From NCBI RefSeq assembly GCF_036711975.1, contig NC_091973.1:18414001-18478000 (forward strand): DNA of 64,000 nt, written 5' to 3'. Below, in pieces: positions 1 to 64,000 of this stretch (positions are counted from its first letter, which is position 1; each line of letters starts with the position of its first letter). The notes under the pieces are model-generated. The model was given only the letters and a program-made list of their open reading frames with translations. It made no database searches and was not told the origin of the DNA. Source of the stretch: Onthophagus taurus (lineage: Eukaryota > Arthropoda > Insecta > Coleoptera > Scarabaeidae). A program made the position numbers and the translations under genes.

Positions 1-1360
1 ATAAATAGTTGCATTGCTAGTGCTTATTTTCCTAAGTTGTGGAGGTCTGCGATTGTACTGCCTTTACCTAAGGTGAACTCGCCTACTGAGTTTAAAGATC
101 TGCGCCCTATTAGTATACTACCAACGTTGAGTAAAGTCTTCGAAAAAAATGGTAATAAACAGCTTAGAGAATTTTTAAATGAATATAACATTCTGCCTGA
201 TGGACAGTCGGGCTTTATGCCTGGTCGCAGTTGTGCCACTACCTTATTAAATGTTACTGATTATATAATAAGGGCTAGGGATGATAATAAATTCACTATA
301 TTAGTGCTTTTGGACTTTAGTAAGGCTTTTGACACCGTCAACCATTCTATTTTGTTAGCTATATTGCGCAATAGAGGTTGTAGTAATGATTTGTTAGGTT
401 TCATGCAATCTTATCTTCAGAATCGGCAACAGTTGGTGCGAATGGGAGGCGAGGTCACTGAGGCTTCAAACTTTATGAATATAACTAGAGGTGTACCGCA
501 GGGCTCCATTTTAGGACCTTTATTATTTTGCATATACACTGCTTTTATGCCTAAATGTGTTAAAAATTGTCAGATACAAATGTATGCGGATGACACACAA
601 ATATATTAGCATTTTGCCTGAGAAGAATTGTTTGCTGCTATGGCAAAGGTTAATGAGGACTTAAGTAGTTTGAATACATTTTCGGTTGCTCATTCTTTAA
701 AGTTAAATCCTTCAAAAAGTGTTGTGTTACTATTTGGTAATGAGAAGAAGGTTGAACACCTATATCAAAATGTTGACATTAATATTAATAATCTTTCAAT
801 GCCTTTTGTTAATGAAGCTAAAAATCTTGGGCTATTGGTGGACAATTACTTCAGATATCACTCATATATCTAAAATAATTGGTCTTGCCTTCTGTAACTT
901 GAAAGTTTTATATACTTTTAGAGCTGTTGTCAGTATTGCTATGAAGAAAATGCTTTGTCAGTGTTTGATTTTGTCACTGTTTAACTACTGTGCGTCGGTA
1001 TATGGGCCCTGTGTTGATGGTTTTACCGCGAATAGGATCCAACGAGTGCAGAACGCTTGCATAAGATTTATTTACGGCATTCGTAAATATGATAGAGTCT
1101 CCTATCGTTTAGTAAACCTAAATTGGTTAAATATGCGTGTTCGTTATTTGCTTTCATCTCTCTGTTTCTTTCACCGATTGCTGAGTACCGGTAAACCGCA
1201 ATATTTGCTGAGGAAGATTAGATTTCGTGGTGACATTCATTCCGTCAATATCCGAAACCGAATTTTAATTGCTCTACCGGCTCACTCTACCACTTTTTTT
1301 GAAAGATCTTTTACTTATAATATTTATTCGCTTTATGGTTCCGTTCCGGAGAGTTTACAG
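1..1360 (+). pseudogene. Non-LTR reverse transcriptase, broken, upstream part
   Basis: Reads as the palm and thumb region of a non-LTR RT, which copies element RNA at a nicked chromosomal site. Visible motifs in order are LRPISILP near position 100, QSGFMPGRS near 205, the LDFSKAFD metal-binding motif near 315, RGVPQGSILGPLLF near 490 and the catalytic MYADD near 580. Stops interrupt the frame at 607-609 and again a few codons later. A frameshift near 840-870 moves the thumb region into another frame, where conserved text such as LSLFNYCASVYGP and RIQRVQNACIRFIYG is still readable. The 5' end lies outside the window, so the endonuclease and any ORF1 are not seen. It is dead as it stands. Confidence 0.85.
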
Positions 1361-1799
1361 CAGGGACTAAAAACGAAAAGTATTTTGTTCGTTTCCGATC
1401 AGAACGAAAACGAAAAATTTAGTTTTCGTTCTTTTCGTTCACACCCGAAAAATATCGTTTTCGTTTTCGTGAACCGAAATGAAATAACGGTTAAAACCGG
1501 TTTTTTACTATTTTTCTAATAAAAGTATGCCAACATGCTTTTTTAATTTTTTTTTTATATTTGACAAATAAGTCACTTGTCATAATTTTAATCATAGCTG
1601 GCAAAAATTACTAACATAAAATTTATGCTTTTAAAAACTTAAATGTTAAAAATTTCAATCAACTGCATTTTAAGTGGTGATGGCATTTTTTCTTTTTATA
1701 AATATTAAAAATAAAATTTAGAATGAATTGTTTGGGACTGTTTCTATATTGGAGAGGCACGAATCTGTTTTAGTTTCTTTCATTTATTCCCATTAAATT

Positions 1800-2005
1800 T
1801 AGTTAAAACCACGCACAAACTGCTATGCAGTTTAGTGGTATGCCAGTGACAGATTTTTTTTGTTTTTTTGCTTCATATTTTAAATAATAATATTTGTTTC
1901 TTTTCTCTCTGATCTTGCTTTATTTCAATTAACTTTTACTTATTTAAAAATTTTGTGTCATGGTTAATTTTTGGTTATTTGCAAATAAAGTTATTATTAT
2001 TATTA
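1800..2005 (+). repeat. 3'-UTR tail of another non-LTR element inside the hAT element
   Basis: A T-rich stretch ends in AATAAAG followed by (TTA)n at about 1985-2006. This is the same kind of 3' tail seen at 15261-15292 in the second non-LTR element. It is probably a captured or inserted 3' UTR fragment. No coding sequence is visible in it. Confidence 0.4.
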
Positions 2006-2095
2006 AAAATAAGAGAAAAAAATTGTTAACATATTTATTTTATAGCAAAAATATATATAAATAATTCAGCATTCCAAAATAAATAAAAATTTTAG

Positions 2096-2186
2096 TTAAC
2101 CCTAGAAAGATAACCATATTTTATAGTACGTTAAAGATAACCAATCGACCACGTCGATTCGACGTAGGTTATCTTTCTAGGGTTAA
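2096..2186. mobile_element. piggyBac-type MITE, 91 bp including TTAA sites
   Basis: Begins TTAA-CCCTAGAAAGATAACC and ends with the exact inverted copy GGTTATCTTTCTAGGG-TTAA. CCCTAGAAAGATA is the terminal sequence of classical piggyBac elements, and TTAA is the piggyBac target duplication. The core is too short to code for anything. It sits inside the hAT element, so it is the youngest of three nested layers here. Confidence 0.9.
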
Positions 2187-2725
2187 TTAAACTAAAGATA
2201 TATTCTAAAGTAAATCACAGGATAATTATTAATTTTAGTATATGTGAATATATTTATATAAAAATTAATTGTAACTGTTTAATCTAAGAAGCAAGACATC
2301 TTCCAATAAGTTTTCTTTTAAATTCGTCCTTTGACATGAAATTTGAAAAAATAATAGGGGAATACCCTGCATGTGCGAGCGATTGGTTGGCGATCACGTC
2401 ACCTTCGGTTCTTCTACTTTATAGCGGAGCACTAGTGATGAGCGCGAGTAGATACTCTTGAATCTTCGGTAAAGTAGTAGGAAGTAGAAGTGGGAGCTTC
2501 CAGGGCCAACGTGAATAGAAGACCCTTGCATATATGTCCCGATATGTCTACTAGGAGTAGGTTACAAAAAGATTGTGTCATTAAACCGGTAACCGAAATT
2601 ATTTATTTCGTTTTCAATCATGAACGAAAAATAAAAATTTCGTTTTCGTTTCCGTTTTCGTTCTTATAAATTATTCGGTTAATTTCGTTCTTTCGTTCTC
2701 GTTTTCGTTCCGTTCTTAGTCCCTG

Positions 2726-2796
2726 GTTTACGGGGTTTGAGTACAGCGGCGTTCAGGCGCGCCATATTTCGGAATTTGTTTGAGGAGCAGTCTTAA
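2726..2796 (+). pseudogene. Non-LTR ORF2, C-terminal tail beyond the insertion
   Basis: After the hAT element ends at 2725, the same reading frame resumes. The last residues before the insertion (PESLQ) are followed by SLRGLSTAAFRRAIFRNLF and a stop at 2794-2796. This is the usual short C-terminus of CR1/Jockey-type ORF2 proteins, with small residues followed by an amphipathic FK/FR stretch. The match across the junction confirms that the 1365-bp block is an insertion. Confidence 0.75.
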
Positions 2797-3092
2797 TGAT
2801 GATGAGCGTTTTGTAATTTTTGTAATTTTAAGCACATGCGTACGTTATTGAATTTTATCCTTTATATTTTTAGGCTTGTAATTAATATATTTAGCATTCC
2901 TGTGGTCAAGGGATATTTGTAAACCAGAGAGTGGTTATACCACTTACCTGAACTATCCCTTGTGGTTCACCTACTATATGTATGATTGTGTTAATATTTA
3001 GAATTTATTATTACTTTTTTTTTATATTATTTTATTGTTATTATTGATTGTTTACTTTCTTTTTATTACTAATGGGTGCATAAAAGTATTAT

Positions 3093-3415
3093 TATATAAG
3101 AAAGTACCCTTAAAATTCACTTAAGAATTGCCTCCTGAAGTTTGGGAACGTCATTCAGATACATACTGCCTGAATATTTATCCTTATAATCAAGGTTTGT
3201 AAAGCGTATTGTACCAGGTAAACGGAACAAAAAGTTAAGTCTTTATTTTGGTCTGTTTTATTTTTTATTCAACATTTGTTTAATTTTATTGATTTTTCTT
3301 TTAAACACATTTGATTTTTTTAACGATTCATACTTTTCATTTAAAAAGTTAATTCGAATAAATAATCGTTGTCGAATAAAAAGACGTAGAACATGATGGT
3401 ATTGTTCATCAAATT
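3093..3415. other. A+T-rich spacer
   Basis: I see no gene, RNA or clear repeat end. It lies between the 3' end of the first non-LTR element and the P-element-like relic, and may contain the latter's terminal sequence, which I could not recognise. Confidence 0.5.
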
Positions 3416-4807
3416 TTAATGAAATTTGCTTAAATAATTTTGCTTTATCTCATTCGCAGGCATAGTTTTCTTAAACTCAAATTCTATGTCAAATAGTAGG
3501 TTTTTGAAGTCATTAGAAGGCGTCGAAAGACCCCCAAATGATAACCTTTCTAACCGTGATGGTGCGCAATAATTATGATCACATTTACGTTGATGTGAAT
3601 AATTGCCCAATTCCGGATGCGAAAGCTTAAGCTTTTTACAATCCTATGTTTACAAGACTAATGAAGTTGCTAAGCGCAGATGCTGTTTGATTAGAGTAAT
3701 AATGAATTAATGCTGTAGCTGTGGTATGCGATAAGAGCTGCAATGCTAACTTGACATTCTGCCTTCTAGCGCCTTCACAAGTGATGTGATCTATTGTTAA
3801 TTTAAAACAACTGCTAACTTCTGTGTTGTATTCGTTTATAAGTTTTTCTAAGTATATTTTGTTTATTGTAATGTCATTTATTGTAAGTTCTGAATCTATC
3901 AACCAATTCCTAATTAATTTTAAAAGGTGAGGAGCATCCGCAAAAAAATAAATCTTTTTTGTAGTTGTTGGATGTATTATATATGAGGATTCGTGTGTAA
4001 TACCCAACTCTCTCCACAAACCAAGATTTAAGGGTCCACAATCGGACGCACATGCAATCACCTCAAAACCAATATCGTGCAGTTTATTAATTAATGTTAA
4101 TAACAAAGTACCAGTCATTCTTATATCAAAACCATCAAAAATTGGCTGCTTTCAAGATCCAAAAAGTCCCCTGGCGTTCACAACCTGCATTTGTGAATGC
4201 GGACCAATAATTTGATCATATTGCCTATCATACTCATACAGTTCTGCAACTTTCATTTTGTCAAATGACAAAACAAGCCTTTCTTGATCACTGTATCCTC
4301 TTCCAGCCACAGACAAAAAAAGTAGCATGTGATGTAAAATACCCTGTCTCACATCAATTTTTGAAGCCCAACATTTTAGCGTTGATATACCTAACATAAA
4401 TAAAATAAATTTATATCAATAAAATTATTGAATAAAAGTAAACAAGTTTGACAGGCTACACTGGATTTTAATAAACAGTTTACATCATTTCCCTTTGATA
4501 ATGGTTCTTTTGAAATATTTAACAATGATGTAGATGGATCAAGGTGTCCGCAGATATTTGAAACGTCGTCTTGGGATGCTCCCAAGTTTAAAGTAGGTAT
4601 AGCTGTCTTCGTTAGAAGCCGCCTACGTTTCAATTGCAATAGTTCCGCACGTAGGTCGCGTTCAAAATCTTTAGGACGAAAATGTAATGAACAGACCCTT
4701 ACTGTTGTAACGTTAACCTCCTCTTTACATTTCATCAGCCACAGTTTACGAACGTCTTCCTCTTTGGGTATGTTAAAAAACGATATATTTAAATCAATAA
4801 CCAACAT
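3416..4807 (-). pseudogene. P-element / THAP9-like transposase, broken
   Basis: On the minus strand the N-terminal part (4807 to about 4450) reads as a THAP-type C2CH zinc finger with IPKEEDVRKLW and VRVCSLHF, the DNA-binding module of P-element transposases. The next exon (4397-4152) carries LKCWASKIDVRQGIL and FDKMKVAELYEYD, typical of the P-element catalytic core. The same frame then continues across a TGA at 4152-4154 into 4118-3636, with ACASDCGPLNLGLWRELG and FFADAPHLLKLIRNWL. A C-terminal piece lies at 3610-3416 in another frame. A likely intron with acceptor TTTATGTTAG separates the THAP exon from the core. Known family members cut and paste DNA using GTP; this copy is inactive. No terminal inverted repeats were recognised. 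Confidence 0.8.
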
Positions 4808-5809
4808 AATTCGAACGACAATTTTTAATTGAACATGAAACGGGCATCTAAAATTACAAATTTTGATGTGGGGTTACAATAACTCATAGCTTATCTGTAA
4901 ATAATTACCTTGGTATTGAAACTATTAAAAAGTTTCGAAAAACCAGTAATAAACAAAAAAAAAACTATTTTATAATATAAAATAACCGAAATAACAATGA
5001 AAAAAACAGAAATCGTATTACGGTGTATTACGGCTGGATCTGGTGACGTCACGATGAGGGCATCTAAGGGGGGGAATATTTTCGTACGTTGAAAAGGTTG
5101 AGTCTGGCCAACCTGTACAAATTCACAATGTCTTAGATTGACACTCGAAAACCTATCACAAAATATTTTTCTCAATCAGAAATTATTAACGTGATAGCTA
5201 CAAATCTGTATATGATCTGAGTTGAATATTAAAGGCTTTGAAATCGGTAGAAACTTTCAGTTTTTTCACTTTTACTTTTCTTTTGAAAAAAATGTAACAT
5301 AATGAACTATAATTTTAAAGGATTACTTTCATAGAATCATACTATCTATAATAGATGTACCAAAAGTTTTGCGTGAAACTGTACGCATGTTGGTATAGGA
5401 CAACGCTGATTCAGGTACACGTAAATCAAGTGTTAACTGCATCATACTTTAAATATTAAATTGTTTTTGTAATTAAATACTGCTCAACAAAGATATAAAA
5501 AATAATAAAAATAAATTGTATCGAAAAATGTTAAATAATTTAAATCATGCTATCTATTAATGGGAAACCAAACTATACTTGCCACCAGATGTCGCCTCCA
5601 TCTTGTAACGTTTACGTCAAAACTTCCGTCAATTGTCATCGAATAAAAACAAAAAAAGAGGCAGATTTGTAATTCTGCATTTCGAAGATGATTAAGAATA
5701 AGATGTCGGCATGGATGAGGTAAGATCTTTTAAAAAAATATATAAAATGAACAGAAACTTAGATTATTTTATAATAGTAAATGTATTCTTAAAATGAGCA
5801 TTTACTTAC
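4808..5809. other. Gene-free spacer
   Basis: A+T-rich sequence with no supportable coding region. The reading frame at 4891-5175 on the minus strand has no family signature and is probably chance. The last bases before 5810 (CTTAC at 5805-5809) are the left target duplication of the next element. Confidence 0.5.
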
Positions 5810-6034
5810 TGTCGGATACGCCATCTAGGAATTGATAAAGAAAGTAGGGGAATTCATTTAGTAGAAAGTATACATTCATTGGGTAGAAATTATTCATGCA
5901 TTTAGTAGAATAAGAAAATGAATTGTCGTTGTCACTTTTTACATTGTGATTAGATACGTTACAAGGAATGAATAAAATGTATTAACGAGTTCAATTACGA
6001 GAATTTACTTACGATTACGAGTACATACACAACA
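5810..6034 (+). repeat. 5' LTR of gypsy copy 1
   Basis: 225 bp, TGTCGGATACG...ACAACA. Compared with the 3' LTR it has GATAAAG where the other has GGTAAAG, and GTCGTTG where the other has GTCATTG. No strong TATA box is visible. Confidence 0.95.
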
Positions 6035-6036
6035 AG

Positions 6037-6051
6037 TGGCGACGAGGATAA
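6037..6051 (+). promoter_or_regulatory. Primer-binding site of gypsy copy 1
   Basis: TGGCGACGAGGATAA lies two bases after the 5' LTR. The TGGCGAC start is shared with elements primed by an arginine tRNA (mdg1/412 type); the tRNA identity is an inference. Confidence 0.6.
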
Positions 6052-6159
6052 AAGTAGAGCGAGGATAAAGGTAGAAGAAGGAAAAAAGTAAAGAAACGAG
6101 GAAAAAAAAGAAGTATTTACGTTTACCTACGTCTACGTTACACTATATACGAAATAGAA

Positions 6160-9100
6160 ATGGAGGAAGTACTAAAACAAATTACACAAGTGCTACAAAA
6201 CTTACACCAAAACCAAGGAAATACAAATACAATGGATCTAAGAGGAATTCAACTACAGAAGTTCGATGAGGGAAACGAAACCTTTGAATCGTACGTACAA
6301 AGATTAGAAAATTACTTAGAATTACAAAACTTGACAGAAGATACATCGGAAAATGATAAACGGAAGGTTCAAATTTTGATCAGCTGTTTGGGGCCGAAAC
6401 ACTACCAAATATTATCAAACCTTACAGCACCAGACTTACCGAAGACAAAGAAATACGAGGATCTTGTAAACCTGTTACGAAACCACATTTCTCCAAAACC
6501 AAGTGAGATAGCGGAACAGCACAAATTCACGATGCGAGTACAACACGAGGGTGAGTCAATTGCTCATTTCCATTCTGAATTAAAGAAACTTACCACAAAT
6601 TGTAATTTTGTTTGCGAAAACTGTAAACAACCTACGGTGAATACGCATTTACGTTCACAATTTATACGAGGGGTAAGAGATACGGAAATCCGTGAAAGAC
6701 TACTTCAACAAAATAAGTTAACATTCGAAGAAGCGTTGAAAGTTGCCATATCCATCGAAGCTTCAAAACAAGAAAGCCGAGAAATTCAAAGACCAATAAT
6801 GGCAGTAAATTACGTCAACAAAGAAAAGAAAAAGTTTACAAATAAATCAGGAAATCAAAAGAATACAGGAAATTTAAAAGAAAAGAAATGTTTTAGATGT
6901 GGAAAAGAAAATCATATCGCTAAGGATTGCAAAGCCGAAAACCTAAAATGCAAGCATTGTGGAAGAAAGGGACATGTAGCCATCGTATGCTTCCAACAAG
7001 CGAAGAAGATAAAACAATTGAAAGAGGAGGATGAAGAAGAAGAGGAGGAAGAAAATGAAGAGAAAAATGAACTGGAAGAATATACAATAAATAGCATTAA
7101 GAAACTGGATACCACTCATTGCAATAAATACATGGTTCAATTACAAATCGAGAGCAAGAGTTGTTACATGGAACTTGATACAGGAGCAGCATTATCAATT
7201 ATGTCGCAGAAACAATTCAAAAATACTTGTCCAGGAAAGAAACTGGAAAATACAAAAATTCAATTAAAAACCTATACAGGGGAAAAAATAAAACCAATCG
7301 GAAAATGTGATGTAAAAATTACATACAAGGACCAAAATACAATTGGGACCTTATACGTTTTACAAGAAGATGTCGATACAATAATGGGTCGAGATTGGAT
7401 GAATAAAATAAAAATAAATTGGAATGAAATATACAAAATCAGTTTGGATCAAGATACGACATACAAAGAAAAATTAGAAAAATTATTGAAGAAGTATAAT
7501 AAATTATTCGAACCGACTTTGGGGAAGATACCCAATACAAAATGCAATCTGAACTTGAAAAAGGAGACAAAACCAATATTCATACGCCCAAGACCAGTGC
7601 CATACGCCTTAAAAGAGAGAATAGAAGCCGAAATTGATCGTCTCGAGAAACTGGAAATCATTGAAAAAACAACTTACTCAGAATGGGGAAGTCCCATAGT
7701 ACCCGTGGTAAAACCTAGCGGTGAAATTAGATTATGTGCCGATTACAAAGCTACGATTAATAAAAATTTAGAAGATGACAATTATCCAATACCAAGAATC
7801 GATGACTTATTCTCGAAATTAGGTGGTGGAAAATATTTTTGTACATTGGACATAAATCAAGCATATTTACATATGGAGGTTACAGAAGAAAGTTCAAAAA
7901 TTCAAACGATCACAACACATAAAGGAAATTATCTAGTAAAAAGATTAATGTTTGGAACTAAAATTGCACCAAATGTTTGGCAACGTTTTATGGACCAGGT
8001 GTTAATTGAGTTGGAAGGAGTATCTTGCTTCTTCGACGACATTGTGGTCCAGGGAGCGACTTATTCAGAATTATTACAGCGACTAGAAAATGTTTTCTCA
8101 AGATTGGAAAAGAATGATTTACATCTCAAAAGAAACAAATGCCAGTTTTTACTAAAATCAATTACGTATTTAGGACACAAAATAGACGAGAACGGACTAC
8201 ACCCATTGGAAGACAAGATAAAGGCAATAGTAAATTGTCCAAGACCAAATAATGTAGACGAGGTGAGAGTATTTTTAGGCCTCATAAACTACTACCAAAA
8301 ATTCATTCCAAATTTAGCTTCAAAATTAAATCCGATAAATAATCTTTTAAGGAAGCAATCAGAATTCATATGGTCAAAAAAGTGTGAGGAAAGTTTCAGA
8401 ACGCTAAAGGAAGAAATAACTAGTCCAAAAGTACTTATACCATATAAACCGAAACTTAAATTGGTATTAGCTACGGATGCATCTCCTACGGGATTGGGAG
8501 CAGTAATTTCACATATCTTACCAACAGGCGAAGAGAAACCAGTAGCTTTTGCGTCACGATCGCTTTCAAAAGCTGAAAGAAACTACAGCCAGATTGACAA
8601 AGAAGCGACAGCTATCGTCTGGGGATTAAAAAAATTTTGTCAATATTGCTATGGAAGGAAAATAACACTTGTGATGGACCATAAACCGCTAACAAGGATC
8701 CTCCATCCCGAAAAAATACTACCAGCTACATCGGCAATTAGATTACTACATTACGCAAGTTACATGGCAGGATTTAAATATGACATCATCTATCGAAACA
8801 CCAAAGACCACGGAAATGCAGATTTTTTATCACGATTTTCTACAACGGATGAAACCGAGATAACGAAACTGTCAGAAGAAAGCGTATTTTATATAAACCA
8901 ACTTCAAATGTTACCCGTAACCAGAGAGGAAATTAGACGAGAAACTAGAAAAGATCCAGAAATTACTAAATTGATTATATCACTTGAAAATGGAGACGAA
9001 GACCAAAATTTGACGAAATTTACATTGGAAGATGGATGCCTGTTTAACGGAATGAGAGTGGTCATACCAAAAACATTACAAAAAAGAATACTGGAAGAAT

Positions 9101-10092
9101 TGCACACAGCACATACTGGAATTGTCAAAATGAAGGCACTTGCTCGAAGTTATGTATGGTGGAAAAAAATAGATGAAGATATTGAAACTTTAACAAAGGA
9201 ATGCCGGCAATGCTGTCTTACTAAGAACAACCCAAAAGCAATCACCAAATACCATACCTGGGAATACCCAAAATCACCGTGGCAGAGAGTACATATTGAT
9301 TACGCTGGACCATTCCAGGAACATTACTTCCTGATAATAGTCGATGCTTATACAAAATATCTTGAAGTTTTCCCTACAAAATCAATGACAACGGAGATAA
9401 CAATAAAAAAACTAAGAGAAACATTCAGTAGATTTGGACTACCAATCACTTTGGTAAGTGATAATGCTACCAATTTTAAAAGCCAAGATTTCAAGGAATT
9501 TACACAAACAAATGGAATTATACATCGATTCTCCGCGCCGTACCACCCTTCAACAAACGGCCAAGCGGAGAGATACGTCCAAACGGTCAAGAAAAAACTA
9601 AAAGCAATGGCATCGGAGCCAGGGAATATCCATCTCAAATTATGCAAACTCTTAATGCAGTTTAGGAAAACACCAAGTGCAGCCACGAACCAGAGTCCGG
9701 CGGAGTTGCTGTTAAAAGGGAATTTCAGAACACGTATCGATCTGGTGAGAAGAGAAATAGGAACAGAAAACAAAAAACAAGAAAACTTAAAAATAAGAGA
9801 CTTTCAACAGGGAGACCAAGTCCTTGCGAGATTTTATAACAACCCAGAAACAAAGTGGAAGATGGGAAGAATCATAAATAGAGAGGGAAATTTGCATTAC
9901 GAAGTAGAAGTAGAGGGAGCTATACACAGAAGACATATTGATCAATTGATGAGTACTAAATTCAGAGGACCAAATGAAAAGATTCCTGAAATAATAGAAA
10001 TACCTGAAGGGGACAAAGAGGCAGATGATAGCGATAAAACCACTACACCTGAAACCATAAGAACAGAAGAAAGAGAAAAGGAACCAGAATAG
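6160..10092 (+). CDS. Gag-Pol polyprotein of gypsy copy 1 (1310 aa)
   Basis: One continuous frame encodes Gag and Pol without a frameshift. Gag (about residues 25-200) is followed by two CCHC zinc knuckles near 245-278 and an Asp/Glu-rich linker. The aspartic protease motif is LDTGAA near residue 340. RT spans about 460-640; its catalytic box reads FFDD (Asp626/627) instead of YxDD. RNase H starts near ATDAS (Asp773). Integrase has a zinc domain near 985-1025 and a core Asp1047, Asp1101 and Glu1137, exactly D-X35-E. The start is the first Met after the leader. The amber codon at 10090-10092 is followed in frame by 44 more sense codons to a TAA at 10225-10227 ending in a basic RRSTRIRKPP-like tail usual for gypsy Pol, so the annotated end is probably a nonsense mutation that removes only the tail. 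Confidence 0.93.
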   Translation: MEEVLKQITQVLQNLHQNQGNTNTMDLRGIQLQKFDEGNETFESYVQRLENYLELQNLTEDTSENDKRKVQILISCLGPKHYQILSNLTAPDLPKTKKYEDLVNLLRNHISPKPSEIAEQHKFTMRVQHEGESIAHFHSELKKLTTNCNFVCENCKQPTVNTHLRSQFIRGVRDTEIRERLLQQNKLTFEEALKVAISIEASKQESREIQRPIMAVNYVNKEKKKFTNKSGNQKNTGNLKEKKCFRCGKENHIAKDCKAENLKCKHCGRKGHVAIVCFQQAKKIKQLKEEDEEEEEEENEEKNELEEYTINSIKKLDTTHCNKYMVQLQIESKSCYMELDTGAALSIMSQKQFKNTCPGKKLENTKIQLKTYTGEKIKPIGKCDVKITYKDQNTIGTLYVLQEDVDTIMGRDWMNKIKINWNEIYKISLDQDTTYKEKLEKLLKKYNKLFEPTLGKIPNTKCNLNLKKETKPIFIRPRPVPYALKERIEAEIDRLEKLEIIEKTTYSEWGSPIVPVVKPSGEIRLCADYKATINKNLEDDNYPIPRIDDLFSKLGGGKYFCTLDINQAYLHMEVTEESSKIQTITTHKGNYLVKRLMFGTKIAPNVWQRFMDQVLIELEGVSCFFDDIVVQGATYSELLQRLENVFSRLEKNDLHLKRNKCQFLLKSITYLGHKIDENGLHPLEDKIKAIVNCPRPNNVDEVRVFLGLINYYQKFIPNLASKLNPINNLLRKQSEFIWSKKCEESFRTLKEEITSPKVLIPYKPKLKLVLATDASPTGLGAVISHILPTGEEKPVAFASRSLSKAERNYSQIDKEATAIVWGLKKFCQYCYGRKITLVMDHKPLTRILHPEKILPATSAIRLLHYASYMAGFKYDIIYRNTKDHGNADFLSRFSTTDETEITKLSEESVFYINQLQMLPVTREEIRRETRKDPEITKLIISLENGDEDQNLTKFTLEDGCLFNGMRVVIPKTLQKRILEELHTAHTGIVKMKALARSYVWWKKIDEDIETLTKECRQCCLTKNNPKAITKYHTWEYPKSPWQRVHIDYAGPFQEHYFLIIVDAYTKYLEVFPTKSMTTEITIKKLRETFSRFGLPITLVSDNATNFKSQDFKEFTQTNGIIHRFSAPYHPSTNGQAERYVQTVKKKLKAMASEPGNIHLKLCKLLMQFRKTPSAATNQSPAELLLKGNFRTRIDLVRREIGTENKKQENLKIRDFQQGDQVLARFYNNPETKWKMGRIINREGNLHYEVEVEGAIHRRHIDQLMSTKFRGPNEKIPEIIEIPEGDKEADDSDKTTTPETIRTEEREKEPE

Positions 10093-10226
10093 ATCAAAGA
10101 AGAGTCAGGGCACCAAAAAACTATACCAAAGAAAGAAACCAAAAAAACAGGTGAGGAATCAACCGCAACAGAAGGTTTACGACGTTCGACACGAATAAGA
10201 AAACCACCACAGAAATTGGATTTATA

Positions 10227-10239
10227 AAGAGGGGAAAAG
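10227..10239 (+). promoter_or_regulatory. Polypurine tract of gypsy copy 1
   Basis: AAGAGGGGAAAAG directly precedes the 3' LTR at 10240. It would prime plus-strand DNA synthesis. Confidence 0.85.
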
Positions 10240-10464
10240 TGTCGGATACGCCATCTAGGAATTGGTAAAGAAAGTAGGGGAATTCATTTAGTAGAAAGTA
10301 TACATTCATTGGGTAGAAATTATTCATGCATTTAGTAGAATAAGAAAATGAATTGTCATTGTCACTTTTTACATTGTGATTAGATACGTTACAAGGAATG
10401 AATAAAATGTATTAACGAGTTCAATTACGAGAATTTACTTACGATTACGAGTACATACACAACA
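10240..10464 (+). repeat. 3' LTR of gypsy copy 1
   Basis: 225 bp, two substitutions from the 5' LTR, followed by the target duplication CTTAC at 10465-10469. Confidence 0.95.
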
Positions 10465-10584
10465 CTTACTTACTTACTACATTGCTTATATCACTTACTT
10501 CATTTTATAAGTTTGTTTTTGTTATTTTTCGTGACTGCTACTTTGGGCTTAATCCTGTTTGCATCCCAAATAAATAAATTCATT

Positions 10585-10861
10585 TCCAGGGGCAGTGATT
10601 TCTCCAACAAAATGGCGCGCCACCACATTATACCCTTCCTGTTGGAGTTTATTTAAACCAATTATTTCCCAATCGATGGATTGGGAGAAGAGACTGCAAT
10701 ATCACCAGATTTACACCACTGGACCAAATACTTTGGATGAACAAAAAATCAGAATCCGAAAAGTTCAGCAAATAATTCTTGATACCTTAGGGAATTGTTA
10801 AGAAGAATTTAAAAATTGTTTAGGAGCTGCCCAAGGTATGCTATTTCAACATTTAGCTGAC
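10585..10861 (+). pseudogene. IS630/mariner-like transposase, C-terminal relic
   Basis: Two frames together give the end of a DDE transposase of the IS630-Tc1-mariner group. The first reads QQNGAPPHYTLPVGVYLN, then FPNRWIGRRD and TPLD, which matches the usual DGAPPHY...FPxRWIGR...LTPLD block. The second, from about 10730, reads TLDEQKIRIRKVQQIILDTL and, after a stop, EEFKNCLGAAQGMLFQHL, the usual C-terminus ending in a GGHFEHL-like motif. The catalytic Asp of DGAPPHY is Asn here (NGAPPHY). At least one frameshift and one stop are present. The 5' portion is missing. Confidence 0.7.
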
Positions 10862-11105
10862 TTTTAATTTTTTTATTTATTCATTTTGATAAAATTTTAA
10901 TGAAATTGTATAATCCCTAATGCTAATTTATCTGGTGGTTCCTGTGATATCAAGGCTATGTCACTCTTCCTCAGCTTGAATTGTTGTTAATATATTCATA
11001 AATTCTGTGTCCTTCTAAATCTATCATTCTGATAGATAAAAAATACATTGAGTGAGGACATTTACTTCTGATTAGTTATAATAATACAATTCTATAGGTA
11101 TAAAA

Positions 11106-11272
11106 CAGTGTTGTCCACTAATTTTTGATCAAAATCGACTTTTTATATAAATGTCTTGCCAAGATCGACCGAAGGGTTTAAAGTAACCTTACTTTTTTTT
11201 TTGCTCTGAGGCCCAAATATAGATATTTCAAATTCATAATATTTTTGGCAATAGACGTTATAGTCACCACTG
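11106..11272 (+). mobile_element. hAT-like MITE, left copy of a composite
   Basis: 167 bp, starting CAGTGTTGTCCACTAA and ending GTCACCACTG, with short imperfect inverted termini of hAT type. It is flanked on the left by GTATAAAA (11098-11105) and on the right by ATTTAGAG (11273-11280), which do not match each other. The same family recurs in the same orientation at 12317-12490. Confidence 0.75.
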
Positions 11273-12316
11273 ATTTAGAGCTTATAAATAAAAAATGGTA
11301 ATAATTGGGATCAATCTTGTTATGGATTTAGTCTTTATGGCCCATTACTAAGGTTTTATGTATAAAAAGTATTTCACCATCGCTTTTAGTTTTTGAGTTA
11401 TGATTGAGTTAATTTTCGAAAATCAACAATTTTGATGTTTAATCGATTTCGAGCTTATAATTAAAAAATAGTAATAATTGGGTTCAATCTTGTTATGGAT
11501 TTAGTCTTTATGGCCCATTAGTAAGGTTTTATGTATAAAAAGTATTTCCCCATCGCCTTTAGTTTTTGAGTTATAATTGTGTTAATTTTCGAAAATCAAC
11601 AATTTTGATGTTTAATCGATTTCGAGCTTATAATTAAAAAATAGTAATAATTGGGTTCAATCTTGTTATGGATTTAGTCTTTATGGCCCATTAGTAAGGT
11701 TTGATGTATAAAAAGTATTTCCCCATCGCCTTTAGTTTTTGAGTTATAATTGAGTTAATTTTCGAAAATCAACAATTTTGATGTTTAATCGGTTTAGAGC
11801 TTATAAATAAAAAATGGTAATAATTGGGTTCAATCTTTTTATGGATCTAGTCTTTATGGTCCATTACTAAGGTTTTATGTATAAAAAATATTTCTCCGTC
11901 GCTTTTAGTTTTGAGTTATGATTGAGTTAATTTTCGAAAATCAACAATTTTAATGTTTAATCGATTTAGAGATTATAAATAAAAATGGTAATAATTGGGT
12001 TCAATCTTGTTATGGATCTAGTCTTTATCGCCCATTACTAAGGTTTTATGTATAAAAAGTTTTTCTCCATCGCTTTTAATTTTTGAGTTATGATTGAGTT
12101 AATTTTCGAAAATCAACAATTTTGATGTTTAATCGATTTAGAGCTTATAAATAAAAAATAGTAATAATTGGGTTGAATCTTGTTATGGATTTAGTCTTTA
12201 TGGCCCATTAGTAAGGTTTTATGTATAAAAAGTATTTCCCCATCACTTTTAGTTTTTGAGTTGTAATTGAGTTAATTTTCGAAAATCAACGATTTTGACG
12301 TTTAATCGATTTAGAG
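11273..12316 (+). repeat. Six tandem copies of a ~173-bp satellite
   Basis: Repeat junctions marked by the TTAGAG/TTCGAG motif fall at 11278, 11451, 11624, 11797, 11969, 12141 and 12314, giving units of 172-173 bp. Each unit contains TTATGGATTTAGTCTTTATG and TTTTCGAAAATCAAC. Units differ by scattered substitutions and single-base indels. The array is bounded exactly by the two MITE copies, and no unit is readable as protein. Confidence 0.9.
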
Positions 12317-12490
12317 CAGTAGTGTCCACTAATTTTTGATCAAAATCGACGTTTTATATGTCTTGCCAAGATCGACCGAAGGGTTTAAAGTAACCTTCCT
12401 TTTTTTTTGTTCTAAGGCCCAGATATATTTCAGATTCATGATTTTCTTGGCGATCGACTCAAAACTGCTTTGCGATCGACGTTATGACTG
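12317..12490 (+). mobile_element. hAT-like MITE, right copy of a composite
   Basis: 174 bp, starting CAGTAGTGTCCACTAA and ending GTTATGACTG. It is closely related to 11106-11272, but retains about 22 bp (around GATCGACTCAAAACTGC) missing from the left copy. Its left flank is ATTTAGAG (12309-12316) and its right flank is GTATAAAA (12491-12498), the mirror of the left copy's flanks. Confidence 0.75.
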
Positions 12491-12516
12491 GTATAAAATG
12501 TGAGATATATTTTTAT

Positions 12517-12702
12517 CTAATATATTTTTTTTTGTATTTTAGGTGAGGCCAACGCTCTAAAAGTATAAATAGTACCGATTTGTCTCAGTTGTGCACCAGT
12601 TAGTGGTGCACTGAAATTACAAACACCTTCAAGAAAGTTATTTTGATCAGTAATATAATGACACCAACTACGGTTTTCATGTGGTCTAACTTTTGAAGAC
12701 AA
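12517..12702 (-). other. Unidentified 61-codon open frame with splice-like borders
   Basis: The minus strand has an open frame containing SAPLTGAQLRQIGTIYTF. I recognise no family. The same segment on the plus strand (12542-12718) is bordered by a polypyrimidine acceptor TTTTGTATTTTAG and a donor AG-GTAATAG, but all three plus frames contain stops. It could be a relic exon, a non-coding exon or chance. Confidence 0.25.
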
Positions 12703-12743
12703 TTTCTCAGTTTAGCAGGTAATAGTTTAATTTTTTTTGTGAA

Positions 12744-13040
12744 ATTTCCATTCGAAATTCGGAATCGATTCCATTTCTGAGCATCGATTCTGATGCTTTA
12801 AAATTAAACTCAAAAAATAATTTTAAAAACTAAAATCAAGTCCAAGAATCGATAAATTATGAATTCGAGTCGGCATCTGTATCAAATATACTGTAATGGA
12901 GATCATAATCAAGTCGAAATGGAAATCATATGATTCTGATTCGAGTCAGACTCTGATCCTGACTCGATACTTAGAATCGAGTACAAGAAAATTTAGAATC
13001 AATTCTACTCCCATAGTTTTAAGAATCGAGTTTGGACTTG
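12744..13040. repeat. Degenerate GAATCGATTC / GACTCGA-rich tract
   Basis: Many short palindromic variants (GGAATCGATTCC, GAATCGA, GACTCGA, TCGAGTC) occur over about 300 bp with no fixed period. It looks like a decayed simple repeat. It carries no coding signal. Confidence 0.5.
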
Positions 13041-14073
13041 ATTTTGCTGACACGTACCATCAGTTAATAGTGTTACAATAATGATTCTGTATTATGACTT
13101 TTGCTAAAACGCAAAATTACTTAATCTTGAAAAAATGTGTGCATTAAATAGTTTTTATCTGTTTAAAGAAAACTTTGTAAATTGAACAATGGATCTTTTA
13201 TACATAATTAACCCCTAAATTATAACCAAAGCATGATTTATCAATTACATTAAATATTGAGCAAATTTTAAACAATACAATACAATTTTCAATTGCAAAT
13301 TAACTTATTGAGTAATTTAAAACTAATAATTTGATTCTTGTTTGTAGGCTCATTCTTAGTCTTTGTTATAAGCTTAGCTGCCTATCTTCGCGGAGACATT
13401 TGTTTTTGAATAGAATAATCATTAAGGATAGAATTTAGCTTGAAAATTAACTTCGGTGAATTCTCTATTTTACGTTTTTATTTATTGGAATAATTTTCAT
13501 GGGGTATTCTTGTGGGGTCCACCCAGGGAAACTATTCAACGTGTTATAAAATTGAAAAGTAATAAAGAAAATCACGTTTAATGACAAACTTAAAAGTGAT
13601 ATTTCTCCAAATTGAAACTTTAATTATAAATTTGGGTGAATGGTTTCCCTTCGTATATGGATTATAGTATGTATACTGAAAGGTACAATATAAATAAATT
13701 GTATTTATGACGAATTCACTGAAGTTTGAATATTGACCATTTTTGACAGAAAATCTAGGGATTTAGTGTAGTCAAATTGATTTTAAAAGTTCATCGGTTC
13801 TTTACTAGATGGCGCCACAAAAAAAATCTTATTTAAATCTTATTATTTCAAAAGTTATCCGTTAGCTTCACAGCGTTGTGAATTTTGAGTTAAAAGTCCT
13901 GTATAATTTTGTAATTATGCATTACTACACCGTTTAAAAATCGAAACCAAAAAGAAAAAATTTGCCGAATTGAGTTACTATGTTATTTAGTTTAATCAGT
14001 TCGATTTGGTTCAATCAGGTTCAATATTATTAATTAATAGCAATAATTTTATTGTTTTTATCGTGAATTGCTG
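13041..14073. other. Gene-free A+T-rich spacer
   Basis: I see no coding region, RNA gene or recognisable element end in this kilobase. Confidence 0.5.
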
Positions 14074-14084
14074 TAAATTGGTGC

Positions 14085-15290
14085 TGTAAGTGCTTGAGTG
14101 GTCTAAACTATACGGTTTGAAGCTCAATGCTAATAAAACCCAAGCCATAATATTTGGTACAAATCCTCTACGGGGCAGGGTGGCTACTTTTGCTAACTCG
14201 CAACTTCTACTTGGTGACACCGTCATTAAATTTTCGAATGTAATTAAGAATCTTGGAGTTATGATGGACTCTGCACTGTCTTGGCGCCCCCAGGTTCAGA
14301 CGATTTGTAAGAGGGTTTACTCTTGTTTCCACTCCCTCCATAAATTTAAGTGTTTTCTTCCACCTTACGTTCGACGCAACCTCTGTTATTCGCTGATTTT
14401 TCCACATCTTGATTATGCGGATACGGTTTGTACTGACCTGTCGATATCTTTGTGTAATAAACTCCAGAGATTACAAAATAATTGCATACGTTTTATATTC
14501 GATCTTGGGAAATATTGTCATATTACTCCTTACCGCAATAACTTACGTTTGCTTACGTACGTAAACCGTCGGTCCTTCCGTGTGTTAACAAGTCTCTATA
14601 AGATTATTAAGACTCAGAGTCCACAGTACTTATTTAATAATTTTAAATTCTTATCATCACACGACCGTCCCACTCGTTCGCAATCGGACTTAATTCTTCT
14701 ATTCCCAATACATCATACGAATTTATACCACAGGTCATTTACGCTGTACGCCATATCACTCTGGAATGGTTTCCCCATGGATATTAGAAACGCTCCAACC
14801 CTGTCATCTTTCAAGACTTGTCTTACACATTTCCTCTTCTCTCGTTAAATTGCGATCTTGTAATATTTTACTTCCTTTTCTTCTTTTCTACTTTCTTTTC
14901 TATGTTCCTTATTCACCTTCTTTCTTTTCTGCTTTGTTACTCTGTGCATTTCTTACACTTTTCTTCCCTCCTTTTTGTTGTTTGTTTTTTTTTTTTTTCG
15001 CTTTTGGTTAATTATGCGTGCGTTAATTACTTACTATTCTGTATATCTGGTGGTATCATTGTAATATAGTTTAGACTGGGTCGATTGGAAGATATCGTCT
15101 TTGGCGATAAATCGTTCCGTTTGTCAGAATTGAATTTATGATTTGTTTTTCACTGTCATTGTTATAATCATCTTTGCTTTTTTTTTTTTTTTGTTACACT
15201 ACCGCCGCTAATATAGGATAATTATAATAATGTACAATTTTCCTTTGTTCTTTTATGGCAATAAAGTTTGTTTATTATTATTATTATTAT
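14085..15290 (+). mobile_element. 5'-truncated non-LTR retrotransposon with (TTA)n tail
   Basis: The element ends in AATAAAG and (TTA)n at 15261-15290. It is flanked by TAAATTGGTGC (14074-14084) and TAAATTGGGGC (15291-15301), an 11-bp target duplication with one mismatch. The left edge starts within ORF2, so it is a typical 5'-truncated insertion made by target-primed reverse transcription. The 3' UTR includes a long pyrimidine tract (about 14850-15010). Confidence 0.85.
14090..14848 (+). pseudogene. Non-LTR ORF2, RT thumb and C-terminus (truncated)
   Basis: An intact frame of about 250 codons covers only the end of ORF2. It starts in the LKLNANKTQAIIFG part after the RT catalytic box, runs through NLGVMMDSALSW and NKLQRLQNNCIRFIF, and ends SLWNGFPMDIRN...SSFKTCL before the stop at 14846-14848. 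There is no true start; the frame is open from the truncation point. Without the palm domain it cannot function. It is related to, but not the same family as, the element at 1-3092. Confidence 0.85.
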
Positions 15291-15406
15291 TAAATTGGGG
15301 CAATTCAATCTGGTAGAAAGGGTTTAAAAAACAAACGCAATATTATAAATACGCTAATATTTATTAAACGGACAGAATTATACTATTTAAAATTATATAT
15401 ATAATA

Positions 15407-15699
15407 AAGATAAATAACTTTTTCTTTTTTGTACTTCCGATGTTTTTATTTATTTTATTTATGCTCTACCGGTTTCGGTCGTAGCCATCATTCAGGAGCG
15501 TCTATAATTAAACCACATACAATTATTAAACAATTATAAAATGAAAGTATGACATTAAAAGAACATGTGTTAATCTAATCTAAAAATAACTTACGTCAGT
15601 TTTCTTGAGATTTCCAGCAAAAGCATTACATGAAAACAGGTGTACACTAAACAAATATTTCGATTAATCTATTCTTCAATAAACGATCGTCCGAAAAAC
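15407..15699 (+). repeat. Left inverted terminal repeat of the Penelope element
   Basis: Contains CTCTACCGGTTTCGGTCGTA and ATCATTCAGGAG, a motif shared by Penelope-type termini. The reverse complement at 18306-18569 matches almost throughout. Confidence 0.85.
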
Positions 15700-15861
15700 A
15701 CAAATATCTTAATTATAAGCTGATGAATATGGACAAAAAAAAACCCTAAATTTGATCAGGTTAGTCCTCACTCGTCCAAACCTACACTCGAGCAAAACAT
15801 AAACTACACATTATTAAACATCATATATGGTTTATTACAACCTGTCTAAGGGAGGGACTTA

Positions 15862-18115
15862 CGCCGAATTTCGTTAAAATTAAAGTCCATAATCGATTCG
15901 AGAGAACACAATATAGGAAAATACAAATAGACCTCATGAAGAGAGAAAAACGCCAACATCACAGGAAGATTAATGAGATGAATAGTTTACTTTATAAAAC
16001 TTATCAAGACCTATCACCCACTGGAAATAGATAAGATTATGTCCGAGGAGAAGTTGATCAACTATAATGATATCAAGAACGACCAAGCCAAGACAGAACG
16101 AAAGATAGAAATCTGACGCAAAGATAGGGATAACAAAAACAGGAAGAAGAACGAGTACTTTAACCCAAATTATCCCTTCCATCCTCGCATAACAAACATG
16201 TCGAAATTCATTTTTAACACAGAAGAAATGAAACTTTTATCTAAAGGTCACAAGTTTGCTCTACCTACAGAAACTAATCTCAGTTTAGCAGCAATAGAAA
16301 TAGAAGCCAATATCAAATATCTCCCCAACCAAAATCAAATGAGGAATGATATCAAGTTTCTATTAACTAAGGAAGAGAAAAGAATAAATGAAAAACAGAA
16401 CAAAGATCAAAAACCAGGAAAGAACTACCATTCCCTAAAAAATGAAGTTTCTCACCTAAAGATCATTAAAAAGAAGATCAAAGATAATGATTTGATATTA
16501 ATTAATGCAGACAAAAATGCGGGAATGGTCATACTACAAAAGGAGGATTATATCAATAAAACCATGGAATTCATGGAGAACAACAAATTTAAAAAACTTA
16601 AAAAAACCCTATGATTTTTAAAAAATATCTTCCACACCTTCATAAAATTAATTAGATGAACCTCCAGTTACCCAAAATGTATGGCCTACCCAAAATACAT
16701 AAGACCAACATCCTGATAAGACCGATCATTTCAAGCATAAGCTCTAGTACATACTATCTAGCAAAATTCCTTAGCTTCTTCACTAGGAACAACCTCACAT
16801 TCAGACCGAAATACACAATAAAAAACAGGAAGGACTTAATGGAAAAGATCAATCAGACTGAACTTCCAGAAAAATTCTCTACGATATCTCAAACTTGTAC
16901 ACTAATGTCCCTATCAAAGAAACCTTGGATATCTTAAGAAAATTGCTCACAGATGAACTTCAGGAAGAAAAAGAAGTAGACGTCTTTCAAGATTTGCACT
17001 GAACAGAATTTTTGCAGTTTTGAGGATAACATTTCCACATATCCAGACGGTTTACCCATGGGTTCACCACTGAGTGGTTTCTTGGCCGATCTCTTCCTCA
17101 ATAAAATAGAAGAAGACTTAAGCTTAAACACAAAGAATCCATATTAAGAAAACATCATCTTATGGACTCGATATGTAGACGATATCCTGGTTTTGTGGAA
17201 ACAAGAAAACCTGGATAAAATTGAGGAACTACACCAATACTTAAACAGCCTACATGATAAATTGAACTTCACCATTGAAATCGAAAAACAAAAATCCATA
17301 AATTTCCTGGACTTGACAATAAGTAGGAGGAATAGAAACAATGATTTTAACATTTATCGTAAGCCAACACAGACAGACACTGTGATTCCCTACGACTCTT
17401 TTCATCATGTTACACATAAATTGGCGGCTCCCCGAACATACATACACAGAGCATTTAACAGCAATTTATTAAGCGAGACTCTAGAAAATGAACTCAACAT
17501 CATAAGACAAATGGCAGACAACAATGGTTTCCCAATTTCCATCATTAATAAAATCATTTATAAGGCTGAAAACTCACATAAGAACACATCTACACTACAA
17601 AGATTAAAAGAGGAAGACACATCCAAGAGATATATCTCCTTCAGGGCGATGAACTGTCCCGAAAAATCCAAAATTTATTTAAAAAGTACAACATTGAAAC
17701 ATTCTTTACAAGCAAAAATACTATAAAACAACTACTTTTTAACGCTAAAAAGAATACAAACATACTACAAAAAAACGGTGTCTACAAATTGAAATGTTCC
17801 ACTTGCAACGCTTATTACATGGGCGAAACAGGTAGAGCCTTAGAAAAAGGAGTAAAACATCTCACTAAGGATAACTCTAATTTCGGACGACACCTTAAAG
17901 AAAATAATCACGAGTTTAAAGAGGACGATTGCATAAGATTGTTACACTCTCATAGAAAAGGGTTTCAATTGGAACTTTTGGAGCAATACGAAATTGACAA
18001 ACATAACTTTAAATATCCAAATCTTAACTGCTTGAACGACCAATTACACAAAGAAGTAAAGCCACTATACAAAGTCCTAAAGGAACCTTTCTCTGATTTA
18101 AAAACTGAAATATAA
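15862..18115 (+). pseudogene. Penelope-like RT and GIY-YIG endonuclease, broken
   Basis: Pieces in order: an N-terminal basic region (about 15870-16030), a helical segment ending ILINADKNAGMVILQKEDY (16198-16614), the RT motif PKMYGLPKIHK with RPIISS (16656-16760), GLPMGSPLSGFLADLFL (about 17050-17100), the catalytic RYVDD near 17177-17190, NFLDLTI near 17310, and a GIY-YIG nuclease beginning GVYKLKC with YYMG and GRHLKENNHEF (17780-17930). The CX2C pair beside the GIY-YIG motif is typical for Penelope nucleases. The final frame stops at 18113-18115. At least four frame changes or stops separate the pieces, so this copy is inactive. Confidence 0.85.
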
Positions 18116-18305
18116 ATTATCCCTCTCTGAACGAGGAGCCTGAATATTGGGTTAATTCAGGTTCGCAACAGAGAGGGGAGATAACAACACAACCCATGTT
18201 TGACGAAATTTCTTAAAACAAGTTTTACTCTAATAAAGAACCTTAACAACGGAACCCGAAGAGAAATTAATCAGTTTGATTCATAGTTTTTTGTGATTTT
18301 TTATC

Positions 18306-18569
18306 GTTTTTCGGACGATCGTTTATTGAAGAATAGATTAATCGAAATATTTGTTTAGTGTACACCTGTTTTCATGTAATGCTTTTGCTCGAAATCTCAA
18401 GAAAATTGACGTAAGTTATTTTTAGATTAGATTAACACATGTTCTTTTAATGTCATACTTTCATTTTATAATTGTTTAATAATTGTATGTGGTTTAATTA
18501 TAAACCGGTACAGCATAAATAAAATAAATAAAAACATCAGAAGTACAAAAAAGAAAAAGTTATTTATCT
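18306..18569 (-). repeat. Right inverted terminal repeat of the Penelope element
   Basis: Reverse complement of 15407-15699, lacking about 28 bp around the CCGGTTT motif. Confidence 0.85.
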
Positions 18570-18724
18570 TAATTAAAAGCTGATGAATATGGACAAAAAA
18601 AAAACCCTAAATAAAGATATATAATAGTTATTTATTGTGTAAGTGTTTTAGACAGCATTTTATTCACGTAAGAATGTTCCAATTACAATTAATATTGATG
18701 TATTGTACATTACTGGATTTAGAA

Positions 18725-18893
18725 AAAAAATCTCTATCCAATAGTGTGAAGAAAAACATACCGAGCAATTTGAAAATCAAAAGTTGATAATCGCTAGAAA
18801 TTGAAGATGACATTTGTAGCATGAATCATAGTGTTCATCAAACGTTTTCATTTGATACCTCGCTCATGAAAATCGGAATAGCTCAGCGGTCAT
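18725..18893 (+). repeat. Inverted repeat, left copy
   Basis: Begins near TCTCTATCCAATAGTG and includes TTCATTTGATACCTCGCTCA. Its reverse complement is at 21598-21757 with moderate divergence. A shorter third copy in direct orientation starts near 21780. It may be the long terminal repeat of the Mutator-like element between the copies, or two oppositely oriented copies of an unrelated repeat. Confidence 0.65.
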
Positions 18894-19549
18894 AGTTTCT
18901 TGTTCTGCATTTATTCCATAATCGGTATTTTTCTCTTTACATACTCTATGTGTAATTCGCTTTTTTGGAGTTTGAGTTTTCAACCATTCCTTCCTATTGT
19001 GGAATTTATTTATAAATTTTTGGTGGTAAATTCCCGGGTATTCTAAAAATATTTTGGGAAAAATATTTGTCTACCAATTTAATGCTGCAAAAAATACAGA
19101 AACACAAAATTATTCTAAAGAATTTGTTACAATAATACACCGAAATTATGAATATGAGTTTACGTAAGTCGGAGTAACGGAAATCGCGGTATTACTACAT
19201 TTGTGAATCGACATGAGCAATATATTACAATGCAAAACAGATAAAATACTGAATAACAAACACAAACCTTCATTATATCTCAAAACAGATATATTTGCTC
19301 TTAATTTGAACGAGAATCTGTTGGTTAAATTTAACCGTTTTCCACAGTTAAACTTACATAACACGGCCATAAATGTTTCTGCAGGATTATTATTTTCATT
19401 TTTAATAATTTTATGAGCTTTCCTTAGGACAATTTCCAAAGCACCTGAAATTATTGACTAAGTAAAAGACAAACTGCACCACAATAATTAACATCAATTC
19501 ACACACCGTTTATGTGATATCGTATCCCACTACCTTGAAATTGGGTCAT
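18894..19549. other. Spacer between inverted repeat and Mutator-like relic
   Basis: No recognisable coding region. The open frames here show no family signature. Confidence 0.45.
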
Positions 19550-21274
19550 TCATGACTGTGATTTGTCTGATACTATGTTACAATTCAGCTCATTGCATAA
19601 TGTGTGATCACCATACACATGAGCGACTGTATTGGCCACCTCTTTCTTTAACACGTCAACGTTATTACTTGTATTTATGCATTTCAAAATGTGTGTCTGA
19701 ATTTTCTTTATAATTGCTAACGATAATAATTTTCTTCCACTCGGCGGTATAGTTGTACCCAGCTTGATTGTATGGAGTGTTTTACTAACATTCTTTATAA
19801 TGTGGTTGCTGCATTCGATTTTTTTCAATTTATCGCCATACGGTACTTTCTGTTGTATTTTTGCAAATGTGCTGGAATCACCATCGGCAACAAATTGCAA
19901 ATAACGAACGCCATGCATTTCTTCACTGCGGTTAAAGCCTTCGCAAACAATATCAGATTCCATAAAAAAAGGGCCGCTCCAGTTCTTAAAACACACGTGC
20001 CTCCGTGCTGTAACTTCTTTATTTGATGCCTTTGTACAAACGGCAATACTTGTTGCGAACACTTTTTTCGTGTGCTTTCCAACAATAACAGTCTACGGAT
20101 TTCATGATTAGTAACGGTTTTGCACATGCATTTTGATTAGTAACACCCTGTATATTATACGCTCTCAGTCCAGGTATACACAAAATTATTTTCGCAACTA
20201 TTTAAAAGCTAGAAATTAATGGGTTAAAGATATGTTCTCCACTTACTATTATAATATATATCGATATATATTTAAATAAAAGCAAGCTAAAGAAGTTTTT
20301 TCTAGTATATCTTTTTGGTATAATTTTTAATATATTCCCAACTTGCAACATGGATAAAATTCTTACTTGCTATTATGTTATTAATCTTATAATTGTTGCT
20401 TTAATTTTCGGGTAGGGGTTCTAAAATAAAATAAACGGTATTTTTTCATAATTTTTGACATTTCTAGGCCGCTGGAGCGAACGATTCAATTATGAGGCTG
20501 CTTGTGCAAAAATATAGATATGTATTTGAAAAAACTTACTGCACCAGACGAAGCATTATAATTATGGCCGTACGAACGCTTCCTCCAACCACCATCCAAC
20601 TAAACGTTAGTCCAAGGAACACCATCATCGTCTGTTTGTCCTTTTTCTAGAGCTACTTCTTTTTTTGCTTTGCCTGCTTCCTCCATAGACCGCAAGGCAT
20701 CGGCTTTTATGTGATTTCCTAACTCATTAGCGATGTCAATGAATTTATTTCCATTTAAAGGAGGTATAGTCATAGCTGATAGAAGTTCTGCTGTTTGGTT
20801 GTGAGTACTTCCACACATAAGAGTACCTCAAACCAGTAATCTGTTAGTTTTCTGTTTAGTTGGGTCTTCAGTACTATATTTATACAGTCGATCGCACATA
20901 TTGCAACCGAATGTGATAGTACTACTGAGACCATTATGTTTTTCTGATACTGGTCGAAGGTATCCACATGTGCAAATTTTAGAATGGTTATATTGTAGTG
21001 ATGTAACCCACTGCAGCACGTATCCTAGATCTACAATACGAAAACCATTTATTGCTTCTAGTTGTGCAGTGTGATCCACCTCTATGTCCAGTGCATGATT
21101 CATAGTACTATAGAATAATACATAAAAAAAAATAGTTTCTAGCAATACAAAAAAAAAATAATTAAACATACTTATCGTATTCTTCAATAAATGAGGGAAA
21201 GTCATACACATTGCCACACTTTCTGCAGTATATGCAATAACACTTCTCTTCCCTGTGATCATATGTTTTGTCAT
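19550..21274 (-). pseudogene. Mutator-like transposase-domain protein, broken
   Basis: The minus strand carries several exons or frames of the Mutator-like transposase-domain protein family that is common in insects. Readable text in order: CRKCGNVYDFPSFIEEYDK (about 21170-21230), an exon with FRIVDLGYVLQWV and FGCNMCDRLYKY (about 21110-20830), an in-frame TGA and then CGSTHNQTAELLSAMTIP with DDDGVPWTNV (20818-20600), DGGWRKRSYGHNYN followed by a GTAAGT donor (about 20595-20540), and after a gap RRHVCFKNWSGPFFMESDIV, EMHGVRYLQFVADGDSS and KKIECSNHIIKN (20062-19750). Introns with GT-AG borders appear to separate exons. Stops show it is inactive. Family function is presumed cut-and-paste transposition. 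Confidence 0.7.
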
Positions 21275-21289
21275 TTCTGTGGTTAATCT

Positions 21290-21597
21290 ATCTTGACGTC
21301 GAGCTTTTCCATTTTTTATTCTATTATTACCGTTTCCAACTCTTCCATGGTTATCTGCTCACCTGTTTCTGTTCTGTTTCTTATTTTGTGGTACAGGGGT
21401 CGGTAAATTAATTTCATTTTGACTATTTACGTTTAACAGTTCCATGAAGTGTTTCTTCCATTTTCCCTCAGTACTAATCCGTTTTTATCCTTTACAGCTT
21501 TAGTCTCAACTATTTCTTTCTCTGCATCCTTATCTCCGAACCATGTCCAATTTTGCTTTTTTGCCTCAATCACCATTTCTTTCACTTTCTTCCTTTC
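21290..21597 (-). pseudogene. Non-LTR RT linker fragment
   Basis: Minus-strand text such as KKQNWTWFGDK, EGKWKKHFMELLNVNSQNE and ITMEELETVI matches the region just before the RT palm in RTE/CR1-type elements (usually RWKEYFxELLN...ITxEEV). Several frameshifts and stops are present. Both ends are truncated; the right end abuts the inverted repeat at 21598. Confidence 0.5.
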
Positions 21598-21757
21598 ATG
21601 AGCGAGGTATCAAATGAAATGATTTGATGAATACTATAATTCATGCCACAAATAAACTTATTCCAACGCCATCTTCAATTTCAAGCGATTATTATCTTTT
21701 GATTTTCAAATCACTCGGTATTTTCTTCACGTTATTGGATAGAGACTTTTTTGGAAA
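21598..21757 (-). repeat. Inverted repeat, right copy
   Basis: Reverse complement of 18725-18893. Followed by a direct partial copy (about 21780-21850) beginning ATAGCATGAATCATAGTATT. Confidence 0.65.
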
Positions 21758-21857
21758 ACTTTTGTTGGAAAAAATTTATTTATAGCATGAATCATAGTAT
21801 TCATTAAACCATTTCATTTGATACCTGGCTCATTCTCAAATCGGAATCTAAATGACA

Positions 21858-23470
21858 GAGTTACAGCTTGGGGCGTTTTTTGTATAACATCCTGTATATA
21901 ATTTTGTATTTGTCCATAAACAATTTTTCCCTGAAAGCAAAAATTTAATTCAAAAGGCATTCAAATTACAACAAATACAGGTGTAACAAATCTCCGTTGT
22001 CACTTCTGTCGAGTTGGTTGATCATTCTTTCTCCATAATCGTGTTTTCTTCCATGATTTCTTGGTGAAGTTATTTGCTTTCAAAATTACCCAACAAGAAG
22101 ATGTTATCTTCGTCTTCCAACAAACACAAGTTTGGTTTAACATACCATTAATAATGAAACTGCTAAAAAGTTTTAACATAAATGAACAACCAATTATAAT
22201 TTTCTGCTACTACGTACCATGTGGAAGCATTCACAATAATAATTTTTCCTAATAATTATGTAGTATCGAATAGATAGTGCATATAAATTGATGAATTGCA
22301 ACACTTATTAATTAAATTTTTTTCATTTTGTTTCAGCTTGTGGACGAATTACATGGATTTAAGATGGTTAATCATGGTGCAACTAAAATGGGGCTATTAT
22401 GTTAATAGTAACTATTTTCTCTGATATTCAATGGAACTTCCTTCAGTAGGTCTAACAAATTAATTACAAAAAAGGAAAATTGATGCTGAACGTCACTTTC
22501 CACTGTCACATGTGGGTTATTATCAGACCAACATAAATTTGTGTATTATTTCCACAATATGCTGCTGAGATATTTCAATGATTTCATATTTGTGATATGT
22601 AGTTAGGAACCAGTCTTTTATGGCTGTGCTATGGATAGGTAGACAAGTGTTCTACGAAGAATAATTGCCACAGAGCTTTAAAATAATTCTTTGTGGAATG
22701 CATGTTTATGTGCAACCTGTACATTTTGGGATTTGTTTTTTGATAATTTGTTTTGTTAAAGTATCTAAAATGTAACTCTTCCTTATAACTCTGCTTATTT
22801 TCTGTGTAGTGGATGTTATGTAACTGTTCACACAATTATTTTGAGTCATTTAAACTTCTGTATAAGTAAAATTTTTAAAATTACAACCGAGAACTGAAAT
22901 ATTAATAATATAACGTTCACCCAATGTTATTATGCTTAAGAGAATTCGTTATGGTCCTCTAAGTTACTGAGGCGGGTCGCTGCGTGGGGGGAGGAAGCTC
23001 CAGAGACGGGCCATACACGGTCATGTGACCATGATGACGCGAGAAATAGGCGGGTGCAAGGCGGAAAAATAGAAACAAATATCGAAAACTCATCTCTGTA
23101 CGGAGTCGCCGCGTGCCGCCGACTATTTTTTGTAATCAAATAAATTTTATTGCTTTTATACCTTGATAACGGACAAATTTATTACAGACAAAAAAAATTA
23201 TTTTTTATTTACCAAATATTTATAGATCCTACTGCATTATTATATTAACTGCTAATACTGCTTATATTTTCAAAAAATATAAAATAATTATAAGTTTATA
23301 GCAGTGAAAAAAATTAAAATATGTATTTTAATTTAAAAAATATATAAACAAAGAAATATAAATAAACATAATATGCAAAATTTACTTAACAAACATTAAC
23401 TAAAACAAACAACAAAAATAACAAAATATTCTACTTACAAAACTATTATTGATTATACAATGCGATCAAG
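21858..23470. other. Gene-free region with a GC-rich island
   Basis: No supportable gene. A short GC-rich patch at about 22960-23125 contrasts with the A+T-rich surroundings. It reads in no convincing frame and I could not match it to a known RNA gene. Confidence 0.45.
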
Positions 23471-23839
23471 AAAGCCGGTCCGCTAAAAACTACTTTCCCA
23501 AGCGCTTGATGCCAATACTTACTGCCCTCGTCACAGCGGTCACACCCTCCTTCCACTTGTTTTAATAGTGGTGGGGAAATGGGAGGAAACTTTTAGTTTA
23601 GTAAACATAACCTTAAAAACTCACACGCACAAAATTAAAAATGTTACTCTCGTTACACAAAATTCGAAATAAATTCTCTCTGGAGTTAGATTGGTGGATG
23701 TAAATTTAAATTATGATGAAAATAATTAAAAAGGATTAATTAATAAAAAGAAAACCCTTTAAACTATTCCTTTGTAATTAATTTATTTCATAAATCAAAA
23801 AAAGATCTTTTATTTTATTATAAAAATAAAGGTTTAGAA

Positions 23840-24410
23840 GTTTTATTTATTACAAAACGAATTCAAAATGTTGACCATTCTTTTCTAAACATAAAGTGAT
23901 TCTTCTTTTCATATTATCGAAGACCTGTACAAGTTGCTCTGCAGTTATTTGTTGAACATTGTGTCGTATTGCATCTTCCAATTCTTCTATGGTCTGTAAA
24001 CGGTTTTTGTAGACAGAATTTTTGAAATGACCGAATAAAAAGAAATTTAGTGGGGGTTAGATCGGGTGAGTGAGGTGGCCAACATCCTCTACCGATTACT
24101 CAATCATCATAAAATTCATGAAGGAATCTTTTGTTTGTTCGTTCAGTTGCATTGTCATGTTGAAAAAATCCTTCTTCCAATTCATCATCATGTAATTATT
24201 CAATGAATTCTTGTAATAAAGCACTTTGACAACTTTCCTGTCATGACATAAGGTAATTCACTACATTTTCCAGACATGTCTCCCTAAATTCCTCTACACA
24301 AAGACTTGTTGAATATTTTCATACCCCATTTTGATCTTTTACTCCATTTCGAAGATAACATTGGAGAAGGAACTTTGAAACTTGTCTTCTTCTAAGGTGA
24401 ACGGCATGAT
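23840..24410 (-). pseudogene. IS630/mariner-like transposase, C-terminal relic
   Basis: Minus-strand frames read, in order, RRRQVSKFLLQCYLRNG, VEEFRETCLENVVNYLMS, EEGFFQHDNAT, GCWPPHSPDLTPTKFLF, then in a shifted frame GHFKNSVYKNRLQTIEELED, VFDNMKRRITLCLEKNGQ and HFEFVL. The FQHDNAT...WPxxSPDLTP block and the LCLExNGxHFE ending are hallmarks of this transposase family. The frame changes after the SPDLTP motif and stops occur upstream, so it is inactive. It lies within the inverted-repeat element 23471-25230. Confidence 0.75.
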
Positions 24411-24616
24411 TTAACCTAAAAATAAATCAACGAAATTTATACCAAACCAATTTAAAATAAAATAATTATTTACCTTAGAGAAAAATCACAATCGAATTTT
24501 TGTCTTAATAAAGACAGATAATATTAAATAAAACCGCAATAAATTCATAATGAAATATTGAAAACACCAAACGCCAAAACTAAGAACACGACTCTGAGCT
24601 CAGCTGATCGAAACTG

Positions 24617-24648
24617 TAAAGGGCACGGAGAGGCTCGTGCCGTTTACC
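24617..24648. other. Imperfect hairpin
   Basis: GTAAAGGGCACG and CGTGCCGTTTAC face each other across a short loop, giving about 12 paired bases with one mismatch. Function unknown. Confidence 0.35.
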
Positions 24649-25471
24649 AGGCTAGGTCGTGCACTCTGCTATCGCGCTCGCTTAAAAACGAACAGCAGTC
24701 TATGGATGACTCTGGAAACAGGTAAAGCAATAAAACAACGGAGAATTATTTGAATACTTATACTGGAAACTAACTTTTAAATTTGTTACAAAAAGAAATA
24801 GGGAACAATAACTAATGCATTTTTGTATTAAAAATGAACAATACTTTTCAAAACGATTTACTCAATTAACTGCGCGATAATCTTAAAGTTACTTACAATT
24901 TATTCTAGCCATTCCTAACGTCCACGTTTCACACTCCGCTATAATTCCTTAAGACAATTTTATTTGTACTACAAAAACACAGAAACCGAAACAAAAAATA
25001 TAAATTGAAAACAAAACAATTACTTTTTCCAAATTTTCTAACTTCACTCAACGCCCGTTCGAACCTCTCTGCTTTTTTCGATTCCCGCTCCAGTTCTTCC
25101 CCTCCTATCTCTCAATTTCGCCCAGCGCTCTTATCACTCCCACGCGATGGCTCCCACGGCCCAAGAACGCTGAGACTTGTGTACAGTAAGTATTGGTACT
25201 TGGGAAAGTAGTTTTTAGCGGACCGGCTTTTTTTATCTCTCGGTACTAACTAAACAATTTAACAATTTGTATTAAATTTTTCAATATTACCATTAAATAG
25301 GTTTTAATGAGCAAAAAGCTTCTAATCTTTTTTTTTGTAAAATTTTTAGTTTTTCCAAAAATTGTCGTATCAAATTTGATACCTTGGGCCTATATAAACA
25401 CAAAGTAAAATTTAAGAAATATATTTAACTAATGCGTACTATAAAAAAATAATACAATATATGATGAATTA

Positions 25472-27465
25472 TTACTTCTTATGGAATTCTAAAAAGCAAT
25501 TTCGCCCAACGGAACAGCAAAGAAAAATTTTACACGCCCTACAGCACACAAACGTCAGATTCTTGTAACCAGGGTTTCTACATTTTGATCTACACTTTTG
25601 TTCCTTGTTTTTGAACTCAGGTAGGTGATTGGCTTTGGAAGATGCGAATTTTTTGTCTGGCATATATTGTGGTTTTCTGGCTTTCTTTGGGGGATTTGGT
25701 TCATTGTCGAAGTCTGCATTTGTAACGCGTCTAGTAGCTGAACTTGGATCATTTTCTGTTCCTACTTCTGCAAGGTGCACTAGAAGACGTTTTGCGACTC
25801 CAAACTTAAAATCTAAGTAATCCATGATGTCCTTTTTCTGAAAGCCTTGATGTTCGGCATCTTTTCTATACTGTAACCATCCAGCCGCCACAGCAAAATC
25901 AACAAAATGGTAAATGGCTCGTACCATCCACTTATTTGTTCTATATCTCATTGGATACTTTCCAATAACACGATCTAACAAATCTATTCCACCCATGTTA
26001 GCATTGTATGTTTTGACAATAGCAGGCTGTTTCACATCAATATATTCTGAATGTGGCTTACTCCAACGTCTGCATTTGGTTTCAGGTTGAGAATCTTGTA
26101 GTGACGAAAGTAAATGCACTGGTCTAGTATCAAACCATTTCACTGCAATAACTTTTGAATCTTCTCTAACCATCTGTTCATAAGTTCCACGTCCTGATTT
26201 TTTCATTTTATTATCAGATGTAAACACGACTTTCTTCGGAATTCTAGATTTCATAAGTGTTCCAGTTAAACCAAGAGATCTTGTTAATAAAGCATCGATC
26301 AAACCGATTGAGGTAAAATATCTGTCCGTAAAAATTACAGCTTCATGTTGTAAAGTGTCAGACAATCTTCCACCTACATGTAGTTTTTCTGGGGTTGGAA
26401 TCAAAGCAGACTCTACAGAAGTCCCTTTTCCTTCATACAGATGAAAATCTAAAGGAATACCTGACGGAGTACACATCACAAAATTTTTTAGGCCTAGGGG
26501 ATTTCGCTTATTTTTAACATACTGTCTCATATTAACTTGACCGTGAAACGGTATCATTTGTTCGTCTATTGACACGTCTATTAGTACGTCTATTGACATA
26601 CTTCTCTGGTTTTCACGACAGGCTTTTTGAATTTTGTCAAGCATAGGTCTAATTTTCCAAAACTTATCTAAAGTTCTGGTTTGTATAGACACGGCATTAT
26701 CGTCACCAATTTTCAGTCGCGATCGTAATTGAAAATAACGATTCCTAAACATGTTGTCAGCTACAATTGGTACTTTTGTTTGGCGACCCCAGTACATTCT
26801 GATCCGAGGCAAACCGTAAATACCAATCAACATTGAACAGCCAAAAAAAATGTTAATTTCATGAGCAGAAGTATCTAAAGACTTACCAGAAGTTTGTACC
26901 TCTCGCATGTTAGTGAACAACGCCACTTTCTCAAAAAAATCGGCATCTAAATATTTGCTAAAATATTCGAAAGGTTCTAAGCAAATATCGTCGCTGTTAA
27001 CTGTTGAGTGAATATTATCATTTGTCGATAGGCCTGAAGGCCGGAATCTGAATGAAGAGTCCCACTTTTTTTTGTCGTCAGGAACCAAGTTGATCAAAGG
27101 CTCATCGTCAGGCTCAGCTTCAATATCATCGATTCCAGTGTCATCATCTAGTAATTCTTCGGCGTCGTCATCTTCAATATCATTTTGAATTAAATCTTCA
27201 TCGATATCCGAATCGTCTAAGTTATTTTAGCCGCTATCTCTTCAAGCTCTTTCTGAGTGAGGTACCCTAAGTAAAGTAACTGTTATTTTTATTGTTCAAA
27301 AGAAACACAAAATCTTGATCAAGTATCGGTAAATACCCAAGGTATCTAAAGCGATACCTTAGCCAAAGGTCGTTCTCTAGGGCAGTAACGGCATGCAATG
27401 TTGACTATGATTTATATTTCTGTAAAAATATTGCCTTACTTACGTTTATTTCGATATTTATCCAT
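25472..27465 (-). pseudogene. piggyBac-type transposase (PGBD-like), one frameshift
   Basis: The main frame (27097-25472, 541 aa) covers the DDE_Tnp_1_7 domain and a C-terminal cysteine-rich finger. Numbered from the Met at 27097, the likely catalytic Asp residues are 178 (SIDEQMIPFHG), 258 (FTDRYF) and 372 (GGIDLLD). The true start is probably further upstream. A short first exon encodes MDKYRNK (27465-27444), a GTAAGT donor starts at 27443, the acceptor TTACTTAG ends at 27267, and exon 2 starts at 27266 with RYLTQKELEEIAA. That frame hits a TAG near 27235; the acidic N-terminal region (DDSDIDEDLIQNDIEDDD) continues one base out of phase. A single-base indel therefore separates the conserved N-terminus from the rest. 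A tandem duplication precedes catalytic Asp178 (SIDVLIDVSIDE). Confidence 0.85.
27267..27443 (-). other. Predicted 177-nt intron of the piggyBac-type gene
   Basis: Minus strand: donor C-GTAAGTAAGG at 27443 and acceptor TTTACTTAG ending at 27267. Splicing gives the family-typical N-terminus MDKYRNKRYLTQKEL, which supports it. Confidence 0.7.
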
Positions 27466-27520
27466 GTTGTAAAGTTACACTTGTCAAATAGGTTATGTTC
27501 ACTCGCAATGTATTAATGTA

Positions 27521-27604
27521 CTGCTCGTAGCTTAGTTGGGTTAGAGCGCCACCTATTTTTATGCGTGTGTCTGAAAAGGTTCATAGGCGATACCTACGGA
27601 GCAG
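27521..27604 (+). other. tRNA-like sequence or tRNA-derived SINE head
   Basis: TAGCTTAGTTGGGTTAGAGC (27528-27547) fits a tRNA D-arm and the pol III A box. GGTTCATAGGC (27578-27588) is a weak B box at tRNA-like spacing. CTGCTC at the start and GAGCAG at 27599-27604 can pair as a six-base acceptor stem. No good anticodon stem is visible, so it is not a functional tRNA as read. Confidence 0.4.
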
Positions 27605-27965
27605 CAACGTTTTGGAAGACGGAACGTCTGTAATAAAATATATTGCCGGAGGTATCACCTATGATACCTTGGGTTTGAAGAGGTTATACAGATGTCCCAA
27701 AACTCACCTGCCAAACATAAACCCCAGATATAGTACTTATACCATATTTATTTTTCGAGCTTTAACATTTGCAAAATCATTAACAATATCGCTAATATTT
27801 ACATCGTGGCCCATCACAGTGGCTCATTTGATGAGTTTATCCAATTTTTTCGCCAAATAAGATTATAATTTTTTAGTTTCGAGGTGTGATCATATGGTCA
27901 CACTAGTCGAATAAGGTTTGTACGAAATAAAAATTGATTTTTATATTCTTGGTTAATATATTTTA
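27605..27965. other. Spacer with a GGTATC-N6-GATACC palindrome
   Basis: No convincing gene. The palindrome at 27651-27668 followed by TTGGG is one of three similar copies around the piggyBac-type gene (also 25367-25388 and 27336-27360). Confidence 0.5.
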
Positions 27966-28378
27966 TTATCGTGTATGAAAACTAAAAAAACATTGTAGAC
28001 ACAGACCAATTTGACATTTGTTACATTGTCTTCTTTTTCTATTTGGTACTTCGATGAAATATCCTGTTTGATCATACCTCAAATGTAGTGGCACACGTGA
28101 ATCTTTTGAAAATGATGGTGGACGGCCACCACCTTTGGCCGTTCTTTGATTGCCGTTTTTATAGAACGGATATCGTGTATTGTAGAGGCAACTGTCACTG
28201 CTGAATTGTCCATCCACCTTGCTATCAGAATTCCCTGCTGACCATCTAACGCAAAATCATATTCATCCCGACCTTTTTTCTTCATTGCTTTTGTAGGTAT
28301 AATGGGGCAATTTTTGGGGGCACGATTTTCCCGAATCGTACCTGTAGCATGGTAACCCAATTTGTTTAGATGGATCAA
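27966..28378 (-). pseudogene. piggyBac-type transposase fragment (second copy)
   Basis: Minus-strand frame 28378-28079 reads HLNKLGYHATGTIRENRAP, MKKKGRDEYDFAL and ILIARWMDNSAVTVAST, the region after the second catalytic Asp in PGBD proteins. An overlapping frame 28217-27966 gives a C-terminus GRPPSFSKDSRVPLHLRYD and a cysteine-rich finger remnant. The stretch between, with the third catalytic Asp, is missing. It is a different family from the gene at 25472-27465. Confidence 0.8.
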
Positions 28379-28385
28379 TAGCTAA

Positions 28386-29176
28386 ACACGCGTAGCGATT
28401 CGCAAAAGATATCAACTCCCGCGCCACGATGTAAATGGTCGCATGTACGCGCCATTCTCAACATGGGAGAGTTCTGAAAGATATTCGTACGTGGAGTAGG
28501 TATGTAAAATAAATAGTCGAGCCGAAGATACCGGGGAGGAACACGAAAATTAACGACCTCAAGAAGGCTAGGAGAATAATGATTTTATGGAATGTTAAAG
28601 CATCACCACATGAACGACGCTGACGGAGCGATAAGAAGTTGAAGGAGGCACAGGCAGATACGTAATCAGTGTAAACGATGTTGCTTTTAAAACATAAATA
28701 CTTTAGGAATTTAAAAAAAGCTTAAAACGCTATGTACACACGCAAAATACAATGTTCTTATAGCATAAATATTTGTAAAATTTTGCGTGACTCTCATAAC
28801 GAAGCCAAGCATGCGCCAAGCCTTAGCAACAGCTCCATCAACGTGGCCCTAAAACGTTAGTTTGACATCAAATGTGACGCCTAAATCCCTGATCTGAGTC
28901 ACTCTAGGCAAGGTATTTTTTAAGGTATAAATGTGTGGGCAACTGCCCCCCCCCAGTCGCGACGTTTGCCCCTCCAGTGAAAGCCATTTACCCACAAAGT
29001 AAAAACTTTTAATTATTTTCCCAGATTTGCGGAAGGATTGACAATGGAATGAAAGAAGTTGTATTTCTATAATATGTATTTTATTCTACAATGGTCATTG
29101 GTGACGGTTTATAAATTTGCTTCCTTTCTAACAAATTTCTTTATAAATTCTCTATTTGAATAAACATGGTAACGTA
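28386..29176. other. Spacer with a small RT relic
   Basis: Mostly unassigned sequence. On the minus strand at about 28930-28780 the text PRVTQIRDLGVTFDVKLTF and WRMLGFVMR matches the post-palm DLGVxFDxxLTF...LGFxxR block of Jockey/LOA-type RTs. A run of nine C at about 28946-28954 is notable in this A+T-rich context. Confidence 0.5.
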
Positions 29177-31117
29177 TTACTGTGGTTCCCGGTAACGGCG
29201 TTCCTTTTTCAGCAAAAATTCGGCAACTGCCGGTCGTGGGTCGTAATGTGCCGTTCCAATTCCATTTAATGCTATGAACATTCTGGCATTGATTGTTTCC
29301 TCTGATGTGGACATTCGATGTGTCGATTTTATTTGGTTGTGATGTGATACAACCTTTTCGACTGTCATCGAATGTGGAGATAACACCATGAGTGCGCAGC
29401 TCAATCTTTGTAAAACTCCCGTTGTTGCAGAAATAAGTTTTCTTAATCTAGGACATTTTTACTGCTATGTCGGAAATGTCTAGGTCGCCGGTTTGTTCTA
29501 TTTGAGGCCAGCAATCACAAACGTTGGATGAGAACTCACTTACAGCATCTTTTCCTTCTCTACTGAAAATGTTCTCAACCAATGTTCTGCCGCCATCAAT
29601 CATCTCCTTAGGGGTCTTGGAGTTTAAGAACAAAGTGAACGCTTTCATAACGCTGCTTTCTTCAATATTTAAACGTTCCTTCAAAAAATTTATGAAGGAC
29701 AAAACCACTTCTTTCCTGACTGCCGACCATTCTCGGACGCCAGTGAATGAACATGTTACCAATTGTTCGCCTCTTCCTTGCCAAGTTTTGCTCACCCTCA
29801 CCCGGCGTTTCATCATTCACCAGCTTTTCTTCGTAGCCTTCTGGAAACGGGTTGTCTACCATCAACAGTAATTTTCGCAAGGCGTTGTTTCTTACAGTTA
29901 TTACGTCAGGCAAGATTAAATCTCCCGTCTGGAGATGTTTCTGCGAGGTTTGTAAAATTGCAGTAATGTTTGCCATCAAACACGTTTGCTTCCGTTGGAG
30001 AGAATTCTCACTATCTCATGTCTTGAGCATTCTTGCTGCAGTAGCTTTTTCACGACGCATGGAATGTTCCGGGTCGGCTATCAATTCTTGCCAAAACTTA
30101 ATGCACCTAGGGAGATTATGCAGCACTGCAGTTATAAGATTATGCACATGTTCTGCAAATTGCACTTCAAAATAAGGTGGGAATGACAGATATTCGGGAA
30201 ACATTTGTTGCATTGTCTTCAGTTTTGCGGGAAAGGTTCGAAAATACCTCGAAGTTCCTGTTATATTACTCATCCACATTTTTAGTTCAGGAACCAATTC
30301 TAAGGCCGATTCCATTGTTAGGTCAGATAGATGACAGTAACACCATACAGTTAGTAGTTTATGTCCTAGATAGTCCTCTAGCAATTTTCAAAGGCCACTT
30401 TCTCTTCCAGTATTGGCAGCTTCTCCATCAGTTGTGACGCCAACTAATAATTCGGTTGGAACAAAAGATTTTTCACAAGTGTTGACCGTCGCCTCGAGCA
30501 ATCCTTTGGCTCCTTTCGATTCTGGTTGACTAACTCCTATGAAACGACTGCGGAGTACTGTAGGTTGATCCTTGGTAACATACTTAGCAAGAACGTACTT
30601 CATGTCTTGATTACCACGATCTACACTTTCATCAATCTGAAGAGATATGCAAAGAGCCGATTTAAACTCGTCACGAAGTTTCTTCTTCTCTGTATCTCCA
30701 ATAACGTGAAGCATTTCACAATCTCACAATTAAATCGTGGACAACCATTGCTCTATGCTTTTTTAAAGTTTTAACCCAAGGGTGTTTGTCGGATTGCTGC
30801 TTCCATAATTCCGCCGCCTTCTTCGCATTCACGGCAGCGGCGTGGACGTTGGAATCAATATGATCAATAATCTGCTGTAGCCTTTGCACACCATCTGCTC
30901 CAACTCCTGAGGCAATCGGAACAGTCCTATTTCTGGCTACTCTGGAAGCTTCATCTTTATATTCCTGGCAGATTGTGCACGAAACATGTGTACGGTTTCT
31001 ATTTTTATCCGCATGAAATATTTTTTTGAAATAAGGGTAGGTCTTTAGCAGCCATCCCAAATCCAACTTCCTTCCATGATATTGGCTTGTGCCAACGTCA
31101 GCACATTTGTCATGCAT
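29177..31117 (-). pseudogene. hAT transposase, ZNF862/KIAA1586-like, broken
   Basis: Six successive minus-strand frames give most of a hAT protein. 31117-30716 has WLLKTYPYFKKIFH and HVSCTICQEYK, a TTF-type zinc finger, and ELWKQQSDKHPWVKTLKKH. 30714-30388 has SLQIDESVDRGNQDMKYVL and GVTTDGEAANTG, with catalytic-type Asp residues. 30384-30016 has WCYCHLSDLTMESAL. 29979-29662 and 29816-29448 follow, and 29404-29177 has a dimerisation-like end VEKVVSHHNQIKSTHRMS. The frames abut closely, so small indels rather than introns explain the breaks. Known hAT proteins cut and paste with 8-bp duplications. The element's termini were not recognised. Confidence 0.8.
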
Positions 31118-31474
31118 TTATGTGGGCGATTTGCATAGCATAGACATTTAGAAAAGCCGTTCCCGTTCGTAGTTCCGAATTGGTGAAATTTTAAATCGCG
31201 CCGTTCTGATCTTGGTAATTGGCAACGAGTGACGAGCAGGAACGGCGACGGAATTTTTTATAAATCGACCATTAAAATAGACCCTGACAATTTTATTACG
31301 TACCACAACTTTCTTCATTAGGGACACAGGTGGAAGGCCTAATTTCTGGTTCAAAAGGAACACTAACTGCACTTTGTACATCTGCAACTTTCTTCGAAAA
31401 GAACTTTCGTATATCCATGTTGTTATTTCGTACAAATAAACCTCAAAAATTGTTCTATGTATTTGTTTATCCAT

Positions 31475-31705
31475 ATAACCGTGAAGAATATAAGGTAAGT
31501 ATTAATTAAAATTATATACTATGGTGATTATTTATTATTTATTTGTCTTTACTAGTTTCGGTTACACTACCGTCCTCAGAAGACCTGTCAATAACTTTCT
31601 AAAAACGTCGGGAAATGGATGTTTATTAATTATTTTATCCATTCATGCATTAAATTATAACTATCTATTGTAAAAATGAACATTAATGAATCAATTCGTT
31701 GGTTA
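31475..31705. repeat. Penelope-type terminus relic
   Basis: TTACTAGTTTCGGTTACACT with CGTCCTCAGAAGAC (about 31548-31583) resembles the CTACCGGTTTCGG...CATTCAGGAG motif in the Penelope repeat at 15466-15500. No coding sequence accompanies it. Confidence 0.4.
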
Positions 31706-33950
31706 TTAACCTTTAACTGATGACGTGCATATTCTATAACACAGAAAAAGAAATCTGCCAAAAAATGAAATTTAAGTAAAACTGTTCTAAAAAATTCAAC
31801 CTTTTGCTTAGTCTTAGTTTTTATATTTTAATTATCTTGAACAAAAAATCTACTATATTTGAATAAAGATTACATTTCAATAAATAAAAAAATAAATAGT
31901 TATGCTTAAATAATTTATGGAAAACACAAAACCACAACACCTCAATATCCGTAAAAATAATCATTTATTCCATACAATTCTTGCATATGTTAACTCTGCA
32001 GTCATCACACATCGCAATTTTACAATACATACAACTATTCTTAGTTTTTTTGTCGTTCTTCCGGGGACAAATTCCACATCTTTTCCTTTTTCCATCCGAA
32101 TTAGCTTGAGAAGGTTGTTCACTTATTAGTTTTTTTACTATTCTCGCAATATTCAAACGCAATTCTCGAGGAAGCCTTTGATTTGTCAAGCGTCTATTTA
32201 AATGGTCTTCTACTAACTGTTGGCTAAGTGTTTGTATAAATTGCAATCTTGAAATATTGTCATAGTTTGGATAGCTTTGATACAGTACAAAAGAGTTAAC
32301 GGAAGCAATATCTAATACCGCATAAAATACGGCCATGGGCCATCGTCTGGTTCGCCTACTTGTACTGTAATTTGCATACTTTTTATCTAGTGTGTCTACA
32401 CCTCCTTTAGTTTCATTGTAAAAAGCTATTATTTCAGGTTTACCGGTAGTTTTGTCGACGCTACTGTTATTATGCATCGAAGAGACCAGAATAACTGCTT
32501 TTCCTTTTTTAGGCACGTAGGAAACGAGGGTCACATTTTTGGTAAAACCGTAGAGAGCAGTTCCTGCTGGTTTTTTACGATTTGCTAAGAACTCTTGAGG
32601 TATTTCTCGTTTGTTTTTTCTCATTGTTCCTACGTAGGTAAGTCCTCTCTTTCGTAACTCATCAACAACTTCTAAAGAGCTGAACCAGTTGTCAGCAGTT
32701 ACATTTCTGTTTGTATTTTGAATAGGAGCAATTAACTGCAACACGGATTGAGTAGGTATTGAAAACTTATGTTCTTCACTAGACAACATCTGCCCATCAC
32801 TGCCTTTTCCAGAATAGATATAACCATTATAAAAATAATTGGTTCGTGCATCAGTTAGAATTTGAACTTTGATGCCATATTTGTTAGGCTTATTAGGCAT
32901 GTATATCCTAAATTGAACATGACCCCGGAAACCAATAAGCATTTCATCAATGCATGTTAGTTCCCCAAGGGAATATTGCTGTTGACAATTGTTTACAAAT
33001 CTTTTAAAAACCCACGATATCGCTGCAGTCTATATTCTATCTTCTATATTATCAAAACGTAAGCAAGCTAAAATAACTAGTACCCTTTGTAAAGACATTA
33101 TACAACGGAATATGTCCCGTCCTGTACCATCTGTTGCAAAAAGAGGGATTGCAAATCTTCATTATTGGATTTGAAAATGGAACTGTAGTACAAGAGTCCA
33201 AAGAAAGCTCGAAGTTCTACCATATCCAAATCCTGTAATTCGGGCTTATTGGTTCTTCCGTATCTTTCTCTCATTTCTATAAGTTTTATATTTGTGTACT
33301 TTAGAATTTCGGATAATATATCGTTTGTCAGTAGACAAGTCCATACTTGTAAAGGCGTTGCTGAATTTCCAATAGCTTTTGCTTCGCCTCGCAGGCCGGG
33401 CAAATGCGACACTATGTTATGTTTTTGCGTTCGAGATCTCTGTATAAGAGGTTGTGATGACCACTTAAAGCGATTTTTTTCCGTAATAAGATTTTGCTGT
33501 TTCATTTGATACTTTCTCACCTCTACGTGCCACTTCATCATCACTTCCTTCAGAAACTTCAAATTCTGAAGCTGAGTCATGTTCGCTTTCCATATCATGT
33601 TGAGATGAATCATCCACATCACTAACATCACTCTCCGCTTCGTTAAACCATTTCATTAATGTCTCTTCATAGTTAGGATCACCATAACGAGCAAAATTAG
33701 AAGTACTAGCCATGTCCGATGTCGTAACGCAATTGGTGACGTGGTGCCAATATGACCCCAATTAAACTTTAATCTCCACTGACACAAACAAGACTGACTG
33801 TATTTCAGTAAAAACGCACAGAACCGTGCAAGTACATCTGCCTTAAAGGTAGATGGAGCTACAGTGGCGTAACTATAAAATTATGTAGTTGCCGGTAAAT
33901 TTAAAATTCGCTGGGGTCACAGGGGCACCACGTCATCAGTTAAAGGTTAA
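31706..33950. mobile_element. piggyBac-family element with TTAA sites and 18-bp inverted ends
   Basis: Left end TTAA (31706-31709) then CCTTTAACTGATGACGTG. Right end CACGTCATCAGTTAAAGG then TTAA (33947-33950), a perfect 18-bp inverted match. The interior is the broken minus-strand transposase below. Ends and target duplication fit piggyBac exactly. Confidence 0.93.
31965..33761 (-). pseudogene. piggyBac-type transposase (PGBD4-like), broken
   Basis: The minus-strand N-terminal acidic region (33761-33465, WFNEAESDVSDVDDSSQHD) is followed in another frame by LRAFFGLLYYSSIFKSNNED (33631-33098). A shifted piece CLRFDNIEDRI and a stop near 33030 come next. The long frame then opens near CIDEMLIGFRGH, the first catalytic Asp, and runs 32942-31965 through TADNWFSSLEVVDEL (second Asp), FYNETKGGVDTLDKKYANY (third Asp) and a CX2C-rich C-terminal finger (RCGICPRKN...CDDCRVNICKNC). 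Two or three frameshifts or stops disable it, though all three catalytic Asp are intact. It fills the TTAA-bounded element. Confidence 0.88.
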
Positions 33951-34263
33951 ACATGTGACAAGGTGGGTAAATGAGTTAATTTTTAGGTTATGTCAAAAAT
34001 TGTAGTTCACGTGGATAGGTGGCAATAACGAACTGTAGTGGGCGTGGCTTCAACACGAGGTTATTATCATGTTGGCGGTCGTAGCTCTTTTGGACAGTGG
34101 TCTATATAAGATGTTTGGGGATTTCCGCAGTTTTATAAAAAAATATCTCAAATTTCTTAATTTCTAATGTTAGCTTCTAAAGTATTTTTTTCGGTTGAGC
34201 TATCGAAACGTAGAGTTTTGACAGTCCAAATAAGGACGTGGCACCTAAAAATTTTTCGCCCGC
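33951..34263. other. Gene-free spacer
   Basis: No coding sequence or element end recognised. TCTATATAAG near 34100 resembles a TATA box but nothing downstream supports a gene. Confidence 0.4.
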
Positions 34264-34265
34264 GG

Positions 34266-34324
34266 CGCATTTTTTAAGGAAAGTAGATCAGTGCCTCTCC
34301 AGTGGAAATTCCTTAAAAAATGCC
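34266..34324. other. Hairpin with 15-bp arms at the edge of an RT relic
   Basis: GCATTTTTTAAGGAA (about 34267-34281) and TTCCTTAAAAAATGC (about 34309-34323) are perfect inverted copies around a short loop. This forms the left boundary of the RT relic. Confidence 0.6.
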
Positions 34325-35245
34325 TTGACTCTAGGTATGGTATCATCACCTAGGCTATAATCGTATCTGATCGTGCCTGCCTTCTTTGTAAAAGAAATAA
34401 GATTACATTTTTCAGGGTTCAGTGTCAAGAAATTTGAGCTGCAATAAATACGTAGCGCATCAATGTCGCGGTGTAGCCTCGAACAATCCAAAGGTGAAGA
34501 AAATCGTGTAAAAATTTTTAAATCGTCAGCATACATCAAGCAATGAGAGTGTTTAATTATTGAAAAAATATCATTGATATAAATATTAAATAGAAGAGGT
34601 CCTAAGTAACTCCCTTGCGGTACACCGAAGGTACCAAATATGCTGTCCGAAAAATAACCATTGATATTCACCTTTAGAGTCCTTCCACGTGTATAGGAGG
34701 CAAACCAACGCACAAGATGTTCGTCAATATCAAACATACGAAGTTTTGAAAGAAGCAGAGCATGATCGACTCGAGTCAACCTGAAAGGAATCATTCATAG
34801 AGTTTCAAATATAATGGGTGTATTCCAACAACTTGCTCTCGACCGAGCGACCTGCAAAAAAGCCGTGCTGTCTATAGTCGATTTTACTTTTCACAATAAA
34901 AATAAGTCTTCTATAAATAAGGTTTTCAAGTATTTTACTAAATAATGGCAATAATGAAATAGGTCTATAATTAGATACCTCACTACGATTTCCGGATTTA
35001 AAGATGAGCCTCCTTCCAACCACTATGTTGAACTTTAATGATTGCTGTAAGAAGAATATGTGGTTATTAGATTTGTTCCTTTTTTCCATTAAATTGTGAA
35101 GTTGTCGGAGTTTTATAGGTAACCCTGTTGTAGTATAAATAGGATGAAATTCTCCATATTTCTCTAATATAATAAAATATGATGTAGGTAAAAGTAAAAA
35201 CTTTTTGAGAAACACTAAAACGTTTAATTCAATGCAAGCAAACAT
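34288..35245 (-). pseudogene. Non-LTR reverse transcriptase fragment (Jockey/CR1-like)
   Basis: Minus-strand frame 35245-34805 includes IFKSGNRSEVSNYRPISLLP and QHGFFAGRS, the start of the RT palm. After a frameshift near 34800, frame 34794-34288 gives RVDHALLLSKLRMF, FGVPQGSYLGPLLFNIYIND, the catalytic LMYADD and NPEKCNLISFT. The segment encoding the first metal-binding Asp is damaged at the frame change. Both ends are truncated: the left at a hairpin and the right at the Penelope fragment near 35205-35245. Confidence 0.8.
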
Positions 35246-35759
35246 GTTTAATTACAATAAAGTTATCTCATTCATTTATCCTCACTATAAACTCCCACCT
35301 AAATATATTTCTATCTCAAAGTACAACCCCGCAATAAATCAACTACACCACATAACTAAAAAACATAACATAAACATAGCCATTAAAAACAATACTAAAA
35401 TTTCCAATATGCTCATTAATAATAAACACAAATTTCACTTTCACTTACTTAACGGTGTTTACAAAATTTCCTGTAGTGAATGTAATAAAATTTATATAGG
35501 TCAAACAGGGAGAAAGTTATTAACACGTTTTAAAGAACACAATAAAGATAAAAATTCCGCTATTTTCAAACATATTACAGAAACAAATCATAAAATAAGT
35601 CTTAATAATATGGAACTTATTCATCACCAACCCAAATCTTTGAAGCTGGACTTACTGGAAGAATATGAAATCTATAAACAATCTAAAAATAACACCGATA
35701 ATCTATTAAACGAAATATTAGATAACAAATATACTCGCTTGTACCACAAATTTAACTGA
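35205..35759 (+). pseudogene. Penelope-like element fragment: GIY-YIG endonuclease end
   Basis: An intact frame of about 184 codons gives the last part of a Penelope-type protein: FIYPHYKLPPKYI, GVYKISCSECNKIYIGQTGR with the GIY-YIG motif and CX2C pair, TRFKEHNK, and FKHITETNHKI, then a C-terminal helix ending HKFN. RT is missing, so it is a truncated insertion. It belongs to a different family from the Penelope element at 15407-18612, since its nuclease keeps canonical YIGQTGR where that one has YMGETGR. Confidence 0.8.
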
Positions 35760-35779
35760 TTACTTCAAAATTTTTTTTT

Positions 35780-36156
35780 GTTATGATGGGGGTGGTGCGC
35801 CGTCGAAGAAAACCAGCCGTTGGTTTAACAATAAAATTTATTTACAATATCTTACAAGGCGTATTTACATCAGGGGTATTTATTTACAGTGGATCGGGCC
35901 TCGATCTTGATGCGGAGCGTCGATCTTGATGCGTAGCGTGGTTGGAGTTTTCTCTTGTTTAACGTACACGTCGCTGGTGTGGTCGGAACTGCCGATGGTG
36001 AACGGTGAACATGACGGGCCTCTTGAGGTACCTGGAATTTCTTCCCTAACCCTCTTCATCGGACCTAAAACAAACGGAAAATATATTACAAAATTTTCAC
36101 TAATTAACAGTGACATCGTAAGTGGAATTGGGAAGGACAGTCGGACTCCTGGATCG
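35780..36156 (-). other. Jockey 3' UTR
   Basis: Minus-strand sequence between the ORF2 stop and the terminal A-run at 35770-35779. It contains two adjacent near-copies of GCATCAAGATCGA (about 35905-35935). Confidence 0.6.
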
Positions 36157-38073
36157 TCAGACGAGAAGCAGCCTTAGCCATTTGTGGCGAAGGTGTTCAA
36201 CGTCGTAATCCGTTAATCCCGCTAGGAGGGGATTGGGGTGGTTTTCGAGCCGCGTAAATTCGGTACTGGCCTTGTCACGAATGAACTCCTCGATGGTCGC
36301 CATCTGGGAATCATTGTGCAGTGTCGGATTACTGACAAACCAAGGTGCATCAAATGCCATCCTTAGGACCTTGTTCTGAACAACTTGGAGTTTTTGCACG
36401 TGCGAGTGCGCGGCGTAACCCCAGACGGAAGAGGCGTAAGTCATCGTAGGTCTGATAACCGCTTTGTAGAGCCGAGTCTTCCGTAGAGGATCCAACTTAC
36501 TTCGACGATTTATCAGAGCGTACAGATTGACCAGAGCTGCTTTCGCCCGGTTCGCCATCGACTCGATGTGACTTTTCCAAGTTAGTTTAGAGTCCAGAAT
36601 GACACCCAAATACTTGGCTTCAGAACGCCAGGGGAGCTCGTCCCCTTGCAGTACCATCGCATCGGGGGGTCTCTTCCTACGCCGAGTAAAAAGTACTGCG
36701 GTACTTTTATCAGCGTTGATTTTGACCCGCCACTTTGCGAAGTAGTCTAGCAGTTCGTCCGATGCTGCCTGCAGTCTACGAGCGGCGACCTTGGGGGACC
36801 AAGATCTGCTGTAGATGCATACATCGTCGGCGTACATCGCTAACTGAATGCCCTCAGAACGGGGTAGGTCGCTCACAAAGATACAAAAGAGTATCGGTGA
36901 AAGCAACGACCCCTGAGGGATGCCTGCAGTTAGGATTCGCTATCTCGAACGCGTACCTTTCAATTTGATGCGCGCCTTTCTACCGTCAAGGTAGGACGCG
37001 ATCAATTGAACTAACGCCAGGGGCACGCCCGCTTCTAGCATTTTGAACAAAAGTCCTTCATGCCATACTTTGTCGAACGCTTTGGCAACGTCGAAAAACA
37101 CAGCACAAGTGTTTTCATTTCGATTGAAGCCATCGGTTATGTGTTCGACAAGTCGCAGTACCTGGTGTACGGTCGAATGTTTGGGTTGGAAACCAAACTG
37201 TTCGTCCCGAATAAGGTTAAGATCTTGAACGGATCTTTGTAGCCTCGTCGGGACGACCCTCTCACATACCTTGCCGAGACAAGAAAGCAAACTGTTGGGC
37301 CTGTAATTTTGCGGGAACGTTGGATTCGCACTGGGTTTCGGTAACACGACGACGTCCGCGCTTTTCCACTTGGTGGGAAAATGGCGCAGCCGGAGCGTCG
37401 CGTTGATGATCCCCGTTAGCGAAACGACCGCTTTTAAAGGTAGAGCCTTTAAAGCGGCGTTTCCTATTCCGTCCGGTCCCGATGCCTTGTTCGACTTACA
37501 TCTCGCGATTGCCTCTTTCACTTCGGTTGGGGAAGCGTGCTCGATGTGCCGATCATCTTCTACAGCCAGTCGCCTGCTCACCACGCGCTCGACTCGATCG
37601 ATGAAATCTTCATCTTCGTCATCGTCGCATAGCGGGCTGCACTGGTTTTCGAAGTTATCGGCATGAGCCTCTGCTTTCTCTTCGAGAGTGAAAGCCATTC
37701 CGGTTTCACCGTGAATGGGCGGCATGCGTGACGTGTTCCCCTTCAGCACCTTGACCATCTTCCAACAGGAGTGATCGCCTTCGCTGTTCAGGGCGTCGAG
37801 TTTGGCGTCGAAAGACGCATATCGGAACTCCGCGAGTTCCCTTCTCACTTTATCGCGCAGACGGTTATAGCGTCTTTTGAGATCGGGATCCCAATTTCGC
37901 TGATAAGTCCGTCTGACGCGATCACGCTCCCGCATAAGTTCCCTGATGCGCGCTGGGAGCGCCCACCGACGGTCCTTTACGGAAATCGTGTTGGTTGCGT
38001 ATCGAAGAGAATCCTCGATAGCGACCGTGAGTCGTTCAGGGGGTGGCACCTTCCTATACCAAAAGTTGTCGTA
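36157..38073 (-). pseudogene. Jockey ORF2, reverse transcriptase half
   Basis: From the insertion edge the frame reads YRKVPPPERLTVAIEDSLRY, a basic helical linker, ASGPDGIGNAALKAL, CLGKVCERVVPTRLQ, FGFQPKHSTVHQ and VFFDVAKAFDKVWH with the first catalytic Asp. It reaches a TAG at 36940-36942, continues in the same frame with AGIPQGSLLSPILF and the catalytic MYADD, and then LTWKSHIESMANRAKAALV and a C-terminal HLRHKWLRLLL before the stop at 36157-36159. Apart from the amber codon this half is intact, so inactivation is mainly by the insertion and that codon. It would copy element RNA onto nicked genomic DNA. Confidence 0.9.
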
Positions 38074-38300
38074 ATGTAGTGTTTCCTCTCACCGTTGAAG
38101 GCGTTAGTAGCGTTTCCCCCACTTCCCCTCACTTCCCGTCCCAACTGGATCGCGTGGTCAGCTGGGTCCACCATTTTATTTGTTTATTTCAATTTAACTG
38201 ACTGTCAGTTAAACAGCGTTTCGTTTAAGTTTTGATCGATTTTTTTTTACTAATTTTAAAATTTTGTGATTGCAAAAAACGAATTGTGTAACAATTAAAT

Positions 38301-38616
38301 ATGGTGCATATATGCTCAGTAAGAAATTGCCCTTCTTATGGAATAAAGGGCATAAAAATGCATGCATTTCCAAAGGATGAAGAGGTATGTATACTTGTTT
38401 ATCTGTATTTAAATGATTAATTTATTTTAAAGGGGTGTTTGTTTTATAATAACATTGTTGTTTCAGTTATACAAAGAATGGATTAATGCTATCCAACGAA
38501 ATGATTTTTTGACAATGCCGGTTCAAAAAGTAAGGGCAAATAGAAGAGTTTGTAGCATGCATTTTACCAATAATCAATATTTTATGGAATGCATGAATAA
38601 ATCCAATTTGAAATAA
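38301..38616 (+). CDS. Two-exon THAP zinc-finger protein (77 aa, probably truncated)
   Basis: Exon 1 (38301-38384) begins MVHICSVRNCPSYGIKG and ends HAFPKDEE; GTATGT follows. An intron of 82 nt ends TTGTTTCAG at 38466, and exon 2 (38467-38616) reads LYKEWINAIQRNDF, then RVCSMHFTNNQYF, to a TAA. The C-X4-C (Cys5, Cys10), the Trp of EWINAI and the C-X2-H (Cys57, His60) are the C2CH zinc ligands and core of a THAP DNA-binding domain. In transposons this domain binds element ends. The stop comes soon after the domain, and the following sequence contains further readable basic text in other frames, so the gene is probably a truncated transposase N-terminus. Confidence 0.7.
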
Positions 38617-38749
38617 GAATCCAATACAATACGATATAGTAAGTAAGAGCAAAAAAGGAAAAGGTCTTCCTTTTCCAGCTAGAACAACCATCAAAAAGGA
38701 GACCTTAACTAAAAGGGCCTCTCTTGCTTACTATGTTCGTAAAACATAC

Positions 38750-39007
38750 TGTAATGTTTAACCTCTTCTTTTCATTTCTGTGTGATTTCTTTATGGGTTT
38801 CGAGTGTAATTTATTTAAAATAACTTTTTTCTTTACTTTCTTTATTTATTCTTACGACGACTACATTACAGGTCTAAGTTTAGCTTACTTCTAATTACCA
38901 ATATAACAATCACAATTTATTTGTTGAATTGGCGAATATCGCACTCCTCGCACAAGTATGCCTACTCGTGCGTTTTTTTGAGTTTATTGACTTGATTAAT
39001 TATCGCA
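38750..39007 (-). repeat. 3' LTR of gypsy copy 2
   Basis: 258 bp; plus-strand text TGTAATGTTTAACCTC...AATTATCGCA. It shares about 118 bp with the 5' LTR, interrupted by a ~140-bp segment (about 38775-38915) present only here. Confidence 0.8.
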
Positions 39008-39022
39008 TTACACCTTCCTCGC
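39008..39022 (-). promoter_or_regulatory. Polypurine tract of gypsy copy 2
   Basis: Minus strand GCGAGGAAGGTGTAA just before the 3' LTR. A second near-copy (AGGAAGGTGTAAT) lies about 90 bp upstream, near 39095-39108. Confidence 0.55.
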
Positions 39023-39176
39023 TAACAAAGAAAATAATAACTATCGCGAATATTATTATTTTCTTTCTTCAACGTTAATTTGAGGTTTCTTTCCATTACA
39101 CCTTCCTATTACATCTAATATTCTTAAATCTACGTCCCGGGTTTCTAATTTAAAACTAAATAACAACTAAATTTAT

Positions 39177-42100
39177 TTAGTTATGATATGGTTTTACGCG
39201 GTTTTTATGCACTTCCACAGTTTTATTTTTTACTTTAATAATTACATTGGGTGAATTTTCACGAATGACTTTATAAGGTCCGATGTATTCAATGAGGTTA
39301 TTTCGCACATCGTCCCAAGCGCTTTGTAAGCGAAATTTTAATTCTGTTGGGTAATCGTTGAAATTATATATGGGATCAATTTTTGTTAATAAATTTGACG
39401 GTAAATTACATTTTTTTCCAAATACCAACTCATACGGCGTATATTTCGTCTCCGTATGCACTGTATTATGAAATGAAAAGCACCAAAAGGGCACCCATGT
39501 ACTCCATGTATATGGAAATTTATTTGTTTGGGTACGTAAGTATGCCCCTAAGCATTTGTGAGTGTTTTCTAATGATCCCAATGTTTCATGGTGGTAAGCT
39601 GTTGAAGACAATTGCTTAATACCTAAAAGTTTTGCGGACTCTTTAAAGACATTTGCCAGAAATTCTTTACCCTGATCTGTAACAATTCCCGTTGGAATGC
39701 CTAATTTTAAAATGAAATTATTTACGAAAGACTGTGCTACCGTTAAGGCTTCCTTGTTTATCAATGGGTAAGCTTCTACGAATTTAGTGAGTTCACATTG
39801 TATTGTTAAGATGTATCTATTATCATCGTTATCCTGAACAAGTGGACCCACCAAATCCAAATAAATTTTTTGAAACGCCGACAAAGAAGTAGTGGTGATT
39901 GACAAAGGTTCCACATTAGGTTTTGAATGCTTGTACCTTTGGCAATCATCACACCTCTTCACGAAGTTAGATACATCATTTCTCAGATTTTCCCAAAAAT
40001 AATATTTTTTGATGTTAGCGTACATTAGATTAATTCCTGAATGTCGTCCGGTAGGAAGCAAATGAAAATCGTTAAGGATTAATTGACGCGTTTGTTTACA
40101 TTTAATTCTTTCTGCTTTAGCAATAACGCAAATTTTTATATTGTATTGTTGAAGGTTTATCGATGCTTTTGAAAATAGAGCAATTAATTTCTCATTTTGT
40201 TCACATTTATACACGTACAATTTTGGAATTACGTATTTTCTACAAATATCATTCAAGTGTCTCAACTCTGCGTCTAGGGCAGAAGCTGATAGACAACTTT
40301 TAATATAAATTACTTTTATTTTGATATCATAATATATATTACCCAATTTAATTATGTTTTTATTTAAGTACGTTTTATTATTTAATTCTCGAATTTCTAC
40401 CGAATTGAGGGGCGGTTTCAATACTTCAACAATGCTAGGATGGCCAGTCCCGTCATTGCTTTCATCAATTGAAGATCCTCTAAAACGAGTAGACAAATTT
40501 AAATTTTTCTTACTTTGTGCTCTGGTAACTATAAAAACATTATTTGCTAATTCTTTTAGATCGTTTGAATCAATTTTAATTCTTGATAAAGCATCAGCAG
40601 GTGCGTTATCTTTTCCCTTCACAAAATTCACCTCGAAATCAAATTCCTCCAGTACCAACCTAAATTTTGTTAGTCTAGACGACGGATTATTCATACCAAA
40701 CAAATATACTAATGGTCGATGGTCTGTGTATATTTGAAATTTACGTCCAAAAAGGTAAGGACGAAAATGTTTCACTGACCAAACAATAGCTAAAAGTTCT
40801 TTTTCGATAGTGGCATAATTAATTTCGGATTTGTTTAGGGCTCTGCTGGCGTATGCAATTGGTTTATTGTTAGAATTACATAAAACTGCCCCAATTGCAT
40901 AACCAGAAGCGTCCGTCCTTAGAATAAATTCATTTTCCGGGGAGAAGTTCGGATATTGCAATAAGGGTGGATTTATTAGATATTGTTTAAGTGTTTCAAA
41001 TGACGATTGACAATCTTCATCCCAAACAAATTTGACTGCTTTCCGAGCTAATCTGTTTAAAGGTGTAGCGATTTCCGCAAAATTTTTAATAAATTTCCTG
41101 TAATAGTTAACAAACGCTACGAATCGTTTTGTTTCGTCTGCTGACTTAGGAATCGGATAATTTCTTATAACACTGATTTTATTCGGATCTGGTTGAATAC
41201 TTTCTGCAGAAATATAATGTCCTAAATACAAAACTTCTCTTTTTAAAAATTTACATTTTGTCGGATTAAGTTTTAAATTAACTTGACGCAATTTCTCAAG
41301 AACTTTAACTAAATTCTGGTTATGGTTCTGTAATCCATTTCCGAATACAATTAGGTCATCTAAATATACAAAGCAAGATTGAAAATTTAACCCAGACATT
41401 GCTATTGTCATTGCCCTTGAAAATGAACTCGGGCTGGTTTTTAAACCCATAGGAAGCCTAGTCATCTGAAACTGACCCTTATTGGTTGTGAAAGCTGTAT
41501 ACTTTCTGCTTTCTTTATCAAGCTCGATTTGATAATAACCTTGGGAAAGGTCTAAATGCGAAAAATAAACTGCTCCGGCTAATGAATCCAAAATCTCGGT
41601 TATGTTTGGCAATGGAAATCGGTCATCCTCTATGTTTTTATTTAAAAGTCTATAATCTATGACAACTCTCCACTTTTTTTCTCCGTTGGAATCTGATTTC
41701 TTGGGAACAATTAAAAGAGGTGAGGACCAACTTGATTTGGTTTCCTCAATAACACCCTCGTTCAACATTTTATCAATTTGCTTGTCGATTTCTACCTTTT
41801 GGCTATGAGGCAACCGATACGGTTTAACATATATTGGTTGTACGTTTTGTTTTAATCGAATATTTTCTTTGAGAATGTTTGTCACGCTTATAGGATCGTT
41901 TTCTAATAGAAAAGTGCCTGCGTATTTTGCGCAAATTTTTTGTATTGACGTCTTTTCTTCCTTGTTTAATTCTTTAACGTCTATTAAATCTAATACTTTG
42001 TTAACTCTATCTAACGTAATTTCATTGCAATCGAAAGAATATAATTCAAAATTATTTAATTTAGAAGTGCACGGTCTAAAATTTCTAATTTTAACATCAT

Positions 42101-42653
42101 TATCGTTTGTGTTTAAAATACGAACAGGTATGACGTGTGATTTAGGTTTCGCAATAACACCAGCTGTAAAAACTCCTTCCGCAATTTTGCAAGGTGAGAC
42201 AACACAATCATCATGATCATCGACCCAACAATATTTTATTATTTCGCAACGCGAACGAATTGTGGTATAATTTTCATATATTGATTCTAATGGAATACTA
42301 ATTTGTTTTGAATCATGCCAAATAAACATTAAAAATTTTCCGAAATCTATAGTTACAGCATATTTTACTAGAAAATCAGAACCAATTATTCCATTCATAT
42401 TTCTACAAAAGTTGTTCATTACCAAAAATTCATGTTTAAGTTTATTATTTAATATATCTATATTAAGAGTAACTGATCCTAAAGATTTAGTGGAACCACC
42501 AATTCCATTAATTGTAATCTTTTTGTTAAAATCAATTTTTTCATAAGGTTCTAAAATATCTTTAAAAATCACACTTACAGTGGCACCAGTGTCAATGAGA
42601 AAATTTAGTTTTTTATTTTTATATGAAATGCAAATGTAGTTCATACCGTTCAT
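39177..42653 (-). CDS. Pol polyprotein of gypsy copy 2 (1158 aa)
   Basis: One open frame with protease LIDTGATVSVIF near residue 20, RT from about 270 with VYLDDLIVFG near 430, RNase H with RTDASGYAIGAVL near 580 and YTDHRPLVYLFG, a zinc-binding integrase domain (HSGINLMY...CDDCQRYKHSK) and a core with LDLVGPL, TDQGKEFLANVF and an ETLGSLENTH region that supplies the catalytic Glu. The C-terminus has the GPY-type IGPYKVIRENSPNVI module. It starts 22 nt after the gag stop; frames differ, so expression needs frameshift or reinitiation. All catalytic motifs are present and I see no break. It would act in a cytoplasmic particle and in nuclear integration. Confidence 0.92.
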   Translation of the reverse strand: MNGMNYICISYKNKKLNFLIDTGATVSVIFKDILEPYEKIDFNKKITINGIGGSTKSLGSVTLNIDILNNKLKHEFLVMNNFCRNMNGIIGSDFLVKYAVTIDFGKFLMFIWHDSKQISIPLESIYENYTTIRSRCEIIKYCWVDDHDDCVVSPCKIAEGVFTAGVIAKPKSHVIPVRILNTNDNDVKIRNFRPCTSKLNNFELYSFDCNEITLDRVNKVLDLIDVKELNKEEKTSIQKICAKYAGTFLLENDPISVTNILKENIRLKQNVQPIYVKPYRLPHSQKVEIDKQIDKMLNEGVIEETKSSWSSPLLIVPKKSDSNGEKKWRVVIDYRLLNKNIEDDRFPLPNITEILDSLAGAVYFSHLDLSQGYYQIELDKESRKYTAFTTNKGQFQMTRLPMGLKTSPSSFSRAMTIAMSGLNFQSCFVYLDDLIVFGNGLQNHNQNLVKVLEKLRQVNLKLNPTKCKFLKREVLYLGHYISAESIQPDPNKISVIRNYPIPKSADETKRFVAFVNYYRKFIKNFAEIATPLNRLARKAVKFVWDEDCQSSFETLKQYLINPPLLQYPNFSPENEFILRTDASGYAIGAVLCNSNNKPIAYASRALNKSEINYATIEKELLAIVWSVKHFRPYLFGRKFQIYTDHRPLVYLFGMNNPSSRLTKFRLVLEEFDFEVNFVKGKDNAPADALSRIKIDSNDLKELANNVFIVTRAQSKKNLNLSTRFRGSSIDESNDGTGHPSIVEVLKPPLNSVEIRELNNKTYLNKNIIKLGNIYYDIKIKVIYIKSCLSASALDAELRHLNDICRKYVIPKLYVYKCEQNEKLIALFSKASINLQQYNIKICVIAKAERIKCKQTRQLILNDFHLLPTGRHSGINLMYANIKKYYFWENLRNDVSNFVKRCDDCQRYKHSKPNVEPLSITTTSLSAFQKIYLDLVGPLVQDNDDNRYILTIQCELTKFVEAYPLINKEALTVAQSFVNNFILKLGIPTGIVTDQGKEFLANVFKESAKLLGIKQLSSTAYHHETLGSLENTHKCLGAYLRTQTNKFPYTWSTWVPFWCFSFHNTVHTETKYTPYELVFGKKCNLPSNLLTKIDPIYNFNDYPTELKFRLQSAWDDVRNNLIEYIGPYKVIRENSPNVIIKVKNKTVEVHKNRVKPYHN

Positions 42654-42675
42654 ACTTAAAATTACATTATCAGAA

Positions 42676-43863
42676 TTAGTTACGAAAAAATCGATCGGGT
42701 TCGGTTTGATTGTTCTCAGCAGGTGAATCTACATTATTATCTGGGGTTTCCGCGACATATACATTTCTAGGATAATTTCCGCGACCTCGAAAATTACCTC
42801 GACCCCGAGAAGTATTATAATTACCCCGATTGTTATAAGGTCTTGATCGCACAGAGTTTTGATCGCGATTGGTTTGGTAGGTTTGATGATAATCTACTTT
42901 TGACCTATTGTTAAACCCTCTATAATTGGAATTAAATGGTTTACGAAAATTTGGGCGATTTCTACTCGCATAGTTACCATTTCCTCGAAAATTTCCGCGA
43001 TTATTAAAATGAAAAACATTTGATGTTGAAGGTTTACTTTTTTCCTCATCTTTAGCGGTATTAATTGCCTCTTTCAAAGTAGCACAATGACGAGCTTTGA
43101 CAATCATTCGAACATCGTGATTTCTTATCCCGTTACAAAAAGAATTAATAGCGATTTGTTCATTTACACTCCGCAATGATTTCAACAAAGTATCATTGCC
43201 TCCCGCTTGAGCTAAAGTTAACTCGCTAAGTAATTGTTCTACTTCGCTTCCAAAATCATCAATTGACTTTTCTAATTGCCGAATTTGGTGAAGTTGGTTT
43301 GAGAGAACGGCTGCTGATTTCTTAGTGATGAAATTAATTCTAATGTCTTCAGCAAGTGACTCTAAAGAATCATAACTTTTATTGAGTCTTATTTTTGCGT
43401 TTTCTGAAAGACGCGTTTTCAATACGAATTTAATTAAAAATTTTGTATGCTCGGGTTTCAACATTTCTGAATATAACATCATTGAATCAATTAACGCTTT
43501 AGTGGTATTTTCTTCTCCATTCATAACTGGAAGAAGGCTACCAGCAGTTTTTAAACAAAATGATTCTCCCATATTGGTTTCAATATTTTCTAACCTCTCG
43601 TTAAGAATGTTTCTAATTTCCTCAAGTAATAATTCTATTGCTTTATTATAATTCTTAATTTCAGAAACTATGTCTGTCTTTTGAACATCCTTTATAGCTA
43701 AACATTTTAAATTATCTAACCTTGAACTAAAACCAGCTACTTGACTAATTCGACGATTTATTAACTCTTTATTATTACGCTTATCTTGATTATCTTTAAT
43801 TCTATTAACTTTAAATGCCTTAACTTCATCTAATAAATTCTTAATTTCTTTTAAAATATTCAT
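42676..43863 (-). CDS. Gag of gypsy copy 2 (395 aa), RG-rich tail in place of zinc knuckles
   Basis: The N-terminal two thirds are helical and charged, as in retrotransposon capsid proteins, with a capsid-like block around SLRSVNEQIAINSFCNGI and DVRMIVKARHCATLKEAI. The C-terminus has no CCHC finger. Instead it holds repeated RGNFRG, RGNYNTSRGRG and related Arg/Gly/Asn/Phe motifs (about residues 290-370), which would bind RNA without zinc. The start is the first Met after the small upstream ORF. Intact and upstream of pol. Confidence 0.85.
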   Translation of the reverse strand: MNILKEIKNLLDEVKAFKVNRIKDNQDKRNNKELINRRISQVAGFSSRLDNLKCLAIKDVQKTDIVSEIKNYNKAIELLLEEIRNILNERLENIETNMGESFCLKTAGSLLPVMNGEENTTKALIDSMMLYSEMLKPEHTKFLIKFVLKTRLSENAKIRLNKSYDSLESLAEDIRINFITKKSAAVLSNQLHQIRQLEKSIDDFGSEVEQLLSELTLAQAGGNDTLLKSLRSVNEQIAINSFCNGIRNHDVRMIVKARHCATLKEAINTAKDEEKSKPSTSNVFHFNNRGNFRGNGNYASRNRPNFRKPFNSNYRGFNNRSKVDYHQTYQTNRDQNSVRSRPYNNRGNYNTSRGRGNFRGRGNYPRNVYVAETPDNNVDSPAENNQTEPDRFFRN

Positions 43864-43924
43864 AAAATAATAAACAATAGTTTACTGACCGTTACAAAGA
43901 CCACTCGGCACCCAAATTCACGAG

Positions 43925-44179
43925 TTAATCTCTACGAACGTTGAGTTCCATTAGATCCTGACTCCTGGTGATCTCTCTTCGAATTTTCTTCTCCATCCTC
44001 TTGTTGCATTTTATCCACACAAAACGAGCAATTATAATGATGAGCAGCAATCCCACAAGGAAAACTCCTATTTCCCACATTGTAAATGTTGTCCCAGGGG
44101 TTGTGGTCGTGGTACCTCCGCTGTTACCGGCTTGAGTTATAATGACTTCCTTCTCTTCTTTTGACTGATTGTACCCCAT
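43925..44179 (-). CDS. Small myristoyl-type single-pass membrane protein upstream of gag (84 aa)
   Basis: I chose the ATG at 44179-44177, which has A at -3 and G at +4; an upstream in-frame Met exists but the sequence before it is basic low-complexity leader. The protein begins MGYNQSKEEKEVII, so Gly2 fits an N-myristoylation signal. A Gly/Thr-rich linker follows, then one hydrophobic segment (WEIGVFLVGLLLIIIIARF, about residues 40-58), then a cytoplasmic basic tail (KCNKRMEKKIRRE). There is no signal peptide. It sits between primer site and gag, so it would be the first ORF on genomic RNA. It resembles neither an envelope glycoprotein nor a protease. Function unknown; membrane targeting of Gag is an inference. 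Confidence 0.6.
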   Translation of the reverse strand: MGYNQSKEEKEVIITQAGNSGGTTTTTPGTTFTMWEIGVFLVGLLLIIIIARFVWIKCNKRMEKKIRREITRSQDLMELNVRRD

Positions 44180-44290
44180 TGTATGTATGTATGTTGATAA
44201 TTTAATTTTTTTTTTCACTTTACTTTTTATACTGTTTCGTTGACCTTTTATCCTAATCTGTTTTTTTTTTTCTAATGCCAATTTATAATT

Positions 44291-44308
44291 GAACTGGCAG
44301 GATCGCCA
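44291..44308 (-). promoter_or_regulatory. Primer-binding site of gypsy copy 2
   Basis: Minus strand TGGCGATCCTGCCAGTTC directly abuts the 5' LTR. The tRNA was not identified. Confidence 0.6.
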
Positions 44309-44428
44309 TGTAATGTTTAACTTCTTCTTTTCAATTTATTTGTTGAATTGGCGAATATCGCACTCCTCGCACAAGTATGCCTACTCGTGCGTTTTTTTGA
44401 GTTTATTGACTTGATTAATTATTGTGCA
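44309..44428 (-). repeat. 5' LTR of gypsy copy 2 (internally deleted)
   Basis: 120 bp, plus-strand text TGTAATGTTTAACTTC...TATTGTGCA. It lacks the ~140-bp block present in the 3' LTR, so the promoter may be damaged. Confidence 0.75.
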
Positions 44429-44432
44429 ATAT

Positions 44433-45007
44433 TCGCCAACTACAAATACTTTACTTTCCATTACAATACAAAAAATGAGAAGTTGTAATTGTTTAGTATA
44501 ACAAATAGAATTAAATATTATAATAATTATTGATATAAATTAATACAATTAAGAAGTTATACTTTATATAATAATTTATACAATTAAAATGTTTAGTATA
44601 TACGATATATGTAATATAATTTTGATTTTGATTGGTTGATCAATTATATAATTATGTTTATTATAATTAGAATTTAAAAGTTATCTCTTTACATTACAAC
44701 ACTTATAACTGAGATGATGTAATTTTACTAGTATATGTATAAAATTAAAATTAAAAAATGTTAAAAAATGTAAATAGCATATTAAATGGAAAAGAGTTGA
44801 GACCTGCATTAATCAATGATAAAATTAAAAAAATTGCTGCCTTGAAATGCCTGAAAAGACAGGCATCAAGAAAAAAAATACGGCAAATATTGTAGTCATT
44901 ATAATAATTACTTTTAATTATTATTAGTTTTAAGTTTAATATTTTTTTTGTGTATTAATTTTTATGTGTATATACTGTTTGTGTGTATTAATTTTTATGT
45001 GTATATG

Positions 45008-45038
<31 letters not shown>

Positions 45039-45180
45039 TATAAATATTTTTTACAATTATATTTGTTATATTTAATAAAGTGAGTGAATATGTATTTTAC
45101 TTATGTAAAATACGTTTTCACTACTACTTTCTCATCAAACCAATACATTTTTTAAATATTTGAAATTTTAATATTTCAAA
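44433..45180 (+). other. Right interior of the THAP transposon
   Basis: A+T-rich. A 46-codon plus-strand frame at 44758-44898 (including ELRPALINDKIKKIAALKCL) could be a relic of the element's own ORF, but I cannot place it in a family. A (TA)n run lies near 45010-45025. Confidence 0.4.
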
Positions 45181-45224
45181 TAAAGCGCCAACGCTAGCAG
45201 CGCCTTCTGCGGTGTGAGGGAACA

Positions 45225-46024
45225 CTACATACACGATTGTGTATACGAAGTTACCGTCCCCTGGAGTCGTTCAACAGCCTCATCCAGTTCCTGAGCGTTG
45301 TGGATCGGTCGTATTTGTCCCATATTGTGGTGCATGTGGTCGGTAAAAGCCGGCCACGATACACTAAGTTCGTTGAGCGTGGTAACTCTATGAACTAGTC
45401 TGACATTTTTCATTACAACCACGTCCAAAACGTCAGATCGTTGCCTTTCGTTCGACGGGTAATACGTGTGGTCGGCGGGGGCATCGATGACAATGCCCGT
45501 CTCGTCGGTAAAACTCCGCAGTATTTTACCGTTCGCGTTTGCGATCCGACTGTTCCACGATGGGTGCTTGGCGTTTAGGTCGCCGGCGATAACCACGCCT
45601 TTGTCCGTATCCAAGACACCAGTTAGATCGTCTTCCAACAACCGCCGATTCGGCGGATTGTAGGCGGCGATCAAGCGGACGCACCCCGATAGTGTTCGTA
45701 CCACAATCGTAGTAGCTTCGAGATGTTGAAGAGGGGGAGTCAGATCCTCGTAATGATCCAAACTGGTCCTTACAAAGATGGCTGTCCCGCCGCCTCTTGC
45801 TTCAACTCTATCGTTTCGATAGAAGCGATAATTAGGCAGCCGCGGCCTGTCGCCCGCTCGCAGATGGGTTTCGCAGATGAGTATCGCGTCAAGGTCGTAC
45901 CTTTCGACGAACTCGCGAAGCTCATTCTGTTTACAGACAAGGCCGTTGGCGTTCCAATAAGCCAACTCAAGCGAATGAGGTACTCTCGGTCTTCGATGAG
46001 TCATCATAAGAGTTTCATCATCTC
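45225..46024 (-). pseudogene. Jockey ORF2, endonuclease half
   Basis: Starts at the Met of MTHRRPRVPHSLELAYWNANG, overlapping the ORF1 stop. It reads as an APE-type endonuclease: YWNANGL, ICETHL, GGTAIFVR, AAYNPPNR, VIAGDLNAKHPSWNS, SDVLDVVV and SWPAFTDHMHH carry the catalytic Asn, Glu, Asp and His positions of the family. It would nick target DNA to prime reverse transcription. The frame runs into the transposon end at 45230 and stops at a TAG formed there. Continuing past the insertion would need a frame change, so a small indel also lies near the C-terminal edge. Confidence 0.88.
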
Positions 46025-46490
46025 GGACATGATTTGGAGGCACAACTTTGCTCGTGCGTCCCTATCGGATTTGTCGATCCGGATGACCTCGCTCATCATC
46101 GCCAGTATGTTGACGAGGGGGTCGGTTGGGGGTTCAACCGCCGCCTGTTCCGCAACATTGACCGGTGATGGTGTTTCAGCCACTGCGATCGACCCGCTTT
46201 TACGAAGCCTCCTATTGCGACGCCTCCTCTGCGACCTCGATAGCTTCGGAGGGTCGTCGGTCGCCTTTTGCTTCGGCTCGTTGAGCTTAGTTTTGGGCGC
46301 CGCGACCTCTTTCCGAACTACCTTGGTAGTTGGGGCGTTCGCTTTGGGGGCAACGTTAGCGTTGCCTTTGGGCTTTTTCGCCTGACTACTTAACTAACCG
46401 CTTTCACGGATTTCGCCGCGACTACTGGAGCCTTTTTATCCCTTTTTATTTTCGGGTGTTTTGGGCACCCTTTGTAGTTGGCTGTATTGT
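46010..46490 (-). pseudogene. Jockey ORF1 (Gag-like) C-terminus
   Basis: Minus strand begins with TANYKGCPKHPKIKR, the end of a Jockey zinc knuckle, then KKAPVVAAKSVKAVS and, after a frame change, a basic tail (KVVRKEVAAPKTKL, SRSQRRRRNRRLRKS) ending near MSEMMKLL. The stop overlaps the ORF2 start. The N-terminal two thirds are absent; the truncation point coincides with the C-terminal edge of the hAT relic. Confidence 0.7.
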
Positions 46491-48010
46491 TCACTAGTAA
46501 CACTGGTAGGTGGCGAAGAGTGATATTTTAATGCAATTTTTTGCAAGATAGGGTACGGGCTGAAATCCCAATATGAGTATATATCGGCATTCCGCTGAAG
46601 TCTTGGTTCCAAAAGATAGCATTTAAGGGTTTTCTCCAGTATATCTTCTGGTGATTGCATTGTATTTTCACAATTTTCTGTTTCGATTTTTGCGTCATGA
46701 ATGTCGTGATCAGGTGTGTTGTAATGCGTTTCCCATAAACTGCCTTCCTTTCCTGGGTGACTAGTGCAGAGTTTAGGATATAAATCAAGCTCTTCGTTCG
46801 GTGTTTTTTGCTTTATGTGGTTCAAAAAGTTTCTCATATCGGTCATGGCAATATCTACATCTGCAGAAGTCAGGTATTTGGATTTAAATCTTGGGTCAAG
46901 TAACGTAGATGTTATAAGAAAAGAATTTCCTTTCGCATAATCAAATCGTTTATTTAAAAATTCATATAGTTTTCTTTTTACTTCAGTAATGTCTTTATTT
47001 TCGTTTTCGTCTTGAAGTTGTAGGTTATTGTTTAGTACAGCTAATAATGGTATAATAATCGAAATACAGGCACTGTCAGAGGATATGTCGAGTGTAGCCT
47101 CATAAAAATATTTTAGCATATTTATTAAATTTTCAATATGTTTCCAGTCAGTGCAGGAAAGTGTAGGTATACCTTCATGCTCAACGGCATAGAGATTTAT
47201 TGTTCTTTTTTGCTCTACAACTTTCTATGTCTTGCAGCAAACAATGAATCAGAAGTCCACACTGACTTTGACAATCGGTCAATTTTCTAGATGCCTGCTC
47301 GCTTCGACGAAAACTGCCTACAATTTTTCTACAGTTATGTACTAAAATTTTGTTCCGCTCATTTTCAAACAAAACATCTTTTATGATTAATTGCAGAGTA
47401 TGCGCCACAAAGCCTAGGGATTGATATTGCGTTCTCATAGCACATACCATATTGGCTGCATTATCACGTATAATTAGGAACAGCTTCTTGCTAATATTCC
47501 AGTCATTCACCATTTCAGTTATTTTTTGTTCAATATAAGCGCCGGTATGGTCCTGATCTAGTACTGTTGCGCCCAATATCACTTTCAATCTTTGTGAACC
47601 TATAATAAAATGTGCTGTAAAGCTTAATAAAGTGCAGGTTTTACTTGGATTTGACCATATATCTGTAGTGGCACTTATCCATGCACATTTATCAACCAAA
47701 TTCATGACCTTGGTCTTTACTTTGTCATACGTTTTTGGCATTACCGTTCTAAAATATTTTTCACTTTTTAAATTATATTTGTGAATAGCGCTAAAGGTTG
47801 CTAATAACTGTAAGGTAAGATTTACATTTATTTTATTGTACTTACTTGGTATAATTACTGTATAAGCCTACATCTATAGTTAATAAAATTACGATTGAAA
47901 TATCTTCTATTTCCTGTCTTCTTATTTCCATAGACTGTAGTAAATAATTCGTTGAGAGAAGTAGTAGATTCAGAAATTAATTCCTGATTGTTAGGTTGTG
48001 GCACTTCTTT
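46470..48010 (-). pseudogene. hAT transposase (ZBED-like), broken and 3'-truncated
   Basis: Minus-strand frame 47741-47181 has ISATTDIWSNPSKTCTLLSF, LFLIIRDNAANMVCAM and FVAHTLQLIIKD, the catalytic region typical of ZBED-type hAT proteins. Frame 47119-46436 continues with LLAVLNNNLQLQDE, STLLDPRFKSKYL and YWDFSPYPILQKIALKYHSS, the start of the dimerisation domain. The sequence TSVTSEQ near 46485 is where the family normally continues with an FSxAG motif, but here it abuts Jockey ORF1, so the C-terminus is lost. Text QPNNQELISESTTSLNELF near 47990-47930 may be part of the N-terminal region; no BED finger was found. Confidence 0.8.
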
Positions 48011-48673
48011 TTAAACAAACAAAAGGGCAAACAAAACACCAGACGATGTCAAGGTTACGTAAAGGTTTACTTACCTCAGCCAGCCTTTAGACAGTGGAGA
48101 CGGCGTGGATTTAAAGTAATATTCAAAGATGTTAATGGACGCCACGGACTTATATAAAACATTTACGAACGTACTTGACCACACCCTAATCAAGTCCGAA
48201 CTTAGAGTTACAGAAAGGAATGAGAACAAATAACCAACAACCACATTTGGAACTGAAGAAAGAGTATCTATATTATATGTAATCGTAGAAAAACATTCAT
48301 GTATACACATGTAAATATACGTGGGTATATAAAAAAATATGTAATGACAATTGGAGCAAAGTTCTCAAATTATAAGAATAAAGTTTATACAACTTAACCA
48401 AAATGTTGCTGTAATCGCATACAAAAAAAGAAAATATAGCACCCCCCTGTATCGTAAGTTACACAATTACGATCCTAACTTTATTTAGAATAAATGAACA
48501 AAAAAACAGTATCGCGAAAACTTTTCAGATTGGCCAATTTGAACAGTAAGGGGATATCAAAAATAAACGATAAAAAAAGAATTATAACCTCAAATGCAAT
48601 TACCCTTACAAAAATGTAAATAATAAAAAACTTTGAATTGTCAAGACAACAAAAAAAAAGTTAACAAATTACC
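48011..48673. other. Gene-free spacer left of the BEL element
   Basis: A+T-rich, no supportable gene; the 79-codon frame at 48071-48310 has no family signature. Its last bases include AATTACC, part of a palindrome with the BEL LTR. Confidence 0.45.
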
Positions 48674-48923
48674 CAGCAATAAGCTGGGTAATTAACGAGG
48701 AGGTGCTGATTTCAAATGTTAATAAATATGAAAATAAAAGATAAAATTGTCTTACGTATATATATCTATATTGTCACTCACTACCTTTTCTTTACATTTA
48801 AATTCGACTCGTGCGCGCGAACGTCTTGTCGATAATGATAAAGGTGAGGATAACGTTAGAGGGCGCACGCCCCCGAGTGGATCATGCGCGTTCGAGGTTC
48901 GACAATGCGTTCTTGCATGAACA
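48674..48923 (-). repeat. 3' LTR of BEL element, outer end replaced
   Basis: 250 bp matching 54915-55164 with no difference seen. The first eight plus-strand bases of the other LTR (TGTACGCG) are replaced here by AATTACCC-type sequence that forms a perfect palindrome with the LTR end (48666-48692). Confidence 0.9.
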
Positions 48924-48955
48924 TTCCACCCACCAAAATTAATATAATTTTAACA
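48924..48955 (-). promoter_or_regulatory. Polypurine tract of BEL element
   Basis: Minus strand TTTTGGTGGGTGGAA directly precedes the LTR start TGTTCATGC. Confidence 0.7.
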
Positions 48956-49020
48956 ACAATTAAAGTGACTAGTGAACAAAATAATGAAACGAAGAGTACA
49001 ACGAATAGATTAAGTATAAA

Positions 49021-52000
49021 TTAATTACAATTATCACGATTCTTTTTTGGTAACAAACAAATCTTTGAAACAGGTCGAACCAAAACGCCATTGGTGGTGT
49101 TAACAGATACGACGCGAACGAGTCCATCTTGGCCAGGGTGGATGTCGCATACGCGCCCAAATGTCCATTGAAGTGGCGGTTTTTGGTCGTGTTTTATAAC
49201 AACAAGGTCTCCAACGTTAATTCCTGGAGAATTTTCCGACCATTTGTGTCTCTGTTGTAGTGTGTGCAAATACTCGTCACGCCAGCGCCCCCAGAAATCT
49301 TGGACCATCCTTTGGATTAGGTTCCAACGGTCAAGACGATTTAACGGTCGTTTTGTAAGGTTAGGTTCCGGTAATTCGGAATTAAGTGGACCTAAAACTA
49401 AAAAATGCGCGGGGGTTAAGGGTTGTAAGTCATTTGCATCACCTGACATCGGATACAACGGCCTTGAATTTAATACTGCTTCCACTTGTGTTAAGACGGT
49501 GTACATTTCTTCGAATGTAAGTATCTGCTCTCCGATAACTCTTGTGAGATGGTTTTTCACCGATTTTACTCCCGCCTCAGATAATCCATTGAAATGGGGG
49601 CCTCCGGGAGGATTAAAGTGCCAGTTGATCCCAAAGGAGGTACCAGTTGCTGCGGCCAATTCACGAAGTTTGTTGTCAGCTCCCACAAAGTTTGTTCCTT
49701 GGTCGCTAAATAACATCGAGCAATGTCCTCTACGAGATAGAAAGCGTCGGAGAGCAGCGATAAAGGCGTCTGTCGATAAGTCTGAAACTAACTCTAAGTG
49801 TACGGCTTTAGTGGACGCACAAACAAAAACGCAAATGTACGACTTTACAGACCGTACGCCACGAGAGCGATGCATTGTAGTAAATATTGGGCCGGCAAAG
49901 TCCACCCCAGATATGTAAAAGGCTTTCAGCTCAGAGAATCGGTAACTGGGAAGATTAGCCATCAATGGAATCTGCGTCTTGGGATCAGCTCGAACACATT
50001 TCATACATCCGGAAATAACTCGATGAATAGCTCGTCGCGGTGACAGAATCCAGAACTGCTGAGCCAGAAGTGCGTGCAGAGTACGATGTCCAGGATGCAA
50101 AAACTCGCGGTGAGTATCTTCAATAACTAATTCACTCAACCGAGAATCACGCGGCAATAATAACGGATGTTTTTGTTCGTATGACACTTCAGAATGTTTT
50201 AACCGTCCACCCACCCTGAGCAACCCATCCCGATCAAGAAAAGGAACGAGTTTACGAATGGGTTTTGGAAGTTTTTTAGATTTGAGAATAGCAGTAAAGA
50301 TCTCAGAAAAATGTTCACGCTGAACATGTTTAACAAGAACGTGTAGAGCTTTTTGGAGCTCAAATTGAGACAATGAAACGGAGAATAAGGACTTCTGTTT
50401 TCTAGTTCTAAGTATAAATCGCAGAACATAAGCTACAATTCTTTTAATCTTTGATAAAGAAGAAATGTTAGTAAGTAAATTATCGATAAAGTTTGTAGAA
50501 TTTTCTATTAAGTTAACTACGATAGGTTTTTGTTCATTGATCAATTCTTGATCATTTAGATTACACATGATCTGAGATGGCCAAGCGTAAGAATCAGAGA
50601 TTAGCCAAGTGGGGCCGTTCCACCATAGATTAAATGAGGACAGCTGGTCCGGTAACAGACCACGGGAACCACAATCAGCTGGATTGTCCGATGATGGGAC
50701 ATATTTCCATGAGGTTGGAGGTAATATTTCCTGAATGTGGCTCACCCGATTAGATACAAATACTTTCTATTTGTGAGGTAAAGAAGTTACCCAATTTAAA
50801 ACAACCTGGGAATCTGACCAGGCGGTAACAGAGGTTATTTTAATTTCAGGAGATAGATTTTCCTGAATAATTTTTAAAAGATCGGCGAGCAATACCGCTG
50901 CACAAAGCTCAAGTCGAGGGACTGAGAGAGTTTTAAGAGGAGCTACGCGGGATTTACCGCAGATAAAAGAAGTCGTCACAGATTGAGGTGTAACACATCG
51001 AAAATATGCTACCGCACAGTAGCCACTCTGCGAAGCGTCGCAAAACAAATGAAGTTGGATTGAGTTTGAGTCATCGGGAATTATTAATCGTGGTACACGT
51101 AAGTTAGATAATAATTTTAATTTAACTCTAAAATCTTGCCAATTTTGAGCAATGTGATATGGAGGAATTTCATCCCAGTCAAGATTCAGTTGCCAAAGTT
51201 GCTGAATAAAACATTTTGCTTTAAAGGTACAGGGGGTTAAAAAGCCCAAAGGGTCATAGATGCGAGAAATGTCAGACAAAATAGATCGTTTTGTGGAAAG
51301 TGAGGGACGAGGAGAATAGGAATAGTGAAACATATCGCTATTGGGGTCCCATTGTAGTCCCAGAACCTTGACGCAGGATATTTCATCGTAGTCCATTGAT
51401 ATTGGAGTTTGTATATCGCTTTCCGAGACCGATCGTAAGATTTCGTTGCAGTTACTGGCCCACTTCCTCAGCTCAAAACCTCCTTTTTTTAAAAGTGTGA
51501 TTAATTCCTTTTGTAAGGTAAGACCTTCTTTGATGGAATTTGTCCCAGTGACGATATCATCAACGTAGATATTATTTTTTAAGATATTTGCAGCTAAAGG
51601 ATATTCATTAATATATAGATTAGCCAGTTCCAACAGAGTGCGCAGGGCTAAGAACGGAGCCGATGATACGCCATACGTAACTGTATTAAGAATGAATTCT
51701 TGTAATGGCTCTTGAGGAGAGAATCGCCAAAGGATTCGTTGATAATTCCTATCTTGAGGGGAAATCAAAATTTGGCGGTACATCTGCTTTATGTCGCACG
51801 TGAAGGCAAATTTGTAACATCGAAAATTAAGCAAAACCTTGACGATGTCCTGTTGTAACTTGGGACCAATCAGTAAGTTATCGTTTAACGATTTCCCATT
51901 CGAAGATATCGCCGAGGCGTCGAAGACGACACGAAGCTTGGTGGATGCGCTTTCTGCGCGCATTACACAATGATGAGGAATGTAGTATGTGGCTGAGGAA

Positions 52001-54111
52001 AGAGGTGAGCTGACGGTATTTAAAGACATGTGACCGGAGGAAAGATAATCAGACATAAAGGATATGTAATCGTCATGTAAAGAAGGATTTTTAAGCAAAC
52101 GGTTTTCTAAGGATTTAAATCTTTTGAGAGCAGTTTGATAGGAATCTCCCAGTGTAGGTTTATTGGACTTGAAGGGTAAGGAAACGATGAATCTACCACC
52201 AGTCGTACGTGTATAATTATCTCGGAAATGTTTTTCACAGGCTTCTTCTTCCGGGGTGAATACAGATTTCACGGGAATCGACTCAATTTCCCAAAACTTT
52301 TGTATCGTATGATCAAGTGAACATGAAGAAGCTATCGTTGACAAACAAGTTGATGTTGGTGTCGATGAAGATAATGAAGAACGTCCCATAAGCAACCAAC
52401 CGAAAACGGATTCAACTGCGACTGGATCGTTGGGACCTCCTCGTATACGACCACTAGTAAGGATTTGAGGTACTAATTCCGCACCCAGAAGTAAATCAAC
52501 TTCTTTAAGATTCGATTTAAATTCCTTTTGAAAATTTAAGTTTTTTAGATGTTCATAAGCCATTTGAATGTCTTGATAAGTGGGTTGATCAGAGCATATG
52601 TTGGGTGTAATTATGGCATCAAAATCAAAAGACGGTTGTGACGTGTGGCATGGTTGAACATAACATTTAACTTTTCCTTTGTTGCATACAGAAGTCATAG
52701 AATTAAGGCCTCTGATTTCCAATGAAGTATTTCGAGTCCGAGGCAAACGAAGTTTTTTAGCAAGTTTTGCTGTAATGAAGTTGGACATACTTCCTGAGTC
52801 TATTAAGGCTCGAACGAGATGTAATGTACCAAATCGATCTTTGATTTGCAAAAAGGCGATCGGTAAAATAATCTGTTGATTTGTAGGGTCGGAGGTTTGA
52901 CTGACATCACAGGCTGTAGTTCCAACGTGAACCAATGACGATTTAAAATTATCGAAGTGTAAAGAGCTGTGGTGTTTTTGATGGCAAACTCTACAACGAT
53001 GAGTAGATGAACAGCTATTTGTTTGATGCGAGTTATTAAGGCAATTGCGACATAAGTTGTTGTCTCTGGCAAATGATAATCTATCGGCTGCAGATTTTGC
53101 GTGAAATGTTGAACATCGATATAATGGATGTGATTGGGAACACAACACACATTTAATTTTTGTGGCCTCTTCAACCTTCAGATTGATGGATGGCTTGTTA
53201 CGAATATTTTGAGACGATTTTGATTGATTCAGGTGAGTTTTTTCATTTGACGTGAGTGAAACTGAATTCAAAGCTTTTGCCTGCTTTTCCAGGAAATCAA
53301 TTAATTGAGTGTACGTTGGAATTTCAACTGACGCGTGTTCGGATTCAAATTTCGTCTTTGTTGCGGTGTTGATCTTCAGAAGAAGAAGATTGAATAAGAG
53401 AAAATCCCAATGTTGAACGGGAAACTTAAGCGATCGAAACCCTTCAACATTCTCTTTGAAGGTATCAATAAAATGTCGGAAAGACTTGGACGATTCATCA
53501 TGAACAGGTTTTAAATTTATAATCTCGTTAAAATAAAGCGTAGCCAAATGACGCTTGTTCTGATATCTTCTTTTTAAGGTGGTATAGGCAATGGAATAGT
53601 TTTCATTTGTGACGGGAAGGCCCTTTAACAAATTAAACGCTTCTCCTTTCAAGGAAGTAAGCAAATATTGATACTTTGCCACTGGTGACAAGGAATCGTT
53701 TTCATGAATTAACGTTCTAAATAAATCAAAAAATGTCGGCCAGTTTTTATAATTTCCATCGAAAGTCGGAATGACAATTTTATTTAATTTAGGCGTAGAC
53801 GGAGCTGGAACAGAATCGGAAGCATCGGGTTGTTGCATTTTGTGAAAGAGAGCCTTTATAGTAAAATAGGCCGTATCAACATCTTTGCGAATTTTATCTT
53901 GATCATCAAAGTCTGTTTCTTCAATAAGTCCTATAATTTGATTGTGAATGGTTGTAAATTCGTCGTAAGCTTTATCAGCACGTTTGGCTTGTTCAAGAAA
54001 GATGAGTTGTAGAGAGGAATCATCGGAAGCAGTTTGACCACTGTCTCGAGCCTCGGTAAGACGATTTTGGAAAACACTTCGTCGTAACTTTAATTTTGTA
54101 AGCTTGTCCAT
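49021..54111 (-). pseudogene. BEL Gag-Pol polyprotein, one amber codon
   Basis: Frame 54111-50767 (1114 aa): an N-terminal Gag with a DUF1759-type region (IVIPTFDGNYKNWPTFFDLF), cysteine-rich knuckles near residues 315-385, protease ALIDSGSMSNF near 440, RT with LRVVFDASA and IYVDDIVTGTN near 845, and RNase H with LFCDASQSGYCAV near 1020. It ends LPHK before TAG at 50767-50769. Without a frame change the next codons lead into 49021-50745: a region with DNPADCGSRG, a zinc domain HPGHRTLHALL...GCMKC, and an integrase core with GVDFAGPIF, FSDQGTNFVGA and FNGLSEAGVKSVK containing the catalytic Glu. The only visible defect is the amber codon between RNase H and integrase, in context AAA-TAG-AAA. 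Confidence 0.93.
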
Positions 54112-54607
54112 CTCAAGGGAGACTTAGGAAAGTTAATATGAATGGGGATAATTAAGGTAGCCAAGGGGAAACACCATAAAGGGAAAATCAAAATGAAAAT
54201 TATAATATATTCTATTGTAAGAATATTGAGGTAAGAATTTAAATTGCAAGGGCAATAAATTCCCAGAAGAAGAAAAAAAAAAAAAAAATAATGAAATTCC
54301 AGGGGGAATGAATTCTCAAGGGAGAATGAAGCAAAACTAAAAGAAAGATATTCCAGAAATGTGCAAAGTAAGAAAAATCAAAATTATTCCAAGGGGAATA
54401 GATTCTCAAAGGAGAATTAAGAAGAAAAAAAAATTAAAAGAAAAATGTTCCAAAAAACTTGGAGGTAAAAGAAATCCAAATTATTCCAAGGGGAATAGAT
54501 TCTCAAGGGAGAATTAAGAAAAAAAATGAAAAGAAAAATATTCCAGAAAATGTGGAAGTAAAAGAAATCAAAATTATTCCAAGGGGAATAGATTCTCAAG
54601 GGACAAT
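54111..54607 (-). repeat. Array of short hairpins with a constant CCUU loop in the BEL leader
   Basis: On the RNA-sense strand, stems of 4-6 bp enclose the loop CCTT. Members (plus-strand coordinates): 54111-54122, 54243-54256, 54296-54309 (loop variant CCCT), 54312-54327, 54385-54400, 54402-54417 (loop CTTT), 54482-54497, 54499-54514, 54575-54590 and 54592-54607 (one mismatch). Three pairs sit one base apart in ~95-bp units. The first member overlaps the gag start codon. Confidence 0.75.
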
Positions 54608-54881
54608 TTAAAAACTGATAAAGAATAAAGTAGATATTCCCAAAGAAGGATTGACAACGCGCAACGTCAAAAAGGTTTTCTTTAAACAAGAGAAATATAT
54701 TGATATTAATAATTGTTTTATTATTTTCAGGTTTAAACGAAATAGTTGTTGGGTTTAATTGCTGAGATGACGATGAAAAACTCAGATTTGTAGAACGAAA
54801 AACGCGAAGAAAGGCGTGAGGAAAAATGGCGATTGACAAGAGACGGCGTTAAATTTGCCCAAAAACCGGTAATCAAAATGC

Positions 54882-54902
54882 CGAATCCGGCTCGAAGGAC
54901 CA
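54882..54902 (-). promoter_or_regulatory. Primer-binding site of BEL element
   Basis: Minus strand TGGTCCTTCGAGCCGGAT... lies four bases after the 5' LTR. The sequence type is usual for BEL/Pao elements; the tRNA is not assigned. Confidence 0.65.
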
Positions 54903-54906
54903 TAAA

Positions 54907-55164
54907 TGTACGCGCAGCAATAAGCTGGGTAATTAACGAGGAGGTGCTGATTTCAAATGTTAATAAATATGAAAATAAAAGATAAAATTGTCTTACGTAT
55001 ATATATCTATATTGTCACTCACTACCTTTTCTTTACATTTAAATTCGACTCGTGCGCGCGAACGTCTTGTCGATAATGATAAAGGTGAGGATAACGTTAG
55101 AGGGCGCACGCCCCCGAGTGGATCATGCGCGTTCGAGGTTCGACAATGCGTTCTTGCATGAACA
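54907..55164 (-). repeat. 5' LTR of BEL element
   Basis: 258 bp. On the minus strand it starts TGTTCATGCAAGAACGC and ends GCGCGTACA. Confidence 0.9.
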
Positions 55165-56007
55165 ATTAATATATCAGATTTTAGAAGTTGAGTAACTCTA
55201 ACTTCTCTGATCAAAATTCAGATTTTATACAAAAAAAAATAATAAAGTTGATGTTCACATAAAACAAAAAAATGCAACTTAGCCTTAATCTTCTACGGGC
55301 CCAAACAGCATCCCACGGTTCCAGTTCCAATCCAATTCAGAATAATCTTCTCCAAACAGATAACAAAGGTACCAAAATATTGAGGTTATGGATGACCCAA
55401 ATCTGTCATCAACAGATTTCAAATGACTTTCAAACGACTTTCGATGGCGCAGTTTCAAGATGACGTTCTAAAAATTCTTCCACTAAAATTCTTTACCAAG
55501 GGGAAGATGATCTCGTCGATTGGTGGGTTGATAATCGTTCAACACGATTAAGACATTCCACGGAGGACCAAAACTACCGTAAACGCCTCCAATAAAATAA
55601 CCTTCGTTGAAACGATGATGGCGTCGCTGTTAACGTACGTGATCCAGTTTTATATCCGCAATTGCGACGTCGAAATTTATCGACTAATAATAGGTACGGA
55701 AGTCCACAAATCCCATCAAATGGTCGAAGAACAATCCCAGTAACAACCAAACTCAATGATTGATTCTTCAAAAGGACTAAACCATTCAAAAATTTAACTG
55801 AACCACTAACGACAGTGAGACAAGATCTTCTCGAGACCACGACCTTTTCTCGTCTCTCCCAAATCGCGACCGGAAATTTAACGTTCCGCCTTCATCCGAC
55901 CAATCAAAAAGAAGCACGCAACAACTCCACTAAAAAGGCGCGAACTATTAGAATATGAATACGAAAAATAACGATTTAAAGAACGAAATCTAAGAAATTG
56001 AATAACC
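55165..56007. other. Gene-free spacer
   Basis: No supportable gene or recognised repeat end. A near-palindrome (AGAAGTTGAGT / AACTCTAACTTCT) lies near 55186-55207. Base composition is less A+T-rich than the neighbouring spacers. Confidence 0.45.
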
Positions 56008-56669
56008 TCAAACGGAACCGTTACAAGGTAAAATATCGGGGGAATTTACATGAGTAGACAGAAATGATGTTTCGGAAGCAGATCGTGAATAATGGATAGG
56101 TTCTAAATCAGATGAATTTGAAAGTAGCTGTTGAGGTTTGGGCAGATATGTACTATTGGATAGATTATCAATTAATTGTAACACCTGTCTCTTAAATGTT
56201 CTAAAGCTATGCTCAGGCATTTCTTCTATTTCCGGTAGAAGACTATCTAAAAACTGTTTTCGTGGATTGTTTTTGTTATTAGTAGCATTAGTTCGTTTAT
56301 TTTGAAAAAAAATCTATGAAAGCCTTGTCAACAGATGACAATTTTTCTTTTCTTCTTTTTGGTTTTGTTGTATCGATCACAATACTTTCTGTGGTCGTAG
56401 GTTGCGTTTCTTGAGTTGTACAATTTTCCGGTTCATCAGTAACGTTTTCTACTGTTTCTACAGCTTGGTGGCGGTGATGGGAAATTCCCTACCTCGATGA
56501 TTTGGCCTTTTATAAAAGGAATAACAAAATCCATATACTGGTTTAAATAGTAGGGCTTTTTCCTTCCAGATCCACTCGCAGGTAATTTTCTCTTGCGCAC
56601 GTACACTGCGCGAATATTCTTCCACTTTTCTTTTGCAGACGAAACTAAAAAAGCAGGTATTAATGTCAT
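56008..56669 (-). pseudogene. MADF/Myb-like Harbinger partner protein, two frameshifts
   Basis: Minus strand: KEKWKNIRAVYVRKRKLP and SGSGRKKPYYLNQYMDFVIPF are the core of a MADF (Myb-like) DNA-binding domain. After a frameshift near GGGAATTTCCC (56480-56490) an acidic or polar linker follows (TDEPENCTTQETQ, KPKRRKEKLSSVDKAFIDFF). At a T-run near 56305-56315 the frame shifts again into FLDSLLPEIEEMPEHSFRTF-KRQVLQLIDNL, a BESS-type interaction motif. Such proteins assist transposase import and DNA binding in Harbinger elements. The first residues before the MADF core lie near 56645-56669. Confidence 0.7.
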
Positions 56670-56679
56670 TGTTTATTTT

Positions 56680-56845
56680 TAGGTATTTGGCTACAGGTGC
56701 AACATTTAAATCGCTTTCATTTTATTTCGCTAGAGACGATGGTACTATTTTCTGTCTCCCAGATCCACTCTTCGGATTTTTCAATTTTCTTGTAAACACA
56801 GTTCGAATGTTTCGCCACTTCTCCTTACAATTGGCAGCTGGAAAA
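56680..56845. pseudogene. Duplicated gene starts: partial DDE exon (+) and partial MADF domain (-)
   Basis: At 56680-56745 plus, an acceptor TTTTTAG is followed by RYLATGATFKSLSFYF, parallel to RYLATGSTFSDLSLYF at 56924. At about 56845-56745 minus, PAANCKEKWRNIRTVF and SGSGRQK parallel the MADF core at 56669-56560. Both are truncated at 56745, where they meet back to back. Confidence 0.65.
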
Positions 56846-56921
56846 AAATTATGTTAATTTTAAATTAAATTTATTGTTTTTAATAAATTTTAATCGGTTG
56901 ATTATTATAATATTTTGTTTT

Positions 56922-57728
56922 AGGTATCTGGCAACAGGCAGTACATTTTCAGACTTATCACTATATTTTATGAGAGGGATCAGCACAATCAGTGAAATAA
57001 TTGGAACCACTACCAAGGCAATTTGGGACGTACTCCAACCAATTTATATGAAACTACGGAATGAGGATGAATGGTTAGCTATTTCTGATCGATTTTATCA
57101 ATTATGGAATGTTGGAAATTGCTTAGGAGCCTTGGATGGAAAGCATATTAGAATTCAAAAACTTCCGAATACAGCTTCATCAAATTTTAATTATAAAGGT
57201 TATCATTCTGTCGTATTAATGGCTTGTTCGGATGGAGATGGTTGCTTTACAATGATTCAAGTTGGATTCCAAGGAAGAAATAGCGACGGTATCTTTAAAA
57301 TGTCGAAAATGGGACAATGGATAAAACAGGGTGATATGTAATTTCCCACTTCCAGACAACTTCCACAAGATATAAATGGAATTAAATTCCCATTCTACTT
57401 TATTGGTGATGAAGCTTTCCCACTGCAAGTTCGTTTAATGCGACCTTTCCCAAGAAGAACTCTAGACAATAAAAAACGTATTTACAACTACCGGATCAGC
57501 AGGGCCAGGAAGACTGTAGAGTGCACGTTTGGAATGATGTGCAAAAAATTTCGTGTTCTATCAAATCCAATAATTTGTGCAGATAAAAATAAAATCAACA
57601 ATATAGTACGCAGTGTTTGTGTACTTCATAATTTTATTAGGAAAAAAGAAGGCGTACTATATGAATTTCGAGAATCAGAAAATGAAGAACCTGTTACGTT
57701 CCGAAATTTTTATGTTATGTGTGGGTGA
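56922..57728 (+). pseudogene. PIF/Harbinger DDE transposase, one nonsense codon, first exon not found
   Basis: An acceptor TTGTTTTAG ends at about 56921, and the exon reads RYLATGSTFSDLSLYF, TKAIWDVLQPIYM, NCLGALDGKHIRI with the first catalytic Asp, and MIQVGFQGRNSDG. A TAA at 57339-57341 interrupts; the same frame resumes with FYFIGDEAFPLQ (second Asp), RMRP-like LMRPFPRRTLDN and RARKTVECTFGMMCKKFRVL (catalytic Glu), then VLHNFIRKKEG and a C-terminal tail to 57728. All three catalytic residues remain. The exon upstream of the acceptor, which normally supplies the start, was not identified. Confidence 0.8.
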
Positions 57729-57930
57729 CTTGTTTATCTGTTATAGGTTGTGAGTTGCATACATTCGGAAATTTATTATTTTTATTTGTATTTACTTTGT
57801 TTACATTTTGTTTATTATTAACATTTGTTATTTTTTTTTATCTTTTTCAGCAACAGATTCTGAGTATCCCTGTTGTTAATCCCTTTCAATTCCTATCATA
57901 CTACAAATTCTTCCTTTGCTTTTGAGAGGG

Positions 57931-59373
57931 TGTCGTAAGTACATGATCTTGCGCAGACGTAATTTTTTTTTTTTTTGATATTTCCGAATTTTTGGGTATA
58001 AAAGACGGTTCCAGTTTCTTCTCGGTCTCTCTCTGTTCTTGCTATATTACCAGAATATACGTGTTTTCGAGTGTTTAAGAAAGTGATTGGTTCGCCATTT
58101 TTGGTTTTGGGGTGAAAAATTTTTCTAATGCATTTTTGTGGGATTCATCACTCGAAATAAAATTTTGGAAAAGTGTCTTTCTTTTACCAAATTGTACGGA
58201 GATTCCGGATTTCAACGTATTTCTTTAAAGTTTCTTCTGTCTTCTGGTTAAACCTCGAACATCAGAGGTAAGCATGTTCGTAAGGTCTTTATTAAATACT
58301 TTTGGCTTTTTCTTCCACCCTTTTATATTTTTTTTTTTTCTCCTCTTTCATTTTTTTTAACAAACAATCTACTCACTACTTTTCAAAAAAAAAAAAAAAA
58401 AGAGAAACTAACTACTTTAAAAAAAAATCGTTCTAACTACTTAAACAGAAAAACTATGCTACTAACAGAAAAATTCTTAAATCTAATATTTCCACGTTTC
58501 ATTTGTTTTATTTCTATATCCAGGTTTTATTGAGGGGAGCAACCTTTGGCATCTCTTTCGGAACATTTTTTTTTAATAATCTGGAACCAGTGTCCTTGGA
58601 TAATTTTCTTTACGTCCTAAGGATTATAACTATCTTTTTTTTGGAGAGAAACAAAGAATAAACCTTACCTTTCCTGAATCACCAGAATTTGTTGCTGAAG
58701 ATATTTTTTTTGTTTGGACCGGTGATCAAGACTTGGAGTAAAGGTCAGATAGAACAACATACTATTATTTTGGTTACTGAAGAATTTATCTATAACATAT
58801 TTTTTTTTGTATTTGATTTTCCTTAAGAAAATCCTTGATTTTTTTCTGAAAGAAGATTTCATCTGAACTTCAATTTTTTTTATATATATCATTTGAATTG
58901 ATTATTGTGAATTCTTGTTTGGCGAGTGATTTTTTTTTTATTCTATTTTTGGCGTTAATTTTTTTTTATTTTTAATTCTCGATTTCACGTTGAGCTCAAC
59001 CATACGGAGTCAGACGCGTGTTAATTTTTAATTTCCATCTTTCTTGATATATTTTTTTTTTTTTTCTTCGGAATTTTTTTTTTTTAATAAATATTGTGTG
59101 TAACTCAAAATCTATTTTGTTGAGCGTTTATGTTTTGTTGTGTTATATGTTTATATCACCATATTCCATCATACCACGTCACAGTTCGTGTTGTACGCGG
59201 GATTAACTGTGTGGCGCCATATAAATACCCCTCCCTTCTTCACTGAGCCGGTCGAGGACTCGCGTACATCAGGGTGGTAAAACTAGTTTTGTCCTTGTCG
59301 AAAAATTTGTTATCGTTCTTTATTTTGTTAAATTTAAAAAAAAAAAATCGGTTTAGTAAAGTTTGGCGTCACA
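57931..59373 (+). repeat. Putative 5' LTR of gypsy copy 3 (start uncertain)
   Basis: TGTCGTAAGTAC at 57931 and ...GTCACA at 59373 would give an LTR of about 1.44 kb. It contains TATAAAAG at 57997-58004 and AATAAA at 59086-59091. A second TATA-like box, TATAAATA at 59220-59227, lies close to the primer site, so the real LTR could be much shorter. The 3' LTR is outside the window, so this cannot be settled here. Long T-runs fill 58320-59090. Confidence 0.45.
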
Positions 59374-59378
59374 AATTT

Positions 59379-59397
59379 TGGCGCCCAACGTGGGGCC
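59379..59397 (+). promoter_or_regulatory. Primer-binding site of gypsy copy 3 (lysine tRNA type)
   Basis: TGGCGCCCAACGTGGGGCC five bases after the presumed LTR end. TGGCGCC is the start expected for a lysine tRNA primer. Confidence 0.8.
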
Positions 59398-59538
59398 ATT
59401 TAAAAAGAAAGTGTTGGAATTCGTGTGCTGTATCGGTTGTCGTCGTTATTATTCGATATTCTCCCTGATAAAAAAAAAAAATTTTTTTTTGGCTAGTTTT
59501 GTTAGTAAACGCGAAATACGGTAGTTTAGAGTTAAAGA

Positions 59539-60822
59539 ATGGAAGGGATCTTAGATGTAGGAAGACTTTCCGCAGACGCGTTACGTTATGAACTAAAGAT
59601 TCGGGGCGTTACGGGACAGCTAGCTCACGACGAGATGAGGTGTACTTTACGAAAATTAATTCGTATGGAGAAAAACGCGAGTTTTAAGTTGCCGGCAAAT
59701 CCATTTACGTACGCGGAAGACTCACAAGCAATTCAGACCGATCTTGCAGTAACCGAGGATAAAGTCAATAATTTTGCAGGTACAAGCGCTTGTTCGGAAT
59801 TTAAGAAATTAAATAACCAGTTGATTCATTTGTTGGGACGCGCAAATCGGGCAAATGCGATTACCGCTGAAGATAAAGCGTCGAAGCCTGATTTAGTAAC
59901 GAAAATTGTAACCTTGTCTTCACGGTTAGAAATTAAAGCAAGGGCAACATCGACTCCTAGTCGAACGGCATTGAATTTGAGCGCGATAAATTTGGGAAAT
60001 AGTTCTTCCGATTCGAGTGAAGATTCGGGTGATGATTCAGTTTTGTTGGCCTCAAAGCCGGTACCAGTAAATAAATGGGGAGTTACATTTTCGGGCGATG
60101 ATAAGAGTTCGCTTAACGCATTCTTGGAGAGAGTAAATGAGTTACGCGTGGCGCGAGGAATTTCGCGAACGGCGTTGTTCGTATCGGCGGTCGATTTATT
60201 CCAAGATAGGGCATTGATCTGGTATCGAGCAAATCGAGAAAAATTTACGTCATGGGATCAGTTAGTGGACGGTTTGCGAGGAGAATTTCAGCCCGTGGAT
60301 TATGACGATCGCTTATATGAGGAGATACGTCATCGTACTCAGGGGCCAACCGAATCAATCGGAATTTTTGTATCAATAATAAAGAACTTATTTGCTCGGT
60401 TAAACACAAAAGTACCAGAAAACGTGCAACTTAATGTAATTTTGAAAAATTTATGTCCGGCCTTTCAGCGTCAATTAGCGTTGGTAGATGTTGTGTCGAT
60501 CGACCAATTGCTTCAGTTGGGTCGAAGACTAGAGGCGACAAAATCAGCGGTCGATAATTATACACCTCCATCTCGATCGAGTAAAATGTTAGAACCAGAC
60601 TTAGCCTACGTACATACGGAAAGCGTGACGGTAGCTACGGTTATGACAGACGCGAGATTACCCGTGAATTCGGTAAAATGTTGGAATTGTCGACGTGACG
60701 GACATCTGGCCAAAGATTGTAGAGCTCCGAGACGAGTTCATTGTTTTAAATGTGGGGAACCAGACGTTATTACCCGAAATTGTAGGAAGTGTTCGGGAAA
60801 CGGGCGAGTGATGCGACGGTGA
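59539..60822 (+). CDS. Gag of gypsy copy 3 (427 aa)
   Basis: The N-terminus (LSADALRYELKIRGVTGQ..., residues about 9-42) has the spacing of a SAP-like helix-turn-helix. A Ser/Asp-rich linker follows near 165-185, then a capsid domain (WGVTFSGDDKSSLNAFLERV, residues about 200-360) and two knuckles. The first knuckle, CWNCRRDGHLAKDC (381-394), is canonical CCHC. The second, CFKCGEPDVITRNC, lacks the His, so it cannot bind zinc in the usual way. The start is the first Met after the leader. It ends at TGA 60820-60822, overlapping the pol frame, to which it is linked by a -1 slip site at 60795-60801. Confidence 0.9.
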   Translation: MEGILDVGRLSADALRYELKIRGVTGQLAHDEMRCTLRKLIRMEKNASFKLPANPFTYAEDSQAIQTDLAVTEDKVNNFAGTSACSEFKKLNNQLIHLLGRANRANAITAEDKASKPDLVTKIVTLSSRLEIKARATSTPSRTALNLSAINLGNSSSDSSEDSGDDSVLLASKPVPVNKWGVTFSGDDKSSLNAFLERVNELRVARGISRTALFVSAVDLFQDRALIWYRANREKFTSWDQLVDGLRGEFQPVDYDDRLYEEIRHRTQGPTESIGIFVSIIKNLFARLNTKVPENVQLNVILKNLCPAFQRQLALVDVVSIDQLLQLGRRLEATKSAVDNYTPPSRSSKMLEPDLAYVHTESVTVATVMTDARLPVNSVKCWNCRRDGHLAKDCRAPRRVHCFKCGEPDVITRNCRKCSGNGRVMRR

Positions 60823-60837
60823 ATCGGTGTCGTTATC
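60795..60837 (+). promoter_or_regulatory. Programmed -1 frameshift signal between gag and pol
   Basis: G-GGA-AAC (60795-60801) fits X-XXY-YYZ exactly in the gag frame. After an 8-nt spacer, GATGCGAC (60810-60817) can pair with GTCGTTATC (60829-60837), giving eight pairs with one bulge and one G-T. A -1 slip leads straight into the pol frame (KRASDATVNR). The gag stop at 60820 lies within the loop. Confidence 0.7.
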
Positions 60838-63800
60838 AGCTCTTTCAAAAGCCGATTGAAGTAATGTTAGATTTTGTATTCGCGTGTGTAAGAGACGACG
60901 AGCGACCTTACTTGGTGGTTGACGTGTTGGGTGTTGGGGTGACCGGATTGTTGGATTCGGGCGCGAGTCAAACGGTTATGGGCGAATCGGGAATAGCTTT
61001 GATTAAGGAATTGGGTCTTCCAATTCATGTATCTAATGTAAAATGCTCGGTTGCAAATGATTCGAAATGCGAAGTGGAGGGAGTAGTTAGCGTACCGTTC
61101 AATTTATCGGGTCAAACTAAAATTATTTCGGTTCTTCTTGTGCCAGATTTGAGACATACGCTCATTTTGGGTATCGATTTTTGGCGTAAAATGGGGGTGG
61201 TACCTGACCTCCGACGTGGAGAGTGGTCTTTTTCGTGTAACCCTCCTAATGTCATGATTAACGCATTGCAATCGCGCGCGGCTCTAAGTTCGGAAGATGA
61301 AGAACGTTTAGCATCGTTACTTAATAGTATAATTTCGCCGGATTCTAAAAGTGAATTGGGACACGTGAATTTAGTAGAACATCGGATCAAAGTGAATGCG
61401 GATACCTTACCAATCAAGCAACGGTATTACCCAATCTCACCAGCCATACAAAAGATTGTAAATAAAGAGTTAGACGCGATGATAGATATGGGAGTTGTCG
61501 AGAAATCCAATAGCCCTTGGGCATCCCCGATATTGTTAGTTGCTAAAAAGGATGGCACATATAGGTTTTGCGTTGACTATCGGCAATTGAACCGCGTAAC
61601 ACAGCCTGACGCGTACCCATTGCCACAGGTGTCTTGGATCTTGGATAGATTAAGAGATGCAAAGTATTTGTCATCGATCGATATTAAGACAGCCTATTGG
61701 CAGATTCCGATGGCCAATGATAGTAAGGCGTATACTGCATTTACGGTTCCGGGTCGCGGTTTGTACCATTTTAATCGAATGCCGTTTGGTTTGACCAACG
61801 CACCCGCGACTTGGCAGCGATTTATAGATGAGATTATTGGTGCTGATTAGGATCCGCATGTTTTTGTCTACCTTGACGACATTATCATTGTAACACCTAC
61901 GGTCGAAAAGCATTTTGAGATTTTGGAAAAAGTTTGTACTCGGTTACGGTCGGCGGGACTTGCTTTGAATGCGGATAAATGCCAGTTTTTCCGAGAATCC
62001 CTTCGTTACTTGGGATATGTGGTTGACGGTAACGGCTTGCACGTGGATCCGGAAAAGGTTAAGGCAATTTTAGAAATCGCTATCCCTAAGAAAGTTTCCG
62101 AGGTGCGTCGAATTGTCGGAATGGCGTCGTGGTACCGTCGGTTCATTCCGAATTTCGCTACGGTAGTGTCACCACTTACGGCGCTGTTAAAGAAAAATAA
62201 TAATGGTTTTGTTTGGACGAACGATTGTACTGAGGCTTGGGAACGTGTTAAAGAATGTTTGGTTACTGCACCAATATTAACGCGACCTGACTTCGAACGC
62301 GAGTTTGTCATACAGACGGACGCGTCAGATTTTGGTATCGGGGCGGTGCTAACGCAAGAAAGTGACGACGGGGAAAAGGTCATTTGTTATTTAAGTCGTT
62401 CGTTAACACAACAGGAACGTAAATTTAGCACTACCGAGAAGGAATGTTTGGCGGTCCTTTGGGCAATAGAAAAGTTACGTCCGTATGTTGAGGGTAGTCA
62501 TTTTACCGTGATTACTGACCACTACTCATTGGTGTGGTTAAACAATCTAAAATCTCCTTCTGGTCGACTCGCACGTTGGGCTATTCGTTTACAACAGTAT
62601 AGATACACGATTAAGCATCGTAAAGGGAAAGACCACGTGGTTCCTGATGGATTGTCACGGTCGGTGCCTGTTATTGTTGACGCGATCAATGATAATCGTG
62701 ATGTTCAAGTTGTCGACGCGTGGTATGAAAATCTAAAAGCGAACGTTCGTTTAAAGTCACAAAAGTTTCCGTTATATCGTATTGAGGGGGGGAAGCTTTT
62801 TAAAAAGATTAGGATTTCGAAACCCTCATGTTTTGGTTTGTCGGATGGTGCGGATGATTGGCGCATTGTATTACCGAAACACGAACGTTTAGCCGTGTTG
62901 CGACAATTTCATGATGCAGCAGATAGCGGTGGACATTTGGGCGTGACAAAAACGGTATCGCGGATAACTAAACAATATTATTGGCCTAAGTTACGTTATG
63001 ACGTTCAAAAATATATTCGCGGATGTAAGATCTGTCAACAGACTAAACCCGAACAAAGGGCTTCTCCGGGAATAATGAGGGGTAATATAGGTGCGAAAGT
63101 GCCTTGGGAAGAAATTAGTATTGATCTGATGGGACCCTTACCTAGAAGCTCGCGAGGTTTTGCGTATATCTTTGTTGTTTATGATTTATTTAGTAAGTTT
63201 CCTGTATGCTTCCCATTACGACAGGCTACTGCAGCTTCAGTAGTTCGATGTCTGGAAGAAGGGATTTTCTTAACGTATGGTGTCCCGCGAAAAATCATAT
63301 CGGACAACGGCGTACAGTTTAGATCCAACGCGTATAGCAAGCTCTTAAAAACATATAAAGTAATGAGCAAATTCACACCATTTTATCATGCGCAGGCTAA
63401 CCCGACGGAAAGAGTTAACCGTACCCTTAAGACAATGTTAATTGCATATGTAAATGACAATCATCGAAAGTGGGATTTATACTTGAATAAGATTGTTTGC
63501 GCGTTACGTACAGCCAAACACGAAGTTACAGGCTATACACCCTATTTTGTTAATTATGGGCGCGAGATGATTTTGACCGGAACTACTTATGAGAATCGCG
63601 TAGGAAATAAAACATTTGATGTTCGAAATCGGGGACAGGCGTTTCCTACCCTATTTAAAGAAATTCACGAACGTATAAAACGAGTATCGACGAAAGCGCT
63701 AGAACGATATAATTTGCGGCGTAAATCGTTAGAATTGGAAGTTGGTGCTGTCGTGTGGCGTCGAAATTTTACTTTGTCGGATGCATCGCGTGGTATAGCT

Positions 63801-63944
63801 GCTAAGATGTTAAATAAATTCGTCGGACCTTTTAGAATAAAAACGAAAATCTCACCTGAGGTCTATGAACTAGAGGATATGGATGGTAATTCCTTAGTGG
63901 GTCATTGGCATATTTCCCAATTAAAACTGTACAACACTGATTAA
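60798..63944 (+). pseudogene. Pol of gypsy copy 3, one amber codon in RT
   Basis: After the slip site the frame encodes a protease (LLDSGASQTVMG), RT from KKDGTYRFCVDYRQLN to the catalytic VYLDDIIIV, RNase H (QTDASDFGIGAVL), an integrase zinc domain (HDAADSGGHLG...CKICQQTK) and core (SIDLMGPLP, SDNGVQFRSN, NPTERVNRT with the catalytic Glu), and a GPY module (FVGPFRIKTKISP). It ends at TAA 63942-63944. A TAG at 61848-61850 sits 10 codons before YLDD, and the frame is otherwise continuous. This single change would abolish RT unless read through. Family members usually have a leucine at that position, as an inference from GAD-x-EPHVFVYLDD-like contexts. Confidence 0.92.
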
Positions 63945-64000
63945 CTCCTGTCCCTTCCTCTATGTTTATGTGTTTGTTCTTCATCCTTAATTTGTTGTAT

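Follow-up and report, generated by a model that had tools for sequence, protein, structure and literature searches.

The window analysed here, a stretch of 64,000 nucleotides of the Onthophagus taurus genome (contig NC_091973.1, positions 18,414,001 to 18,478,000), carries at its positions 11098-12498 two MITEs of about 170 bp in direct orientation that bracket six 173-bp satellite units. Comparison with paralogues indicates that the block breaks a repeated host sequence (10700-12900). Read along the forward strand, the left copy of an outer target duplication, GTATAAAA (11098-11105), is followed by the left MITE (LM; 11106-11272), which runs from CAGTGTTGTCC to GTCACCACTG and which family comparison places in the T-subfamily. 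The satellite array, six 173-bp units plus a closing ATTTAGAG, extends over 11273-12316 by direct reading; Tandem Repeats Finder reports a period of 173, 6.1 copies and 93% matches. Its first 8 bp are the inner ATTTAGAG at 11273-11280, and a second inner copy at 12309-12316 stands ahead of the right MITE (RM; 12317-12490), which begins with CAGTAGTGTCC and is followed by the right copy of GTATAAAA (12491-12498). A sequence-only reading of the window had described the matching outer pair and the matching inner pair, the six satellite units between two MITEs, and ATTTAGAG as part of the satellite unit, and all of this was borne out.

The two MITEs of the window lie in the same orientation, each starting with CAGT and ending with ACTG. 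The inner terminal repeat of the LM is altered (GTC, as opposed to GAC at outer right ends), and the outer terminal repeat of the RM lacks 6 bp (GTTATG-ACTG, as opposed to GTTATGGACACCACTG in a sister copy, L076). Because of this 6-bp deletion, the window copy is probably no longer mobile.

Other elements are scattered over the window. The same 22-bp tandem repeat occurs at 5852-5910 and 10282-10340, on either side of a stretch with a 1344-aa frame (6058-10092), and these repeat-bearing ends look like the two LTRs of a retrotransposon. An open 584-aa piggyBac-type transposase frame (PF13843) lies at 25472-27226; among the matches listed, its closest relative is 95% identical over 92%, and its best named matches are beetle proteins at 52-56% identity. 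A second piggyBac-type fragment (PF13843) is found at 31965-33029, and a tandem repeat with a 93-bp unit in 3.4 copies at 54296-54608. At 56796-57728 there is a DDE_Tnp_4 transposase split across two frames, which we take to be PIF/Harbinger-like.

Searching the genome (290.8 Mb, 33 contigs) with the whole block yielded 116 matches at about 40 places, the window included, among the best 40 of 441 candidates. We annotated 57 distinct loci, namely the other 39 places from the block search together with those found with the LM alone, and 47 of the 57 have a recognisable outer left end. The LM-array-RM architecture recurs in these loci across the genome, and the architecture of the window is therefore not a product of chance. 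Exact or near-exact patterns further identified at least 70 LM-satellite junctions and at least 78 satellite-MITE junctions on the right side, both counts including the MITE of locus L070; since the searches score the best candidates only, all such family counts are lower bounds. By pairing each junction with the nearest downstream RM junction on the same strand within 12 kb, we obtained 44 pairs, part of which were read through; they enclose 2.9 to 45.9 units (median 10), with whole-unit array lengths, to within 0.1, in 38 of the 44. The sequence-only reading had considered that MITE and satellite could form one standard transposon family whose full-length copies always contain six units, a case that does not fit pairs holding about 3 to 46 units. 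At C3:6327848-6328203 two satellite-RM junctions lie 333 bp apart, roughly one MITE plus one unit, possibly a tandem repeat of the RM and one unit.

The same MITE family also occurs in solo form. Of twelve short candidates fetched for their exact ends, five proved to be RMs and seven solos; the 8-bp flanks are identical in three of the solos (L082, L087 and L088), one base off in another three (L079, L080 and L089), and without a match in L078. Classed by junction pattern, 85 exact left ends comprised 30 LMs, 21 RMs, one that was both, the seven fetched solos and 26 unclassified ends, a classing that used all LM-junction rows but only those right-junction rows near left ends; at least 8 of the 26 unclassified ends are LMs in loci already fetched. 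When a single solo served as query, the best 40 of 322 candidates gave 42 rows, 19 of which span the whole query, including the query itself and three known RMs.

Composite copies in this family carry their own target duplications. Identical 8-bp outer flanks were seen in 18 of 22 two-ended copies, representing 17 different 8-mers, and the remaining four pairs differ by one base (two pairs), two bases and five bases. Flanks agreed to within one base in 20 of the 22, compared with a mean of 2.1 and a maximum of 8 over 1000 shuffled pairings; the right flank of the window was entered by hand in this test owing to its damaged terminal repeat. Three more loci (L015, L024 and L069), outside the 22 counted copies, have flanks that match by eye.

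The target of the window itself could be compared with empty sites. Six fetched paralogues of the window flanks are all empty at this target, and their flanks align through the junction with a single target copy: exact GTATAAAA, present once, in four of the six, ATATAAAA in one, and a gapped version in one. The sequence-only reading had named two discriminating observations: an empty site with one target copy, in favour of the two MITEs and the units between them having moved together, and a solo MITE at the target, in favour of a satellite circle having recombined into a resident MITE. The former is what these six paralogues present, four of them with the exact sequence, and a solo MITE was seen in none of them. 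This comparison covers the target of the window only, and an empty paralogue is by itself compatible with a history in which a solo MITE came first, so that the linkage of lineages described below is the weightier test.

Elements of the hAT superfamily have short terminal inverted repeats starting with CAGTG and a target preference for a central TA, or nTnnnnAn. The termini of the present family, CAGTGKTGTCCA on the left and the reverse complement CAGTGGTGTCCA on the right, are CAGTG-type ends of this kind, and the 8-bp length of the target duplications (identical in 18/22) is likewise that of hAT elements. A target matrix built from 49 8-mers, 47 of them from left flanks and two from solos, comprising 46 distinct kinds, displayed TA at positions 4-5 in 46/46, T at position 2 in 40/46 and A at position 7 in 32/46 distinct sites. 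The structure is that of a composite element: LM and RM each have two terminal repeats and stand in direct orientation, solo copies exist, a single target duplication surrounds the outer ends, and empty sites at the one target compared have one copy of it. A foldback (Tetris-like) class was set aside, the arms being direct and the single array lying in one orientation. LTR-type elements have direct repeats, duplications of 4-6 bp and TG..CA ends, and this class does not agree with the 8-bp duplications and the CAGTG ends.

The same matrix offers an explanation for the inner pair of 8-mers. Scored over both strands, ATTTAGAG ranks first among the 346 8-mers of the satellite unit, and since this makes it the unit's best hAT-type target, the inner ATTTAGAG pair probably records the insertion, or insertions, of the MITE into the satellite. 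The outer sequence GTATAAAA also occurs within the unit, at rank 4; the empty sites show that the outer copies at the window sit in repeated host sequence.

Comparison of the MITEs across loci revealed linked marker bases. Among 43 LMs, outer base 6 and an inner base form the combinations T/T in 28, G/C in 10, T/C in one and G/T in one, with three unscorable, and are thus linked in 38 of the 40 scorable copies, L042 and L055 being the two that break the linkage. Base 27 is G in 32/34 scorable LMs and A in 20/20 scorable parsed RMs; among five further RMs it is A in four and T in one. The LM of the window is an exception among LMs, having A, the RM state, at base 27, and at L015 a T-type LM is paired with a G-type RM start. 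These exceptions (the window LM, L042, L055 and L015) suggest that some exchange has occurred. Sharing a locus does not make an LM and an RM more alike: their identity is 92.2% within loci (19 loci) and 92.0% between loci (970 pairs).

A tree built with IQ-TREE recovered an RM group (21 rows; 92/84), a T-type LM group (33 rows together with L070; 89/87) and a G-type LM group (10 rows; 91/80). The solos fall outside all three groups, but the T-type and G-type LM groups do not join and the backbone is weak. The trees omit four short RMs of the 23 parsed, three short rows (L081, L084 and L085) among six others and the short solo L089, and in them L078 carried an RM label, being in fact a solo.

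A solo-type 3' motif was present in four of the seven fetched solos (L078, L079, L080 and L089) and in 0/28 RMs. The RM-type 3' motif was found in 17/28 RMs, the segment being missing in the other 11/28, and among the solos in L087 only. A loose scan for the solo motifs gave further hits beyond the elements, in the flanking sequence of L012 and L040. On balance, as judged from these sequence comparisons, we favour the view that LM and RM are separate lineages with linked marker bases that descend from a founder composite, with some exchange between them.

The inner right-end base of the LM is T or C in 42/42 scorable LMs, and the corresponding base at the outer right end is A in 22/23 RMs, that of the window being deleted. 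This altered LM inner end may be comparable to the weak inner ends of bacterial composite transposons, which it resembles, or may reflect a founder mutation alone.

Two copies depart from the common architecture. L087 (C6:19520165-19520770) is a solo MITE with an LM-type start (CAGTGTTG and G27) and the RM-type 3' segment, and has identical TTATAGAT flanks on both sides; it is likely what remains of a composite whose array was lost through recombination between LM and RM. At L070 (C8:5385088-5388251) satellite units lie on either side of one MITE, with ATTTAGAG on both sides, and no outer MITEs were recognised in the fetched locus. An array holding a MITE at ATTTAGAG, which the sequence-only reading had suggested looking for, thus does exist. 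Its MITE nests inside the T-type LM group by both marker bases and tree, which led us to reject L070 as a surviving ancestor; it looks later, and is probably the outcome of an event such as the insertion of a composite into another array at the preferred target.

The satellite units indicate partial homogenization within loci. They differ by 5.0% within loci and 6.5% between loci, and 42% of 578 units have their nearest relative in their own locus, compared with 2.5% expected. Units of the T and G subfamilies differ by 6.5% between subfamilies and by 6.7 and 6.3% within them, a tiny difference (p = 0.005). No signal of positional inheritance along the array was seen, first and later units being similar between loci to about the same degree; the last unit of the array is more diverged from all others. 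Several large arrays were read in part, their ends lying outside what was read, and arrays free of MITEs may exist.

The sister copy L076 (C8:17.967 Mb, inverted) is a composite with three units at the same target as the window. Its nearby flanks are 97% (left) and 92% (right) identical to those of the window; across 1 kb of the left flank the identity is 88%, with numerous gaps. The two LMs are 93.8% identical, as compared with a family mean of 94.3%, and the two RMs 96.2% (with gaps), as compared with 95.0%. The six units of the window and the three of L076 differ by 4.0-7.7%, and closer units exist at other loci. We therefore dropped the idea of a clean before-and-after pair, the LM being no closer than the family at large and closer units being found elsewhere. 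The pattern fits turnover after a shared insertion, and independent insertion is also compatible with it.

We also searched for a possible source of transposase. At least 150 hAT C-terminal domains are present in the genome (the best 150 of 1076 candidates), and no autonomous element sharing the family ends could be tied to the termini when these domains were compared with 100 of 194 termini. A hAT domain lies within about 4 kb of a terminus at C1:18.05 Mb and at C3:16.22 Mb, where 0.4 such cases are estimated by chance from lists compared by eye; the C1 candidate has a right end and no left end in the part read. The window itself contains a hAT transposase remnant at 46436-47224 (PF05699, 23.1 bits with a cut-off of 21.4). 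The match to the 12-bp terminus that lies closest to this remnant, at 48136, has two mismatches, and about two matches of this quality are expected per window by chance.

Taken together, we consider it highly likely that the block at 11098-12498 is one copy of a non-autonomous hAT-type composite transposon, in which MITE, array and MITE move as a unit. Weighing against this reading are the failure to tie an autonomous element to the ends among the domains compared, the four imperfect flank pairs, the exceptions to the marker linkage, the weak tree backbone and the near-equal similarity of satellite units between and within the T and G subfamilies. Of the two histories that the sequence-only reading had put forward, composite transposition is supported by the copies' own target duplications, the six empty paralogues and the separate, linked lineages. 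The other, in which satellite circles carrying one MITE recombine site by site into resident solo MITEs, would give the identical flank pattern at a single site and could draw on solo MITEs, which exist; moreover, the likely recombinant L087 suggests that LM and RM recombine, and the reciprocal product of such an exchange would be just such a circle. Integration of this kind predicts outer RM halves from the solo family, and since none was found in 28 it lacks support as a general route. This test is strong though incomplete, because the motif is present in only four of seven solos and those without it (L082, L088) would not be recognisable inside an RM. The linkage of LM marker bases in 38/40 scorable copies and the lack of a solo MITE at the window target in the six fetched paralogues also argue against it. 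On the linkage and the lack of solo-type 3' sequence we rejected circle integration as the general route of spread, and regard it as very improbable for the block, although it may have played a part in the origin of the founder.

An ordinary MITE with an internal tandem repeat, in which the satellite was born inside and the arms are duplicated ends, must also be weighed, as such elements are known from Tetris and miDNA4 in the available portions of the reports (PMC4079207, PMC12628747, PMC9659126). In the present family, however, both arms possess a full pair of terminal repeats, the inner flanks form an identical, target-like 8-bp pair, and a family of solo MITEs shares the ends. The likeness of satellite to MITE is no better than that of dinucleotide shuffles (344/500 shuffles align equally well for the LM and 64/500 for the RM), on which ground an origin of the satellite inside the MITE was rejected; we judge this alternative improbable. 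A further possibility bears on the origin step alone and can stand alongside the composite transposon explanation: the founder may have arisen by duplication, a single MITE insertion in an array having been doubled by unequal exchange or by a circle. Both MITEs occupy the same place in the unit in the same orientation, and L070 illustrates that a MITE can sit within an array with ATTTAGAG on both sides, even though that copy does not look ancestral. Against this, LM and RM differ at nearly fixed bases and often by a segment, differences that could be later, and ATTTAGAG as the best target in the unit would make two separate insertions easy as well. We give a duplicated founder about an even chance.

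The composite transposon explanation can be phrased as a series of steps. A MITE family with hAT-like ends would have hit ATTTAGAG, so that two direct MITEs came to bracket satellite units. Transposase supplied in trans would then have paired the outer end of the LM with the outer end of the RM, and MITE, array and MITE would have moved as a single unit, with a fresh 8-bp duplication at each site, as the flanks and empty sites suggest. The number of units presumably shifts after insertion by exchange within the array, as we infer from the three and six units at the shared target and from the partial homogenization within loci. Recombination between LM and RM may at times remove the array so that a solo MITE remains, an outcome of which there is one likely example.

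How short satellite arrays become scattered is an open question, for which transposons and extrachromosomal circles are the usual candidates. In the present case the flanks appear to record both steps, the capture at ATTTAGAG and the transposition of the entire unit, with its fresh duplication at each target, and the two hypotheses could be compared on many loci of one genome, where composite transposition fits better. Since many arrays carry their own boundary marks, their growth and loss are traceable locus by locus. We tentatively propose, as an idea somewhat short of an even chance, a eukaryotic composite built like the bacterial ones, in which a satellite captured at the best target became a mobile, satellite-dispersing family. 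If so, the altered inner ends of the LM would help to hold the composite unit together, and recombination between LM and RM would release circles and leave solo scars.

In bacterial composite transposons, Tn10 and Tn5 among them, two copies of a short element move cargo by their outer ends, and the inner ends differ. Unlike these, the present family is eukaryotic, its ends are non-coding with transposase probably acting in trans, and its cargo is a satellite. In maize, Ac/Ds elements of the hAT superfamily form macrotransposons: according to the accessible part of that report, nearby hAT ends act as a pair and carry the DNA between them, and excision leaves a footprint in the form of a modified 8-bp duplication (PMC9910405). 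Such pairing of ends is proposed here too, but with a satellite array as cargo and MITEs as ends, and the unit has become a family dispersed over the genome, with at least 70 junctions.

MITEs carrying tandem arrays have been described in frogs and other animals, and the capture of a pre-existing tandem repeat has been proposed for tandem-repeat MITEs such as miDNA4, in the sections available of the papers concerned (PMC12628747, PMC9659126). Those sections present miDNA4 of Xenopus tropicalis as a DNA element that, like the present family, is non-autonomous and contains a satellite-like array whose copy number varies; miDNA4 is a Tc1/mariner element described as one MITE, whereas in the present family the array lies between two complete MITEs and the target duplication made at capture can still be read. 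The Tetris element of Drosophila virilis, as far as the available text of its description goes (PMC4079207), is similarly non-autonomous; it has 8-9 bp duplications, DAIBAM as a related MITE, and tandem repeats that occur in long satellite-like arrays as well, and two of its alleles differ in unit number. It is a foldback element with repeats inside inverted arms, unlike the direct arms and single intervening array seen here. A Tenebrio study (PMC13192020), in its available portion, suspects that the conserved sequences flanking two satellite arrays belong to transposons. Within the literature covered, in part by titles and the beginnings of abstracts, we found no precedent for a composite in which two complete hAT MITEs enclose a satellite and move together with it. 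Internal-repeat MITEs and hAT macrotransposons are each already known, and it is their combination in this beetle that appears to be new.
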